From Prochlorococcus marinus XMU1411 (GTDB taxonomy: Bacteria; Cyanobacteriota; Cyanobacteriia; PCC-6307; Cyanobiaceae): a stretch of DNA of 64,000 bases. This document shows, in pieces, positions 1 to 64,000 of the stretch (positions are counted from its first letter, which is position 1; each line of letters starts with the position of its first letter). A program made the translations under genes and the position numbers. Where the stretch lies: assembly GCF_017696075.1 (NCBI RefSeq), contig NZ_JAAORI010000003.1:124001-188000 (forward strand), read 5' to 3'. The notes under the pieces were generated by a model. That model searched no databases, was not told the origin of the DNA, and saw only the letters and a program-made list of their open reading frames with translations.

Positions 1-280
1 AACTGACACAATAAAGATTGTTGATAATGAAGGTTTTATTAAAGAAACACCAGATAGAAATTATTTATGGGCAGCGCAAACTCCTCAGGGCTTTTTAGTA
101 GATAGATTAAAAAAAGCTCATATGATGGCAATTGATAAAAACTGGAAAGTCACAGATGATGCCTCACTATTCGAAATGCTTAATTGGAAAGTGAAGATTA
201 TTGAAGGAACTTATTCAAATATAAAAATTACATCTCCTATAGATTTGAAAATTGCAAAACTTTTTGTGAATAACCCTTAG
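1..280 (+). CDS. ispD: 2-C-methyl-D-erythritol 4-phosphate cytidylyltransferase, C-terminal part
   Basis: This is the 3' end of a gene whose start lies before the window; the reading frame begins at base 2 and gives about 92 residues to a TAG at 278-280. The tail AAQTPQGF followed by TDDASLFE and [11 protein letters not shown] is the C-terminal signature of IspD. That enzyme joins CTP to methylerythritol phosphate in the cytoplasmic MEP pathway, which supplies isoprenoids for carotenoids, the chlorophyll tail and quinones. It converges with the next gene and their stop codons overlap by 4 bases. Only the C-terminal third or so can be judged, but the motif match is strong. Confidence 0.88.
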
Positions 281-1149
281 TTAAAAGATGTATCGATACT
301 AAGAATGCCATCATCACCATTTAAGGTAGCTTCGTATCCTAAAGGAATGCAAGCATTTCCCGATATGTGGCCTATTGGGAGGTCAAAAAGAATAGGAAAA
401 TCAAACTCTTGGAGTCTTTCAATAATGCAGTTTTTTAGTAAATCTTTCCATTCAAGGTCGCAGGAATCATTAGAAAAACTTCCAAATCCAATACCAGCAA
501 TTTCAGTAAGTGTTTTAGTCATTCTGAGGTAAGTCAACATGCGATCAATTTTATAAATATCTTCATTAATATCTTCAAAAATTATTATTTTCCCTTTGCA
601 ATCTGGAAAGTGATTAGTACCAATTAAAAAAGTAGCAATAGTTAAGTTAGAAACGATAATTTCTCCTTTAGCTTTTCCATCTCTTAAAGGAATTCCTCTT
701 ATGTCCTCAACATATCCCTCAAAAAGTAAATTTCTTAATCTCTCAAGACTCCACTCTGGCTCTTTAAAAAGGCCAGTAACCATTGGGCCATGAATAGAAC
801 CTATAAATCCTTGAGAATATTTAGATAGTAATAGAGAACATGTATCTGAGAAGCCAAGCATTAAACCATGCTGCCAAGAAGGTTCTTTTTCTAAAAGTCT
901 TGCTGAACCCCAGCCTCCTTTTGCAAAAATGATTAGCTTACTATTTTGTGCTTTTTCCAGTTCTTCAAATCTAGTTAAATCATCACCTGCAAAATAACCA
1001 AATTTTTTTGATAGAGAATTATTTTCATTAATTTCCAAGCCCCATTTTTTTAAGATTTCTATACCTTTTTGAAAATTTTCGTCTTCATCAATAAAGGAGC
1101 TTGGAGCTAAAATATCTATTAGATCCCCTTTTTTTAATCTAAAAACCAT
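277..1149 (-). CDS. ldcA: LD-carboxypeptidase (peptidase family S66)
   Basis: The 290-residue protein has the usual length for family S66, which removes the terminal D-alanine from murein tetrapeptides during cytoplasmic peptidoglycan recycling. The nucleophile motif GFSDTC places Ser at about residue 101. FEDINE gives a candidate Glu at 192 and GHISGN a candidate His at 261, so a Ser-Glu-His triad can be laid out. No signal peptide is seen, as expected for a cytoplasmic enzyme. ATG start at 1149; ubiA ends 9 bases upstream on the same strand, so the two may be cotranscribed. The exact substrate is inferred from the family. Confidence 0.85.
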
Positions 1150-1158
1150 ATTTAGAAT

Positions 1159-2067
1159 TTATGAGGCAAGAATAATTCCTAATAAAAGGACTCCTCCATA
1201 AATTGATTGATTTTTGAAGTGATTCCCAATATTTTTTATTGATTGCTTTTCCTCAGGAAATACTTTTAGTATATCTCTCTGCATTAAGATTGAAGTTGTA
1301 AGACAAATTGGCCAAAAAATAAAATCCATTTGATTAATAAATGCGCATAATGCTAGGAAACAAGAAGTTAAAAAATAACAAATTTGAATAGTTATTCTTG
1401 TATTGTTCTGGAGGTTGACAGCGGAACTATTTATTCCAATTTTGATATCATATTTTTTATCTGCTAAAGCATAAATCGTGTCAAAGCCAAAAGTCCAAAA
1501 AATGGTAGCTAGCCAGCAAAATAATAAAACAATACTATTTAAATTGCCTTCATTTGCGGCCCAGGGAATTAATACAGCAAAACCCCAGCATATGGATAAG
1601 ATTAATTGAGGATATTTAAACCATCTTTTAGCAGAAGGGTAAATTAAAATAATAGGTAAAGCTATAAAAGCAAGTGAAATAGAAAGGATTCTTCCAGGCT
1701 CAGGTAGTGACAAAGTTAAAAAAAAGCTACATAAAATTAAAAAGAAAAGGATTAAATAAGCCGTTTTAAGACTAATTTTATTTGCAGCTAGAGGTCTATT
1801 TTTTGTCCTAACAACTTTTTGATCAATTTTTTTGTCCCAAATATCATTAACCACGCAGCCTAATCCACTTACTATTAGACCTCCCAGTATTATTCTTACC
1901 AACATTAAAAATGTTGGATTAGCATCTGGGGTTAAATATAAACTCCATCCAGCAGGAATAAGTAATATCATTCTTCCAGTCGGTTTATTCCACCTTAATA
2001 ATTCAAAAAAAATACTTAATTTAATTTGTCGATTTTTATTTTGCATATGACCTATTGTATATTTCAT
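1159..2067 (-). CDS. ubiA: UbiA-type 4-hydroxybenzoate polyprenyltransferase
   Basis: This is an integral membrane prenyltransferase of 302 residues with many hydrophobic helices. It carries the Mg-prenyl diphosphate motif NDIWDKKID at residues 74-82 and a second acidic cluster, ALADKKYDIKIG, near residue 200. In cyanobacteria this family attaches a polyprenyl chain to 4-hydroxybenzoate, the first membrane step of plastoquinone synthesis. ATG start at 2067; a second ATG seven codons in (2046) is an equally good start. It is divergent from ppx across a 104-base gap that should hold both promoters. Other UbiA branches (chlorophyll or tocopherol) are less likely from the N-terminal pattern FELLRWNKPTGRMILL. 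Confidence 0.85.
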   Translation of the reverse strand: MKYTIGHMQNKNRQIKLSIFFELLRWNKPTGRMILLIPAGWSLYLTPDANPTFLMLVRIILGGLIVSGLGCVVNDIWDKKIDQKVVRTKNRPLAANKISLKTAYLILFFLILCSFFLTLSLPEPGRILSISLAFIALPIILIYPSAKRWFKYPQLILSICWGFAVLIPWAANEGNLNSIVLLFCWLATIFWTFGFDTIYALADKKYDIKIGINSSAVNLQNNTRITIQICYFLTSCFLALCAFINQMDFIFWPICLTTSILMQRDILKVFPEEKQSIKNIGNHFKNQSIYGGVLLLGIILAS

Positions 2068-2171
2068 AACTTTAAATAATCTTACTAGGATTAAATGATT
2101 TCTATTATTTAATAATCAATCTTGGCTATATTTATTAATGGATTAAAGATATCTGCATCTTATAAAAAGAA

Positions 2172-3767
2172 ATGATACATAAACAAGATTTAAGATATTT
2201 TCAAGAAAAGCAAATTTTAGTAGCTTCTATAGATATTGGAACTAACTCTACACATCTCTTGGTAGCAGAAATTAATCTAGAATTAAAATCATTTTCAATA
2301 AAATTCACTGATAAATCAACCACTCGTCTTGGAGAAAGAGATGAGGAGGGTAATCTTACTGAAGAATCAATCCAAAGAGCATTAGTTACTCTTAAGCGAT
2401 TTAAGGAATATTGTAAAAGTAATGGAGTAAAACAAATAGTAACAGCAGCAACAAGTGCAGTTAGGGAAGCTCCAAACGGTCAAGATTTTATTAGAAGAGT
2501 TCTTGATGAAACTGATATTCAAATAGAAATGATAAGTGGTTCTGAGGAAGCCAGATTAATTTACCTTGGTGTCCTTTCTGGTATGGCTTTTGAAGATCAG
2601 TCTTTTGTAATCATTGATATTGGAGGAGGATCTACAGAATTAATACTTGCTGATAAAAAAGATGCTATAGCTCTTACCAGTTCGAGAATTGGTGCGGTAA
2701 GACTTAAAAATGATTTTTTAAATAAAGAGTCCATAAATTCAGAAAGATCAAGTTTTCTAACAACTTTTATTAAAGGATCTTTAGAACCAGCTGTTCGAAA
2801 AATAAAGAGTAGATCTAAGGGAGATAAGACTTTATCTATGATTGCAACCAGTGGCACTGCAACCTCATTAGGAAATTTGATTTCAGATGATTTGGGAGAA
2901 TCTAAACAAAAGTTGCATGGTTATAACTTTAAAAAAGAAAATTTACAAAATGTATTGGGAAAACTTATTAAATTACCAGTTTCGGAAATCAAGAAAATAC
3001 CTTCATTAAGTGAGAGAAGAGCAGAAATAATTGTTCCAGGAGCATTGATATTAAATACCGCAATGGAGATGTTGAATTTTAATGAATTAACAATAAGTGA
3101 GAGGGCTCTTCGGGAAGGTTTGGTTGTAGATTGGATGCTTCGTAAAGGGATAATTAAAAACGAATTAAATATTCAAAGCAATATTAGAAAAACAACAATA
3201 GTTCATCAGGCTAGAAAGTTTGGAGTAGATAATAAAAGAGCTGAGAAAATTATTGATATTGCCTTTCAAATCTATGATCAGACTAAAAATATCTTTCATA
3301 GTGATAATGACCCTAAAGCCAAAGAACTTCTTTGGGCAGCTTCTAATCTTTATAATTGCGGGAAATACGTGAATGTTGGTTCATATCACAAGCACTCTTG
3401 GTACTTAATAAAAAATTGTGAGTTGTTGGGATATTCTGAAGCAGAAACAAATATTATTGCTTCAATTGCTAGATACCATAGAAAGACTCTACCCAAGAAA
3501 AGACATGAGTCTTGGCAAAATTTAATATCCAAAGAAGATAAAACATTAGTACTTGAAATGTCATTAATTTTGAGACTAGCAGCCTCTCTTGATCAAAGAC
3601 CTGACAAGGTGATCTCATCAGTTCAAATAAAATTGCAGGAAAATATTCTTACATTTGAACTTTTACCTTTAAATAGAAACCATGATCTTCTTCTTGAAAA
3701 ATGGAACTTAGGATTATGTCGTAATGTAATAAAAGAACTAAAGAATTTGGATTTAAAAGTTATTTAG
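2172..3767 (+). CDS. ppx: Exopolyphosphatase, Ppx/GppA family
   Basis: The 531-residue protein starts with the ASKHA-type phosphate loop SIDIGTNSTHLLVAE and has the second loop IDIGGGSTEL near 148-157, the signature of Ppx/GppA enzymes that release phosphate from polyphosphate or hydrolyse pppGpp. The C-terminal half has an HD-like helical domain, with HKHSWYLIKN and ARYHRK, as in long bacterial Ppx proteins. Cytoplasmic, and relevant to phosphate storage in a low-phosphate ocean. The gene runs into the convergent RodZ-like gene with an 8-base overlap. Whether polyphosphate or pppGpp is the main substrate cannot be told from sequence. Confidence 0.9.
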   Translation: MIHKQDLRYFQEKQILVASIDIGTNSTHLLVAEINLELKSFSIKFTDKSTTRLGERDEEGNLTEESIQRALVTLKRFKEYCKSNGVKQIVTAATSAVREAPNGQDFIRRVLDETDIQIEMISGSEEARLIYLGVLSGMAFEDQSFVIIDIGGGSTELILADKKDAIALTSSRIGAVRLKNDFLNKESINSERSSFLTTFIKGSLEPAVRKIKSRSKGDKTLSMIATSGTATSLGNLISDDLGESKQKLHGYNFKKENLQNVLGKLIKLPVSEIKKIPSLSERRAEIIVPGALILNTAMEMLNFNELTISERALREGLVVDWMLRKGIIKNELNIQSNIRKTTIVHQARKFGVDNKRAEKIIDIAFQIYDQTKNIFHSDNDPKAKELLWAASNLYNCGKYVNVGSYHKHSWYLIKNCELLGYSEAETNIIASIARYHRKTLPKKRHESWQNLISKEDKTLVLEMSLILRLAASLDQRPDKVISSVQIKLQENILTFELLPLNRNHDLLLEKWNLGLCRNVIKELKNLDLKVI

Positions 3768-4254
3768 TTTTTTTAATAAGTTCTTGTTTTGGAGTTTGAT
3801 TCTGAGAAGAGTCTGAAAATAAATTGAAAATTAAGGACGAGGCGATTAGTCCGAGAAGGCCTGAAATTAAAATAAATATCCAAAACCCTACTGGACTTAG
3901 ATCCTTAGATTGTCTAGTTTCATTAGTTTTTTTAGCAACTTCTTCAACTATTTCTTCTATTTTTATCTCTTGCCTTTCTGTCTTAAATTCATTCATTATA
4001 AATTCTGTATCAAGTTTCAGCTTCTGTGCAATTCTACGAACCATTGCTTTAATAAATACTTTTTCAGGTAGTTCTTCTTCATTACCTTCTTCAATGGCTT
4101 TAAGTTGATGAGATCCAATTTTTAAATCAGAAGACAATTCTTCAATAGATTGCTCTCTACTTAACCTTGCCTCTTTGATCAAATTTCCAATTCTCTTTAA
4201 AGAGGATTGTTCTGTTTTGGTATTGACATCTGGGTTAAATTTTATTTCTTTCAA
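3760..4254 (-). CDS. RodZ-like membrane-anchored helix-turn-helix protein
   Basis: The 164-residue protein has an N-terminal HTH_25-type domain (about 20-90; IGNLIKEARLSREQSIEELS, then GSHQLKAIEEG) as in RodZ. A charged linker follows, then one membrane helix (about 123-147; GFWIFILISGLLGLIASSLI) and a tail of under 20 residues. RodZ links MreB to the cell wall machinery, but the extracytoplasmic domain of typical RodZ is missing. No in-frame ATG lies near, so translation probably begins at the TTG at 4252-4254. It overlaps ppx convergently by 8 bases and lies downstream of cobM on the same strand. The RodZ role is inference from domain order. Confidence 0.7.
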   Translation of the reverse strand: MKEIKFNPDVNTKTEQSSLKRIGNLIKEARLSREQSIEELSSDLKIGSHQLKAIEEGNEEELPEKVFIKAMVRRIAQKLKLDTEFIMNEFKTERQEIKIEEIVEEVAKKTNETRQSKDLSPVGFWIFILISGLLGLIASSLIFNLFSDSSQNQTPKQELIKKTK

Positions 4255-4309
4255 AACAAATAAATTTTTACTAATTATAGTAATTAATATTTTTCTATCA
4301 ACTTTAAGT

Positions 4310-5065
4310 TTATTTATTCCTGAAGAGATGACTATAAGAAGGATTATAAAGATTAGATCTTTTTTGAGAATTACTAATCGCTGGGCTAATTATGTAAATG
4401 GTTGTTCTAATTAGTTTTTTCTCAATAGAAAACTTTTCCATATCTTTTAATTCTATTAATGATGTCCAACCATCATCCCAAGATACTCTAAATCCAACAA
4501 TCACTTTAGTTTCTGGAGGGTAAAACTCTAGTAAAGTTTCTTGCGACCTTTTCACATGCCTAGCACTTAGATAAAGACATATAGAGGAATTGTGTTTTGC
4601 AAGATCTTTCAGAGATTCTTTTTCGGGCATCCCTGTTCGCCCTCCTGCTCTAGTTAAAATTATTGTTTGCGTTACTTCAGGGATGGTTAGTTCAGCTTCA
4701 TGATATGCTGCAGCAACTTGAAAAGCACTTACTCCAGGAACAACTTCGATTTCAATTTTTTCGTTTTTTAAAATTTCGATTTGCTCTCTAATTGCTCCAA
4801 AAAGGCAAGGATCTCCATCATGCAACCTTACAACAGTTTTACCTGCCTGAAATTTTTCTATCATGATTGAGGTGATTTGCTCTAAGTTGAGCGAACTCGT
4901 TTTTATTTTTTCAGAACCTTCTTTAGAAAAATCTAAAATCTTTTCAGGAATTAAAGAATTAGTCCAAATAATGACATCTGCAATTTTTATCTTTTTTAAT
5001 GCTTTTAAAGTTAATAATTCGGGATCTCCTGGACCAACACCAATAAAGGATATTTTATTATCCAT
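4310..5065 (-). CDS. cobM: Precorrin-4 C11-methyltransferase
   Basis: This SAM-dependent tetrapyrrole methylase of about 251 residues has the N-terminal motif [15 protein letters not shown], the middle motif [12 protein letters not shown] and [22 protein letters not shown] is typical of CobM/CbiF, which methylates C11 of precorrin-4 in the corrin ring of B12. I prefer the ATG at 5063-5065 (MDNKISF). The longer frame would use a GTG at 5083. With the ATG, the start overlaps the lgt stop by 8 bases, implying translational coupling. Other B12 genes in the window are cobK and cobO. Confidence 0.88.
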
Positions 5066-5951
5066 TCTCTCTATTTTTCCCACTAGATGTTCTCAATCTT
5101 AAAAAAAATATTCCAATTAATCCAGAAGAAAATAGAAAAATACTTATAAATTGAGCCATTCTAATACCGCCATCACAGAAAGGCGGAAGCCCACCAATAC
5201 ATAGTGGGTCAGTTCTTAAACCTTCAATCCAGAATCTTCCAAAGCTATAACTTATTAAGTAAAGACAGCTAATAAAGCCAGGCTTGAAAAAATCTGTTTT
5301 ATTTTGTTTATTAAAGGTAATAATAAGGATGATGAAAATTAAAAGATTCCACAATGACTCATAGAGAAATGTAGGATGAAAAAATTCATAATTAAGAAAC
5401 TCTAAAGGCCTATTTTTGATAGGTATAAATAATTTCCAAGGTAAATTTGTAGGAACTCCAAAGGCTTCATTATTGAAAAAATTCCCCCACCTTCCTATTG
5501 ATTGTCCAAGAATTATCGAGGGTACTAGTATATCTATAAAAGTTTTTAAATTAATTTTTTTCGAATTACAGAAATAGATAATAGATATTAATCCTCCAAT
5601 TAGACCTCCATGGATTGCTATGCCTCCTTCCCAAACTGCAAGAAAAGAAGGTATTTGAATGATGTTATTGAATAGTTTAAAAGAAGTAAAAAAGTTCTCT
5701 CCGCTATATTGCCTCCACTCAAAAATTACGTAATAAGCTCTAGCTCCTATTATTGAAGAGATTATTAATGATGGAAGTATTTCACTAATGTACTCTGGGT
5801 TAATATTTCTTGCCTTTGCTAGTTTTTTAGAGACAAATAGGCCTATTAAAACTGAAACTGAAATAAGAAGTCCGTACCATCTAATAGTTATAAATCCTAA
5901 ATTTAAAAAAGTTTCACCTGGAGATTGTATAAAAGCTTGAAGTATAAGCAT
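5058..5951 (-). CDS. lgt: Prolipoprotein diacylglyceryl transferase
   Basis: The 297-residue protein has seven or so hydrophobic helices and the Lgt signature [13 protein letters not shown] near residues 150-162. HGGLIGGL and the C-terminal [13 protein letters not shown] are also conserved in the family. It transfers a diacylglyceryl group from phosphatidylglycerol to the lipobox cysteine of prolipoproteins at the plasma membrane. It lies 10 bases downstream of petA and overlaps cobM, so petC-petA-lgt-cobM can be read as one transcriptional unit. Its presence confirms lipoprotein maturation exists in this cell, which makes the cysteine-free Psb27 later in the window more notable. Confidence 0.93.
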
Positions 5952-5961
5952 TTAAAGAAAG

Positions 5962-6915
5962 TTAGATACCCTCTGCTGCTTGCACTTTTTCTACTTGTTT
6001 TTTCTTCAAAACTAAAAGTATTTGTGTTAGGCCTACACCAATGAAGAATGCAATCAATCCAATAACTCTATAAGGGCTCTGAAGTACAACCTCAGCATCT
6101 AATTGTCCAAAGCCGCCAACGTTGGGATCATTAGTAAGAGGGTCACCTGCATTTATTTTGTCTTGTGCTTTTACGATAAGTTGAGGACCAACAGGCACTA
6201 CTTCAGTAGTTATCTCACCATTATCGTTTTCTATATTGACCTTATGGCTTCCATCTTCAATTGTTTCTATTGAATTTACAGTTCCTGATGTGGTAGAAGT
6301 GAAAACTACATTATTGCTTTTGTCTCCAGTTGGGTATACCTGACCTCTACCTCTATTGCCTCCGATATGTAACGAGTATTTTCCATAGTGATATTCTTTA
6401 TTAGTGGATGGATCAGGGGAAAGTACAGGGAAAACTATTTCTTTATTAGTATCGCCAGGTAAAGGTCCTACAATAATGATATTATCTTTCTCTTCACTGT
6501 AATTAGTGAAATAAACCCCTTCCGTCTCCTCTTTAATTTCTTCGGTCCATCTTTCTTGTGGAGCAAGTTTAAAGCCATCAGGCAGCATTACAACAGCACC
6601 AACTTGTAATGGGACTTCAGAACCATCAGCACCGATCTCTTTTAAGTCATTTTTGTAGGGTATTTTGACTACAGCTTTGAAAACACTGTCTGCTCCAACA
6701 GATTGTGGAACCTCTGCAATTGTAGGCATCTGAGCTAAATGACAATTTGCACAGACTATCTTTCCTGTTGCTTCTCTTGGGGATTCATAGTTTTGCTGAG
6801 CCCAAAATGGATAAGCAAAAGTGATCTTTGGATAAAATACAATGCTCGAAATGAAAAGCAGAGTACAGATAAATAAACTTGTTTTTTTCATGATTTGATT
6901 TTTAAGACCTTTCAT
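5962..6915 (-). CDS. petA: Cytochrome f, cytochrome b6f complex
   Basis: The 317-residue precursor has a signal peptide ending before YPFWAQ (about residue 35); the mature N-terminal Tyr is the expected axial heme ligand. The covalent heme site CANCH is at 55-59. A C-terminal membrane anchor (about 285-305; [16 protein letters not shown]) is followed by a basic tail KKKQVEK. It carries electrons from the Rieske protein to plastocyanin or cytochrome c6 on the lumen side of the thylakoid. The start used is the ATG at 6913-6915; a second ATG eight codons later (6889-6891, MKKTSLF) gives a more typical signal peptide. It follows petC by only 3 bases. Confidence 0.96.
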
Positions 6916-6918
6916 TTT

Positions 6919-7455
6919 TTATGCCCACCATGGATTTTCATTGGTTCTAAAGTCAGTTTCTGACCATTGTTTAACGAGTACAGCATCATCTTCAATATCG
7001 ACATGCGCTAGGGCTAAAGATAAAGGAGCAGGCCCTCTTACTACTTTCCCATTAGTATCGTACTGACTGCCATGACAAGGACATATAAATTTATTAGCAC
7101 CACTATCCCATGGGACAACGCAACCTAAATGAGTACAAATTGCATTTAAACCAAATTCTCCTATTTCCCCACCCTCATTAACTATTAAATAAGTTGGATC
7201 TCCCTTTAGACCCTGCACAAGACTTCTGTCTCCTGCTTGATGGGTAGCTAACCAACCTGTCTTACTTATTGGATTCCCTAATTCATCTTTAGCAGAAGTT
7301 CCACCACCACCACCGCCTGCTCTTAAAGGCATGAAATAATTAGCTACAGGGTAAAGGGCTCCTAAAGCTACACCAGTTGCAGTACCAAATGTAAGAAGAT
7401 TCATAAATTGCCTTCGACCCATTGATGGGACATCATTGGAACTTAATTGAGTCAT
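6919..7455 (-). CDS. petC: Rieske iron-sulfur protein, cytochrome b6f complex
   Basis: The 178-residue protein has the two [2Fe-2S] boxes: CTHLGC at 107-112 and CPCHGS at 125-130, giving ligands C107, H109, C125 and H128 plus a C112-C127 disulfide. One N-terminal membrane helix follows a twin-arginine-like motif GRRQFMNLL (13-21), so Tat export is expected and tatC lies about 0.4 kb away. A glycine-rich hinge (about 47-52) joins anchor and head domain as in other Rieske proteins. It is the first gene of the petC-petA unit; the 123-base gap to the divergent DUF3067 gene should hold the promoter. Confidence 0.97.
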
Positions 7456-7578
7456 TCGCTACTTGGTTCTGTTATTTATTAGTTATTATGAATCAAATTG
7501 ATCAATTTCTGTTGCAAATAGATAGGACTTTTAATAATTTAAAGTAAAAGTTTAGGAAGTCCTAATTAATTGATTTAA

Positions 7579-7896
7579 ATGAACCCATTGCTCGTAGATG
7601 AAGTTATACATTATTTGATTCATCGCTGGGGGAAAAAATATGATTTTAGACTCTTTAGAAGAGGAAAATTTGTATATTTTCAAATGATGTGGGGATTTCT
7701 TGGACAGGAATCATTCCCTTTAAGTGAAGATGAATATAAAAAATCGATAGCTGATAAAATCGAGATTTTAAATAGATGTGGATATTCTGAAGAAGTAAGA
7801 GAATGGCTAAAGAAAGTCAATGCTAAGCCGAGGTTAGGTAGAGCTGTCAGCTTGCAATTAAATCTTAATGAGAAGATGAAAGAGTTTTTGACTTAA
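7579..7896 (+). CDS. DUF3067-family protein of unknown function
   Basis: This small soluble protein of 105 residues with no membrane segment has the look of the cyanobacterial and plastid DUF3067 family (LLVDEVIHYLIHRWGKKYD, then MMWGFLGQESFPLSE and a C-terminal PRLGRAVSLQL). No function is established that I can name. It is transcribed away from petC and converges on tatC, sharing the last 32 bases with it on the opposite strand, which constrains both C-termini. The cyanobacterial conservation and location beside petC/petA/tatC fit a thylakoid-related role, but that is inference. Confidence 0.75.
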   Translation: MNPLLVDEVIHYLIHRWGKKYDFRLFRRGKFVYFQMMWGFLGQESFPLSEDEYKKSIADKIEILNRCGYSEEVREWLKKVNAKPRLGRAVSLQLNLNEKMKEFLT

Positions 7897-8623
7897 GATT
7901 TTCTGATAAGTAAGTTAAACCAGTACCCACAAAAAATAAAAACACAATCGATATAGATAGCAATGACATAGTCAATGGGTCTGTTGAAGGGGTAATCACT
8001 GCAGATAATATTGCAGAGGAAATTACAACGATCTTCCAATTCGAAATCATTTTTTCTGTTGTAATTATTCCAAGAGAACCAAGAATAAATTGTAATACTG
8101 GCAATTGAAAAGCTATTGCAGTGCTAGACATTAATAACAGAACAAAATCAAAATATCTTTCTATAGACCAAGTTGGTTCAACAATATCAGCACCAAAACT
8201 AATGAAGAAATTTATTGCTGCAGGGACTAATATCCACCAGGAAAAAATTAATCCTAAAAAAAACAGAAGACCTGAGCCAAAAACTGCGGGCAATATAAGG
8301 CTTTTTTCTTGTTTTGTTAAACCAGGAGAAATAAATAATATTATTTGATAAAAAATATAAGGCATAGAAACTATTAATCCGCTGTAACCTGCAACTTTAA
8401 TAGCGACAAATAAAAACTCTCCTGGAGCAAGTTGTAGTAAATGAATATCACCAGCTGGGATTTCTAAAAAAGATATTAATGGCTTTATGATGAGAAAACT
8501 GAAGAATATTGAAATAAGTATTGAGTAAATTGAGTGTAGGATCCTTTGACGCAGCTCCTCTAAATGATCACTAAAAGTCATCGAATCTGATAATTTATTC
8601 TCACTTTGACCTGAACCTCTCAT
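7865..8623 (-). CDS. tatC: Twin-arginine translocase subunit TatC
   Basis: The 252-residue protein has six predicted membrane helices. The conserved cytoplasmic N-terminal stretch is FSDHLEELRQRI, the family motif before helix 1, and AVITPSTDPLTM lies before the last helix. TatC recognises twin-arginine signal peptides and with TatA moves folded proteins into the periplasm or lumen. A likely client, the Rieske protein, is encoded close by. The 3' end overlaps the convergent DUF3067 gene by 32 bases. ATG start at 8621-8623. No tatA is seen in this window. Confidence 0.94.
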   Translation of the reverse strand: MRGSGQSENKLSDSMTFSDHLEELRQRILHSIYSILISIFFSFLIIKPLISFLEIPAGDIHLLQLAPGEFLFVAIKVAGYSGLIVSMPYIFYQIILFISPGLTKQEKSLILPAVFGSGLLFFLGLIFSWWILVPAAINFFISFGADIVEPTWSIERYFDFVLLLMSSTAIAFQLPVLQFILGSLGIITTEKMISNWKIVVISSAILSAVITPSTDPLTMSLLSISIVFLFFVGTGLTYLSENLKSKTLSSSH

Positions 8624-8702
8624 TATTTTTAGATAAAGATTTTGTAAGAAAAAGGTTTAAAATTACTATTGTCAAAGTCCAATTTATTTTCGATAAATTT
8701 AA

Positions 8703-8963
8703 TTATTTGCTTAATTTAGGATTAGTTGGATCTGGTAATAAGAAAGGAGGGGCATCATTTAGGGATGATTCACCATAAGTTTCATATTCTCTATATCCAC
8801 CCATTTTTCCATTTGTTTTCATTAAAGCGCTTACGAAGGCAAGAAGTAAGAAAACAGTAGGAGCTCCAATTATTAATGCAGCACCAAATAGATATCCAAC
8901 AATAAATTCTGGGAAACTATGATTTCCTAAAAATTCATGAGTGCCCAAAAGAAAATCAAACAT
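8703..8963 (-). CDS. Small cyanobacterial single-helix membrane protein, unknown
   Basis: The 86-residue protein has one strong hydrophobic helix (about 22-47; LFGAALIIGAPTVFLLLAF). A polar C-terminal tail has a Pro-rich end (APPFLLPDPTNP). I do not recognise a named family. It has the size and shape of small thylakoid subunits and sits between tatC and the NFACT gene on the same strand. It uses an ATG at 8961-8963. Codon use matches its neighbours, so it is likely a real conserved gene rather than a chance frame. Function unknown. Confidence 0.65.
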   Translation of the reverse strand: MFDFLLGTHEFLGNHSFPEFIVGYLFGAALIIGAPTVFLLLAFVSALMKTNGKMGGYREYETYGESSLNDAPPFLLPDPTNPKLSK

Positions 8964-8992
8964 TTAAATTTAAAAATTTTTTTTATTATAAA

Positions 8993-10717
8993 CTAAATTA
9001 CTGTTTTAAGATTTTTTTTAATGTAATCTTCTCCTCTTGTAGGATTTCCCCAAATAATTTCTCCATTTTTAAAGGAAACGCAACCCGGTCCGCCTTTTTT
9101 GATTTTTTGCAAATCTTTAATCTTTACTAAATTAATTGGAACTTTAATGTTTCTTTTTGCCTTACTAAATAAAGCAGCTAAATCTGCAGCAATTTGAAGA
9201 TCTTGTTCAGATGCTACTTGAGATGAAGACTTCAAAACTACATGACTGCCTGGCGCTTCCTGTGCATGAAACCATAAATCGCCCTTTTTTGAGAACTTAA
9301 AGCTTATTAAGTCATTTTGCCTCATATTTCTCCCTACCTGAAGCTTCAATCCAGTAGGAGTATCAACTTGAATAGGTGAAGATTGTATCTCTGATGAGCT
9401 TTTCTTATCTTCTTTTTGCCTCTTTATGTTGATATTAAACTCGTTACAAATCTCTTCCACAATTTCTTCTAATAGTTTAATTTTAATGAACAGTTCCTCT
9501 TGATATAAAGAATTTATATTCTCTAGAAGTGTAGTGAATTCATCTAGTCTATCGATATTAGTTTTGTAAATATTTAGTCTTTCTTTTATTAATTCTCTAG
9601 ATCTTTTTAGTTTTTTTGATTTTTTGTATAGTTTTTGTCCTCTAATAATATCTTTTTTGTTGATCTCATTTTTTGTGAATATATTGTCAGCTTTCTCTTT
9701 ATATATTTCGTAGTTTTCTGACTTAGATAGGAGATCATATTGAATATTTAAATTTTTTTTCTCATTATTTGTTTGTTTAAAAATTATCCCTTCAATTTTA
9801 TTTACTAATAATCCAAATTTTTTTTGTTTTAAATGATGATCATAATAATTTTCTAAACCAGTGCATAAATCTATTTTATTTTTACAGTTAATTTCTTTAT
9901 CTAAAAACCAAACTGAATAAAAATAATTATTAAATATGGAAAAGTGAAAATTTTTGTTTTGAAATCTATTTATCCATATTTTCCAACTTTTAAATATCTC
10001 CTTTAAGTCAACATCACTAATGAAATCAATATTTTTTTCCATTATTTCCGAGTCGTTAGTATTACTAAATACTTCTAGTTGTTTTGTGAGGATAGGGCTT
10101 ACTCCTTGGTAGGTATTTATTAAACAGTATTTTAAAGACTCAGGTACTGTTGAAATTGATTCTTTCCATGATCGAAAAGATTCATCTTCTTTGGGTTGTT
10201 TTTTAAGATTTACTGGAGGGTCAGAATAAATTGATCCTGTTGAAATTGTTCTAAAACTAGATTGACTTGATTTAACTTGTTTACCAACTGCGATAATTTT
10301 ATGTTTATTATCCAAATAAAAAATATTGCTATGTTTTCCCATTAACTCAAAAATTAAATACTTACTAATTTCATCTCCAGGTTTTTTTGCAAAACCAAAT
10401 TTTATAACTCTTTCGAATTCATCTTGATCAATCGAAATTAAAGCCATATATTTTAATCCATATCTTATTTGTTTAGAAAGTGTACTTTCTCTTCCCATTT
10501 TTTCTGGCTTATTTATCTTTAATATTCTTGGAGATTCACCATTCCATGAAACTTCTAACCAAGTTTGAGAACCTACTCCTCTGAAACATAATTGAATTGT
10601 ATTTGGTTCAGGTTGTTGAGCAGTTTCAAACTTTGTAGGTAAAATACTATTTGATAAATAATGCAATACGGATCTAATAGATGTAATATCCATTATCTGT
10701 GGCACGCTTTTTTGCAT
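8993..10717 (-). CDS. NFACT family protein (RqcH/fibronectin-binding-like)
   Basis: The protein of about 574 residues has an NFACT-N domain at the start and two helical coiled-coil stretches in the middle (rich in Lys/Glu/Asn, about 330-440). At the C-terminus is the NFACT-R domain with DLWFHAQEAPGSHVVLKS. In bacteria this family (RqcH) binds stalled 50S subunits and adds alanine tails in ribosome quality control; older names call it fibronectin-binding protein. The longest frame starts at a GTG at 10735. ATGs at 10717 and 10693 fit the family start better; I used 10717. It is divergent from gmk with a gap under 50 bases. Confidence 0.85.
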   Translation of the reverse strand: MQKSVPQIMDITSIRSVLHYLSNSILPTKFETAQQPEPNTIQLCFRGVGSQTWLEVSWNGESPRILKINKPEKMGRESTLSKQIRYGLKYMALISIDQDEFERVIKFGFAKKPGDEISKYLIFELMGKHSNIFYLDNKHKIIAVGKQVKSSQSSFRTISTGSIYSDPPVNLKKQPKEDESFRSWKESISTVPESLKYCLINTYQGVSPILTKQLEVFSNTNDSEIMEKNIDFISDVDLKEIFKSWKIWINRFQNKNFHFSIFNNYFYSVWFLDKEINCKNKIDLCTGLENYYDHHLKQKKFGLLVNKIEGIIFKQTNNEKKNLNIQYDLLSKSENYEIYKEKADNIFTKNEINKKDIIRGQKLYKKSKKLKRSRELIKERLNIYKTNIDRLDEFTTLLENINSLYQEELFIKIKLLEEIVEEICNEFNINIKRQKEDKKSSSEIQSSPIQVDTPTGLKLQVGRNMRQNDLISFKFSKKGDLWFHAQEAPGSHVVLKSSSQVASEQDLQIAADLAALFSKAKRNIKVPINLVKIKDLQKIKKGGPGCVSFKNGEIIWGNPTRGEDYIKKNLKTVI

Positions 10718-10765
10718 TATTTCTTTTAAATTCACAAGAATTTATCTTACTGTAAAAAATTTAAT

Positions 10766-11320
10766 ATGAAAAATCTAAAAAAACTAATTATCCTTACTGG
10801 ACCTAGCGGGGTGGGTAAAGGAACTGTTATTAAAGAAATATTAGCTAAAGATAAAAATATTTGGCTTTCAATATCTGCAACTACTAGAGAACCTAGAGAG
10901 GGAGAGAAAGAGGGAGAAAATTATTACTTTTTGAATCAAGAAAAATTTAAAGAAATGATTAAACAAAACCTTTTTCTTGAATGGGCTCAGTTTGCTGGAA
11001 ACTACTATGGAACGCCTTTGTCTTCTGTAAATGCAAAAATCAAACAGGGACTTTCCGTACTACTTGAAATTGAAGTGGAAGGTGCGAAGCAAATAAAAGA
11101 AAAGTTCCCTAATTCTCTATCAATATTTTTACTACCTCCTAATAAAAAAGAATTAGAGAGAAGAATAAGAAATAGAGGTACAGAAAAAGAGGAGGCAATT
11201 AAAAAAAGACTCTCAAGGGCTAATTATGAGATTTCAGCATCAGATGAGTTTGATTTTGCATTAACAAATAACGATGTTGATGAAACAGCAAAAAGAATAA
11301 TTGAGTTAATACAAACTTGA
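10766..11320 (+). CDS. gmk: Guanylate kinase
   Basis: The 184-residue protein is the normal length for bacterial GMP kinase, which phosphorylates GMP to GDP with ATP. The P-loop GPSGVGKGT is at 12-20. The GMP-binding region SISATTREPREGEKEGENYYF follows, then EWAQFAGNYYGT and the lid RNRGTEKEE. Cytoplasmic purine metabolism. ATG start at 10766. It converges on psaJ with a gap of 15 bases. Confidence 0.96.
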   Translation: MKNLKKLIILTGPSGVGKGTVIKEILAKDKNIWLSISATTREPREGEKEGENYYFLNQEKFKEMIKQNLFLEWAQFAGNYYGTPLSSVNAKIKQGLSVLLEIEVEGAKQIKEKFPNSLSIFLLPPNKKELERRIRNRGTEKEEAIKKRLSRANYEISASDEFDFALTNNDVDETAKRIIELIQT

Positions 11321-11335
11321 TTATTCTCTCTTTTA

Positions 11336-11470
11336 TTAGCTCATTGGATGGAACAATAAATCTGGGAAAAACCTATTAAATTCAATGATTATTCCGGCTG
11401 TAAGGCTTAGCCAGATTGCTGCAACTACTGGGGCAGATCTAACAAATTTTGTGTTTAGAATTTTGAACAT
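11336..11470 (-). CDS. psaJ: Photosystem I reaction centre subunit IX
   Basis: This 44-residue protein is too short for many gene finders but is read clearly on the minus strand, from ATG at 11468-11470 to TAA at 11336-11338. The start [20 protein letters not shown], one membrane helix (about 14-33), and the end [13 protein letters not shown] are characteristic of PsaJ. PsaJ is a single-span subunit at the edge of photosystem I that contacts PsaF. It follows psaF by 29 bases, the standard psaF-psaJ order in cyanobacteria. Confidence 0.95.
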
Positions 11471-11499
11471 TTGATTTGCAAAAAAGTTTTTTTAAGTTT

Positions 11500-12054
11500 T
11501 TAACGAGGACCGTTGAGTGTAATATTATTATCCTTTTCTCTTAAATCTCCATTCCTACCTTGTTTATTGGCAAGAAGAGGCCATTGTGCACCTTTAATAA
11601 GACATTTTCTAGCTAAGTCTAGATCAATAATGATCTCAAGATCTGCTGGATTCTTAGTCTTTTTTGATTCAATCAAATACTCTCTGCCTGACCAGCCTAT
11701 AATTCCAGCAATGTAAATGAACAAAACTCCTGGTATGAGTAAATCACCTTCATGGCCTCTATTTAGAAGAGCTCCCCATGGCTCAAGAGGAGGCCCAATT
11801 ATTAAATGAGGAAGGCCATCATCTCCGCATGATGCTTTACCATACCTTTCAAATCTTGCTATGTCTTTTTGAGTAGTTGCAGAACTTGCTCTCTCCATGA
11901 ATTTAGGATTTTCAGAGCATTTTGTGAGGGCTGATGCAGTATATTCTGTGCTTGCTCTATCTGCATTTAAGGCAGGCCCATTAGCCGCTAAAGCAATTGG
12001 TGTAATTCCTAGGAACAGAAAAACGGATGTTATGATTGAAAAAAAGAATTTCAT
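11500..12054 (-). CDS. psaF: Photosystem I reaction centre subunit III
   Basis: The protein has about 184 residues with a signal peptide MKFFFSIITSVFLFLGITPI cleaved after ALA, as expected for the lumenal N-terminus of PsaF. A Cys pair (ALTKCSEN and GKASCGDDG) is typical, followed by PHLIIGPPLEPWG and a membrane helix (VLFIYIAGIIGWSGREYL). PsaF helps dock the soluble electron donor and links the antenna to PSI. I start at the ATG at 12052-12054; an upstream TTG at 12063 would add three residues and is less likely. First gene of the psaF-psaJ unit, divergent from tsaD. Confidence 0.96.
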   Translation of the reverse strand: MKFFFSIITSVFLFLGITPIALAANGPALNADRASTEYTASALTKCSENPKFMERASSATTQKDIARFERYGKASCGDDGLPHLIIGPPLEPWGALLNRGHEGDLLIPGVLFIYIAGIIGWSGREYLIESKKTKNPADLEIIIDLDLARKCLIKGAQWPLLANKQGRNGDLREKDNNITLNGPR

Positions 12055-12128
12055 AAGTTGCAATCTTTAATTCCTTATAGTGGGTTTAGTAAGAAATTAA
12101 TATTAAAATAGAACAAGTTGAATCAAAT

Positions 12129-13199
12129 ATGCGTAAAGTTTTAGCTATTGAAACAAGTTGTGATGAGACATCCGTCTCAATAGTGTCGAACAGTGGTGAT
12201 ACATATAAAATCCATTCAAATATAATTGCTTCTCAAATCGAAGATCATGCAAAATGGGGAGGAGTGGTTCCAGAACTTGCTGCAAGAAAGCATTTAGAAT
12301 TATTACCTTTTGTTTTAGAAAAGGCTTTAACAGAATCAAAAATCAAAATTGAGGAAATTGATTATATCGCTTCAACTGTAGCTCCTGGATTAGTTGGGTG
12401 TTTACGTGTTGGCTCTGTAACTGCAAGATCACTTTGCATGTTACATTCAAAGCCTTTTTTGGGAATTCATCATTTGGAGGGACATTTATCTTCAATTCTA
12501 TTTTCAGAAAACTATCCAAAGAAATCTTTTCTAACATTACTTGTTAGTGGTGGACATACTGAATTGATTAAGGTTGATGATAGAAGGGTAATGTATAGAC
12601 TTGGTAAAAGTTTTGATGATGCGGCTGGAGAAGCCTTTGATAAAGTTGGAAGATTATTAGGCCTTAGTTATCCAGGAGGACCGGCAATTGAAAAGATAGC
12701 TAAAAATGGGGACCCAATGAAATTCAATTTACCAAAATGTAGGATTTCTGATAAAAAAGGTGGATTTCTTAAATACGATTTCTCATTTAGTGGTCTAAAA
12801 ACCGCTGTATTAAGATTAGTTGAGAAAATAAATTTAAATGGAGAGACAGTACCTGTTACTGATATTGCTGCAAGTTTTGAGAGAGTTGTGGCTGAGGTCT
12901 TGGTAGAGAGAACTATAAGATGTGCAAAAGATCATTGCTTAGATAATATTGTTGTTGTTGGGGGAGTAGCTGCCAACAATACATTAAGAAAAATGATGAT
13001 TAGTGAAGCCAGCAAAAAATCTATTAAAGTTCATTTAGCTCCCCTTAATCTTTGTACAGATAATGCGGCGATGATTGGAGCAGCAGCGTTGTTCAGAATT
13101 AAATTTAAGGATCATTTAAGTTCCCTTAAATTAGGAGTCTCAGGAAGACTATCAATTGAACATGCAAATACACTTTATGAAGAAAATCCTCCTTTTTAA
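12129..13199 (+). CDS. tsaD: tRNA N6-adenosine threonylcarbamoyltransferase
   Basis: The 356-residue ASKHA-fold protein starts with VLAIETSCDETSVS. The metal ligands are in HHLEGH (H115 and H119) and the glycoprotease-family signature LVSGGHTEL follows. Further motifs are SFDDAAGEAFDKVGRLLGL and VVGGVAANNTLR. TsaD transfers the threonylcarbamoyl group to A37 of ANN-decoding tRNAs. It is followed after 5 bases by a small hli gene, so the two are very likely cotranscribed. ATG start at 12129. Confidence 0.95.
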   Translation: MRKVLAIETSCDETSVSIVSNSGDTYKIHSNIIASQIEDHAKWGGVVPELAARKHLELLPFVLEKALTESKIKIEEIDYIASTVAPGLVGCLRVGSVTARSLCMLHSKPFLGIHHLEGHLSSILFSENYPKKSFLTLLVSGGHTELIKVDDRRVMYRLGKSFDDAAGEAFDKVGRLLGLSYPGGPAIEKIAKNGDPMKFNLPKCRISDKKGGFLKYDFSFSGLKTAVLRLVEKINLNGETVPVTDIAASFERVVAEVLVERTIRCAKDHCLDNIVVVGGVAANNTLRKMMISEASKKSIKVHLAPLNLCTDNAAMIGAAALFRIKFKDHLSSLKLGVSGRLSIEHANTLYEENPPF

Positions 13200-13204
13200 C
13201 TTTA

Positions 13205-13381
13205 ATGAATAAACAACCTAAAATCGAGATTAAAGAGACAAAAAACTTTGTTGATAAAAAGGAACTGAATTTATGGAAGAGAGGTTTTACACCTCAAGCT
13301 GAGATATGGAATGGAAGGATGGCAACTGTTGGTATAGGGATAATTTTAATTATTATTGCTCTAATAAGCCAATTTTCTTAG
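13205..13381 (+). CDS. hli: High-light-inducible (Hli/Scp) chlorophyll-binding protein
   Basis: The 58-residue protein runs from ATG at 13205 to TAG at 13379-13381. It has a charged N-terminus (MNKQPKIEIKETK), then the Hli core FTPQAEIWNGRMATVGIG and one membrane helix of about 16 residues (IILIIIALI). The E-x-x-N-G-R-x-A pattern carries the chlorophyll ligands of the LHC superfamily. Hli proteins protect thylakoids and assist chlorophyll-protein assembly under light stress. It starts 5 bases after the tsaD stop; a housekeeping tRNA-modification gene driving an Hli gene is notable. A weak dyad TCAAAT/ATTTGA lies just after the stop (13387-13400). Confidence 0.9.
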   Translation: MNKQPKIEIKETKNFVDKKELNLWKRGFTPQAEIWNGRMATVGIGIILIIIALISQFS

Positions 13382-13545
13382 TAGAAATCAAATTTATTTG
13401 AATTAAGAGTAGTTTTGAGAGATTTTTTAAATTTAGTTTTATTCATCATATTAATAAAATTAAAAAGTATTGTATTTAATGGACTTCAGATAGGATTATT
13501 GATTTAATCAAAATAATTAATTTTTTTATTATTTAATAAGTTTAT

Positions 13546-14751
13546 ATGACGCCTGAAAGGCTTGGACTACTTTGGGGAATAACCGTATTTGCAGGTGCTT
13601 GTGCTCGACTATTTTCTTCTCTTACAGGATTCCCCAGTGTAGTTATTTTATTGCTCTCTGGATTATTAATCGGAAGATCAGGTTTAGGACTTGTTGAGCC
13701 TCTAGATCTTGGACAAGGGCTTGAAACTATTGTGGGGCTTTTAGTCTGCTTGGTTTTATTTGAAGGGGGACTTAACTTAAAACTGCCTGAGGGGAATATA
13801 AGAAATACTGTTCTAAAAATTTCATTGGTAAGACTTTTTATTTCATTATCAGCTGGAATTTTTATTGCTCATTGGCTTGCAGGCCTTTCATGGCAAGTCG
13901 CAGGAATATATAGTGCCATAGTCCTAGCTACTGGACCAACAGTTGTTTCGCCCTTAGTGGAACAAATAAAATTAGCCTCCCCTCTTTCGGAAGTTTTAAA
14001 AGCTGAGGGTTTGTTACTTGAACCAATTGGTGCAGTACTAGCATTACTACTATTAGAACTAACTTTAGGTGATCTACGTGGGATTAACGATGTATTTATA
14101 GCATTAATGCAAAGATTAGGGGGCGGAGTTTTAATCGGTATAAGTACAGGATGGTTACTATCAGAAATTTTAAAAAAAATAAAAAATGAAGCCTCATTTG
14201 GTATAGAGCTTCAAGTTACCCTTGGATTTATTTTCCTTGTGTATGGAATTTGTGAATATTTTTTACCAGAATCAGGCTTGCCTGCATCAGTTGCTGCAGG
14301 TTTTATTGTAGGTAAAAGAGAAGTAATAGATAAGGAGAAATTGGATAATCTAATAGGTGAATTGGCTCAATTAGCAATCACAGTACTTTTTCCTCTTTTG
14401 GCAGCTGATGTTTCTTGGGGTGAATTAAGTCCACTAGGCTGGGGAGGGGTTGTTTGCGTTTTGATGTTGATGGTAATTGTTCGTCCTATCTCTATTTGGA
14501 TAGCAACAATTGGAAGAGAATTAAACTTAAGAGAAAAAATATTTTTAGCCTGCTTAGCCCCAAGAGGTATTGTTACTGCAGCGGTCGCCTCTCTTTTTTC
14601 TATTAGACTAGAACAGGCTGGTATACTTGGAGCTGGACGTCTTCAAGGTTTAGTTTTTCTTACTATATTAATGACAGTAGGAATTCAAGGTCTTTCGGCT
14701 AAACCTCTGGCGAATCGACTTGAATTAGGACAAAAAAATAATTTAGATTGA
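13546..14751 (+). CDS. CPA1-type Na+/H+ antiporter (NhaP-like)
   Basis: The 401-residue integral membrane protein has about 12 helices and no cytoplasmic C-terminal domain. Family motifs are FEGGLNL (72-78), ATGPTVVSPL (128-137) and EGLLLEPIGAVLAL (154-167). In most NhaP-like proteins the last motif reads D-P at the ion site; here Asp is replaced by Glu at 159, which keeps the charge. It would exchange Na+ (or K+) for H+ across the plasma or thylakoid membrane. The gene end overlaps gltX convergently by 9 bases. The substrate ion is not determinable from sequence. Confidence 0.85.
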   Translation: MTPERLGLLWGITVFAGACARLFSSLTGFPSVVILLLSGLLIGRSGLGLVEPLDLGQGLETIVGLLVCLVLFEGGLNLKLPEGNIRNTVLKISLVRLFISLSAGIFIAHWLAGLSWQVAGIYSAIVLATGPTVVSPLVEQIKLASPLSEVLKAEGLLLEPIGAVLALLLLELTLGDLRGINDVFIALMQRLGGGVLIGISTGWLLSEILKKIKNEASFGIELQVTLGFIFLVYGICEYFLPESGLPASVAAGFIVGKREVIDKEKLDNLIGELAQLAITVLFPLLAADVSWGELSPLGWGGVVCVLMLMVIVRPISIWIATIGRELNLREKIFLACLAPRGIVTAAVASLFSIRLEQAGILGAGRLQGLVFLTILMTVGIQGLSAKPLANRLELGQKNNLD

Positions 14752-16182
14752 CTCAAGACATCTTTCAATTCGAGATATATCAGTTTTACTCTCTGAGAAA
14801 AGTTCCCAACTTTGAATTAAATCTGGTCCACTGAGAGAACCAAAAAATGCTACTCGTAGTGATTTCATTAATATCCCTTTTTTAACATTATGTGTTTTTG
14901 AAATTCCATTTATTATTTCTTTGGCTTTAACCTTGTCTAATTTTAGAATATTCTGCTCTGTTAAATAATTTAGGATTAGTTTTAGAGATGTTTTGCTATC
15001 GTTTTTTTCGAGGAAATCTTGACCTTCTTTTTGAATTGGCGGTATTAAGAAAAATGGTTTTGATTGATCAATGGCGTCTTTTAGAAGGGTCATAGAGTCT
15101 TTAATCAAATTTGATAATTTAATAGCCCATTCTTGAGATGGCGGCTCCCAACCATTGTCATCCCAGTATTTTTTAGTTATCTCAATTAACTTTATTGATT
15201 CCATTTTTTTTATATATTGAGAATTAATCCAGTTGAGTTTTTCCCAACTAAATTTGGCTCCAGCTTTATTTATTGCTGATAAGTCAAAAATTTCAGATAT
15301 CTCTTCAAGTGAAAGTATTTCTCTGTCGGCAGATTTTGGAGACCAACCTAAAAATGCCATGTAGTTTGATAGGGCCTCAGGTAAATATCCCATTTCTCTA
15401 AATTCGTCGATTGAAGTAACGCAATCTCTCTTAGATAATTTTTTTCCTTCGCTATTTAGTATTAAGGGTGTATGCGAAAAAGTTGGTAAATTAAAATTTA
15501 ATGCTTTATAAATCAATATTTGTTTTGCAGTGTTCGAGATATGGTCTTCACCCCTTACAACGTGAGTAATATTCATGAAATTATCATCAACTACAACTGC
15601 AAGATTATACAAAGGATCACCAATCTCATATCCCTTAGCCCTTCTTGATAAAACTAAATCACCGCCCAAATCCTTCCCTTGCCATTTAATTTCGCCTCTT
15701 ATCTGATCTACCCATTTTATATCAATTTTTTCATCAATCTTAAATCTTATTACTGAAGTCCGCCCTTGGGATATGAATGTTTCTATTTCTTCTTTTGAAA
15801 GACTTCTGTGTCTATTATCATGCTTTGGAGGTAATCCTTTCTTTTTTTGTTCTCCTCTTAATTCAGATATTTCATCTTCTGATGTAAAGCACCTATATGC
15901 AGCTCCACATTCCAATAGTTTTTTGATATGACTTTTGTGAATCGAAATTCGGTCACTTTGCTTTATAGGTTCTTCATCCCATTTTAGCCCAAGCCATTTC
16001 AAGCCCTCTAATATATTTTTTGTATATTCAGATTTAGATCGAAGAAAATCTGTATCTTCTATTCTGATAAGAAATTTTCCACCTATTTTTTGTGCATACA
16101 ACCAATTGAATAATGCTGTACGCGCTGTCCCAATATGAAATAAACCCGTTGGACTCGGGGCTAGTCTTAAACGTTTTTCCAA
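14743..16182 (-). CDS. gltX: Glutamyl-tRNA synthetase
   Basis: This 479-residue class I synthetase has the HIGH-type motif FHIGTAR (15-21) and the KMSKS-type motif KKLSKRD (near 250). VRGEDHISNTAKQ is also typical. It charges tRNA-Glu, which in cyanobacteria serves both translation and tetrapyrrole synthesis through the C5 pathway; hemL and hemC of that pathway are also in the window. The start is a TTG at 16180-16182, placed exactly where the family N-terminus (RLRLAPSPTG) requires it. tRNA-Asp lies immediately upstream, 17 bases away on the same strand. Confidence 0.95.
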   Translation of the reverse strand: MEKRLRLAPSPTGLFHIGTARTALFNWLYAQKIGGKFLIRIEDTDFLRSKSEYTKNILEGLKWLGLKWDEEPIKQSDRISIHKSHIKKLLECGAAYRCFTSEDEISELRGEQKKKGLPPKHDNRHRSLSKEEIETFISQGRTSVIRFKIDEKIDIKWVDQIRGEIKWQGKDLGGDLVLSRRAKGYEIGDPLYNLAVVVDDNFMNITHVVRGEDHISNTAKQILIYKALNFNLPTFSHTPLILNSEGKKLSKRDCVTSIDEFREMGYLPEALSNYMAFLGWSPKSADREILSLEEISEIFDLSAINKAGAKFSWEKLNWINSQYIKKMESIKLIEITKKYWDDNGWEPPSQEWAIKLSNLIKDSMTLLKDAIDQSKPFFLIPPIQKEGQDFLEKNDSKTSLKLILNYLTEQNILKLDKVKAKEIINGISKTHNVKKGILMKSLRVAFFGSLSGPDLIQSWELFSESKTDISRIERCLESI

Positions 16183-16199
16183 ATTTCCTTTAGAAAAAA

Positions 16200-16273
16200 C
16201 GGGACCGACGGGATTCGAACCCGCAACTTCCGCCGTGACAGGGCGGTGCTCTAACCAGTTGAACTACGGTCCC
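16200..16273 (-). tRNA. tRNA-Asp (GTC)
   Basis: On the minus strand the sequence folds into a full cloverleaf. The acceptor stem is GGGACCG with CGGTCCC, the anticodon arm centres on GTC, and the T-arm is GGGTTCGAATCCC. The discriminator base is G, as expected for tRNA-Asp. 74 nt without an encoded CCA. Confidence 0.95.
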
Positions 16274-16281
16274 AGAGTTTT

Positions 16282-16301
16282 GTTCTAAATTTATTTAGAA
16301 C
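16282..16301. repeat. Perfect 8-bp inverted repeat between tRNA-Asp and the small SH3-like gene
   Basis: Arms GTTCTAAA and TTTAGAAC are separated by four bases, starting 9 bases from the 5' end of tRNA-Asp. It could be a weak hairpin ending transcription of the upstream small gene or a processing site. No clear T-run follows on either strand, so it is not a classical intrinsic terminator. Confidence 0.4.
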
Positions 16302-16421
16302 TTCATTCTTAAAATTATCAGATCATAATACTTAATTTATGGGGTTGTAATAAAAAAAATTTATTAATTTGAGGATTTACAGAAATAATTAGTTTTTAAC
16401 TACCTTAGTGTAAACAACTAT

Positions 16422-16616
16422 TTATTTTTGAGGTCTAAAACCAGCAGGTTCTATCAACCTAACTTGATTGCCTCTAGCAGTAAATTCTCTGCCTTGGTCA
16501 CTTTGTACGACAACTCTCCCACCAGACTTAACTCTGATAACTCTTGCACGAACCCATCCTAAAGCTGCTGATTCGAGGACTTTAACTACGTCCCCAGGTT
16601 GAAGATCTAACTCCAT
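16422..16616 (-). CDS. Small SH3-like protein, probable hyper-conserved protein of Prochlorococcus/marine Synechococcus (PSHCP)
   Basis: The 64-residue basic protein is built from short beta-type stretches (GDVVKVLE, GWVRARVIRV, GGRVVVQSD, REFTARGNQVRLIEP), the pattern of an SH3/KOW-like barrel. Size, fold and location between two tRNA genes beside rplS match my recollection of the nearly invariant picocyanobacterial protein reported to associate with ribosomes. That identification is from memory, not from a search. By count the gene is about 44% GC, against roughly 30% around it. ATG start at 16614-16616. The gap to tRNA-Asp holds an AT-rich stretch and one small dyad. Confidence 0.75.
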   Translation of the reverse strand: MELDLQPGDVVKVLESAALGWVRARVIRVKSGGRVVVQSDQGREFTARGNQVRLIEPAGFRPQK

Positions 16617-16651
16617 ATTATGAAAAAATGATTTACATAATGTTGATCAAA

Positions 16652-16724
16652 CGCGTCGTGGAGGACTTGAACCCCCGACATCAGGTTTTGGAGACCTGCG
16701 TTCTACCAACTGAACTAACGACGC
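16652..16724 (-). tRNA. tRNA-Trp (CCA)
   Basis: The minus strand gives a complete cloverleaf: acceptor GCGTCGT with ACGACGC, anticodon CCA in the loop CTCCAAA, and T-arm GGGGGTTCAAGTCCTCC. Discriminator G. 73 nt. It lies between rplS and the small SH3-like gene on the same strand. Confidence 0.95.
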
Positions 16725-16777
16725 ATCTAAATGATTATAAGCGTCTTTGTGACCAATAAGTTGATTAATTTACAACT

Positions 16778-17248
16778 TTATCGGTCAAAGCGTTGTTTTA
16801 CGCGAGTAGCCTTTCCTACTCTATCTCTCAGATAGAATAACTTAGCTCTTCTTACTTTACCTCTACGTTCAACTTTTAGAGAGGCAACCTGTGGACTATG
16901 TAGCATAAATACTCTTTCAACACCTATACCCTGAAAAATTCTTCTAACTGTAATAGTCTGGTTAATTCCTCCATGTCTTTTTGCTATGACAACGCCTTCA
17001 TAAGGTTGGACTCTTTCTTTATTACCTTCTGTAATTTTCACTCCAACTTTAACAGTGTCTCCAACATATATTTCAGGTAATTCTTTTTTTAATTGTTCGT
17101 TCTCAAATTCCTTAATAAGATTGGATGCGGTTAAGGTTTGCGTAGTCTCAGAAACCGTATTTTTTTCTTTTTGTTCAACTGCTACATCAACTGATGCGTC
17201 AGCTTTAATACCAGTTTCTAAATCCTTCTCTTGTTTCTCTTTGGCCAT
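16778..17248 (-). CDS. rplS: 50S ribosomal protein L19
   Basis: The C-terminal 110 or so residues are standard L19: [13 protein letters not shown], the [15 protein letters not shown] motif, and ends with [16 protein letters not shown]. The protein is 156 residues, about 40 longer than most L19, because of an acidic, low-complexity N-terminal extension ([20 protein letters not shown] and on). L19 sits at the 30S-50S interface. It is upstream of tRNA-Trp, the PSHCP-like gene, tRNA-Asp and gltX, all on the minus strand: a compact translation cluster. Confidence 0.95.
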
Positions 17249-17280
17249 TTTGGTAATTATTATCCTACAAGTTCTATATC

Positions 17281-17589
17281 TTAACCTTTTGACTCGCCTT
17301 TAGTAACCTTTTTGGTAAATGAAATTGTTTTTGAAAACATTTGGAATCCTGTGACGAGCATCCATAAAACTCCAAGGGAATTCAATATTACGTATATAAG
17401 TTCTCCATTATCTCCAAGCCATTCGCCCTCATGGAGAGACATTAACCAATGAACTTGTTCTCTAGAGTAACCCAGTAAATCTTTTGAAACCCTATAAAGA
17501 AGACCAGTAATTGAAGATATAAATAATGGAAGAAAAATCCAGGGCGCCAAAGCCTTATGAAATTGCCTAGAATTAAATAAAGTTTTCAT
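17281..17589 (-). CDS. Small PepSY-like two-helix membrane protein
   Basis: The 102-residue protein has two membrane helices (about 14-32 and 64-85) joined by a loop with [14 protein letters not shown], which recalls the helix-loop of PepSY_TM proteins. It starts [20 protein letters not shown], the usual beginning of that family. No enzyme motif is present. It is 32 bases upstream of rplS on the same strand and divergent from map. Function unknown; the PepSY link is by motif resemblance only. Confidence 0.65.
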
Positions 17590-17684
17590 TTTCGTTTCTT
17601 TCCCATTGTTATTGATAGATTTAAGATAGCCAAGATCATAAAGGCTATTTTGAAGATATTTACCTATTACTATTATTTATTCCA

Positions 17685-18524
17685 ATGAGACATTTTGCAG
17701 ATCTTTTGTTAAATAAAAATAATTCCAAAGCTAATGATCAAGTTCCTTTTATTCAGAGGAGAAGAGGAATCGAAATAAAGTCTTCACGTGAAATAAATTT
17801 GATGAAAAAATCTAGCAGAATTGTAGCTACTGTTTTGAGAGAAATTAATGACTTAATTAAACCTGGAATGAGTACAAAAGATTTAGATGATTTCGCAGAA
17901 AAGAGGATAAAAAGTTTTGGAGCTGTGCCAAGTTTCAAGGGCTACCATGGATTTCCTTCCAGTATTTGTTCTAGTATTAATAATGAGGTTGTCCACGGTA
18001 TTCCAAGTAAAAATAAAATAATTAAAAATGGTGACTTGGTTAAAATTGATACAGGGGCATATTTAGATGGTTTCCATGGAGATAGTTGTATATCAATTTG
18101 TGTAGGAGAAGTTAGTTCAAAGGCTCAAAAACTTAGTGATATAGCTTTTAAAGCATTGTATGCGGGGCTTTCGAAAATCAAGGCAGGGAATACACTTCTA
18201 GATGTGGCTGGGGAAATCGAAGACGTTGTTGTGAAAAATGGCTTTAGTGTTGTAGAAGACTATACAGGTCATGGAGTTGGACGAAATCTTCATGAAGAAC
18301 CATCGGTATTTAATTTTCGGACTAAAGAATTGCCTAACGTCGTCCTTCGAGAAGGAATGACATTAGCGGTGGAACCTATAGTTAATGAAGGGACTAAATT
18401 TTGCAAAACACTCAATGATAGATGGACCGTAATAACAAAAGATGGAAAACTATCGGCCCAATGGGAGCATACAATAGTTGTTTTAAAAGATGGTATTGAA
18501 ATATTGACAGATCGAGATTTTTAG
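17685..18524 (+). CDS. map: Methionine aminopeptidase, type I
   Basis: This 279-residue M24-family enzyme removes the initiator methionine. The metal ligands can be placed: Asp pair in KIDTGAYLDGFHGDS, His in GHGVGRNLHE, Glu in LAVEPIVNEG and Glu in QWEHTIVV. An N-terminal extension of about 30 residues (NKNNSKANDQVPFIQRRRG) precedes the catalytic core and lacks any Cys/His zinc-binding pattern. ATG start at 17685. It converges on the SDR gene with a 3-base gap. Confidence 0.95.
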   Translation: MRHFADLLLNKNNSKANDQVPFIQRRRGIEIKSSREINLMKKSSRIVATVLREINDLIKPGMSTKDLDDFAEKRIKSFGAVPSFKGYHGFPSSICSSINNEVVHGIPSKNKIIKNGDLVKIDTGAYLDGFHGDSCISICVGEVSSKAQKLSDIAFKALYAGLSKIKAGNTLLDVAGEIEDVVVKNGFSVVEDYTGHGVGRNLHEEPSVFNFRTKELPNVVLREGMTLAVEPIVNEGTKFCKTLNDRWTVITKDGKLSAQWEHTIVVLKDGIEILTDRDF

Positions 18525-18527
18525 GCA

Positions 18528-19247
18528 CTAAGATTTATATTTATAGATAATTTGGCAATATAAAAAATTAAAAAATTCTTTCAATGGAAAAAGTACATAT
18601 GTTAAAGGGTTTGGACTAATTATTAATAAATAATTTTTTGAATTAGCTAAATCATAAATTCTTTTAGAAACAAATTTTGGACTCATAATTCCTATGGGAT
18701 TTAGTTCTGATTTAAAAGGCCCCAAGATAATTTTTTTAATTATTAATTTTTTCTTGGTATCTTTATCCAAAAGATTTTTTTTGAAAGAAACCAATTTACC
18801 AATAAGGGATTTACTAATTTCATATGATGGATTTAATGCTGGCAATATTTCTGCTTCAGATGTGTTTATCCAAACTTCTTTTTTAATTAATGACTGACTA
18901 CTTGAGGCTATATCTTCAAATAAATTTAAAAATTTGAATTTGCTTAATGCATTTATTTCTATAGATTTTTCATAATTAGAATTTTCTCTACTCAAATCAT
19001 AGATTCCATGGTTCAAAATCAAGATATCTACTTTTCGTAAATGTTTTTTTAATAAAAATTCTTTCCCACATTCCCATCTAATCCATTCATTTGGAGATTC
19101 AAGATTTTTTTCATAGTTATTTATACTATGGGTGAATCCAATCACTTTATACCCTTTTTGACGAAACAACTTTGTTAATTCTTTCCCTAGTGCGCCAGAA
19201 GCTCCAGTTATACCAATGGTTTGTTTGTTGGGAGTTGAATTAATCAT
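18528..19247 (-). CDS. Short-chain dehydrogenase/reductase family protein
   Basis: About 239 residues with the Rossmann cofactor motif GITGASGALGKEL near the start and ILNHGIYDL in place of the usual N-A-G motif. The catalytic Tyr-x-x-x-Lys is seen as YEISKSL. I start at the ATG at 19245-19247; the longer frame uses a TTG at 19301 and adds a hydrophobic stretch unlike the family. Substrate unknown. No operon partner: it converges on map and is divergent from the BioD-like gene. Confidence 0.75.
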   Translation of the reverse strand: MINSTPNKQTIGITGASGALGKELTKLFRQKGYKVIGFTHSINNYEKNLESPNEWIRWECGKEFLLKKHLRKVDILILNHGIYDLSRENSNYEKSIEINALSKFKFLNLFEDIASSSQSLIKKEVWINTSEAEILPALNPSYEISKSLIGKLVSFKKNLLDKDTKKKLIIKKIILGPFKSELNPIGIMSPKFVSKRIYDLANSKNYLLIISPNPLTYVLFPLKEFFNFLYCQIIYKYKS

Positions 19248-19394
19248 TTTATTAGTTTTGATGAAATACCAAAGGATTAAAATAAATTTACCAAAAAACA
19301 AATTTAATTATTTGATTAAAACTCATAAATAAATATTTGTTTAGTTCTAAAAAAAACATTATCTTAAACCTATTGATAAACAATTTCACTAATT

Positions 19395-20504
19395 ATGAGC
19401 GATATATTGTTAATTGGTTCATGTGAACCATTTAGTGGTAAGTCTGCATTGGTTCTTGGGATAGCAAAAAGACTCTTACAAGAGAAAAAAAAAGTACGTA
19501 TTGGCAAACCATTAGCAACATGCATAGAACTTACTAATCTGCCTTCAATGTCTTATGAAGGATTAATCGATGATGATGTTAAGTTTATTGGATCTACATT
19601 AAATATCAAAGAGGAGAATTTAATTTCTTCAGTAGGATTGTTGGACAATATATCAGCTGAAAAAAGAATCTTTAATAAAGACTTACTCCCAGGAAAAGGT
19701 TTTGATCAAATTGAAGGATTGGTTAATGATGATTTTGAAGGTCTGAATATTTTAGAGGCAGCTGGAAGTCTTCATGAAGGTATGATTTATGGCTTAAGTC
19801 TCCCACAATTGGCTAAGGATTTAGATGCGAAAGTTTTAATTGTGAATTTATGGGAAGATTGTAAAAGCGTGGATTCATTACTTGATGCGAAAAAACAATT
19901 AGGTGAGAAATTGGCTGGAGTTGTACTGAACGGAGTGTTGCCGCAAGAAGTAGAAAAAGTTAAAAATGAAATAATACCTTCTCTTAAAGAGCTGGAAATT
20001 GAAGTGTTTGGGGTGATGCCTAAATCACCGCTTCTAAGAAGTGTCACCGTTGGTGAGCTTGTAAGAAGACTGGATGCTCAAGTAATTTGTTGCCCTGAAA
20101 AAGATCAATTACTTGTTGAAACCTTAAGTATTGGTGCAATGGGGGTAAATTCTGCAATGGAATTTTTCAGGAGAAGACGAAATATGGCTGTAGTTACTGG
20201 AGCTGATAGAACTGATATACAGCTTGCTGCTTTGGAGGCTTCGACTCAATGTCTAATTTTAACTGGTTTGGGAGACCCTTTATCACAATTGATTCATAGA
20301 GCTGAGGAATTGGAGGTACCAATTTTAAAAGTGGGATTAGATACTCTTTCCTCTGTAGAAATTATTGAACAAGCTTTTGGTCACGTCAGAATACATGAAT
20401 CAGTTAAAGCATCTTATGCTATTCAATTAGTTCAAGAGCATGTGAATCTAAAAAGAATTCTCGAAAAGATAGATTTTCCCTGCAATTTTTCAGATAAATG
20501 CTAA
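19395..20504 (+). CDS. BioD-like ATPase domain plus DRTGG domain protein (phosphotransacetylase N-terminal-like)
   Basis: The 369-residue protein starts with a P-loop variant GSCEPFSGKSALVLGIAK (8-25), the BioD/dethiobiotin-synthetase-like fold found at the N-terminus of long phosphotransacetylases. KVLIVNLWEDC and GVVLNGVLPQEVE complete that domain. A DRTGG-type domain follows (about 215-345; VVTGADRTDIQLAALEAS). The catalytic phosphotransacetylase domain is absent. DRTGG domains are thought to be regulatory ligand sensors. It is followed 25 bases on by a SLOG-like gene on the same strand. Function unassigned; a nucleotide-sensing role is inference. Confidence 0.75.
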   Translation: MSDILLIGSCEPFSGKSALVLGIAKRLLQEKKKVRIGKPLATCIELTNLPSMSYEGLIDDDVKFIGSTLNIKEENLISSVGLLDNISAEKRIFNKDLLPGKGFDQIEGLVNDDFEGLNILEAAGSLHEGMIYGLSLPQLAKDLDAKVLIVNLWEDCKSVDSLLDAKKQLGEKLAGVVLNGVLPQEVEKVKNEIIPSLKELEIEVFGVMPKSPLLRSVTVGELVRRLDAQVICCPEKDQLLVETLSIGAMGVNSAMEFFRRRRNMAVVTGADRTDIQLAALEASTQCLILTGLGDPLSQLIHRAEELEVPILKVGLDTLSSVEIIEQAFGHVRIHESVKASYAIQLVQEHVNLKRILEKIDFPCNFSDKC

Positions 20505-20529
20505 TTTCAAATATAGGAACTATATTATT

Positions 20530-21042
20530 TTGAGTCGCTCTCTAGATCTACCAGCAACTGAAGGCGTTGATGCCTTAGCTCAAGAACTTGCAAAACTCCA
20601 AGATAATGGGAAAAGGAGAATTGCTTTTTTGGGTAGTAGACACGTGCCTGTTGTAGATATCCACTTAATTGAATTAATAGCAAGGTCGTTAGCAGAGGAA
20701 GGGCATAATATCCTTACTTCTGGATCTCAAGGTGTTAATGCAGCTGTTATTCGAGCTGTCTTGGATATCAATCCATCTCTATTAACTGTTTTATTACCAC
20801 AAAGTCTTGATAGACAAATACCTGAAATAAAGGATCAACTTGAAAGGGTTATGCATTTGGTTGAAAAAAGTGAAAATGATGAATTACCTTTACCACTTGC
20901 AAGCAGTCTTTGTAATCAAGAAATTATTACTAGGTGCGACCAATTAATATGTTTTGCCTTTCACGATAGTGAAACTTTGCTAAATAGTTGTAGATGTGCG
21001 GAAGAAATGGGAAAAGTGGTTAGTTTGTTATTTTTTGATTAA
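20530..21042 (+). CDS. SLOG/LOG-like Rossmann-fold protein, unknown
   Basis: The 170-residue protein has the layout of the SLOG superfamily (DprA, LOG, TIR-related). AFLGSRHVP (32-40) is a first strand-loop, TSGSQGVNAAVIRAV (63-77) is the glycine-rich phosphate-type loop, and ITRCDQLICFAFHDS followed by LLNSCRCAEEMGKVV forms the late helices. It begins with TTG at 20530-20532 (MSRSLDLP); no ATG lies near the start. I do not recognise a named family. It sits between the DRTGG protein and yajQ. Fold assignment is by motif reading and should be tested structurally. Confidence 0.65.
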   Translation: MSRSLDLPATEGVDALAQELAKLQDNGKRRIAFLGSRHVPVVDIHLIELIARSLAEEGHNILTSGSQGVNAAVIRAVLDINPSLLTVLLPQSLDRQIPEIKDQLERVMHLVEKSENDELPLPLASSLCNQEIITRCDQLICFAFHDSETLLNSCRCAEEMGKVVSLLFFD

Positions 21043-21108
21043 ATTAATCCATTTCCCCTCATGAAAAGATGATTTATGCTAATAATATTTAGCGTTTAAT
21101 AATTTACC

Positions 21109-21606
21109 ATGGCAGAAAGTTTTTCATTTGATGTGGTTTCTGATTTTGATAGACAGGAATTAGTTAACACTTTGGATCAAGTAAAAAGAGAAATTTCTCA
21201 GCGCTACGATCTTAAGGGCACAGATACTTCAGTTGATTTAGATAAAGAAAATATTTTTATAATTACAAATAGCGAACTTACCTTAAATGCTGTTAATGAC
21301 ATAATTAGACAAAAGGCAATAAAAAGGAACTTGTCTTTAAAAATATTTGACTACGGTGAAATTGAAATGGTTAGTGGAAATAAAGTAAAACAGACAATTT
21401 TATTAAAACAAGGAATTAAACAAGAAATTGCAAAAAAAATCAGCAAAAATATTAGAGATCAAATAAAAAAAATTAATGTCAGCATAAATGGCGAAACACT
21501 CAGAGTTGCTAGTAAGAGTAAAAATGATCTTCAATTAGCAATTAAGCTTGTTACTGAGTTGGAGGAGTCTTTGAATATTCCTCTAAAAGCTAATAACTTT
21601 AGATAA
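21109..21606 (+). CDS. YajQ family nucleotide-binding protein
   Basis: The 165-residue protein has the full YajQ pattern: SFSFDVVSDFDRQELVNTLD at the start, the double ferredoxin-like halves, and the C-terminal RVASKSKNDLQLAIKL. Family members bind nucleic acids or, in Xanthomonas, cyclic di-GMP. ATG start at 21109. It follows the SLOG-like gene by 66 bases and precedes a 69-aa gene by 27 bases. What it binds here is unknown; streamlined Prochlorococcus are generally short of cyclic-di-GMP enzymes (general knowledge, not seen here). Confidence 0.9.
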   Translation: MAESFSFDVVSDFDRQELVNTLDQVKREISQRYDLKGTDTSVDLDKENIFIITNSELTLNAVNDIIRQKAIKRNLSLKIFDYGEIEMVSGNKVKQTILLKQGIKQEIAKKISKNIRDQIKKINVSINGETLRVASKSKNDLQLAIKLVTELEESLNIPLKANNFR

Positions 21607-21633
21607 GATCTTTACATAGATAATTTTTACATT

Positions 21634-21843
21634 ATGGCAGATTATTCAGAATCTCTCATTAAATCATTGATTAAGAAAGTAAAAGATTATCCTCGTTTTT
21701 CTAAAGAAGAAATAGAGAAATTTTGTTGGATGGCGGTACATGAATATAAACATGGTGCTTTACCCTCTGAATATGATATAAGGGAAATAGATGAGGACCT
21801 TTATTTAGAACTTTTACGAGAAATTAAATCAAATATCGCCTAA
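21634..21843 (+). CDS. Small soluble protein, unknown
   Basis: The 69-residue protein is acidic, helical in appearance and has no membrane segment (start MADYSESLIKSLIKKVKDY; middle WMAVHEYKHGALPSEYDI). It has an ATG start and typical codon use. I do not recognise the family. Lies between yajQ and the SPFH gene, same strand, so possibly part of the yajQ transcript. Confidence 0.6.
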   Translation: MADYSESLIKSLIKKVKDYPRFSKEEIEKFCWMAVHEYKHGALPSEYDIREIDEDLYLELLREIKSNIA

Positions 21844-21950
21844 AATATCTGTATTTTTGTTCGCAATTATTAAAAAAATATTTTAATTAAATGGCTTATT
21901 AATGCACTAATTAGTCAATTAAAATATGATTAATTAAACAAAAAAACTTA

Positions 21951-22754
21951 ATGTCAACATCCTTTAAAAATGTAACCCCAACAGGTCCTGGTGGGACAGC
22001 AACATTATTAATTGTATTATCCTTTACAGGCTTTCTTTTACTCACTCAATCTCTCTTTGTTGTCCCCTCTGGACAAGTTGCAGTGGTTACAACATTGGGA
22101 AAAGTAAGTGGTCCCTCTAGGAGAGCTGGTTTAAACTTTAAACTTCCATTTGTTCAGTCTGTATATCCATTTGATATAAAAACACAAGTTCAACCAGAAA
22201 AATTTGAAACTTTAACTAAAGATCTTCAGGTTATTAGGGCTACAGCTACTGTTAAGTATTCAGTAAAACCTAACGAAGCAGGAAGAATTTTTGCAACAAT
22301 TGCAAGTAGAAATAGCGATGTTTATCAAAAGATTGTTCAACCATCTTTACTTAAAGCTCTAAAATCAGTTTTTTCGCAGTACGAGCTAGAAACAATCGCT
22401 ACTGAATTTGCAGTAATTTCTGAAAAGGTAGGAGATACTGTTGCTCAAGAACTTAATTCGTTCGATTATGTTGACGTTAAAAGTTTAGATCTTACTGGAT
22501 TAGAGATTGCTGAAGAATACAGAGCTGCTATTGAACAAAAGCAAATAGCTGGTCAGCAATTACTTAGAGCAAAAACAGAAGTAGAAATTGCTGAACAAGA
22601 AGCACTTAGATATGAAACGCTAAATAGAAGTCTTGACGATCAAGTGTTGTTCAAATTATTTCTTGATAAATGGGATGGAAGCACACAAGTTGTCCCTGGC
22701 CTTCCAGGTTCTGAAGGAGGAAGCCCTCCAGTTATAGTTGGTGGTAGAAGATAA
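21951..22754 (+). CDS. SPFH/Band 7 (prohibitin-like) membrane protein
   Basis: The 267-residue protein has one N-terminal membrane helix (about 16-38) followed by an SPFH domain (VVPSGQVAVVTTLGKVSG then NFKLPFVQSVYPFDIKTQ). A helical region with the repeated EQKQIAGQQLLRAKTEVEIAEQEA pattern ends in a glycine-rich tail. Prohibitin-type proteins form large rings at membranes and influence proteases and membrane organisation. ATG start at 21951. A possible terminator lies just after the stop. Confidence 0.9.
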   Translation: MSTSFKNVTPTGPGGTATLLIVLSFTGFLLLTQSLFVVPSGQVAVVTTLGKVSGPSRRAGLNFKLPFVQSVYPFDIKTQVQPEKFETLTKDLQVIRATATVKYSVKPNEAGRIFATIASRNSDVYQKIVQPSLLKALKSVFSQYELETIATEFAVISEKVGDTVAQELNSFDYVDVKSLDLTGLEIAEEYRAAIEQKQIAGQQLLRAKTEVEIAEQEALRYETLNRSLDDQVLFKLFLDKWDGSTQVVPGLPGSEGGSPPVIVGGRR

Positions 22755-22784
22755 TTATTTAAAATATAAGTTTCTGCAACATTT

Positions 22785-22828
22785 AATCATTTACTTATTT
22801 TTCTTGAATGAAAACTTGGTAAATGATT
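22785..22828 (+). terminator. Candidate bidirectional terminator between the SPFH gene and hemL
   Basis: Perfect 10-bp inverted arms AATCATTTAC (22785-22794) and GTAAATGATT (22819-22828) are separated by 24 bases and followed on the plus strand by a T-rich run. The right arm overlaps the hemL stop codon. The long loop and AT-rich stem make it weaker than a textbook terminator. Confidence 0.45.
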
Positions 22829-24128
22829 ATTTTTTTATCGCATTAAAAGATTGATCAAAAGCTTCGATAGTTTTATCAATTTCTTCTTCACTATGAGAGA
22901 GTGATGTGAAACCAGCTTCAAAAGGACTTGGGGCAAGGTAAATCCCTCTTTGAAGCATTTCTCTATGCAACTTGCCAAATAGTTCAGCATCATTAGTTTT
23001 GGCCTCATCAAAATTTCTTACTGGCCCGTCGCATAAGAAAAATCCAAACATAGCACTTACACTTCCACCGTTAATAGGAATCCCATTATTCTCTGCAGAT
23101 TGAATTATCCCTTCAATTAATCTAGAAGTTGTTGATCCTAGTTTATCGTAGGTACCTTCTTGTTTGAGTAGCTCAAGCGTTTTTATTCCAGCAGTCATTG
23201 CGAGCGGGTTTCCGCTCAAAGTACCTGCCTGATATACCGGTCCGGAAGGAGCCACCATTGACATTATTTCTTTCTTACCTCCATAAGCTCCAACAGGTAG
23301 CCCTCCGCCAATAACTTTCCCAAGTGTGGTTAAATCAGGAGTAACTCCAAATTTTTCTTGAGCGCCTCCATAACTTATTCTGAACCCAGTCATTACTTCA
23401 TCAAAAACTAATAAGGCACCATTTTCAGTGGTTAATTCCCTTAAGCCTTCTAGGAATCCAGGCTCAGGTGTAATAAAGCCAGCATTACCTACAATCGGTT
23501 CAAGAATAACTCCCGAAATGGCATCAGGATTCTCGGAAAATAGTTTTTTTACTGCCTCAAGATCATTGTAAGGAGCTGTAAGTGTATTTGCAGTTGTTGA
23601 TCTTGGGACTCCTGGAGAGTCTGGTAATCCTAAAGTGGCTACACCTGATCCTGCTTTTACCAAAAACATATCAGCATGGCCGTGATAACAACCGTCGAAT
23701 TTAATAACTTTATCTCTACCAGTAAATGCTCTCATGAGCCTTAAAACAGCCATACAGGCTTCAGTTCCACTATTTACAAATCGAACCATTTCTACAGATG
23801 GAACAGCATCTATTACCATCTGTGCAAGTTTGTTCTCTAAAACACATGGAGCTCCAAAACTGGTGCCTTTCTCAATAGCTTCCTGTAATGCCGTTGTAAC
23901 TTCAGGGTGGGCATGACCACAAATAGCAGGGCCCCAACTTCCTATGTAGTCAATATATCTATTTCCATCGATATCCCAAGCGAAGGGACCTTTGACTCTA
24001 TCAAAAACAATTGGTTGACCTCCTACGGACTTGAAGGCTCTTACTGGAGAGCTAACTCCTCCCGGCATTAATTCTTGAGCAGCGGAGAAAATTTCTTCAG
24101 ATTTGGTGAGATTTAATATATCAGTCAC
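22827..24128 (-). CDS. hemL: Glutamate-1-semialdehyde 2,1-aminomutase
   Basis: This 433-residue PLP enzyme turns glutamate-1-semialdehyde into 5-aminolevulinate, the universal tetrapyrrole precursor. Visible motifs are [42 protein letters not shown] and the PLP lysine in [18 protein letters not shown]. Cytoplasmic; it supplies chlorophyll, heme and B12. ATG start at 24126-24128. The upstream region carries two copies of a 13-bp element and a recognisable -35/-10 pair, described separately. Confidence 0.97.
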
Positions 24129-24152
24129 TGTTTAACTAAATAAAGCTTTGAG

Positions 24153-24200
24153 AAAAATTTTGTCATGTCCTAAATTAGAAATAAGTAAAAATTTTGTCAA
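24153..24200 (-). promoter_or_regulatory. Candidate hemL promoter with paired 13-bp direct repeats
   Basis: Read toward hemL, TGACAAAATTTTT occurs at 24199-24187 and again at 24165-24153, 34 bases apart (about three helical turns). The upstream copy is preceded by T, making TTGACA, with TAATTT 17 bases further as a possible -10. The downstream copy then lies at about the transcription start, a place where a repressor could act. No binding factor is known to me. Confidence 0.45.
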
Positions 24201-24290
24201 TAAGATTGAAATTCTACATTATGATATTTTTATTGCGATAGTAGAGATTGTAAATTATTAATTTTTAAGAAATTATCAAATAAATCAATT

Positions 24291-24341
24291 TATCTCTAAA
24301 CAACCCTTTACGTATAAGCCTTTTGGGGCTTTAAAGAGATA
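24291..24341. other. Nested hairpin downstream of xth
   Basis: Outer arms TATCTCT (24291-24297) and AGAGATA (24335-24341) enclose a smaller stem AAGCC/GGCTT (24316-24320, 24327-24331). It lies in the 227-base gap between xth (stop 15 bases away) and hemL. It may be the 3' end structure of xth or a small RNA. No T-run follows on the minus strand, which argues against a simple terminator. Apart from the hemL repeats the rest of the gap looks featureless. Confidence 0.4.
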
Positions 24342-24355
24342 TCTATTTATTTAAT

Positions 24356-25201
24356 TTATATTTCGAAAAAATTATCCTCATCCTCAAAAAAATCTTCATT
24401 TATGTCATTCAAGTTAAGATCAATCATTACTGGGGTGTGATCACTGGGACGTGAATTTTCTCTAGGGGAGCTGTCTATCACACAACTTTTAAGTTTTGAA
24501 GCAAGTTCTTTACTGATATAGATATGGTCTATTCTCCAACCTTTATTTAATTGATAAGCGTTATTACGGTAATCCCACCAGCTCCAATGACCAGTGTTTT
24601 TCTCAAAAATCCTGAAAGAATCTATTAGTCTTCCTTTCAGAACATTATCTAATGCATTCCTTTCTATCTTTGATGCCATAATTCCTCCTTCATATTTCTT
24701 CGGATCATGAATATCTAGTTTTGATGGAGCAATATTAAAATCTCCCATAAGACAAATTAATTCTCCTCTTTTTTCCTGCTCATCCAAAAACAATGCTAAG
24801 CACTTTAACCAATTAATTTTATACTCGAACTTATCAGATTCTAGTGAAGATCCATTTGGCACATAAACATTTATGATCTTAATACCATTAATATCAGCAG
24901 AAATTAATCTTTTTTGCTCCTCGAAAATACTGATTTTTTGATTAGAGTCTTTGCAATCGTAGAATCCTTTTTTTACATTTTCAGCTTTAATTTTAGAAAT
25001 AATGGCAACACCATTGTATGACTTTTGTCCGTAAACCTCTACTGAATATCCTAATTTTTCGAAAGGTTCAATTGGGAAACTATCATCCATCACTTTTGTT
25101 TCCTGCAAACATAGAATATCTGGACTGACTTGATTTATCCAATCTATTATTTGTGAAAGTCTGGTTCTTATTGAATTAACATTCCAAGTTGCTATTAACA
25201 A
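24356..25201 (-). CDS. xth: Exodeoxyribonuclease III
   Basis: The 281-residue protein of the EEP nuclease family starts as the family does (IATWNVNSIRTRL). Catalytic motifs are LQETKV (Glu), MGDFNIAP (Asp-x-Asn), WRIDHIY and SDHTPVMID (Asp-His). It cleaves DNA 5' to abasic sites in base excision repair. The start codon is TTG at 25199-25201; no ATG fits. The acidic tail NEDFFEDEDNFFEI extends a little past the usual end. Divergent from the small secreted protein gene. Confidence 0.93.
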   Translation of the reverse strand: MLIATWNVNSIRTRLSQIIDWINQVSPDILCLQETKVMDDSFPIEPFEKLGYSVEVYGQKSYNGVAIISKIKAENVKKGFYDCKDSNQKISIFEEQKRLISADINGIKIINVYVPNGSSLESDKFEYKINWLKCLALFLDEQEKRGELICLMGDFNIAPSKLDIHDPKKYEGGIMASKIERNALDNVLKGRLIDSFRIFEKNTGHWSWWDYRNNAYQLNKGWRIDHIYISKELASKLKSCVIDSSPRENSRPSDHTPVMIDLNLNDINEDFFEDEDNFFEI

Positions 25202-25271
25202 ATTTCTACAAATTATGTAAAATTAAATTAGCAAAGATTTTAGTTTTTAAAGAATTTTGAAATTAAATAAA

Positions 25272-25556
25272 ATGAAAAATTATTTTTACAAAAGTCTTCC
25301 TAAATCAATATCTTTAGTGATTATTTTTATTTCCTTAATTTCTTTAAAAGGTGATTTCTTAAATGCTGAATATTTATTTGAAGAATTAGAAATTGATAAT
25401 TCAACTAAAAGAGAAGATGATAGTTCAGTTATTCCAGCTAATCCATTTGAAATTGTTGAAATGATTAGGAGACATAATAGTATGAATGATGCAACTAAAC
25501 CTTCTGATGCAATTGACGATGCGTTAAAGTCTTTTAGTAGTTTGGAGGAAAAATAA
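25272..25556 (+). CDS. Small secreted or membrane-tethered protein, unknown
   Basis: About 94 residues. I start at the ATG at 25272; a TTG five codons earlier (25257) opens the longer frame. A basic start and hydrophobic stretch (SISLVIIFISLISL) look like a signal peptide. An acidic mature part follows, ending in helical PFEIVEMIRRHNSMNDATKP and DAIDDALKSFSSLEEK. No known motif. First of a four-gene same-strand run leading to larC, separated by 40 bases from the next gene. Function unknown. Confidence 0.6.
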   Translation: MKNYFYKSLPKSISLVIIFISLISLKGDFLNAEYLFEELEIDNSTKREDDSSVIPANPFEIVEMIRRHNSMNDATKPSDAIDDALKSFSSLEEK

Positions 25557-25596
25557 GAAATTTAATACGAAAAATTTTTCATCTCAAATTTTAAAT

Positions 25597-26208
25597 ATGT
25601 TAAAAAATCCTATCCCACCAGTTACTAATAAATTGCAGTATAGAGCAATCGGTATTATTAACGGTAAATTTATTCCACATGATGGTAAGAAGTTAAATAG
25701 AGGTTTTTTAATTGATAAGAAAGGCGAAGAAATTGAAACAGTAGTATTAGGTAAAGCATTATCACTTTTAAAAAAGCATATTGATTTGAAGAAAAATTAT
25801 TTTTGGATTGTATATCCAAAGAATAAAAATACTCAAAACCTGCATTTACAGGTAGCGGGCATCTGGGATCCTTACAAACTTAATGATTTCCCAAATGATT
25901 CTTCAAAAACTAACTTCTCTAGTCTTTTAGAAGAGTTAGATTTAAAAGATAATTATTTTTCTGTTAGAGGAGAATTAGTTTTTGTAAACACTCAAAAAAA
26001 AGAAATTGTTATTAAGATATTTTCTGCTTCAAATTTAAGGAATTTAAAAAATAAAAATTTCAAATTAGTTATTAAGGGTGAGCTTTCACTTGAACTTCTT
26101 AATAGTTTTGTAAGTTTAGATATCAATAGAGAAGGAAATTCTTTGAAATTAATTAAGTACGAAGTTATTGAACAAGATCTTTCTAAAAAATCTAGAATGA
26201 AAGACTGA
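25597..26208 (+). CDS. Conserved-looking hypothetical protein
   Basis: The 203-residue basic soluble protein has no signal peptide and no membrane helix. It has a beta-rich pattern (LQYRAIGIINGKFIPHDGK, then YFWIVYPKNK, LHLQVAGIWDPY, FSVRGELVFVN, FKLVIKGELSLELL) that suggests two related strand-rich halves. I do not recognise a named domain. ATG start at 25597. Same strand and 39 bases before larC. Alternating hydrophobic periodicity supports real coding. Confidence 0.6.
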   Translation: MLKNPIPPVTNKLQYRAIGIINGKFIPHDGKKLNRGFLIDKKGEEIETVVLGKALSLLKKHIDLKKNYFWIVYPKNKNTQNLHLQVAGIWDPYKLNDFPNDSSKTNFSSLLEELDLKDNYFSVRGELVFVNTQKKEIVIKIFSASNLRNLKNKNFKLVIKGELSLELLNSFVSLDINREGNSLKLIKYEVIEQDLSKKSRMKD

Positions 26209-26247
26209 TTTTCATCACAACTTTACCAATCAAGAATTCTTAGATTT

Positions 26248-27474
26248 ATGAGTGATATTTTAATTGAATGTTCTCCGGGCATCTCTGGAGATATGTTGTT
26301 AGGAGCTTTTTATGATTTAGGTGTGCCACAAAAAGTCATTGAAAAACCACTTATTGATCTTGGATTAAAGGATCTTTATCATCTAGAGTTCAAAGAATCA
26401 AAAAGTTGTTCAATAAGAGGGATAAAAGCAAATGTCCAGAATAGTGACTTGAGTCCTATTAAAAGAACTTGGAGAAGTATTAAAGAAGTTATTTTAAATG
26501 GGCACTTAGAAGATAAATTAAAGCAAACAATTTATGAAGTTTTTGAATCTTTAGCAATTGCCGAAGGAAAAGTTCATGGGATCAAATCTGAAGATGTCCA
26601 TTTTCATGAAGTTGGAGCTATAGATTCACTAGTGGATATAATAGGAGTATGTGCGGCATTAAATTTTTTAAATCCAACAAAGGTTTATTGTAATGAACCA
26701 ATGTTGGGCAAAGGTTTTGTTCAAACTGAACATGGAAAATTATCTGTCCCACCTCCTGCCGTAATAGAGCTAATAAGCCAAAAAAAAATTAAAGTTTTGT
26801 CAAGCTTTGACTCTATAGAGGGTGAACTATCTACGCCTACTGGCATTGCTTTACTTTCTAATTTAGCGGACTATCTAGAACCTCCTTCAAAATATTCTAT
26901 GAACTCTTATGGAGTAGGAATTGGTAACTTAAAATTCCCATTCCCTAATTTGGTAAGAGTTTATAAAATTAACTCATTTAATGATTCATCTATTAGTGAA
27001 CAAATTAATCCAAGGTGTGAAGAAATATCTGTACAAGAAGCATGGATTGATGACCAAACACCGGAGGATATATCTAATTTTGTAGAGAAACTTAGAATTG
27101 AGGGGGCTTACGACGTTTCATATCAAGCTATCAATATGAAAAAAAATAGAATTGGATTTTCTATTCAAGTAATCTTGCCCATAGAGAAAAAAGAACTTTT
27201 TAGACGATTATGGTTTGATTATTCCAATACTATAGGAGTTCGTGAAAGGACCCAATCTAGGTGGGTATTACTTAGACGCAGAGGAGAATGTTCAACGACT
27301 TTTGGAAATATAAAAGTTAAACAAACTTTGAAACCAGATGGATCAATAACTATGAAACCAGAAAATGATGAGGTTTTGAGATTAGAGTTAGAGCATAAAA
27401 TATCAACGCACGAAATAAGAAAGATAATAAAAGAATCAAGTAAAAAATTTAAAGCATTTGAAAACTGGAAATGA
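26248..27474 (+). CDS. larC: LarC-like nickel-pincer cofactor nickel insertion protein (DUF111)
   Basis: The 408-residue protein has the complete LarC pattern: ECSPGISGDMLLGAFYDLGV at the start, then VHFHEVGAIDSLVDIIGVC, ELSTPTGIALL and the C-terminal TIGVRERTQSRWVLLRR. LarC inserts nickel into the pyridinium bis-thiocarboxylate nucleotide used by lactate racemase and related enzymes. No larA, larB or larE is in the window. Its stop overlaps the next start (ATGA), so it is translationally coupled to a UPF0104-type membrane protein. The actual client enzyme here is unknown. Confidence 0.88.
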   Translation: MSDILIECSPGISGDMLLGAFYDLGVPQKVIEKPLIDLGLKDLYHLEFKESKSCSIRGIKANVQNSDLSPIKRTWRSIKEVILNGHLEDKLKQTIYEVFESLAIAEGKVHGIKSEDVHFHEVGAIDSLVDIIGVCAALNFLNPTKVYCNEPMLGKGFVQTEHGKLSVPPPAVIELISQKKIKVLSSFDSIEGELSTPTGIALLSNLADYLEPPSKYSMNSYGVGIGNLKFPFPNLVRVYKINSFNDSSISEQINPRCEEISVQEAWIDDQTPEDISNFVEKLRIEGAYDVSYQAINMKKNRIGFSIQVILPIEKKELFRRLWFDYSNTIGVRERTQSRWVLLRRRGECSTTFGNIKVKQTLKPDGSITMKPENDEVLRLELEHKISTHEIRKIIKESSKKFKAFENWK

Positions 27475-28427
27475 GATTTAACTCAAGTAATCAACAAAAT
27501 TTTAAATTCCTTAAAAAAATTAATTTTAGTTGTTTAAAGAGCATTTTCTTTATTACGAGCTTGTCCTATTTTTGTATCTATTTTTTTGATAATATTGATC
27601 AGATTTCTTTTGATGTCAATTTAGAAAGAAATGGAATTAATCTATTTTTTTCATTTTTATTTTGTATTTTAAGTATTTACCTGAATGCTTATGCATGGAA
27701 ATATATTGTTAGATGGTTCGGGAAAGAATTTAAAAGTAATAATCTAGTCTCTTTTTATGTTTTAACCAATATTCTTAAATACGTTCCAGGAGGGGTTTGG
27801 CATTTTGTGGAAAGATTTAATTTTATAAAAAAAATAAGTAATCCTCAGATTGCTTTTTATTCGACACTTATAGAACCTTATTTTATGTTGAGTGGATCTT
27901 TTCTCTTGGCATCAATGGGATTGATTTTTTCACCATTTTATTTTTTTTTAATTGTTCCTTTGGTATTCCTAAATAGGAAATTTATTTTTATGATATTAAA
28001 AAGATTAGTTTCTCTTAAGGGAAAAGTTTTTGAGGTTTTGAGACTTTCAAATTCAAAGACTCAATTTGAAGAGAGAATAAATATAATTTCATTTTTCCCT
28101 ACTAGAGCTTTATTTCTTGAAATTGGATTTGTTTTATCTAAATTTATTGGGTTTTATATTTGCTTAAATACTTTTTATGCCAGTAATACTCTGAACATTA
28201 TATTTTTATTGGTAATCTTTTCTTTTTCATGGTCTATAGGCTTGGTAGTACCGGCAGCTCCAGGAGGAGTTGGCGTTTTTGAGGCTTGCCTCCTTTTATT
28301 TGTGGGCAAAAGTATTCCACAAAATATAATTCTTATTAGCTTAGTTTATTTTAGGGTTATATCTACCTCGGCAGATTTGTTCTTAAGCCTACCTTTCCTA
28401 ATAAGAAAACTTTCTAAAAGAATTTAG
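27471..28427 (+). CDS. UPF0104/LPG-synthase-TM type integral membrane protein
   Basis: The 318-residue protein has about eight membrane helices. Two motifs of the flippase-like LPG_synthase_TM family are visible: LKYVPGGVWHFVERFNFI (about 101-118) and VVPAAPGGVGVFEACLLLF (about 260-278). The soluble transferase domain of MprF is absent. The family includes lipid or polyprenyl-glycan flippase-like proteins. The start overlaps larC by 4 bases and the end overlaps the convergent ABC permease by 4 bases. Substrate unknown. Confidence 0.75.
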   Translation: MRFNSSNQQNFKFLKKINFSCLKSIFFITSLSYFCIYFFDNIDQISFDVNLERNGINLFFSFLFCILSIYLNAYAWKYIVRWFGKEFKSNNLVSFYVLTNILKYVPGGVWHFVERFNFIKKISNPQIAFYSTLIEPYFMLSGSFLLASMGLIFSPFYFFLIVPLVFLNRKFIFMILKRLVSLKGKVFEVLRLSNSKTQFEERINIISFFPTRALFLEIGFVLSKFIGFYICLNTFYASNTLNIIFLLVIFSFSWSIGLVVPAAPGGVGVFEACLLLFVGKSIPQNIILISLVYFRVISTSADLFLSLPFLIRKLSKRI

Positions 28428-29962
28428 TTTTTTTTCTCTAAACTTGGGATTAATGTAATTGATGCGATTAAGCCTAAAGTCATGATAATAATTGCTGGTA
28501 ATATTGCTTCTACCATCCTCTCGTCTCCAGCATATTGATATATTCTCACAGATAATGTATCAAAATCAAATGGTCTCAAAATAAAGGTTATGGGTAATTC
28601 TTTTATCGTGTCCACAAAAACTAAAAGTGACCCTACGAATATTGGTCCCTGAAGAAGAGGTAGATGAATTCTTTTTATGATTCCCGTCCAATTCTCTCCT
28701 AGTCCAAGTGCAGCTTCATCAAGACTAGGAGAAATTCTCTCAAGACTTGAATCAATAGAACCCTTAGAAATAGTAAGAAATCGAACAAGATAACCCCAAA
28801 TTAGAAGGCAAATAGCAACGAAATTGAATTTTGGAGAAAAAATGCTTATTAAAGATAATGCTAATACAGTGCCTGGAATTGCATAACCTATTCCCGCAAG
28901 GTTTGTTATTATTTCTAGTAATAAGCTTTTATTTGGTCGTCTTGCTAAGGAAATTATTAGGGAGAATAACATCGTTATTAATGCAGTAAAAAATCCTAGA
29001 CTTAAAGTTCTGAATGATAGGGTAAGTAATTCTATAGATAACCCTTTTTGAATTTGATCAATATTGAGCAGAACCCAAAAACATGGAATCCCAAAAGAGA
29101 AAATTGGAGGAAATAAAGATATTGTTATTGCTAAAAGAGCTCTTGTTTTTTTTAATTCCCACCCCTGAGAGTCTTTTGATGCAGGATTTTCACTCCACCT
29201 CTTTGATTTTCTTCTCGAGAACTTTTCAAAAATAATTAAGGTGAAAATTATTAATAAAGCTACCAAAGATAGTCCAATAGCACTTTTTGGATTGCCCTCA
29301 ATTATCCAATTTTCGGCTATGCCTGTAGAAATACTTGGAATATTTAATAATGCAAATGTACCTAACTCATTCATTACTTCCATACACATTAAACTTATAC
29401 CTGTTATTAGTGCTGGTAACGCCATTGGAAAAGCGATTTTAAAGAAGCTTCTCCATGGCCCAACGCCTAATCCTCTACTAGCATTGATTTGATTGACTCC
29501 AAATTTATTAAAACTTTCGTTAGCAAGAATGAATACATATGGATAAGTAGATATTGAAAGTATTAATACCCCCCACCATAAACCGGTTACTTGATACCCA
29601 AAAATACTTCCTAAATCCTGCAAAATAGCTGTGCTTAGGTATGCTGGGGCGGCTAGTGGAATGAGCTGACAAATGCGTAGAACTTTTCTGAACTTAAAAT
29701 CACAATTTGAAAGTAACCATCCATTTAAAGTGCCTAATCCTCCTCCAAAAAAACTTGTTAGTACTAAAACTTTTAAAGTTTCTAATACCTCTTCTTCTCC
29801 AGCAATACCTAATGAAAAATTCCCACTTACAACATATTGGACTCCCTCAATAAGAAAATTGGAAATTGGGATGATTACTAAAAGTGCGACAATAAACGAA
29901 GTAAAATAAAAAAGTTTTAATTCGGTTAATGCTTTTTTAAATCCTTTAATAAGTATTTTCAA
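28424..29962 (-). CDS. futB: Iron(III)-type ABC transporter permease, fused double permease
   Basis: The 512-residue protein has about twelve helices and two binding-protein-dependent permease cores. Each has an EAA loop: NASRGLGVGPWRSFFKIAFP in the first half and EAALGLGENWTGIIKRIHLP in the second. This is the layout of FbpB/FutB permeases for ferric iron. The ATPase and binding protein are not in this window, so the symbol is provisional. It converges on the UPF0104 gene (4-base overlap) and lies downstream of the CobW GTPase, which also has a metal theme. Confidence 0.82.
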   Translation of the reverse strand: MKILIKGFKKALTELKLFYFTSFIVALLVIIPISNFLIEGVQYVVSGNFSLGIAGEEEVLETLKVLVLTSFFGGGLGTLNGWLLSNCDFKFRKVLRICQLIPLAAPAYLSTAILQDLGSIFGYQVTGLWWGVLILSISTYPYVFILANESFNKFGVNQINASRGLGVGPWRSFFKIAFPMALPALITGISLMCMEVMNELGTFALLNIPSISTGIAENWIIEGNPKSAIGLSLVALLIIFTLIIFEKFSRRKSKRWSENPASKDSQGWELKKTRALLAITISLFPPIFSFGIPCFWVLLNIDQIQKGLSIELLTLSFRTLSLGFFTALITMLFSLIISLARRPNKSLLLEIITNLAGIGYAIPGTVLALSLISIFSPKFNFVAICLLIWGYLVRFLTISKGSIDSSLERISPSLDEAALGLGENWTGIIKRIHLPLLQGPIFVGSLLVFVDTIKELPITFILRPFDFDTLSVRIYQYAGDERMVEAILPAIIIMTLGLIASITLIPSLEKKN

Positions 29963-29990
29963 AAATTAATTAAATCCTAATATTTAAATA

Positions 29991-31037
29991 CTAATCTGTA
30001 CTAAATCTACATGATGAAAGTTGATTCTTAATAGTTTGATGATTTAAGTTTTTACCAATTAATACGATCTTGTTAGATTTTTCTTTTGTCCATTCTTCAT
30101 CATCAAGAGAAAATCGTTTTCCAGATAGGTGAAAAATGTGTTTTCTATCACTTTCCATAAACCATAATATTCCTTTCGCCCTAAATACATTTTGTGAGAT
30201 TTGATTATCTAAGAAATATTGAAACTTCCTTAAGGAGAATGGTTCAAATGTCTCATAAGAAACTGATGTGAAACCCTCAATATTATTATTCAAATCGTGA
30301 GAATGGGAAGAGTGATCGTGAGAATGGGAAGAGTGATCGTGAGAATGGGAAGAGTGATCGTGAGAATGGGAAGAGTGATCGTGAGAATTGTCTTCTACAT
30401 CTTGTTTATCCTTATCGAATTTAAAAGTATCTGTTTCAAATAGACCTACACTCATTATTGTTTGTAATCCAACTTCACTATTGGTTGATCTCAATATCCT
30501 TGGTTCTTTTTTTATTTTATTTATAAATGTTTCGACTTTCTTTAATTGTTCTTCGTTGACTAAATCACATTTATTTAGGAGAAGAATATCTCCATATAAA
30601 ATCTGAGAATAGGCGACACTTGTATTTTTAATTTCAAAATCAAAATTTTCTCCATCAATAACAGTGATGATTGAATCTAATCTTACTTTTTCTCGAAGAT
30701 CTCCAGCTGCAAAAGTCATGGCTACTGGCAATGGATCTGCTAGCCCAGTAGTCTCAACAATTAAATAGTCTATTTTTTCAGATCTTTCTAAAACTTTGGA
30801 TACTGTATTTAATAATTCACCATTAATAGAGCAACATATACATCCATTATTTAATTCGATCATATCTTCTGAGCCTTCTATTATTAAATCATTATCTATT
30901 CCAATTTCTCCAAATTCATTAACTAAAACAGCTGTTTTAATACCAATTTGATTTTTTAAAATATAATTAAGAAGTGTGGTTTTACCAGATCCTAAGAAGC
31001 CACTAATTATCGTAACTGGCAACAATTTTTTAGACAT
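29991..31037 (-). CDS. CobW/COG0523 metallochaperone GTPase with His-rich repeat
   Basis: This 348-residue G3E GTPase has Walker A GFLGSGKT (13-20), the metal motif NGCICCS (C66, C68, C69), NKCD for guanine specificity, and a C-terminal CobW_C domain (FRAKGILWF). Between the domains is a His-Asp-Ser stretch made of four perfect copies of HDHSSHS plus HD (about residues 217-250). Such loops bind zinc, nickel or cobalt in COG0523 chaperones. It is upstream of the iron-type permease on the same strand. The metal cannot be told from sequence. Confidence 0.88.
   Translation of the reverse strand: MSKKLLPVTIISGFLGSGKTTLLNYILKNQIGIKTAVLVNEFGEIGIDNDLIIEGSEDMIELNNGCICCSINGELLNTVSKVLERSEKIDYLIVETTGLADPLPVAMTFAAGDLREKVRLDSIITVIDGENFDFEIKNTSVAYSQILYGDILLLNKCDLVNEEQLKKVETFINKIKKEPRILRSTNSEVGLQTIMSVGLFETDTFKFDKDKQDVEDNSHDHSSHSHDHSSHSHDHSSHSHDHSSHSHDLNNNIEGFTSVSYETFEPFSLRKFQYFLDNQISQNVFRAKGILWFMESDRKHIFHLSGKRFSLDDEEWTKEKSNKIVLIGKNLNHQTIKNQLSSCRFSTD
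30301..30384. repeat. Four perfect 21-bp tandem repeats inside the CobW gene
   Basis: The unit GAATGGGAAGAGTGATCGTG plus A is repeated exactly four times (starts 30301, 30322, 30343, 30364), with partial copies on both sides. It is in frame (7 codons, HDHSSHS on the minus strand). Identity at synonymous positions points to recent expansion or slippage rather than old divergence, so copy number may vary between strains. Confidence 0.95.
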
Positions 31038-31067
31038 AATGACTATTTAATGAATAAGGTTTTAAAT

Positions 31068-31358
31068 TTATTTATCGAAAATATTGTTAATTTCTGAAGC
31101 TAATGTTTGATCCAAATTTGTAATTCCTCCCAAATCATGTGTATTTAATCTAATTATTACTTTTGAATAAACATTATCCCAGTTGGGATGATGGTTATAT
31201 TTTTCACAGATTAAAGCAACTTTAGTCATAAATGAGAATGCTTCAATAAAATTAGCGAAATTAAATTCTCTTTGGATTTGTTCAGAGTTAACTTCCCAAC
31301 CAGGTATTTTGACAACTAATTCCTTCAATTCATCATCATGCAAAAGGTAAGGTTTCAT
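31068..31358 (-). CDS. phhB: Pterin-4a-carbinolamine dehydratase
   Basis: The 96-residue protein has the family core: GWEVNSEQIQREFNFANF, then EKYNHHPNWDNVYSKVIIRL with the paired His, and THDLGGIT. The enzyme dehydrates 4a-hydroxytetrahydropterin. In bacteria lacking aromatic amino acid hydroxylases the family can act with molybdopterin or folate metabolism, so the true role is unsure. It is 30 bases upstream of the CobW gene on the same strand. Confidence 0.88.
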   Translation of the reverse strand: MKPYLLHDDELKELVVKIPGWEVNSEQIQREFNFANFIEAFSFMTKVALICEKYNHHPNWDNVYSKVIIRLNTHDLGGITNLDQTLASEINNIFDK

Positions 31359-31384
31359 TAAATAACTTATCTGAATTTAATACA

Positions 31385-31852
31385 TTATAAATATTTTTCT
31401 TTTTTCTCACCAATTATATGTACGTTTATAATTCTTTCCTTTTGTTCAAATCTATGTTCCCATAAATAAACTGCTTGCCATGTGCCAAGCATAATTTTAC
31501 CGTCTTGAAAACTTAAAGATAAAGAAGTGTTTGTTAGGGATGTTTTAATATGTGCTGGCATATCATCAGCTCCTTCTTGATAATGTTTATAGTTTATTTC
31601 TTCTCTATCCTTTGACAAGGATAAGTAGGAATCATATGGCACTATAGATTGCATATATTTTTTTAGGTCCTTTAGTACATTTGGATCTGCATTTTCATTA
31701 ATAGTTAAGCTGCAACTGGTATGTAGTGAAGTTAAATTGAAAATTCCGGAATGAAAATTATTTTTACCAATAAAAAAATTCAAATCATTTGTGATGTCAA
31801 TAAAACCCTCACCATGGGTTAAAAATTTTATTTTTGAAAAAATTTGTTCCAT
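31385..31852 (-). CDS. YjbQ/UPF0047 family protein
   Basis: About 155 residues with the UPF0047 signature: LTSLHTSCSLTINENADPNV and AHIKTSLTNTSLSL, ending GTWQAVYLWEHR. The enzyme family has been linked to a weak thiamine-phosphate-synthase-like activity; the physiological role is open. I start at the ATG at 31850-31852; a TTG at 31870 opens the longer frame. Same strand as the pterin dehydratase, 26 bases apart. Confidence 0.83.
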   Translation of the reverse strand: MEQIFSKIKFLTHGEGFIDITNDLNFFIGKNNFHSGIFNLTSLHTSCSLTINENADPNVLKDLKKYMQSIVPYDSYLSLSKDREEINYKHYQEGADDMPAHIKTSLTNTSLSLSFQDGKIMLGTWQAVYLWEHRFEQKERIINVHIIGEKKEKYL

Positions 31853-31962
31853 ATCTAAGTCAAAACCCAATTAATCAATATCCTATTATGGATATAAGAT
31901 GTATGTTTTTATTCATACATTAAAATTTTTATCTTAAGATGAATCTAATTTAATTTAGATTT

Positions 31963-33468
31963 TTGGCTGAAACTCAATGGAATAAGCTAGGGGCTTATCT
32001 AAAAGAAACTCAAATATTAGGCTCAATCCAGAATACACTTTATTGGGATCAGAATACTGGGATGCCAAAGAAAGGAGCTTCTTGGAGGTCTGAACAACTT
32101 ACTTATATTGCAAAAGTATTGCATAAAAGAAACTCATCTGAAGAATTTTCTAACTTAATACAATCTGCTAATAAAGAACTATTAGATATTGAACGAAATT
32201 CCGATAATGAACTTTTTATTAAAGATAAAGAAAGAAATATTAATCTTTTATTGAAAGAATTTAATAGAGAAAGAAACTTAGATCCTAAATTAGTCGTTTC
32301 TTTAGCAAAAGCAAAATCTAAAGGCTATGAAAGCTGGCAAGAGGCCAAGAAAAAATCAGATTTTAAAATTTTTCTTCCATTCTTTGAAGAATTAGTCAAA
32401 TTGCGGATTGAAGAGGCAAAACAAATATCTGATAAATATTCACCATGGGAGACACTTGCTCAACCCTTTGAGCCTGAATTGACTTTGAAATGGTTGAAAA
32501 AAATGTTTCAACCATTGAAAGAAACCATCCCGGCCTTGATTGGAGGAATTAATCAGTCAAAAAAAAATTATTGGGATTTAGATCCAGAATCTCAACAAGA
32601 TTTATGTTCTAAATTACTTGATGAGTTTGGGAGGGATAAAGATCTCGTTATTGTTGGCAAATCACCTCATCCTTTTTCGATCACATTAGGACCTAATGAT
32701 TATAGGATTACCACAAGAATTGTTGATGGCGAACCATTATCAAGTTTTTTAGCAACTGCTCATGAGTGGGGTCATTCAATTTATGAGCAGGGTCTGCCAT
32801 CGCAAAGTCATCAATGGTTTGCTTGGCCATTAGGTCAAGCAACTTCCATGGGGATTCATGAAAGCCAATCTTTATTTTGGGAAAATAGAATAGTTAAATC
32901 AAAATCTTTTTCAAAAAGATTTTTTAAAAAATTTGTTTCGGCTGGATGTTCTTTAAATAATTATTTAGAACTCTGGAAATCTATTAATCATATGGAAGCA
33001 GGATTCAACAGGGTTGAGGCAGATGAATTGACTTATGGCTTACACATATTAATAAGAACCGAACTTGAAATAGATTTGATTGAAGGAGATTTGTCTGCCG
33101 CAGATATTCCAGAAGAATGGAATAAAAGATATGGTGAACTCCTTGGAATAAAACCATCTAATGATTCAGAAGGTTGTCTACAAGATGTTCACTGGAGCGA
33201 AGGAGCTTTTGGATATTTTCCTTCATACTTGTTAGGTCATCTTATAAGTGCGCAAATATCTTCTCAAATGGAAAAAGAAATTGGTTTGATTGATAATTTA
33301 GTCGAAAATGGTGAATATCAAAAAATCATTTTTTGGTTAAGAAATAATATTCATAAATATGGCAGATCAGTTAATTCTATGGAATTGGTAAGAACTGTCA
33401 CCAACGAAGAACTATCACCAAACTATTTTATTAATTATTTAAGGTCTAAGATAAATGATATTTACTGA
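31963..33468 (+). CDS. Carboxypeptidase Taq (M32 metallopeptidase)
   Basis: This 501-residue M32-family enzyme has the zinc motif HEWGH (in ATAHEWGHSIYEQGLP, about 268) and the downstream Glu in GIHESQSLFWENR. SYLLGHLISAQI is typical of the C-terminal part. It cleaves C-terminal residues from peptides in the cytoplasm. It begins with a TTG at 31963-31965 (MAETQWNKL), as no ATG is near. About 60 bases separate it from the downstream pyrophosphatase gene on the same strand. Confidence 0.92.
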   Translation: MAETQWNKLGAYLKETQILGSIQNTLYWDQNTGMPKKGASWRSEQLTYIAKVLHKRNSSEEFSNLIQSANKELLDIERNSDNELFIKDKERNINLLLKEFNRERNLDPKLVVSLAKAKSKGYESWQEAKKKSDFKIFLPFFEELVKLRIEEAKQISDKYSPWETLAQPFEPELTLKWLKKMFQPLKETIPALIGGINQSKKNYWDLDPESQQDLCSKLLDEFGRDKDLVIVGKSPHPFSITLGPNDYRITTRIVDGEPLSSFLATAHEWGHSIYEQGLPSQSHQWFAWPLGQATSMGIHESQSLFWENRIVKSKSFSKRFFKKFVSAGCSLNNYLELWKSINHMEAGFNRVEADELTYGLHILIRTELEIDLIEGDLSAADIPEEWNKRYGELLGIKPSNDSEGCLQDVHWSEGAFGYFPSYLLGHLISAQISSQMEKEIGLIDNLVENGEYQKIIFWLRNNIHKYGRSVNSMELVRTVTNEELSPNYFINYLRSKINDIY

Positions 33469-33531
33469 AACATTACTTTTAAATAAATAGTTTGAGTGTG
33501 AGGATGTAAGATAAACAAAAATTATTTCTTG

Positions 33532-34119
33532 ATGGCAAACCTTAATCAACCCCCAAGTAGGATTACACCAAATTTATTGCACATATTAGATGCTTTTACT
33601 GATAGTTCAAATACGGTAGTTAACAGTATTGTTGAATTGAATTCAAATACAATAAATAAATATGAATTAATTACAGAAACAGGCCACTTAAAACTAGATA
33701 GGGTTGGTTATTCTTCACTTGCATATCCTTTCGCTTATGGATGTATACCAAGGACATGGGACGAAGATGGAGATCCACTTGATGTCGAGATTGTTGGCGT
33801 AACTGAACCATTAATACCTGGATCTATTGTGGAGGCAAGGATTATTGGGGTGATGAAATTTGATGATGGAGGAGAGGTCGATGATAAGGTAATAGCGGTT
33901 CTAGCAGATGATAAAAGAATGGACCATATCTCAAGTTTTGAAGACCTTGGAGAACATTGGTTAAAAGAAACAAAGTATTATTGGGAACATTACAAAGATC
34001 TAAAAAAACCTGGAACATGTACGGTTAATGGTTTTTTTGGAATAGAAGAAGCTGTTAGAGTAATTAAAGATTGCGAAAGTAGATATAAAAAAGAAATTGA
34101 TCCTAAATTAGTAAATTAA
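33532..34119 (+). CDS. ppa: Family I inorganic pyrophosphatase, catalytically complete copy
   Basis: 195 residues from the ATG at 33532 (a TTG one codon earlier is also possible). All standard active-site residues of family I can be placed: DGDPLD with three Asp (79, 81, 84), D112, D117 and K119 in FDDGGEVDDK, Arg in LDRV, Tyr in AYGCIP, and Y154-K155 in EHYKDL. It hydrolyses pyrophosphate to phosphate, pulling biosynthetic reactions forward. It abuts hemC tail to tail with no spacer. The second paralogue in this window is degenerate, so this copy is probably the working enzyme. Confidence 0.92.
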   Translation: MANLNQPPSRITPNLLHILDAFTDSSNTVVNSIVELNSNTINKYELITETGHLKLDRVGYSSLAYPFAYGCIPRTWDEDGDPLDVEIVGVTEPLIPGSIVEARIIGVMKFDDGGEVDDKVIAVLADDKRMDHISSFEDLGEHWLKETKYYWEHYKDLKKPGTCTVNGFFGIEEAVRVIKDCESRYKKEIDPKLVN

Positions 34120-35076
34120 CTAATTTTTGTTTTCTCTAAACTCTTCAAATATTTCTCTGAGAATTGTTTCGGCACCTTGGAGCTTTAGCTTTTTCGCTAG
34201 TTCTATTCCTACTTGCTCAGGATCATTAATTTTGCCAATAACTTGATCTTTTATAAGCCTTTCTCCATCAAGAGAGGCTACCATACCAGTAAGGTAAAGT
34301 TGTTCATTCTGAATTTTACTATTAACACCTATTGGAACTTGGCACCCACCTTCAAGTTCTCTTAAAAAAGCCCTTTCTGCCTGACATCTCTGACTAGTGG
34401 GTTTATCTTCTAAAACATTTATAATTTCTAAAACTTTTTTATCATCAGATTTACATTCAATGCCTAGAGCTCCTTGACCAACGGCATGGAGTGAAATTTC
34501 ACTTGGAATTATCTGGTGAATCCTTGATTCAAAGCCCAATCTCTTTAAACCAGCGGCAGCCAGAATTATACAATCGAATTCCCCTGCATCTAATTTTTCT
34601 ATTCTTGTAATAACATTTCCCCTGATATCTTTGAAAACAAGATGTGGGTACTTATTTCTTAATTGTGCAAGTCTTCTTAGAGAGCTTGTCCCCACAATCG
34701 AACCTTTAGGTAAGGTTTCTAATTTATAGCATTCATTTTTTTTGCTTACTACTAAAGCATCTGCAGGATCCTCCCTTTTTGTGATACATCCTAATTTAAG
34801 GCCATTAGGCAAATTTGTTGGTAAATCTTTCAGAGAATGCACTGCTATGTCAGCATGGCCTACGAGCATTTGCGCTTCAAGTTCTTTTGTAAATAAACCT
34901 TTGTCTCCTATTTTTGCTAAAGCTACATCAAGAATTTTGTCACCTTGAGTTGCCATGGCCTCTATGGATACTTCTAAATTGGGAATATGTTTTTCTAGTT
35001 GATCTTTAACCCATAAAGTTTGAACCATTGCTAGTTTACTTCTTCTGCTAGCTATTTTCAGTTTAAAATTTGTCAT
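34120..35076 (-). CDS. hemC: Porphobilinogen deaminase (hydroxymethylbilane synthase)
   Basis: About 318 residues with motifs [47 protein letters not shown] and the dipyrromethane-binding Cys in [10 protein letters not shown]. It condenses four porphobilinogens into hydroxymethylbilane, between hemL and hemH in the tetrapyrrole route. I start at the ATG at 35074-35076; the frame also opens at a TTG one codon earlier. Sits downstream of the sigma factor gene on the same strand. Confidence 0.96.
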
Positions 35077-35172
35077 CAAATATTATTTTGAGTTTAGATT
35101 GGAATTAAATCGAATTCATTTTAAGATATTCTTTTGCAACTTTCCAAAGCTGAAAATTATATTTAACTATTT

Positions 35173-36345
35173 TTATTTTATATATTCTTTTAAAACCCCA
35201 TTTCGATTTGGATGTCTAAGTTTTCTGAGAGCTTTTGCTTCTATTTGTCTAATTCTTTCTCTCGTTACATCAAAAATCTGTCCAATTTCTTCAAGAGTTT
35301 TCATTCTTCCGTCATCAATTCCATATCTTAATCTAAGAACATCTCTTTCCCTTGGACTTAGAGTTGCTAGGACTCCTTCTAGGTCTTCTCTTAACAAAGT
35401 TTTAGATACATCTTGCTCTGGATTTTCTATATCAGCCTCTATGAAGTCTCCAAGCCTTGAGTCTTCTTCTTTACCTATTGGAGTTTCTAAAGAAATAGGT
35501 AGCTGAGCACTTTTAGCTATAAATCTTAATTTTTCAATTGTCATTTCCATACTCTCAGCTATTTCTTCTTCACTTGGCTTCCTTCCAAATTCTTGGCTAA
35601 GAACTTTTGTGGTTTTTTTAATTCTGGATATTGTCTCGTACAAATGAACTGGCAATCTAATTGTCCTACTTTGGTCTGCGATTGCTCTAGTGATAGCTTG
35701 GCGAATCCACCAAGTGGCATAAGTGGAGAATTTGTAACCTTTTTCGTGGTCAAATTTTTCTGCTGCCCTAATCAGTCCCAAACTTCCTTCTTGTATTAGA
35801 TCTTGAAATGATAAACCTCTATTCATATATTTTTTTGCAATGGAAACAACCAACCTTAAATTTGATTGAACCATTTTTTCTTTGGCTCTTCTACCTAAAA
35901 GAAGTCTTCTTCTGAATTTGGAAAGAGGCATATCTATTAATTCGGCCCACTCTCTAACTGATGGGAAATGACCTTTTTCTGACTCATATTGTGTTGCCAG
36001 TTCTTCTAACTGGAGTAAATCAGCAATTTTTCTTGCCAGTTCAATTTCTTCGTCTGGTCTTAAAAGTCTAATTCTTCCAATTTCTTGGAGGTAAACTCTT
36101 ATTGAATCTTCGGTGTATATGCCTTTTGGCCCAAGCTTTATATTTCCCAGGCCTTTGTCTTCTTCCTCAGAATCGCTAAATTCATTGTTATTTTCTACGC
36201 TTTCGTTAAAACCTGAAGATGGCTGTAAACTTTGATTTTTATTATCTTCTTCAACTACTGTTTCTAGATTTGTATTAATTTTTTTATTAATCTTTTTTTT
36301 TGAACTAGGCTTAGAATTCCTTGATTCTGCTGCTACTGGACACAT
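35173..36345 (-). CDS. rpoD: Principal RNA polymerase sigma factor (RpoD/SigA type)
   Basis: 390 residues with an N-terminal charged, low-complexity region (about 1-75). Region 1.2 is [16 protein letters not shown]. Regions 2.1-2.4 include [20 protein letters not shown] and [20 protein letters not shown], then [11 protein letters not shown], region 3 and region 4. Region 4.2 has [20 protein letters not shown]. The conserved length and strict region 2.4 mark it as the group 1 factor, although group 2 factors are similar. A 20-bp near-perfect dyad lies 28-48 bases upstream of the ATG at 36345. Confidence 0.88.
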
Positions 36346-36373
36346 AATGGACTCCTCTCTACGGTGAATTTAA

Positions 36374-36393
36374 CTAGATAAAATTTTATTTAG
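36374..36393. promoter_or_regulatory. Near-perfect palindrome upstream of the sigma factor gene
   Basis: CTAGATAAAA followed directly by TTTTATTTAG is a 20-bp dyad with one mismatch pair, 28-48 bases 5' of the sigma ATG. It could be an operator or an AT-rich hairpin in the leader. The rest of the 182-base gap to the next ORF is AT-rich and shows nothing else I can name. Confidence 0.3.
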
Positions 36394-36527
36394 GGCTAAT
36401 TTGTACAATTAGTAGTAAAAATAACCTTATTTTTTAAAAGAACTTTTTCGCAAAATGCAAATAAAAAAAGTTTTTAAAATTGTTGAAAAATTTAAATAGT
36501 GCTATAGATTACCTTAAGTAAAAAGTC

Positions 36528-36686
36528 TTGGGATTTCTCAGACAGGCTGATCAGTTTTTGAATTTTTTAATCAATGATCCAAGCTTCATGTCTCCCTTAA
36601 GAGCAGGATACTTACAATGTGCAAAAACACTTTGTGGAATGTTCAACAATCCAATACTAAGAAAAAGTTTTGAAGCCGGCAAGTAA
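36528..36686 (+). CDS. Small unrecognised ORF overlapping the start of priA
   Basis: A 52-residue frame from a TTG at 36528 to TAA at 36684-36686. An ATG at 36588 would give a 32-residue version. The translation starts MGFLRQADQFLNFLINDPSF, has SPLRAGYLQCAKTLCGMFNN in the middle and ends ILRKSFEAGK. It is amphipathic, balanced in composition and more GC-rich than the flanking non-coding DNA, which suggests coding. It overlaps the priA TTG start by 17 bases in another frame. I do not recognise a family. It could be a real small protein, or a leader peptide that controls priA translation. Confidence 0.5.
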   Translation: MGFLRQADQFLNFLINDPSFMSPLRAGYLQCAKTLCGMFNNPILRKSFEAGK

Positions 36687-38943
36687 TCAGTTATCAAATA
36701 TCTCTTTTAAATTTGAGGTTTTGCTTGATATAGGGACTGTTAGGGATAGTTTTCACTATTTAGATGGAAATAATCTTGGCGTAGAAGTTGGAGACATTGT
36801 AATTGTAAAACTTAGAGGGAGGTTATTAAATGGCTTGGTGATCTCCAAAGAAAACTTTTCTAAAATTAATAAAGATGAAACAAATATTACTAAAAGAAAA
36901 AATATAAAATATTTGTTTGTTGAAGGTATTTTGCAAAAAAAAATAATTGATGTCTGGTGGAGAGAATTGATAGAATCCTTAGCCTCTTTTTATATGGTTA
37001 GTAATTTAAAAATGTTTAAAACTGCATTTCCACCTGGTTGGATTGGTAAACATAAGAAAATTTCTCTGGTTTTAAAAGATCAAATATGGATTGGAACAAA
37101 AAAAGAATTAGATATTAAAAATAAATTAACTAAAAAAGAATTTTTACTGATAAATGCCTTGTCCCAAAAAGGTAATTGGCAAAGTGAATTAATAAAGTCT
37201 GGGTTTAACTATAGTTTGATTAATTCTATGGTTAGAAAAAATTACCTTGTTAAATCTAAAAGAAAAAAAACAAAAAATCCTAAATTAAATTCCTCTCAAG
37301 ATGATCCAAGTGCAATAAAAAAACCAAATCTTACAAGTGAGCAGAAAATTGCTTTTCAAGAATATCAAGCGATGCAACCGGGACATGTGTTAGTGCTTTG
37401 GGGTGAAACCGGCTCAGGTAAAACAGAAGTTTATATGAGAATGTCTGAAGATCAATTGCTTAATAAAAAAAGTTGTATAATACTTGCCCCAGAAATTGGC
37501 CTAATTCCTCAACTAATAGATAGATTTAGTAGTCGATTTAATAATGTTGTATATGAATATCATAGTAACTGCTCCTCTAATCATAGAACTTTAGTTTGGA
37601 AGCAAATCATTAGTTCTAATGAACCCCTAATAGTCATAGGGACAAGGTCCGCAGTATTTCTTCCTATTAAAAATCTAGGATTAATAATAATGGATGAAGA
37701 ACATGATGTTTCATACAAGCAAGATAGTCCTATGCCTTGTTATGACGCAAGAGAAGTTGCTATTGAAATAGTAAAAAGAAATTCTGCAAAGCTAATTTTT
37801 GGAAGCGCAACCCCATCAATGCAGACATGGAAAAAATGTTTTTATGAAAAGAATTTTAAATTGGTTCGTATGATTCAAAGAATATCTAGGAATGAGGTTC
37901 CTGAAATAAGAATTATCGATATGCGTAATGAATTCAAAAAAGGAAATATGAAAATTTTATCTAGTGAATTATTAGAATTGCTTCCCAAGCTACCTTTAAA
38001 GAAAGAACAAGCAATAATTTTGATACCTAGAAGGGGGCATAGTGGCTTTTTAAGTTGTAGAAATTGTGGATACTTAATAAATTGCCCAAACTGTGACGTC
38101 CCTTTATCAGTTCATCTTGGTTCGCAAGGGAAAAAATGGTTAAGTTGCCATTGGTGCAATCATAAATCGAGACTAATTAATCATTGTCCTGATTGTAATT
38201 CAAATGCCTTGAAGCCTTTTGGAATAGGAACTCAAAGAGTTATGGAGTTTTTAAATGAAGAATTTCCTGACTTAAGAGTTCTTCGATTTGATCGCGATAC
38301 AACTTCAAGTAAAGATGGACATAGAGATATTCTTTCAAAATTTTCTAAAGGGGATGCTGATATCCTTGTAGGAACGCAAATGTTAGCAAAAGGGATTGAC
38401 ATTCCTAATATTACTCTTTCAGTCGTTATCGCGGCAGATGGATTGCTCCATCGTCCAGATCTTTCAGCAGAAGAAAAATCATTACAATTATTCTTACAAT
38501 TAGCTGGTAGAGCAGGAAGAGCCAACAAAAAAGGAAAAGTTATTTTTCAAACATACAAGCCAAGCCATCCTGTAATTTCATACCTTCAGAAAAGAGACTA
38601 TGAAGGATTTTTGACTGAAACTTCGAAATTAAGAAAAAATGCTAATTTATTCCCATACTGTAGAATTTGCCTACTAAAGTTATCGGGTGAAAACTACGAA
38701 TTAACAGAATTAACTGCAACTAAAATAGCAAAATATCTCCTAAATTACTGTAAAAAAAATAACTGGAAATTAATAGGTCCTGCTCCTAGTTTAATTTCTA
38801 AAGTTGGGAAAAAATTTAGATGGCAGATATTAATTTATGGTCCTGAAGGTTCAAATATACCTTTGCCAGATAGGTCATTATTGTGGGAACTTGTTCCTAA
38901 AAATGTGTTTTTAAATATTGATGTTAATCCAGCAGAGTTATAA
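36670..38943 (+). CDS. priA: Primosomal protein N' (PriA helicase)
   Basis: This 757-residue superfamily 2 helicase has Walker A LWGETGSGKTEVY, DEEH in IMDEEHDVSYKQD, and GSATPSMQTWK. The zinc-binding cysteines CRNCG, CPNCD, CHWCN and CPDCN are complete. VGTQMLAKGIDIPN and LAGRAGRANKKG are helicase motifs. It reloads the replisome at stalled forks. The start must be the TTG at 36670-36672, since an in-frame TAA lies 9 bases before it. It abuts the convergent DUF3153 gene with no spacer. Confidence 0.95.
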   Translation: MKPASNQLSNISFKFEVLLDIGTVRDSFHYLDGNNLGVEVGDIVIVKLRGRLLNGLVISKENFSKINKDETNITKRKNIKYLFVEGILQKKIIDVWWRELIESLASFYMVSNLKMFKTAFPPGWIGKHKKISLVLKDQIWIGTKKELDIKNKLTKKEFLLINALSQKGNWQSELIKSGFNYSLINSMVRKNYLVKSKRKKTKNPKLNSSQDDPSAIKKPNLTSEQKIAFQEYQAMQPGHVLVLWGETGSGKTEVYMRMSEDQLLNKKSCIILAPEIGLIPQLIDRFSSRFNNVVYEYHSNCSSNHRTLVWKQIISSNEPLIVIGTRSAVFLPIKNLGLIIMDEEHDVSYKQDSPMPCYDAREVAIEIVKRNSAKLIFGSATPSMQTWKKCFYEKNFKLVRMIQRISRNEVPEIRIIDMRNEFKKGNMKILSSELLELLPKLPLKKEQAIILIPRRGHSGFLSCRNCGYLINCPNCDVPLSVHLGSQGKKWLSCHWCNHKSRLINHCPDCNSNALKPFGIGTQRVMEFLNEEFPDLRVLRFDRDTTSSKDGHRDILSKFSKGDADILVGTQMLAKGIDIPNITLSVVIAADGLLHRPDLSAEEKSLQLFLQLAGRAGRANKKGKVIFQTYKPSHPVISYLQKRDYEGFLTETSKLRKNANLFPYCRICLLKLSGENYELTELTATKIAKYLLNYCKKNNWKLIGPAPSLISKVGKKFRWQILIYGPEGSNIPLPDRSLLWELVPKNVFLNIDVNPAEL

Positions 38944-40053
38944 TTATTCTGATGGAAGTTGAGGTAAATCTGTACCTAACTTAAACCTATAGAATCTTAA
39001 ACTATAAGCCAATATTATTGTTATCAGAATAAACAAAATTCCAATTAATATTTTGTTCCAGTCCCAGAAGGAAAATTCGAGGCTATTCATCTGCCCAGGA
39101 TGTAATTTCCAGATTATGAGATTTTTTGTAATTTCTAGATTTGAATTATTTTTACTAGTTAGGGCAGCTTTATTAGGATGAATGATTTTTAAAATAAGTT
39201 CTAGATCATTAACACTTTGAACAGAGTTGAGATCTAAATTCATCTCATAAAAATATTTTTTAAAAAAGATGAAGTTTTTTTGAGCAGTATTTATTTCTAT
39301 ATCTGTTGAACCTCCAACTAGCTCTCCTGCTGTATTTTGTATTGTTTTGAGAACTTTTTTAGTATCTTCTAGATTCAGATTTTTATTTTTCAGTGAAAAA
39401 ATTGATCCGTCTTGTTCAATTTCTTCGTCAGGGAAAAGATCTTTAATTTTCTCCTCAAATTTTAATTGCCAAGGGAATTTCTTTATGTATTTACTTTCTA
39501 TAACTAAATTATTAGTTATAGAATCAAATTCACTAAGATCAAGAGTATCCTCAATTTTAACGCAGCCACTTAAGATTGGGATCAATAATAATAGTATTAA
39601 TAAAATGATTAGTGAAAAGCCTTTCTTAAAAGGTTTTGTTTCACCAGTTGGAGAATCAGTAACATTAATAAATTTTTTTTTCTCCAATACTTCTCTTTTC
39701 TTGCGTATTGAGTTAAGAGATTTTTTATTTAGTGATGGGTCGCTTTCAAACTGTACGTTCCAATTTTCTGGCTTTTTTATGTCAGGAGAATCTATAACTT
39801 CCATCAAATATTTTGCATTTTCTCTCGTCTTATTATCGTAAGATTTTAGGAGTTCTTTACAAAATCTTTTAGCCTCCTCCTTTTTATTGATACCACAAAG
39901 AGCAGTAATTAAAATTGTTCTTAAATTTACTCCCTCTTTGCTTGATAAAGGAAATGATTCGATTATAGGCAAAAGAAATTCAATACAATAATGATACTCA
40001 CCTTTTGCTAAAGCAAGTTCTACTGTTTCTAAAACTTGCTCATAAGTTTTCAT
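38944..40053 (-). CDS. DUF3153-like membrane protein with N-terminal soluble extension
   Basis: The 369-residue protein has a helical N-terminal part (1-90) resembling a TPR-type repeat (ALAKGEYHYCIEFLLPIIES). A basic linker leads to a hydrophobic helix (146-161) running directly into LSGCVKI with Cys164, and a large domain precedes a C-terminal helix (about 335-355) with a basic end. Cyanobacterial DUF3153 proteins are usually lipoproteins; here the lipobox-like LSGC is internal, far from the N-terminus. It abuts priA and lies 3 bases downstream of argB. Function unknown. Confidence 0.7.
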   Translation of the reverse strand: MKTYEQVLETVELALAKGEYHYCIEFLLPIIESFPLSSKEGVNLRTILITALCGINKKEEAKRFCKELLKSYDNKTRENAKYLMEVIDSPDIKKPENWNVQFESDPSLNKKSLNSIRKKREVLEKKKFINVTDSPTGETKPFKKGFSLIILLILLLLIPILSGCVKIEDTLDLSEFDSITNNLVIESKYIKKFPWQLKFEEKIKDLFPDEEIEQDGSIFSLKNKNLNLEDTKKVLKTIQNTAGELVGGSTDIEINTAQKNFIFFKKYFYEMNLDLNSVQSVNDLELILKIIHPNKAALTSKNNSNLEITKNLIIWKLHPGQMNSLEFSFWDWNKILIGILFILITIILAYSLRFYRFKLGTDLPQLPSE

Positions 40054-40056
40054 TGG

Positions 40057-40908
40057 TTAGGCTACTATCATTGTACCTATTCCAGAATTTGTAAAAATCT
40101 CAAGAAGTAATGAATGTTCTATTCTTCCATCGATTATGTGAGCTGCTTTGACTCCTTGCGCTAGAGCTCTTATGCAGCATTCCGTCTTTGGGATCATACC
40201 TTCAGTGACAATATTTTTTTCAATAAGATCTCTTGTTTCTTTGAGATTCGTTTTTTCAACAAGACTATTTTTATTATTTTTTTCTTTTAAAATGCCTTGA
40301 GTATCAGTAAGAAGAATAAGTTTTTCTGCATTAATTGCAGCAGCAATTTCTCCAGCAACAAAATCCGCATTAATATTATGGGAAATACCCTCAATGGTTG
40401 ATCCAATACTAGAAATAATAGGGATATACCCTTTAGCAATAATAGGATCTAATATTTCAGGATTGATTTTTGTGACCTCTCCCACTAATCCATGGCTCCC
40501 ATCTCCTAATTCTCTAGATTGAATTAAGTTGCCATCAAGACCTGATATTCCTACAGCTAAGGATCCAGTTTTATTGATACCTTTTACAATTTGCTTGTTA
40601 ACCCTACCCATTAGAACCATCTCGACAATATCCATTGTTTTTTGATCAGTAATTCTTAATCCATTTTCGAATTTAGGAGATATTTCTAATTTTTTTAACC
40701 AATTATTAATCTCGGGTCCACCTCCATGAATCACTATCGGACACACCCCCACTGTTGATAAAAGTGCTATGTCTCTAAAAAAAGCATTTTTTAAATCATC
40801 ATCCTCCATAACAGAACCTCCATACTTGATAACAATTTTTCTACCTGAGAAACTTTGAATATATGGAAGTGCTTCGCTTAATATTGATACTCTTTGAGAA
40901 TCATTCAT
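40057..40908 (-). CDS. argB: Acetylglutamate kinase
   Basis: This 283-residue amino acid kinase has VIKYGGSVM at the start, [13 protein letters not shown], the N-acetylglutamate-binding region [27 protein letters not shown] and the C-terminal [16 protein letters not shown]. It phosphorylates N-acetylglutamate, the controlled step of arginine synthesis, and in cyanobacteria it is the target of the PII protein. The C-terminal region that binds PII and arginine ([11 protein letters not shown]) is intact. ATG start. Confidence 0.96.
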
Positions 40909-40968
40909 TATAAAAATTAAAACTTGATTGGATTGAGAAATTCGGTTTTTATAAATATATCCCTATAT

Positions 40969-41499
40969 TCAATAAAAGAGAATAAAATCAAATTCTTTTT
41001 TATTATCGTCGATAATAAATTCTGATTCAAGACCTTTGACGAAAAACCTGTTTAATCTTTCTTGTTTTTCAACCCATTTTTCTAGGGGGACAGCGTTTAA
41101 TTCGAAGCGCATTCTGAGACCATTTTTTTCTTCCTTTCTAATTTCTTCTATTTCTTTTAGTTGAGGGGGATTATCCTCATCCCACAAATTTAAAGATTCT
41201 AATGACGATTCAAGATGAGCTTTTATCCCGTATCTCCATCTTGTAACATCTTTAACTAGTGCTGTTAATTCTTTTGGTCTATTAAATTTATTTGTCGCAA
41301 AATTTTTCTTGTCAAACAACTCTACAGGAGGTATTTCGGAAGTCTTTAAACCTAATCCAATTAAAAAAATAGGTACTCCATAAAAAAAAGTAGGTACACT
41401 TAAATTTACTGAGTCTGTAAAATAAGCAGTCATTCCAACAAAAGCTAATATACCCCCAGTGGTTACGATTAAGTTTCCAGGGGATAGGTATTTCTTCAT
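40969..41499 (-). CDS. DUF2854-family membrane protein
   Basis: The 176-residue protein has two closely spaced N-terminal membrane helices (about 8-27 and 33-51) followed by a soluble domain (VKDVTRWRYGIKAHLESSLE, LGLKTSEIPPVEL). This is the pattern of the DUF2854 family of cyanobacteria and plants, which has no assigned function that I can name. It ends in the short hydrophobic EFDFILFY. Divergent from the 60-aa gene after a 42-base gap; upstream of argB on the same strand. Confidence 0.78.
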   Translation of the reverse strand: MKKYLSPGNLIVTTGGILAFVGMTAYFTDSVNLSVPTFFYGVPIFLIGLGLKTSEIPPVELFDKKNFATNKFNRPKELTALVKDVTRWRYGIKAHLESSLESLNLWDEDNPPQLKEIEEIRKEEKNGLRMRFELNAVPLEKWVEKQERLNRFFVKGLESEFIIDDNKKEFDFILFY

Positions 41500-41541
41500 T
41501 TTGATTTAGTAGAATGAGTTTTAAATGGTCTAACAAATATT

Positions 41542-41724
41542 ATGCAAGATTCTAATACTGCAAATCAAGGAGATTTGATTTTTAAACTTGATCAAGATAG
41601 AGCATGGCTTTTAGAAAATCTTGATAAGGGTAAATGGCCAGAAGTTAGAAGCGAACTTGCCGCACTTGAAAGAAAAATAAGCAAATTTATTATAAGTGTT
41701 CAAGAAAATAATGTTGATATTTGA
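41542..41724 (+). CDS. Small acidic protein, unknown
   Basis: The 60-residue protein (MQDSNTANQGDLIFKLDQDR, then AWLLENLDKGKWPEVRSELA) is helical in appearance with no membrane segment. ATG start, good codon periodicity. It abuts ssb tail to tail. I do not recognise a family; small size limits confidence. Confidence 0.6.
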   Translation: MQDSNTANQGDLIFKLDQDRAWLLENLDKGKWPEVRSELAALERKISKFIISVQENNVDI

Positions 41725-42150
41725 TTAAAAAGGTATTTCATCAACTTCAGGTACTAAAGGTGAACTATCCCAACTGGAATTTTTGGTGTTTTCTTTTTTT
41801 TCAAATGAATCATTATTTTCTTTTTGATCAGACTTAATAACATCAACAGGCGACATTTGATGAATTTTTGAGGCTGTTAGTTCTGGTTGCTTTTCTTTCG
41901 TTCCGTCTTTTCTAGTGACAGAATTCATCTTTAGACGTCCCTCAATAACAATATTTTGCCCCTCCTTTAGTTCATCTACCATTTCTTGGGCAATATTTCC
42001 CCATCCTATGATCTTGAGATCTCTGGGTGGATCTTCACTACGTAATCCTTTAAAATTAACAATCATTTCTGCAATTGGAGTTTGGTTTTCTTTGGTATAC
42101 CTCATTTGGGGAGCGCTATTAATGACCGCCTGAATTAAACAATGATTCAT
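41725..42150 (-). CDS. ssb: Single-stranded DNA-binding protein
   Basis: The 141-residue OB-fold protein has KIIGWGNIAQEMVDELKEGQ, the usual SSB centre, and IEGRLKMNSVTRKDGTKE. A flexible Ser/Asn-rich linker ends in the acidic tip VDEIPF that recruits partner proteins. In bacteria SSB protects single-stranded DNA in replication and repair. The tip differs only in detail from the common DDDIPF. ATG start at 42148-42150. Divergent from cobK after 28 bases. Confidence 0.9.
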   Translation of the reverse strand: MNHCLIQAVINSAPQMRYTKENQTPIAEMIVNFKGLRSEDPPRDLKIIGWGNIAQEMVDELKEGQNIVIEGRLKMNSVTRKDGTKEKQPELTASKIHQMSPVDVIKSDQKENNDSFEKKENTKNSSWDSSPLVPEVDEIPF

Positions 42151-42178
42151 TACTTACTATTTAATTAAAGACATACTG

Positions 42179-42976
42179 ATGCAGAATCAAGGAAATTGCT
42201 ATAAAAATGTTTGGATCCTATCAGGAACTTCGGACGGACCTGTAATAGCTAATAGGCTTCTTGAACTTAATTATTCAGTCTTTGCAAGTGTTTTAACTTA
42301 TAAAGCAGGGCAAGCTTATATTGAAAATCCAAAGTTACATATCATTACGGGGAAATTAAATAATAAAGATCAAATAATTAATTTCATAAATAAAAATAAA
42401 ATCACATGCGTTATCGATGCTACTCATCCGTTTGCCGTAATAATTTCTAAAAATCTTAATAATGCATGTAAAGAGATTAATACACCTCTTTTACTATTTG
42501 AGAGGAAATCTCTGATAAATAACACTAATAATTTTTTTTATATTGATGATTTAAAGGATATAAATAACGTTGATATTGAGAATAAGAATATTCTTCTTGC
42601 AATAGGCTCAAGATTCCTTAACGATACAGCTAATTATTATATGAATTGTAAAGCAAATGTATTTACAAGGGTACTTCCAACTTATGAAAGTATAACTAAA
42701 GCTTTTGGATCATGTATTGAAAATTCAAATATAGCGATACTTGAACCGAGTAAAAATAATAGAAGCATTTTAGAAAAAAAACTTTGTGATTTTTGGGAGA
42801 TAGATTATGTTTTATGCAGGGAGTCTGGAAGTTATTCTCAGAAAAACTGGGAGAGTATAGTTTCTGGAACTAAAATGAAGTTATTTTTGGTTAAAAGGCC
42901 AAAAGTTAAAAATGATTATTCTTACTCTTTTGATCAATATCACAATTTGATAAATCACATAATTAAAAAATATTGA
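42179..42976 (+). CDS. cobK: Precorrin-6A reductase
   Basis: The 265-residue protein has the CobK/CbiJ pattern: WILSGTSDGPVIANRLLE at the start, CVIDATHPFAVIISKNL, and ILLAIGSRFL with RVLPTYESITKAF. CRESGSYSQK near the C-terminus is the usual NADPH-side motif. It reduces the macrocycle in B12 synthesis. It is followed after 13 bases by cutA on the same strand. The Asn-rich composition reflects the AT-rich genome. Confidence 0.87.
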   Translation: MQNQGNCYKNVWILSGTSDGPVIANRLLELNYSVFASVLTYKAGQAYIENPKLHIITGKLNNKDQIINFINKNKITCVIDATHPFAVIISKNLNNACKEINTPLLLFERKSLINNTNNFFYIDDLKDINNVDIENKNILLAIGSRFLNDTANYYMNCKANVFTRVLPTYESITKAFGSCIENSNIAILEPSKNNRSILEKKLCDFWEIDYVLCRESGSYSQKNWESIVSGTKMKLFLVKRPKVKNDYSYSFDQYHNLINHIIKKY

Positions 42977-42989
42977 TGTTTAATTCATT

Positions 42990-43295
42990 ATGGAAGTATT
43001 AGTTATGATCACAACTGAATCAAGTAACGCAAATGCTTTGCGAATGGCTAAATTACTATTACAAAATAAACTTGCAGCTTGTGTTTCGATAAAGCAAATT
43101 TTTTCAATTTATCAGTGGGATGATGATATTGAAGAAACTAAAGAGTTTGAAATCACAATAAAAAGTAAACTAGAATTTAAAGATTGTTTAATTGATTTCG
43201 TAAATAAAAATTCTACATATGAAGTTCCTCAAATTATTTACAAAAAATACCATGCTGAGATGAAATATTATGATTGGTTGAATAAGAATATTTGA
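42990..43295 (+). CDS. cutA: CutA family divalent-cation tolerance protein
   Basis: The 101-residue protein has the trimer-forming CutA core: LAACVSIKQIFSIYQWDDDI, EFEITIKSKLEF and YEVPQIIYKKYH. The family binds copper and other cations, though its cellular role is debated. ATG start at 42990. The last residues are NKNI. It is downstream of cobK and converges on the PfkB kinase gene with a 6-base gap. Confidence 0.92.
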   Translation: MEVLVMITTESSNANALRMAKLLLQNKLAACVSIKQIFSIYQWDDDIEETKEFEITIKSKLEFKDCLIDFVNKNSTYEVPQIIYKKYHAEMKYYDWLNKNI

Positions 43296-43301
43296 TTAAA
43301 T

Positions 43302-44303
43302 CTATTTTATTAACTCTTTAAGATCAATATCTGATCTAGATCCTAATTGTGTAATTATTTGTCCTGCACAAATTGAAGCTATCTCTCCGCATTTTTTGAG
43401 GGAACAATTATTTATTAATCCATGAATAAATCCTCCTGCATAGATATCTCCAGCTCCTGTAGTATCAATAATCTTGCCTTTCGTTATTGACTTAATTATT
43501 TCGACATTATTTTTGTTAACGATGAGAGAACCATTGCTTCCAAGAGTTACTATGACTAATTCACATAAGGAAGATAGGTCTTCTTGGCAGCTTGCTAATT
43601 TGTCATTTTCAAATAGACTTAACACCTCGGATTCATTACAAAAAACAATATCTACATATTCATAAATTAATTCCAAAAAACTCTCACGATGTCTATCTAC
43701 ACAAAATGAATCAGATAAAGAAAGGATTATTTTTGTATTAGATTGTTTTGCAATTTGTGCGGCTTTAATAAAAGCTTTTTTAGCTAATTCGCTGTCCCAT
43801 AAATATCCTTCTAAATATAAGTATTTACTTTCCTTAATTACAGTAAAGTCAATGTCTTTTGGTTCAAACTCTACAGATGCTCCTAGGTAAGTGCACATAG
43901 TTCTTTGTGCATCAGGTGTAACCAAAATGATTGAATGAGCTGTTGGAGCACCTTCAATAGTTGGTGGAGTGTTAAATATAGTTTTACTTTTTTTTATATC
44001 GTCAGAAAAGAAATCCCCAAATTGATCATTTTTCACTCTTCCTATAAATTGCACATGATTGCCTAATTCTGCCAAAGAAACAACGGTATTTGCTGAGGAT
44101 CCACCTGAAATTTGTTTGATCACTTTGCAATTTTCTAACAATCTCTGAGATTCATCAGAATTAATTAGATTCATTGATCCTTTATCCAGATTATTTAACT
44201 CAAGAAACTCATCTTCAATATTTACAATAATATCTACTATTGCGTTGCCCAGACCAATGAGATCAACTTTTTTATGTTCAAAATGTCTAAAGGATTCCTT
44301 CAT
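43302..44303 (-). CDS. PfkB-family carbohydrate/adenosine kinase
   Basis: The 333-residue ribokinase-like protein has the glycine motif ISGGSSANTVVSLAELG (near 66-82) and the anion-hole motif DTTGAGDIYAGGFIHG. The latter carries the catalytic Asp. LGNAIVDIIVNIEDEFL fits adenosine-kinase-like members best. The phosphate acceptor cannot be settled. It lies 15 bases downstream of purA on the same strand; adenosine would be a plausible substrate in that purine context. Confidence 0.85.
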   Translation of the reverse strand: MKESFRHFEHKKVDLIGLGNAIVDIIVNIEDEFLELNNLDKGSMNLINSDESQRLLENCKVIKQISGGSSANTVVSLAELGNHVQFIGRVKNDQFGDFFSDDIKKSKTIFNTPPTIEGAPTAHSIILVTPDAQRTMCTYLGASVEFEPKDIDFTVIKESKYLYLEGYLWDSELAKKAFIKAAQIAKQSNTKIILSLSDSFCVDRHRESFLELIYEYVDIVFCNESEVLSLFENDKLASCQEDLSSLCELVIVTLGSNGSLIVNKNNVEIIKSITKGKIIDTTGAGDIYAGGFIHGLINNCSLKKCGEIASICAGQIITQLGSRSDIDLKELIK

Positions 44304-44318
44304 TAATTTGGAACTAAA

Positions 44319-45683
<1,365 letters not shown>

Positions 45684-45710
45684 TTACTTTTAAAAAGTAA
45701 ATGAATTGTA

Positions 45711-46148
45711 TCAACTTTCTCTTAGAACCATTTTTTCAGCAAGAGAAAATTCTTTGGTTAAACGCTCTTTTAGTTTATCTGGTAAAGGTCTACTTGCAAA
45801 GTTTTTGTAATGACCTGCCATAGCATTTAATGCTGTTTGCATTGTGGTAAATGATTGCGTTTTGTTCACCATCCCTCTATTTCTATATCTAGAAATATAG
45901 TCAGTTATTAGTGTAAGAGCCTCACTTCTTACTTCATCTTTATTTGGAGAATCTTTTGGAGTATCAACAGCTGTTTGTAATGTTTTAACAACTGAAATTG
46001 TATCCTTTGTATAGTCACCTGTCATAGCAGTTTTTGCAGCTATGGAAGGGGAACTAAAAAGTGTAAAAACAACAATTAAGGATATTGCAAAAGATATAGC
46101 TTTGGTAAGATTCTTAAAAAATAATTTTGATGTCCATTTCAGTAACAT
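45711..46148 (-). CDS. psb27: Photosystem II assembly protein Psb27, without lipidation cysteine
   Basis: The 145-residue protein matches Psb27 across the mature region: GDYTKDTISVVKTLQTAVD, TLITDYISRYRNRGMVNKTQ, SFTTMQTALNAMAGHYKNFA and ARPLPDKLKERL-type ending. Psb27 holds CP43 and PSII intermediates during repair. Cyanobacterial Psb27 is normally a lipoprotein, yet this protein has no cysteine at all; instead it has a signal peptide (about 15-38) ending in a SIAA-type signal peptidase I site. So it should be soluble in the lumen. 26 bases from proS, same strand. Confidence 0.88.
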   Translation of the reverse strand: MLLKWTSKLFFKNLTKAISFAISLIVVFTLFSSPSIAAKTAMTGDYTKDTISVVKTLQTAVDTPKDSPNKDEVRSEALTLITDYISRYRNRGMVNKTQSFTTMQTALNAMAGHYKNFASRPLPDKLKERLTKEFSLAEKMVLRES

Positions 46149-46174
46149 AACTTAGCTCCCAAAAAAAATAAGCC

Positions 46175-47977
46175 TCAAGACTTTTTATTGTACATTATTT
46201 CAGATTCGGAAATAAATGTTTCTAACAATTTATCAGTACTAATTTTAAGCTTAGTATTATTTGTTCTGCATAAAAGTTCTACTTCTTTATTAATAGAGTC
46301 TCTGCCAATAATTATCTGAAAAGGAATACCAATTAATTCCGCATCTTTAAATTTCACTCCAGCTCTATCGTTTCTATCATCAAGAAGGACATCAATTTTA
46401 TTAATTAAAAAGTTGTTATAGATTTGCTCAGTAAGATCACTTTGAATGGGATCTTTTAGGTTTGTTGGGATAATAATAACTTCAAAAGGAGAAATCTGGA
46501 TAGGCCAACAAATTCCTTTTTGATCATGATTCTGTTCGATAGCAGCTTGAGCTATTCTTGTTACTCCAATGCCATAACAACCCATCCATAAATTTTTTAA
46601 CTGACCATCCTTATCAGAGAACTTTGCATTTAATTTTTCACTATATTTCTGACCTAGTTGGAAAATATGTCCAATCTCGATACCTTTTTTTTCTTTAAGT
46701 TCCTCATTACTATCAATATCTATTTTATCTCCTTTTTTGGCATTTCTGATATCCCCAATTAGATAATCTTTCGGAGCAAAAGAGAATTCTTGAAAAACTT
46801 TATGGAAATTAACTTTATTCCCACCACTTATAAAGTTTGAGAGGTTATTTGCAGAATGGTCAATTATTCTGGTCCATTTTTTATCCCAATTAGAACTAGC
46901 TTTAATAGTTTTATTATCTAAATCTGGTCCGATAAAACCTAAAGGAAAATCAACTAAATTTTTTTCGATGGTACTTTTATCTTCAATCTTCTTAAGATTA
47001 AGGAGATTGAAATTATGTAGTTTATTTAATAAGTTAAAAAGCTTTACTTCATTAATATGCTGATCACCTCTTATGCATGCAAGAATTGGAACCTCAAATT
47101 TACCTTCGAACTGTGCTAGGAACACTACTACTTTAATAATCTGACTAGGGTCTAAATTATTATTTTCGCAAACATCGAGGATCGTTTTTTGTCGCGGTGT
47201 TTCCAACCACCCTGAAATATTATCTTTTAGTGGAATAGGTTGAGAGGGTAGAGAAACAGCTTTTTCAATATTTGCAGCATAAGAACCGCTTTGAGTAAAC
47301 AAAATGGAATCTTCCCCAGCATCAGCAGTAACCATGAATTCTTTAGAGGAGGCACCTCCAATCGCTCCACTATCAGCTTCAACCCCTACTGTTTGAAGTC
47401 CACAAGATTTAAAAATATTTTCATAAGCATTGCCCACTTTCTCATAGAAAGAAGCTAGATCGTTTTCTGAAGAATGAAAAGAATAACCATCTTTCATTAT
47501 AAATTCCCTACTTCTCATCAATCCAAACCTTGGCCTTATTTCATCTCTAAATTTTGTCTGAATTTGATAAAAACATTGAGGCAATTGCTTATAGGAATTG
47601 ATGGTCTCTGAAGCAATACTAGTGATTACCTCTTCGTGAGTTGGAGCCAAACCAAATTCTTTACCTTGTCTATCTTTGAGATTAAACATTATTCCTTCCC
47701 CTGCAGTATATCCTTCCCATCTTTCACTTTTTTTCCATAAATCTGCAGGATGAAGTTGGGGTAATAGTAATTTTGTACAACCAATACTATTAAGTTCTCT
47801 CTCTATTATTGCGGATATTTTTTCAATAACTCTAAGCATTATTGGCATGTATGCATAAATACCACTGTTAACTCTTCGAATATACCCTGCTTTTAAAAGT
47901 AATTGATGTGAAATAATCTCAGCTTCAGAAGGTGTGTCACGAAGTGTCCCCAGAGGAAATGAGGTTGTCACGCGCAT
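46175..47977 (-). CDS. proS: Prolyl-tRNA synthetase
   Basis: This 600-residue class II synthetase (bacterial type with insertion domain) has motif 1 in LKAGYIRRVNSGIYAYMPIM, motif 2 with FRDEIRPRFGLMRSREFIMKD and motif 3 with WMGCYGIGVTR. The editing domain lies between motifs 2 and 3 (about 230-380). It charges tRNA-Pro. Upstream is a 174-base gap to the divergent HTH gene holding a small dyad AACTTC/GAAGTT (48084-48104). Confidence 0.96.
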   Translation of the reverse strand: MRVTTSFPLGTLRDTPSEAEIISHQLLLKAGYIRRVNSGIYAYMPIMLRVIEKISAIIERELNSIGCTKLLLPQLHPADLWKKSERWEGYTAGEGIMFNLKDRQGKEFGLAPTHEEVITSIASETINSYKQLPQCFYQIQTKFRDEIRPRFGLMRSREFIMKDGYSFHSSENDLASFYEKVGNAYENIFKSCGLQTVGVEADSGAIGGASSKEFMVTADAGEDSILFTQSGSYAANIEKAVSLPSQPIPLKDNISGWLETPRQKTILDVCENNNLDPSQIIKVVVFLAQFEGKFEVPILACIRGDQHINEVKLFNLLNKLHNFNLLNLKKIEDKSTIEKNLVDFPLGFIGPDLDNKTIKASSNWDKKWTRIIDHSANNLSNFISGGNKVNFHKVFQEFSFAPKDYLIGDIRNAKKGDKIDIDSNEELKEKKGIEIGHIFQLGQKYSEKLNAKFSDKDGQLKNLWMGCYGIGVTRIAQAAIEQNHDQKGICWPIQISPFEVIIIPTNLKDPIQSDLTEQIYNNFLINKIDVLLDDRNDRAGVKFKDAELIGIPFQIIIGRDSINKEVELLCRTNNTKLKISTDKLLETFISESEIMYNKKS

Positions 47978-48151
47978 ACAAAAAAGTCCTTATTAATACT
48001 TAATTTTATCAATTAAGATGAAAAAAGAATTTAAAGTGTCTTGAGTCCCTCAACGCGGCTAGTCTAAAAATATTCTTTCTGCTAACTTCTTCAGTAATGA
48101 AGTTCAAACTCTTTTAAAAATTTATTATTACTAAAACATTTTCTTAAGTTT

Positions 48152-48502
48152 ATGGAAAATATAGATTCCAATATTTCAAGTGAAGAGGAATTAGTAGGTA
48201 TTGATGAAGTTCAAAAATTCCTAAACAGATCTAGAGCTTCTGTCTACAGGTATACAAATACAGATTTAAGAAATCTAAACCCTAGCTTTAATCCGAGGAA
48301 ATTAAATCCTGAATTTAGAACTGATCAAAAAGACCCGTTAAAATTCCATCCTAATGAAGTTGCGAGATTTGCAAAAGATATTCTAAGAATTAAAGAAGTA
48401 ACTGTTGAGGTCTTTAATACACCGTCCTCTGCTGCTCAAAATATACTGGTACAAATATTAGACGAATTAAAATCTATTAGGACTTTACTAGAAAATAAGT
48501 AA
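48152..48502 (+). CDS. Small excisionase/MerR-like HTH protein, unknown
   Basis: The 116-residue protein has an N-terminal segment LVGIDEVQKFLNRSRASVYR (about 14-33), which reads as a winged-helix excisionase-type DNA-binding motif. A Pro/Asn-rich linker and a C-terminal amphipathic helix (ILVQILDELKSIRTLLENK) follow, which may dimerise. No partner recombinase is adjacent. ATG start. I do not recognise a named family; a regulator is more likely than a mobile-element excisionase because nothing mobile flanks it. Confidence 0.62.
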   Translation: MENIDSNISSEEELVGIDEVQKFLNRSRASVYRYTNTDLRNLNPSFNPRKLNPEFRTDQKDPLKFHPNEVARFAKDILRIKEVTVEVFNTPSSAAQNILVQILDELKSIRTLLENK

Positions 48503-48598
48503 TTAAAAAGTTACCAATTAATATTTTGATTTATTGACATTTTGAATGTAAAATAATCATGTTTAATTATCTCATTAATCTTTACCAATTAAGAGTTC

Positions 48599-48853
48599 TT
48601 GAGTTACACGAAATCAAAGCAGTTTATTCAAAGTAAATCAAGCGAAGAATCTTCTCTTGTTTCTGCTCGAAGTGATTTTGCAAGAGATGATGATGACCCC
48701 TTAAGTATAAGGAGTTTATCTATAACATCTTTAGGTATTATTTTTGCCTTTTTGACAATTTTATTACCTTCAATAAGCGTTTTAATTGGCAGACCTTTAA
48801 CTCAAGGAAACGAGATAATTCATAATCACGATTTTAAAAAAGATGGACCTTAG
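48599..48853 (+). CDS. Small single-helix membrane protein, unknown
   Basis: The 84-residue protein has a charged N-terminus (1-37, with RDDDDP), one membrane helix (about 41-63; SITSLGIIFAFLTILLPSIS) and a short His/Asn tail. The start is a TTG at 48599-48601; no ATG is in range. The last 11 bases overlap the start of the pyrophosphatase gene, suggesting translational coupling. No known domain. Confidence 0.58.
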   Translation: MSYTKSKQFIQSKSSEESSLVSARSDFARDDDDPLSIRSLSITSLGIIFAFLTILLPSISVLIGRPLTQGNEIIHNHDFKKDGP

Positions 48854-49397
48854 TTCAATACCTCCATCTCCAATGAAGGGAATTGTAAATATTGTTGTTG
48901 AAATACCTGCAGGGAGTAGGAATAAATACGAATATTGCTCTGATGCAGGAATAATGGCTTTAGACAGAGTATTGCATTCTTCAGTGAGGTACCCTTTTGA
49001 TTATGGTTTTATCCCAAACACCCTAGCTGATGATGGAGCTCCTCTTGATGCAATGGTGATAATGGACGAGCCTACTTTTGCTGGTTGTCTTATAAAAGCT
49101 AGACCTATTGGAGTTTTGGATATGCATGATTGTGGTGCTTATGATGGAAAACTTTTATGTGTGCCTATGGCGAATCCTAGGCAGGCTAATATATTGAGTA
49201 TTAATCAAATTGCCCCTAATCAGCTTGAGGATGTTGCTGAATTTTTTAGAACAAGTAAAGGACTTGATGGAAGAACAGTTCAAATAGATGGTTGGAGGGA
49301 TTTTGACGTGGTTGAAAGTTTATTGAAAAGTTGTATACCTTTAAAAAAGAAAAACTTTAAAGTACTTAAGAAATCAAAAATTAGTAAATTAAATTGA
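48843..49397 (+). CDS. ppa: Family I inorganic pyrophosphatase paralogue with altered active site
   Basis: The 184-residue protein has the cyanobacterial family I sequence (VVEIPAGSRNKYE, DYGFIPNTLADDG, HDCGAYDGKLLCVP). Two standard catalytic positions have changed. The metal triad D-x-D-x-x-D reads DGAPLD, with Ala66 for the middle Asp, and the C-terminal Tyr-Lys pair reads Ser138-Lys139. E20, K28, E30, R42, Y54, D64, D69, D96, D101 and K103 remain. Activity is expected to be low or absent. It lies between the small membrane protein and an ArsC-like gene, with overlaps on both sides. A structural or binding role is possible. Confidence 0.88.
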   Translation: MDLSSIPPSPMKGIVNIVVEIPAGSRNKYEYCSDAGIMALDRVLHSSVRYPFDYGFIPNTLADDGAPLDAMVIMDEPTFAGCLIKARPIGVLDMHDCGAYDGKLLCVPMANPRQANILSINQIAPNQLEDVAEFFRTSKGLDGRTVQIDGWRDFDVVESLLKSCIPLKKKNFKVLKKSKISKLN

Positions 49398-49750
49398 AAA
49401 AAATAATTTTTTATAGTTATTTAAAATGCTCTACTTGTCGAAAAGCTGCAAAGTGGCTTAAAAGCAAAGATTTAGAATTCCAGTTAATTGATATTGTAAA
49501 AGAACCACCACTTGTTAATTATTTAAATCTAGCCTTAGAACAATACCCCGAAGATAAGAAAAGGATTTTCAATACAAGAGGTAAAGTCTTTAAAGCTCTT
49601 AATCTTGATATTTATGGTTTATCAAGGGAAGAAATTATTCAACTTCTTTTAAGTGATGGAAAATTAATAAAAAGACCATTTTTGATTTACGAAGGAAAAA
49701 AAGTAATATTAGGTTTTAACGAAAGTGAATATGCCAAACAATTCTTATAA
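49394..49750 (+). CDS. ArsC/Spx-family thioredoxin-fold protein
   Basis: The 118-residue protein has a thioredoxin-like start KCSTCRKAAKWLKSKDLEFQ with a CxxC at the N-end of helix 1, then IDIVKEPP and IKRPFLIYEGKKVILGF, the usual ArsC/Spx cis-Pro region. Could be arsenate reductase-like or a redox regulator; the CSTC pair favours a redox role as in Spx/YffB. It starts with a TTG at 49394-49396 embedded in the ppa stop (4-base overlap). Confidence 0.83.
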   Translation: MKKIIFYSYLKCSTCRKAAKWLKSKDLEFQLIDIVKEPPLVNYLNLALEQYPEDKKRIFNTRGKVFKALNLDIYGLSREEIIQLLLSDGKLIKRPFLIYEGKKVILGFNESEYAKQFL

Positions 49751-49779
49751 GTTTAAAAAATCAAGACTTCATTAATTTT

Positions 49780-50439
49780 ATGCCTATTTATATTAAAAGT
49801 TTTTTAAAAGAATGGGGTTTACTAATTCTATTAACTTTTTTTGTTTCTTCTTGTAGATCATTTTTCGCAGAACCACGTTATATTCCTTCTGGTTCAATGC
49901 TCCCAGAATTACAAATAAACGATAGGTTAATTATTGAAAAATTTTCACTAAGAAACTCTTTACCAAAAAGAGGAGATATCGTTGTTTTTAATTCACCTTA
50001 CTCTTTTGACGAAAAATTAATTTCATCAAGATCTAAGCCTTTACCCAAAAAAAGATATTGTTTTTTTATGAGTTTTCCTCCAATGTCTTTTATTCCTGGT
50101 TTGAGGGATCAAGCTTGCGATGCATATATTAAAAGAGTTGTGGCACTTCCAGGGGAAATTGTCAGTGTAAACAATAACGGTGAATTAATAATAAATAATA
50201 AATTGATTTCTGAACCCTATGTCTCTTATAAGTGCTCATTATCCCTCTTTAATAAATGTGGTGAATTTGAAAATATAAAAGTGCCAGAAGATCATTTTTT
50301 AGTTTTAGGTGATAATAGGGCAAATAGCTGGGATGGAAGATATTGGCCTGGAAGTAAATTTCTTCATAAAAAAGAGATAATTGGTAAAGCATATTTCAGA
50401 TTTTGGCCTCTTAGTCAAGTTGGCTTTTTCAGTAAATAA
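49780..50439 (+). CDS. lepB: Signal peptidase I
   Basis: The 219-residue protein has one N-terminal membrane helix (about 10-25). The catalytic Ser39 is in IPSGSMLPEL and the general-base Lys118 in YIKRVVALPGE. The C-terminal signature GDNRANSWDGRYWG-type motif is complete. It cleaves Sec and Tat signal peptides at the membrane surface; clients here should include petA, psaF and the cysteine-free Psb27. 29 bases after the ArsC-like gene on the same strand. Confidence 0.94.
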   Translation: MPIYIKSFLKEWGLLILLTFFVSSCRSFFAEPRYIPSGSMLPELQINDRLIIEKFSLRNSLPKRGDIVVFNSPYSFDEKLISSRSKPLPKKRYCFFMSFPPMSFIPGLRDQACDAYIKRVVALPGEIVSVNNNGELIINNKLISEPYVSYKCSLSLFNKCGEFENIKVPEDHFLVLGDNRANSWDGRYWPGSKFLHKKEIIGKAYFRFWPLSQVGFFSK

Positions 50440-50490
50440 AGCCTTTTTTGACTCTGACTTGATCAAAATAAATTTTTAACAAGGCTTATT

Positions 50491-51819
50491 TTAAAGTGCT
50501 CCTGAAGCAGTTGAATCAAGTATCCCCCCAAGGTGTGTTGTAATGTTAAGAGCGCTAATCACAGGGGGCTTATTGGGATCCTTAAAAAGGTCAATTATAG
50601 TTATGCCGCCATTGCCCTGTTTTATCATCCAAATATTTGAATAATTAATCCCAAGGATTTTGCAAATTAGAGTTTTATTGACTGCATCATGAGCAACCAG
50701 AAGGCTAAGATCATTATCCTTTTGAGATAAACAAATCTTGCCAAAAGCTTCTATAGACCTTTCTGATACATCTTTTATAGATTCACCTTCAGGCATTATT
50801 ACTTCTTCTGGTTTATCATGCCAATTTTTTAATAAAACGGGCCACTGTTCTCTGATTTCTGCTTCCAGTTTACCCTCCCATAATCCATGACTAATTTCTA
50901 CAAGTGAATCTATTCTTTCTATTTTTAAATCTTTTCTATTTTGAAGGATTATTTGTGCGGTCTCATAAGGCCGATGCATTGAACTTGAAAATGCCTTATT
51001 GAAAGAAATATTTCTCAAATATTCAAAAGTCTTTCTAGCTTGGTCTTTCCCGTTTTCATTTAAAGGAATATCAATTTGCCCTTGAAATCTACCTTCTTTG
51101 TTCCAGTTAGTTTCACCATGCCTTATTAGAAATATTCTGGAATCTCCAATTTGATTTGGAATATTTTTATTCAGATGGGAAGTTTGATTTAAGCATTCAA
51201 TTTGGGTCTTAAAAGAGTTATCCTCCCTTGATATATTGAGTATCGATAAAGAGGCATTTTCTAATCTTATTTTCCTAAAACCTTGCTTAGGCTTTCCTAA
51301 TAGCGAGAGGATTAAACATCTGAGAATAGCATTATGTCCTACAACTAAAATATTTGCATCATCTTTGTCTAGATAAATTTTTAAAATATCTTCTACAAAA
51401 TTTGTTGCTTGAAAAAATAACTCTTGAATTGGTTTATAAGTTTTATTGTCTTTTCTTTTTAAGATTAGATTTTCTGGATCACTTTTCCATATAGGGTAAA
51501 TTTCTGGAAATTTCTTTTTTATTTCATCAATTTTTAGACCAGACCATTCACTAAGATCTACCTCTAGCAAATTATCATCGAATACAATATCTTGTTCTTT
51601 ATTGAAGGTCTTTTTAATTGTTTTTGCAGTCTCTGCCGCTCTCACAAGTGGAGAGGAATAGATTTTATCGAAGTTTATTTTTGATAATGCTTTTCCTGCT
51701 TTTCGGGCTTGTTTGTATCCTTCATCAGTTAATAATGAATCGTCTGTTCTTCCTTGAATTAATCCTTTTGCATTGAAACTGCTTAGTCCGTGCCTAACTA
51801 AAACTAATCTTATAGCCAT
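50491..51819 (-). CDS. Double histidine-phosphatase (phosphoglycerate mutase-like) protein
   Basis: The 442-residue protein has two complete histidine-phosphatase domains. The first has LVRHGLSSFNAKG (about 6-18) and VVGHNAILRCL. The second has IRHGETNWNKEGRFQGQID (about 232-250) and LLVAHDAVNKTLI. Both catalytic His pairs are present. Single-domain members act on phosphoglycerate, sugar phosphates or other esters, so the substrate is unclear. Divergent from the CPBP protease gene. Confidence 0.85.
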   Translation of the reverse strand: MAIRLVLVRHGLSSFNAKGLIQGRTDDSLLTDEGYKQARKAGKALSKINFDKIYSSPLVRAAETAKTIKKTFNKEQDIVFDDNLLEVDLSEWSGLKIDEIKKKFPEIYPIWKSDPENLILKRKDNKTYKPIQELFFQATNFVEDILKIYLDKDDANILVVGHNAILRCLILSLLGKPKQGFRKIRLENASLSILNISREDNSFKTQIECLNQTSHLNKNIPNQIGDSRIFLIRHGETNWNKEGRFQGQIDIPLNENGKDQARKTFEYLRNISFNKAFSSSMHRPYETAQIILQNRKDLKIERIDSLVEISHGLWEGKLEAEIREQWPVLLKNWHDKPEEVIMPEGESIKDVSERSIEAFGKICLSQKDNDLSLLVAHDAVNKTLICKILGINYSNIWMIKQGNGGITIIDLFKDPNKPPVISALNITTHLGGILDSTASGAL

Positions 51820-51935
51820 TATATAAATTTGAAAATTAAGATAATTTAATCATCTCATGGCGTGATTAAAATAGATACATAAATATAAGGAAATTCAATG
51901 ATAACTAACTTTAGTTTTCAAGAATATAATAAGTT

Positions 51936-53297
51936 ATGATCTTTAAAAATAGTTCTAAGTCAAAACTCACTTTAGCTTTTATTTCTATCGTCATAACTTT
52001 TTTTGTATGGCAACAAGGCTTAAGAGATAGTTTAAATAGACCATCTGTTTCATTTGATATTAGTCAAAAAGAGCAAGAAATTGCTGAATTATCTGTCCAA
52101 TCAATACCTGTAAATCTTAAAAAATTTTTTATCATTGATGATCCTGTTGATCAAATTAATAAATCACTCTCTGATGTCTCATTTGAAGAGCTAACAGAAA
52201 GAAATAAATTAATTCGAATAATCACTTCAGAATCAAATGATTCCTTAATTTATGAAAATATATCCAAAGATTTTAAAGATAAAAACTTTAAATTTCTGAT
52301 TGATGAGATAGAAAAAAAATCTAATAATAACTCATATAAAGCAAATTCTGATAAATTTGATTTATTTAAAGGTGATAGATTTTTATATCACCTTTTAAGC
52401 AGGAAATTTGATTTTGACGATAGTGAATTAATAACAAAATCATTTTCAAGAAAAATGTTTTTTAAAATATTAGCCATAAGGCTAATTCCACTTTTAACAA
52501 TACTTATTGGCTCTATTCTGGCTTTAAAAATATTATGGAAAACCATATCTTTGAAAAAGTTTGGTTGGAAAGAAATTAAATCTTTAGATTTAGAATTAAT
52601 AGATATGGTTTTATTAATTGCAGGTGGATTTGTTGTTTTAGGAGAAGTGGTATCACCTTTATTTTCTATCAGTTTGGTTGAACTTTTTTCTAAAAATATC
52701 TCTAATGAATTGTCTCAATCTTTAAAAATTTTCTTTGGATATATTTTTATGGCTATTCCGCCATTATGGATAGTTTTTTATCAAATTAAATCCTTGAATG
52801 GTGAATTTTCTTTTAAAAAGGATTATTTGCAGTTCAATTTCTTGCCAATAAAATATGCAATTTTTCAGGGAATTATAGGTTGGTTAACAATTGTTCCTTT
52901 TGTTTTATTGATCTCTTTAATTATGAATAGTCTGATCGATAATCAGAATGGTAGTAACCCCTTGCTGGAAATTGTTCTTAATAATAATAATTACTTATCA
53001 TTTTTTCTATTACTTGTAACAACAACTCTATTAGCTCCTCTATTTGAAGAGATTATATTTCGCGGTATTTTACTGCCAACTCTTTCAAGAGATTTTGGAG
53101 TAATTTCGGGCATCATAGTTTCAGCTTTTATCTTTGCATTAGCCCATTTAAGTTTGGGAGAAATGCCGCCATTATTTGTTCTAGGGATTGGATTAGCAAT
53201 TACAAGAATTGCTTCAGGGAGTTTGTTTTCATCAGTGATTATGCATTCTTTATGGAATGGATTGACTTTCTTAAATTTGTTCCTATTGAGGACATAA
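51936..53297 (+). CDS. CPBP (CAAX/Abi) family membrane protease
   Basis: The 453-residue protein has one N-terminal helix, a long extracytoplasmic or lumenal segment (about 30-170) and a bundle of C-terminal helices. The CPBP motif APLFEEIIFRGILLP gives the catalytic Glu-Glu and Arg, and AFIFALAHLSLG and VIMHSLWNG give the His ligands. The family cleaves membrane or prenylated peptides. ATG start at 51936; 84 bases before the FtsL-like gene. Substrate unknown. Confidence 0.83.
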   Translation: MIFKNSSKSKLTLAFISIVITFFVWQQGLRDSLNRPSVSFDISQKEQEIAELSVQSIPVNLKKFFIIDDPVDQINKSLSDVSFEELTERNKLIRIITSESNDSLIYENISKDFKDKNFKFLIDEIEKKSNNNSYKANSDKFDLFKGDRFLYHLLSRKFDFDDSELITKSFSRKMFFKILAIRLIPLLTILIGSILALKILWKTISLKKFGWKEIKSLDLELIDMVLLIAGGFVVLGEVVSPLFSISLVELFSKNISNELSQSLKIFFGYIFMAIPPLWIVFYQIKSLNGEFSFKKDYLQFNFLPIKYAIFQGIIGWLTIVPFVLLISLIMNSLIDNQNGSNPLLEIVLNNNNYLSFFLLLVTTTLLAPLFEEIIFRGILLPTLSRDFGVISGIIVSAFIFALAHLSLGEMPPLFVLGIGLAITRIASGSLFSSVIMHSLWNGLTFLNLFLLRT

Positions 53298-53380
53298 AGA
53301 ATTTAATTTTTACTTGCGAATCAAACAAAAAGATGTTTATTTAATTAATAACACTTCTTTTATTTAAAAATAAATCATAG

Positions 53381-53809
53381 ATGAAACCTTATGGGAATCA
53401 ACTTAATTTAAAAAAAAAAGTTTCATATGAAAGTAAAAAAAACTCTGGAAAAATATCTATAATTAATTTCAAATTAATACATCAAATTTTCGACACCATT
53501 AATATCACTCTTTTGGTATTAATTTTCATCTTTTTGTTCTTGTCTTTTAATAGTCAAAGAAAATGGTCAAATACATATAAAAACTTATCTAAAACAAGAG
53601 CTTTCAATAATAATCTTATTGATTATATTTCCAAAATTGAGGAACTTTATATTAGTGAACTTGAGTCTATTAATACTTATACAAAAACTAAACCTAAAGA
53701 TTTAATCTATCTAGATAAACTTCAAGAAAAAAAAGAAAGTTTATTTAAGAAAAATTTAAGTAGTTTCATTGAAGGTTTTGTTGATAGCAAATATCAAAGG
53801 GGATATTGA
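53381..53809 (+). CDS. FtsL-like bitopic protein upstream of ftsI
   Basis: The 142-residue protein has a basic cytoplasmic N-terminus (1-36), one membrane helix (about 39-56; TINITLLVLIFIFLFLSF) and an external helical segment rich in Leu/Ile/Lys heptads (KNLSKTRAFNNNLIDYISKI, EELYISELESI). This size, topology and placement directly before ftsI are those of FtsL in other bacteria, where sequence is poorly conserved. Its stop overlaps the ftsI start. The identification as FtsL is inference from topology and synteny, not from a sequence match. Confidence 0.6.
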   Translation: MKPYGNQLNLKKKVSYESKKNSGKISIINFKLIHQIFDTINITLLVLIFIFLFLSFNSQRKWSNTYKNLSKTRAFNNNLIDYISKIEELYISELESINTYTKTKPKDLIYLDKLQEKKESLFKKNLSSFIEGFVDSKYQRGY

Positions 53810-55560
53810 TGAAAAAATACAAAAAAATTGTTCGTCTAACACCACTGGATCAAGGAAGATTTAAATTTCTCTATATTTTTAGCTTACTATTAATATTTTG
53901 TTTGTTTGGTAGGTTAGTTAAATTGCAGGTCTTTAATGCCTCTGATTTGCAAAGGAAAGCTAGATTAATACAGTCTTCTAAAACTAACGCCTTAAAAAAA
54001 AGGAGAGCGATTGTTGATAGAAATAATAGAATAATTGCTTACGATAAACCGCTCTATAAATTATGGGCCCATCCAAAATATTTTAATTTTCCTGGTGATT
54101 CAATTAACAGAGTTCGCAGTATTGAAGAAGTTACTGAAAAATTGTCACCTATCTTGGACATAAATGGTGAAATACTCTTAAGTAAATTTAATAATAAAAT
54201 CAGTGGCATCAAGCTTTTGGATAAAATTTCTGAAGAAAAGGCAGAAAAGATTAAAAACCTTCAAATAAGCGGACTTGATTTGTTTAAATATTCGCAGAGA
54301 TATTATCCACAAGGGGAGATTTACTCTAATCTTGTCGGTTTTGTTAATGATGAGAATATAGCTTCAGCAGGTTTAGAGCTTCATTTAGATAATCAAATTA
54401 AAGTTTTTAATAAGAGTAATTTTATAAAAATAGGAGGAGATGGAACACCTCTACCGGATAATTCAGCCCCAGGTGATTTTATTTCTGATTACAAAAAATT
54501 AGGCCTAACTATAGATTCAAAATTACAGAAAGCGTCATTCAATGCTTTATCAAAGCAAGTTCGCAAATGGAAAGCAAAGAAGGGATTTGCCATAGTTATG
54601 GACGTTAATAATGGTCGAATTCTCTCCTTGGTTTCATTCCCCTCGTACGATCCAAATAAATTTTGGCAGTATGATTCTGAACTTTTTAGGGGTTGGTATT
54701 CTCAAGATTTATTTGAGCCTGGTTCAACTTTTAAACCTATTAATCTTGCCTTAGCTTTAGAAGAAAAAGTAATCCAGAAAGATGGACTAGTTGAAGATAT
54801 TGGAAAAATTAATGTTGGAGGATGGACACTTTCTAATTGGGATAAACAAGGTAATGGATATATTGACTATCCAAAAGTTTTGCAGGTTTCAAGTAATGTT
54901 GGGATGGTAAAAATAATGCAAAATTTAGACCCTTCAATTTATTGGGATTGGCTAGAAAATTTAGGTATAAATAAAAATTTAGAGACTGACTTATTTGAAT
55001 CAACTGCTGGCCAACTAAAGAGAAAAGATTTATTTGTAAATCAATCAATTGAGCCTGCTGTAACTTCTTTCGGCAAAGGTTTCTCAATCTCGCCACTTAA
55101 ATTGCTTCAACTTCATGCGGCTCTAGCAAATGGTGGTTATGAAGTTACTCCACATGTAACCTCAACTTTCAAAGAAAGAGTTAATAAAAATCCAAAAAAA
55201 CAATTTTTTTCACACGAAGTCTCAAAAACTGTTCTTGAATGGATGGAGAGCGTAGTTGATAAAGGTAGTGGATCTGGAGTGAAAATCGAGGGTTATAGAA
55301 TAGCTGGTAAAACGGGCACTTCCCAAAAAGCTTTGAATGGTTCCTATACAAATAAAAAAGTTTGCAGTTTTGTGGCGACCTTACCAGTTAATGATCCTAA
55401 ATATGTTGTCCTTGTAGTCGTTGATGAGCCTTCTAAATCTTATGCATATGGTTCAACTGTTGCTGTACCAGTTGCTAAAGAAATTATCGAGAGTTTGATA
55501 GTAATTGAAAAAATACCTCCCAAAATTAAAGATCATGGAATGATTGTTAAAAAACCCTAA
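53809..55560 (+). CDS. ftsI: Septal peptidoglycan transpeptidase FtsI (penicillin-binding protein 3 type)
   Basis: About 583 residues: a short basic N-terminus, one membrane helix (about 17-40), a PBP dimerisation domain and a transpeptidase domain. The active-site motifs are complete: Ser-x-x-Lys in FEPGSTFKPINL, Ser-x-Asn in VSSNVGMVK, and KTGTSQKA. It cross-links septal murein at division. I start at the ATG at 53809 inside the preceding stop (TGATG); a TTG one codon upstream also exists. Confidence 0.93.
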   Translation: MKKYKKIVRLTPLDQGRFKFLYIFSLLLIFCLFGRLVKLQVFNASDLQRKARLIQSSKTNALKKRRAIVDRNNRIIAYDKPLYKLWAHPKYFNFPGDSINRVRSIEEVTEKLSPILDINGEILLSKFNNKISGIKLLDKISEEKAEKIKNLQISGLDLFKYSQRYYPQGEIYSNLVGFVNDENIASAGLELHLDNQIKVFNKSNFIKIGGDGTPLPDNSAPGDFISDYKKLGLTIDSKLQKASFNALSKQVRKWKAKKGFAIVMDVNNGRILSLVSFPSYDPNKFWQYDSELFRGWYSQDLFEPGSTFKPINLALALEEKVIQKDGLVEDIGKINVGGWTLSNWDKQGNGYIDYPKVLQVSSNVGMVKIMQNLDPSIYWDWLENLGINKNLETDLFESTAGQLKRKDLFVNQSIEPAVTSFGKGFSISPLKLLQLHAALANGGYEVTPHVTSTFKERVNKNPKKQFFSHEVSKTVLEWMESVVDKGSGSGVKIEGYRIAGKTGTSQKALNGSYTNKKVCSFVATLPVNDPKYVVLVVVDEPSKSYAYGSTVAVPVAKEIIESLIVIEKIPPKIKDHGMIVKKP

Positions 55561-55652
55561 AATTTTCCAATTTTATAAATATTTAGTTCATTATCTGATG
55601 ATTTCATTAGGAATAAAAGCTAGTTTATGTATATATATATGATTATCTAGAT

Positions 55653-56654
55653 ATGAAATCAATTTTAGAACAGTTGTCCTCAATGACCATTGTTGTTGCT
55701 GATACTGGAGATTTAGATTCGATAAAAAAATTTCAACCAAGGGACGCCACCACCAATCCATCTCTAATACTTGCTGCTGCTAAGAACCCTGATTATGTGA
55801 AATTAATTGATAAAGCTTTAGAAAATTCAGAAAATGCATTGCCCCAAGGATTCTCCGAAATTGAATTAATCAAAGAAACTGTTGACCAAGTTTCAGTATT
55901 TTTTGGAAAAGAAATATTGAAAATTATTTCAGGGCGCGTATCTACAGAAGTTGATGCAAGACTGAGCTTTGACACCGAAGCTACGGTAGAAAAAGCGAGA
56001 AAATTGATCAATCTTTACAAAAATTTTGGAATTGAAAAGGAAAGAATTTTGATTAAGATTGCTGCTACTTGGGAGGGAATTAAGGCAGCTGAAATTTTGG
56101 AAAAAGAAGGTATTAAGTGCAACTTAACTTTACTTTTTAACTTCTGCCAAGCGGTAACCTGTGCCAATGCAAAGATAACTCTAATTTCTCCGTTCGTTGG
56201 CCGTATATTAGATTGGCATAAAGCAAAAACTGGTAAAACTAGTTTTGTTGGTGCTGAAGACCCTGGTGTTATTTCGGTTACGCAAATATACAAGTACTTT
56301 AAAGAAAAAGGATTCAAGACAGAAGTAATGGGGGCAAGTTTTAGAAATCTTGATGAAATAAAAGAATTAGCAGGTTGCGATCTTTTAACAATCGCACCAA
56401 AATTTCTTGAGGAACTGAAAAAAGAAAAAGGAGAGTTAGTTAGGAAATTAGATGTAAGTACCCAAATAAATAATTCTATTGACTATGAATTTGAAGAAAA
56501 AGATTTCAGATTAAGTATGTTAGAAGATCAAATGGCAAGTGAAAAGCTTAGTGAAGGTATTACTGGATTCAGTAAGGCTATAGAAGAATTGGAAGAGCTG
56601 CTACTAAAGAGATATTCAGAGATTAAAAATCATAAATTGATTTCTGCTAACTAA
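55653..56654 (+). CDS. tal: Transaldolase
   Basis: The 333-residue type 1 transaldolase has the early motif [17 protein letters not shown], the Schiff-base Lys in [29 protein letters not shown] and [12 protein letters not shown]. It moves a dihydroxyacetone unit between sugar phosphates in the oxidative pentose phosphate route, used at night to burn stored carbon. ATG start; converges on the geranylgeranyl-reductase-like gene. Confidence 0.96.
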
Positions 56655-56677
56655 ATTTAAGTTTGAATTGAAACAAA

Positions 56678-57811
56678 TTAAGTCCCACTTTTTGTTAAAA
56701 GCCTTCTGATAACTCTTTTTGCAATATCTTCATAACTCATTTCTCCTGATAATATTTGAGCAATACGTTTAGGTGCTGTTTTTCTTTTGACACCTAATTG
56801 ATATCCAGTCCTGGGAAATCTATAAAATACTTGGGCTATTCTCCTTCCCCAAACCATTGATTTCCCCCAAATGTTGTTAATTTTTTTTGTATAAAGATTT
56901 AAATCATCTACTTTTCCTGATAGGGACTGGTCTATGTATTCTGCAGCATAAAAACTGCTAATTAAAGATGGTCTAATTCCTTCAGCTAAAAATGGATCAC
57001 ATAGAGATGCTGCATCTCCAACCGCTAAAACTTTATCACCATTAATTGAGTGGAAGCCATTCCATATTCTCAGTTTCTTAATAATTGTTTTATCAGGAAA
57101 ATCATCAAAACCGAAGCTTCTGATTACTTGTTTATTTATAGCCTGATTTTCTAAAAGACCATTATTTATAAATGTACCTAACCCAATATTTAAGCTGTCT
57201 CTTAAGGGGAATGCCCATGCAAAACCATATTTTATAAATCCAAACTCAAATCTAACTGCATCTCTAGGTATTTCACCTAACCCTTTTAATCTTAATGAGA
57301 GTGTATTTGCAAATTTCGGTTTTCTTGGCCCTAAATTGAAATAACTCGCCCATTTCGATTGGGAACCATCTGCAATTACAAGAAATTTTGTAATATATTT
57401 TATTTTGTTATTGCAAGTAATTTCCCATTTATCATCTTTTTTTATGATTTTTTCTATTAATAATGGCCTCATTATCTGAGCTCCATTACTCAAGGATTCA
57501 TCAAGTAATAATTTATCTAGTTTTTCTCTTTTAACAATCCAAAAAGGGGATTCACCAGTCAGATCAGCAGTTACATTATCTGCAGCCTTCCATCTGAATT
57601 CAACATTCTTAATTTTTGATTCTATGCAATCTTCAATATTTAAAGGAAGAAATCTTTGCATTGAAGATGCCATCCCACCTGCACATGGTTTGTAATCTTG
57701 AGATTTTTCTTTTTCAATAATTAAAACTGAATATCCTTTCTTTGATAGGTTAAGGGCGGTGGAAGATCCTGATAAACCTCCACCAATTATTACAACATCA
57801 AATTCTATCAA
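56678..57811 (-). CDS. Geranylgeranyl-reductase-like FAD flavoprotein
   Basis: The 377-residue protein has the FAD motif [18 protein letters not shown] at the N-terminus, the GGR-family CAGGMASS, and the second FAD site [20 protein letters not shown]. The family includes chlorophyll geranylgeranyl reductase ChlP and archaeal lipid reductases; this protein is more divergent than typical ChlP, so I do not assign chlP. It overlaps frr by 4 bases and is probably read with frr-pyrH. Confidence 0.8.
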
Positions 57812-58356
57812 ACTTTTAGAATTTCCTTCTCTTTTTCAGACAATTTAGTTTCTATTAAAGCAATATATTTATCGGTAATTTTCTGAATTTCAGATTGATT
57901 ATCTCTCGATTCGTCAATAGAAATAAGGCCATCTTTTTCGTCTTTTTTTTCTTTATCAACAGCATCTCTTCTGATATTTCTCAAAGCTACTTTTCCTTCC
58001 TCTGCATATTTAGAGGCTAATTTACAAAATTCTTTTCTTCTTTCTTCTGTTAAAGGAGGAACATTTATTCTTATTACTTTCCCATCATTATTTGGAGTAA
58101 TACCTAAATCACTCATAGAAATAGATTTCTCTATCGCTTGTAAACATGAAATATCAAAAGGTTGTATTGAAATTGTTTGCGAATCAACAGTGCTTATAGT
58201 GGCAAGCGACTTGATTGGTGTTTCTGCTCCATAGTACTCAACACTTACTCTGTCTAATAAGGAAGCATTAGCTCTGCCTGTCCTGATTGTATTAAAGTTT
58301 CTTTGTGTAGCTTCAATACTTTTATTCATATTTTCTTGAATTTCTTTTTCTTTCAT
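57808..58356 (-). CDS. frr: Ribosome recycling factor
   Basis: The 182-residue protein has the expected length and motifs: [15 protein letters not shown]-type helix ([20 protein letters not shown]), [20 protein letters not shown] and [19 protein letters not shown]. With EF-G it splits post-termination ribosomes. pyrH is 22 bases upstream, the common bacterial order pyrH-frr. Confidence 0.96.
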
Positions 58357-58378
58357 AATTAAAAAAATTAAATGATCT

Positions 58379-59083
58379 TTAACTAATTAAAGAGCCTATT
58401 GGCTCACCAGCAACAGCTTTGGAAATATTTCCTTTTTTGAATATATCAAAAACCATAATTGGGATATTATTATCTTTGCATAGTGCAATCGCAGTACTGT
58501 CCATTACTGCAATTTCATCACTAAGAACTTGTTGATAACTGAGAGAGGAATATTTTTTTGCATCTTTAAATTGATTAGGATCACGATCGTATACTCCATC
58601 AACTTTAGTAGCCTTCATAACAACTTCAGCGTTTATCTCTGCTGCCCTCAAAGCTGCCGTAGTATCAGTTGTAAAAAATGGATTTCCGCATCCACCTCCG
58701 AACACTACAACTCTGCCTTTTTCTAGGTGCCTCATGGCTCTTCTTCTGATATAGGGTTCGGCAATTTCCTGCATTTCGATAGCAGTTTGCACTCTGGTTG
58801 CAACTCCTACTCTCTCAAGACCATCTTGAAGTGAAATTGCGTTCATTACTGTTGCTAGCATCCCTACATAATCAGCAGTCGCGCGATCCATTCCGTCTGC
58901 AGATCCTTTAAGCCCCCTAAAAATGTTTCCACCACCAACAACTATTGCAAGTTGTACATTATTTTCGACTACTTTTGAAACATCCTCTGCAATTGATTGG
59001 ACTATAGCAGGATCAATACCATAAGGTTTTTCACCCATTAGTGCTTCACCACTAAGTTTTAAGAGAACTCTTTTGTAAGCCAT
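58379..59083 (-). CDS. pyrH: UMP kinase
   Basis: This 234-residue amino acid kinase-fold enzyme has [13 protein letters not shown] at the start, [11 protein letters not shown], the UMP-binding [36 protein letters not shown] and [13 protein letters not shown]. It makes UDP and is usually controlled by UTP and GTP. Upstream within 18-76 bases of its ATG is a branched inverted repeat that could fold in the mRNA leader. Confidence 0.97.
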
Positions 59084-59100
59084 TCAATAATTGTACTTTT

Positions 59101-59159
59101 AAGACCTTAGCAAGTAAATGAACCAATTTTATTTTTTGTTCAGATATTGCTTGCGTCTT
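59101..59159 (-). promoter_or_regulatory. Candidate structured leader upstream of pyrH
   Basis: Three nested stems can be drawn. AAGAC (59101-59105) pairs with GTCTT (59155-59159), GCAAG (59110-59114) with CTTGC (59150-59154), and TGAAC (59119-59123) with GTTCA (59138-59142), leaving a 14-base loop. It ends 18 bases before the pyrH start codon on the coding strand. There is no terminator-type T-run toward pyrH. Confidence 0.4.
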
Positions 59160-59211
59160 TAAACATTTCTAAACTTGCCTAAAGAAAATTTTAAATAATA
59201 ATTTACTTCAA

Positions 59212-59904
59212 CTAAAATTCAACACACTTTTGCGCTTTTATTCCTTGTTCTTTAAATGGATGTCTTATTAGTTTCATTTCTGTAACTAGATCAGCGTAAT
59301 TGATAATTGAATCAGATGCTCCCCTCCCAGTTAAAACAATATGATTTTTTCTATTATTTAAGCTTTTTAAAAAAGTGATTATTTCTTCGGGTGCAAGATA
59401 ACCAAGTTTTGTCGCAATATTAATTTCATCAAGAATGATAAGTTTATAAGATTCGTTTTGTATGTATTTTTTGGCTAGTTGCCAGGCCTCTTGAACTAAT
59501 TTTTCATCTCTTATTCTGTCTTGTGTTTCCCAAGTAAATCCTTCTCCTAATGAATGCCAAGATATGTTTGAAGACAAGTTTTTAAGTGCTTTTTCTTCTC
59601 CAGTGGTCCAGCCTCCTTTGATAAATTGAATTATTGCTACTTTATAGCCATGCCCTATCGTCCTTAAAGCCATACCTAAAGATGCAGTTGTCTTGCCCTT
59701 GCCATTTCCTGTAAAAACAATCAATAAACCTTTTTTTGTTTTTCTAATTTGTAGTCTTTCGGCTTGAATATCTTTTCTTTGTTGCATTCTTTTTTTATAT
59801 GAACTCTCATCGCTATCCGGTGATAATTTACCTCCCATTCCAAGTTTATTCGCTTGATTATCGAGGTTAAATATTTTCTCGGAAGATGAAGGTTTTTCTT
59901 GCAT
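59212..59904 (-). CDS. cobO: Cob(I)alamin adenosyltransferase
   Basis: The 230-residue CobA/CobO family protein has an N-terminal extension with many charged residues, the P-loop FTGNGKGKTTASLGMALR (near 86), IIQFIKGGWTTGEE and LIILDEINIATKLGYL, ending with VTEMKLIRHPFKEQGIKAQ. It adds the adenosyl group to the corrin intermediate in B12 synthesis. ATG start at 59902-59904. The recombinase gene lies 34 bases upstream on the same strand. Confidence 0.93.
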   Translation of the reverse strand: MQEKPSSSEKIFNLDNQANKLGMGGKLSPDSDESSYKKRMQQRKDIQAERLQIRKTKKGLLIVFTGNGKGKTTASLGMALRTIGHGYKVAIIQFIKGGWTTGEEKALKNLSSNISWHSLGEGFTWETQDRIRDEKLVQEAWQLAKKYIQNESYKLIILDEINIATKLGYLAPEEIITFLKSLNNRKNHIVLTGRGASDSIINYADLVTEMKLIRHPFKEQGIKAQKCVEF

Positions 59905-59938
59905 ATGACCATTATTTTTATTTAGTTATTATAAATCT

Positions 59939-61108
59939 TTAAATATTTTTAACTCTTTTAACTTTTAAAAGTGCATTATTTACTGCCTTTTGTTGATCTC
60001 TTTTAGTAATCCAGTGGTGATAAGTTTGAGTATGTAAACTAACAGAATGCCCCATCATTCTGGCAGCTACAGTATCAGGTAAATCATAAAAAATTGTTCT
60101 CACTGCCCAAGCATGCCTTAGATCATAAGGTTTTATTTGTAAAGAGTATCGCTTAAACTGATCTGTAATTTTTTTTCCAATATTCTGTAAGGTTGTAATT
60201 TTAAGGTCTCTATTAATATTTGGTAGAAGTTCTGGATTCTCACCAAGTTTTGATAATTCGAACTTTTCCACCCATTCAGGATGAAATGGCCAAACTTGAT
60301 GTTCCCCAGTTTTAGTTGTAGGTAAAACTCTAATAATTTTGTCCCCAAAATTAGTAAGAGAACTTAAATCACAAAAAAATACTTCATGATTCCTTAATCC
60401 ATATGTAGCCATCAGACCAAAAACAAATTTCCAAGACTTGTTTGGTATCGTCTCCCACATTTTTTCTATTAATTCGTCTTTAGGTAGATCCCTAAATCCT
60501 GCTTTGTTCAGACCATATCCTCTAGAATTTAATTTCCAATCTTCTGGTAGTTTAATTTCCAAAAACTTAGCCAAAACACTTAAAGAAGTAGCGCATTGTT
60601 TCCTACTTCTGGTACTTTCCTTATAACTTTCAAGTGTTTTTTGAAATATTTTTTCTAAAGTTTCATTCTCATAGTCATTGTAAATATTTAGGATTCTTTT
60701 TATATATGGTTTGTAAGAACTTCTCCAAGTAGTTTTTCTAGTGCTAGTTCGAAAATCACTTTTGTTTTCTTTAAAAAAAAATTCCTCAAATTGATTTAAT
60801 CTTTTTGGGAAGTCAAAACTATCTTTTATTTCCTTTTTATAAGGTTTGCCTATCCAATTAATCCAATCAAATTGATTCAATTCCAATTGCAAATTGATTA
60901 ATTGTAATTTTTTTTTGGCCTCCTCTAATCCAGAAATATCAGCCTTTAAACCAAGAGATATTCTTTGAATTTTAAAGTTATTGTTATCTTCTTTGGAGGG
61001 TAGTGAACCACGAATATTTAATTTCTCTCCTCTTTTCTCAATTTTAAGCTTGCTTCCTTGAGTAGCAAATTTATCATTGACATTATTAATTTCCTGAATT
61101 ACGTTCAT
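59939..61108 (-). CDS. Tyrosine recombinase with integrase-type arm-binding N-terminus
   Basis: The 389-residue protein has an arm-DNA-binding type start (RISLGLKADISGLEEAKKKL, about 49-68), a core-binding helical domain and a catalytic domain. Active-site residues can be placed: Arg239 in TYGLRNHE, Lys266 in TTKTGE, Tyr328-x-x-Arg331 with His332 in PYDLRHAWAV, His354 in MGHSVS and nucleophile Tyr363 in TQTYHHW. All appear functional. It is not next to a tRNA or other mobile genes and its AT-rich codon use matches neighbours, so it seems resident. Could serve as a Xer-type resolvase or be a domesticated integrase. Confidence 0.85.
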   Translation of the reverse strand: MNVIQEINNVNDKFATQGSKLKIEKRGEKLNIRGSLPSKEDNNNFKIQRISLGLKADISGLEEAKKKLQLINLQLELNQFDWINWIGKPYKKEIKDSFDFPKRLNQFEEFFFKENKSDFRTSTRKTTWRSSYKPYIKRILNIYNDYENETLEKIFQKTLESYKESTRSRKQCATSLSVLAKFLEIKLPEDWKLNSRGYGLNKAGFRDLPKDELIEKMWETIPNKSWKFVFGLMATYGLRNHEVFFCDLSSLTNFGDKIIRVLPTTKTGEHQVWPFHPEWVEKFELSKLGENPELLPNINRDLKITTLQNIGKKITDQFKRYSLQIKPYDLRHAWAVRTIFYDLPDTVAARMMGHSVSLHTQTYHHWITKRDQQKAVNNALLKVKRVKNI

Positions 61109-61173
61109 TTACTTATATAATTGTCCATATAATGACGTTTTTAATGTTGATTTTCAATCTCCATAAGTTTTAA

Positions 61174-62349
61174 ATGGATAAAATAGGCGTCTTACTAATG
61201 AATTTAGGAGGGCCTGAACGCATTACTGATGTAGGCCCATTCTTATACAATCTTTTTTCTGATCCAGAAATTATCAGGACCCCTTTTCCTGTTTTTCAAA
61301 AGCCCCTAGCTTGGTTAATTAGCACGCTTAGAAGTACTACCTCACAACAGGCCTACCTTTCTATAGGTGGAGGTTCACCTATCAGAAGGATAACTGAACA
61401 ACAAGCAAGAGAATTACAATCTAAGTTAAGGGAAAAGGGGTTTAATGCTACTACCTATATCGCTATGAGATATTGGCATCCTTTTACCGAATCAGCAATT
61501 GCTGATATGAAAGCAGATGGCATAGATCAAGTTGTTGTAATACCTTTGTATCCACATTTTTCGATAAGTACTAGTGGTTCGAGCTTTAGGGAATTAAAAA
61601 AATTGCGAGATTCTGATGATGAATTTAAGAAGGTTCCAATGAGATGTGTAAGGAGTTGGTTCAGTCAATCAGGTTATTTAAAGTCTATGGTCGAATTAAT
61701 TTCTGAACAAATTTCACTTTGTGAATCACCTTCAGAAGCTCATATATTTTTCACTGCTCATGGAGTTCCCAAGAGTTACGTAGAGGAAGCTGGAGACCCT
61801 TATAAACAACAAATTGAAGATTGTTCTCTATTAATTATAAATGAGCTAGAAAGATGTTTAGGCCATAGTAACCCTCATACACTTTCTTATCAAAGTAGAG
61901 TTGGTCCTGTTGAATGGTTGAAGCCTTATACCGAAGAAGTGTTAGCTGATCTTGGGAGGTCAAATGTTAATGATTTGATTGTTGTACCTATAAGTTTCGT
62001 TGGAGAGCATATCGAAACATTGCAAGAAATTGATATTGAATATAAAGAAATTGCTGAAAAGTCTGGTATTAAAAACTTTCGGAGAGTTAAGGCTTTAAAT
62101 ACTCATCCTACTTTTATTGAAGGCCTCAGTGATCTAGTAATTTCCTGTTTGGAAGGACCTCTTGTTAATATAGAAGAGGCATCACAGTTGCCTGAAAAAG
62201 TTAAACTTTATCCCCAAGAGAAGTGGCAATGGGGTTGGAATAATAGTTCAGAAGTATGGAACGGAAGGGTTGCAATGATTATTTTTCTTGTACTTTTTAT
62301 TGAACTTATTTCAGGCTCTGGACCTCTACATAAATTAGGTATTTTATAA
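61174..62349 (+). CDS. hemH: Ferrochelatase with C-terminal Hli chlorophyll-binding domain
   Basis: 391 residues. The catalytic domain has [36 protein letters not shown] with the active His, [12 protein letters not shown] and [15 protein letters not shown]. It inserts Fe into protoporphyrin IX. After a linker (about 335-355) is a membrane helix of the Hli type, [17 protein letters not shown], with the chlorophyll-binding E-x-x-N-G-R-x-A pattern. This fusion is typical of cyanobacterial and plastid ferrochelatase II. ATG start at 61174. Confidence 0.97.
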
Positions 62350-62485
62350 AGAACAATTGAAATTAATTTGAAAAGTATTAATTTCTTGCAAGACTATTTT
62401 GAATACATTTCTGACATTACATTTATAAATGAGGCAAAAGTATTTAATTAAGTTTAATATTTATAGTAAATATTGAATTTCTTTA

Positions 62486-64000
62486 GTGACCCTTACTTCG
62501 AGATCCTTTTCAAAGGGTAGTTCAAAACATGAAAATCCAGTTTGGATAACTGGTGCAGATGCACTAATGGATTCTTTGAAAATTCATGGAGTAAAAGTTA
62601 TATTTGGATATCCTGGGGGAGCCATACTACCAATATATGACGCTGTTCATAAGGCAGAGCAAGATGGTTGGCTAAAACATTATATGGTTAGGCATGAACA
62701 AGGTGGTTCACATGCGGCTGATGGATATGCAAGATCTACTGGTGAAGTAGGAGTATGTTTTGGGACCTCAGGCCCAGGTGCAACAAATTTGGTAACTGGA
62801 ATTGCTACTGCGCAAATGGATTCAGTTCCCTTAGTTGTAGTTACTGGTCAAGTCCCAAGACCTGCTATAGGGACAGACGCTTTTCAAGAAACTGATATTT
62901 TTGGTATAACTCTTCCAATAGTGAAACATTCATGGGTAATAAGAGATCCTTCAGATATCGCGAAAGTAGTTTCTGAAGCTTTTTTTATAGCATCATCTGG
63001 AAGACCTGGCCCTGTTTTAATTGATATACCCAAAGATGTAGGTCAGGAGTTCTTTAATTACCAAAGAGTTTTGCCTGGTGAGATTATTCCTAAAGGATTT
63101 AAAAGGAATGGAGAAATTAATGATTGCGATATCAATAAAGCAATTAAATTAATAGAAGATTCTGAAAGACCTCTTCTATACGTAGGAGGAGGGGCAATAT
63201 CTTCAGGAGCTCATGATGAAATAAAAAATTTGGCAAAGAATTATCAAATACCAGTTACAACAACATTAATGGGAAAGGGCGCTTTTGATGAAAAAGACAA
63301 TTTGTCAGTAGGGATGTTAGGAATGCATGGAACTGCTTACGCAAATTTTGCTGTTACAGAATGCGATCTTTTAATTGCTATTGGAGCTAGATTCGATGAT
63401 AGGGTTACAGGAAAATTAGATACTTTTGCACCTAATGCAAAGGTAATTCATATAGATATCGACCCAGCAGAAGTTAATAAAAATAGACGTGTAGATGTTG
63501 CAATTGTTTCTGATGTCTCAAAAGCTGTTCTCAAAATTAATGAACAATCTCTAAAAAACAAATTTACTTGTCAGACGAAAAACTGGTTAGAAAAAATTGA
63601 TTTTTGGAAAAATAAACATCCTTTATATGACCCGCCTAAAGAAGGAGAAATTTATCCTCAGGAGGTTCTTTTAAAAGTGAGGGAACTTTTACCAGAAGCT
63701 TATGTAACTACAGATGTAGGACAACATCAGATGTGGGCTGCTCAATACCTTAGGAATTCTCCAAGAAAATGGATTAGTAGTGCAGGCTTAGGAACTATGG
63801 GTTTTGGATTGCCAGCGGCAATTGGAGTAAAAGTAGCCTTACCTAATTCAGATGTAATTTGTATTGCAGGAGATGCAAGTGTCTTAATGAATATTCAAGA
63901 ATTAGGAACTTTATCCCAATATGGTCTAAAGGTGAAATTGATTATTATCAATAATCGCTGGCAAGGGATGGTAAGACAATGGCAGGAAAGTTTCTACGAT
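62486..64000 (+). CDS. ilvB: Acetolactate synthase large subunit, 5' part
   Basis: The first 505 codons; the gene runs off the window end in frame. Motifs of the ThDP enzyme are [15 protein letters not shown], the catalytic Glu in [51 protein letters not shown] and the ThDP-binding [14 protein letters not shown]. It makes acetolactate for valine, leucine and isoleucine. The start is a GTG at 62486-62488, since an in-frame TGA lies just upstream at 62474-62476. The 136-base gap after hemH is AT-rich with no clear terminator. Confidence 0.96.

Follow-up and report, generated by a model that had tools for sequence, protein, structure and literature searches.

A family I pyrophosphatase without its signature aspartate is retained beside an intact second copy in Prochlorococcus and its relatives

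Two pyrophosphatase genes and their surroundings

The window, a 64,000-nucleotide stretch of the Prochlorococcus marinus XMU1411 genome, carries two genes for family I soluble pyrophosphatases (PPases), here called ppaA (product P0001) and ppaB (product P0002). These genes, the codons of interest and the neighbours of ppaA are as follows:

48843..49397, + strand: ppaA, family I PPase judged to be of ancestral type, without the signature Asp (P0001; translation, PF00719, alignment)
49038..49040, + strand: codon GCT, Ala66 (E. coli Asp67; sequence and alignment)
49254..49256, + strand: codon AGT, Ser138 (E. coli Tyr141; sequence and alignment)
33532..34119, + strand: ppaB, second family I PPase, intact (P0002; DGDPLDV from residue 79)
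48152..48502, + strand: 116 aa ORF, conserved upstream neighbour in most family loci shown
48599..48853, + strand: small ORF of 84 aa with a TTG start and one hydrophobic stretch, overlapping the ppaA start by 11 bases
49394..49750, + strand: Spx/ArsC-like protein, overlapping the ppaA stop and a neighbour in many family loci
49780..50439, + strand: signal peptidase I (lepB-like), downstream of ppaA

The translated ppaA product (184 aa) contains DDGAPLDAM and EFFRTSKGL, with Ser138-Lys139 where P0002 has Tyr-Lys, and that of ppaB, for which the open reading frame list gives an alternative TTG start at 33529, contains EDGDPLDVE and EHYKDLKK. The original prediction had described such a pair, a DGAPLD copy carrying Ala66 and Ser138 and, some 15 kb off, a copy with DGDPLD and Tyr-Lys intact, and the sequence agrees on each of these points (15.3 kb between the two starts). 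Pairs of ppa genes about 15–25 kb apart were also seen in genomes G056, G010, G034, G298 and G268, and the pair in G024 is about 190 kb apart. Profile searches matched both products to PF00719 well above cut-off (157.7 bits for P0001; curated cut-off 23.5), and ppaA and ppaB were the only such matches in the whole genome (1.67 Mb, 6 contigs). Neither the membrane H+-PPase profile (PF03030) nor the DHHA2 profile, part of family II PPases (PF02833), matched anything in this genome. P0001 is 53–61% identical to PPases from other cyanobacteria in its class and 31–36% identical to second copies; by these identities it represents the ancestral type, as had been proposed. The 80 nearest named loci comprised 77 named Prochlorococcus and three named ‘uncultured Synechococcaceae’.

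At most of the family loci shown, ppaA is preceded by proS and the 116 aa ORF and followed by the Spx/ArsC-like gene. The 116 aa ORF was present at 1 of 18 outgroup loci (L168) and was retained in 11 of the 12 ppaA-less genomes searched. The small ORF at 48599..48853 had no Pfam or NCBIfam match; several loci have, between ppaA and the 116 aa ORF, a short ORF with a single hydrophobic segment, and this ORF often overlaps the ppaA start. As an obligate partner of ppaA this ORF is a weakened candidate, because 9 of 10 readable ppaA-less loci retain a hydrophobic-stretch ORF at that place, recognised from position and hydropathy alone and lying within longer ORFs in L305 and L306; L303 had none, and in L311 the anchor motif was missing. 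Similar-looking small hydrophobic ORFs also occur upstream of outgroup ppa genes (L154, L157, L164–L166, L168 and L169). Elsewhere in the window, a 348 aa protein encoded at 29991–31037 (− strand), which we take to be COG0523-like, carries repeated HDHSSHS motifs.

Active-site residues across the family

Residues were numbered by the E. coli PPase sequence, which is identical to PDB 4um4. Alignment of both copies to this reference, suggested earlier as a check, equates Ala66 with Asp67 and Ser138 with Tyr141 and leaves ppaB intact. We take the other ligand positions of the E. coli enzyme to be E20, K29, E31, R43, Y51, Y55, D65, D70, D97, D102, K104 and K142, and all 12 are intact in P0001. Outside the family, 86 genomes gave a match, once each except for a second weak piece in G452, and residues were read in 18 of them; all 14 tested positions were intact in these 18 outgroup cyanobacteria and in all 41 second copies (23 genera). 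The Cys that ppaA has at E98 means little, since that position is not Glu in any of the same 18 outgroup sequences and 41 second copies.

Across the family, the signature Asp was absent from all 201 distinct ancestral-type (A) proteins, a count that leaves out genus g49. Residue 67 was Ala, Ser or Cys in 199 of them, Gly in one and a gap in one; tallied over 197 family A proteins, it was Ala in 160, Ser in 36 and Cys in one. The family signature D[SGDN]D[PE][LIVMF]D[LIVMGAC] (PMC2916918, where the available text prints the last letter as G) is not matched by P0001, which reads DGAPLDA, nor by any of the 201 (g49 left out), and is matched by 18/18 outgroup A proteins, 41/41 second (B) copies and the g49 A protein. 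This comparison across picocyanobacteria rules out a sequencing error or a single-genome oddity, as the change at Asp67 runs across the whole family.

Within the window's genus (g1), 90 distinct A proteins had Ala (89) or Ser (1) at residue 67 and Ser at residue 141 (90/90), and the other 12 ligand positions were kept in every one. Among 98 distinct A proteins from other Cyanobiaceae, residue 67 was Ala in 71, Ser in 26 and Cys in one; Tyr141 was kept in 96 (2 His), D97 in 93, E31 in 91 and Lys142 in 83 (14 Arg, 1 Gln). The nine A proteins of g24, g32 and g44 all carry Ser67 and Arg142, with His (8) or Asn (1) at position 141. Among the proteins read, the change of Tyr141 to Ser was seen solely in the window's genus; as the alignments have it, this change and the family-wide loss of Asp67 are separate losses. 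Ligands were not conserved significantly more strongly than other outgroup-invariant positions (10/12 kept versus 44/76; Fisher p 0.12).

The one draft genome of g49 (G049, locus L206) has both an A gene and a second copy, and its A protein, the sole family A copy read with DGDPLD, keeps Asp67 and Tyr141 and has Thr in place of Arg43. Neither proS, the 116 aa ORF nor the Spx/ArsC-like gene was detected adjoining this copy. A quick tree placed g49 outside the Asp-less clade. On a quick tree of the A sequences, residue 67 needed at least 11 changes, one of them from Asp to another residue and about ten being switches among Ala, Ser and Cys; this tree later proved not to be the best-scoring, and one with g49 beside the other family A proteins without g24, g32 and g44 scored better. 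A careful tree of 33 sequences again placed g49 outside the Asp-less clade (support 92/86), with five changes at residue 67, one from Asp to another residue, and PurA and PriA left the placement open. The second copy was likely acquired first and Asp67 lost later, an order that fits both the two genes of g49 and its outside placement at that support; Asp67 may have been lost either once or twice.

Distribution, selection and modelled fold

We searched 400 family genomes with P0001 and sorted the matches by E-value by hand. A match was obtained in 380 genomes: 272 had both copies, 93 the second copy only and 15 the ancestral type only, with no match in the other 20. The second copy stood alone in 56 of the genomes that were at least 90% complete, spread over 11 genera. 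None of the 15 ancestral-type-only genomes was a single contig, and three were at least 90% complete (G227, G300 and G396); none of these three yielded a second copy when searched with P0002, which likely reflects a gap in drafts. All 68 sampled genomes of the window's small-genome genus have the A-type gene (in G300 as a partial match only). Some A copies look broken, with an early stop after 49 codons in L196 and split reading frames in L212 and L213. The idea of viral copies was rejected: no viral contig matched the exact DNA pattern for DGAPLDAMVIM, and tblastn of P0001 in phage records matched 10 records, all below 60% identity.

The ppaA gene is under strong purifying selection, with dN/dS (Nei–Gojobori, ratio of means) between 0.047 and 0.110 across all eight tested groups of intact A genes: 0.073 over 44 sequences of the window's genus, and 0.078 (g5), 0.058 (g34), 0.053 (g56), 0.067 (g24), 0.047 (g11), 0.110 (g10) and 0.047 (g39) elsewhere. 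In the same five genomes of the window's genus, A and B gave 0.056 and 0.059, respectively. The second copy is the more constrained in g5, g34 and g24, where B gave 0.042, 0.036 (one pair) and 0.033, versus 0.058–0.078 for A. Together, dN/dS and the presence of the gene in every sampled genome of the window's genus rule out its decay there.

One sub-lineage of g5 departs much further from the ancestral active site:

L208:1511-2017, L209:1516-2022, L210:1569-2075, L211:1526-2011: A genes of the g5 sub-lineage (residue alignment)

These four genes come from incomplete draft genomes (53–87% complete). In alignment, their products show E20V, K29L or K29Q, Y51H, Y55H, D70A, D97E, D102 replaced by Ile, Val or Leu, K104T, Y141I and K142R, with Ser (2), Gly (1) or a gap (1) at residue 67; Arg43 is kept. 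Their dN/dS is 0.108 (six pairs), and their C-terminal half (ADPRQ..I.SIRQIAP.QLEE.AEFFRT) is common to other A proteins. A search of their genomes with P0002 found a full-length second copy in G303 and G309, a piece in G347 (ancestral-type-only by the P0001 search) and none in G329. AlphaFold2 models of P0001 and L209 reached mean pLDDT values of 88.0 and 87.9, respectively. The best PDB matches of the P0001 model were family I PPases (TM-score 0.85 to 3q5v_B), and the L209 model also matches solved family I PPases; P0001 is thus predicted to have the family I fold.

Candidate roles and comparison with known systems

In family I PPases the middle Asp of the signature activates water, and its two neighbouring Asps hold metals. 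PPase is reportedly essential in E. coli. The original prediction had the middle Asp coordinating the catalytic metals, and published accounts divide on this: the accessible part of a structure paper lists Asp68 among residues coordinating cations or PPi (PMC6770254), and that of a review (PMC11210485) associates the nucleophilic water with yeast Asp117, each being, by motif spacing, the residue lost in ppaA. The same portion of PMC6770254 disputes the activated-water mechanism and proposes a phosphorylated lysine intermediate, so that loss of the Asp may leave activity. It also describes an Acinetobacter baumannii PPase inactivated by Lys143Arg and not by Lys149Arg; by numbering, Lys143 would be the Lys142 site here. 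Ligand retention in A proteins is incomplete in this respect, as Lys142 is Arg in g24, g32 and g44 and in 14 of the 98 proteins from other Cyanobiaceae.

Across the family, then, the signature Asp is missing from the inherited PPase and a second, intact family I enzyme is present; ppaA combines loss of a catalytic residue with retention by selection, as would a pseudoenzyme. We tentatively favour the reading, which may well prove wrong, that ppaA encodes a conserved pseudo-pyrophosphatase, a PPi-Mg binding or regulatory protein, and that the second copy hydrolyses PPi. The inherited PPase lost the Asp, the position thereafter being almost always Ala, Ser or Cys, and retained most of its other PPi and metal ligands. 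Under this reading, its product would bind Mg-PPi with very slow or absent hydrolysis and have a binding or regulatory function that depends on PPi, for instance as a sensor of PPi level, and ppaB would carry out hydrolysis. The regulatory part draws on the pattern of residues, as removing the Asp and keeping the rest is a way to build a holder of Mg-PPi. Takeover of hydrolysis by the other copy, as predicted, appears likely since the second copy is intact in 41/41 sequences and stands alone in 93 of 400 family genomes. Confidence is lowered by the variation at Lys142 and by the dN/dS of the second copies, both of which count against this reading. In the g5 sub-lineage, where the binding site is erased too, any role would have to rest on the folded protein itself. 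Of the original proposal of a retained pseudoenzyme with a replacement enzyme, the ancestral type, the purifying selection and the likely takeover stand; the two substitutions it had joined are separate losses. A more specific form, in which early removal of the Asp trapped the PPase as a sensor that holds Mg-PPi and reports the biosynthetic PPi level to a partner, is speculative and rather unlikely.

Three other explanations were weighed. The ppaA product could still be an enzyme, one that hydrolyses PPi slowly or splits another phosphoanhydride and in which the metals alone activate water; nearly all other ligands are retained and the activated-water model is questioned (PMC6770254, in the part available), but the Asp is present in every outgroup sequence and second copy read, Tyr141 is also lost in the window's genus, Lys142 varies elsewhere and the erased g5 sub-lineage would be incapable of such chemistry, which makes this doubtful. 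That same sub-lineage is what most recommends a scaffold or interaction protein needing the fold and not ligand binding: with E20, K29, Y51, Y55, D70, D97, D102, K104 and Y141 all replaced, its genes still show constraint, the L209 fold is still modelled with confidence values close to those of P0001 and the C-terminal half is shared with other A proteins. Yet ligand residues are retained in most lineages and the erased lineage consists of four incomplete drafts, and we consider a pure scaffold improbable. It is highly improbable that ppaA is redundant and in the course of being lost, as the second-copy-only genomes and the interrupted copies L196, L212 and L213 might suggest, given low dN/dS in all eight groups and a gene present throughout the window's genus.

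The family, to which Prochlorococcus belongs, has an inherited PPase altered at a key residue and still under strong selection, and it probably relies on a second. Natural intermediates (the Asp-bearing g49 copy, single and double losses and the erased site) make PPi sensing by a disabled PPase directly testable.

From its gene neighbours, PMM0494 of MED4 is presumably the intact copy. The mRNA of this ppa gene is bound by the sRNAs Yfr1 and Yfr10, according to the section available of PMC6778093. In the literature searched, we recognised no report of an inactive picocyanobacterial PPase, and Gomez-Garcia et al. 2007 may bear on the subject. Two Cyanorak clusters, CK_00000642 and CK_00000654, are among four putative pyrophosphatase clusters found in most picocyanobacterial genomes (PMC7522525), and an excerpt of PMC9361551 gives CK_00000642 as the ppa common to picocyanobacteria; the two are probably the ppaA and ppaB pair, and the passage of PMC7522525 on these clusters makes no mention of a lost residue. 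Compared with family I soluble PPases (PF00719) such as E. coli Ppa, ppaA is alike in sequence family, modelled fold and most ligand positions and differs in lacking the signature Asp and, in the window's genus, Tyr141. Its closest relatives outside the family, the single-copy PPases of other cyanobacteria (53–61% identity), have all tested ligands, unlike ppaA (18/18 read). Bacterial pseudo-orthocaspases, as described in the available part of PMC6426788, are likewise conserved proteins without catalytic residues; they belong to another enzyme class, whereas ppaA has an intact paralogue-type enzyme nearby.
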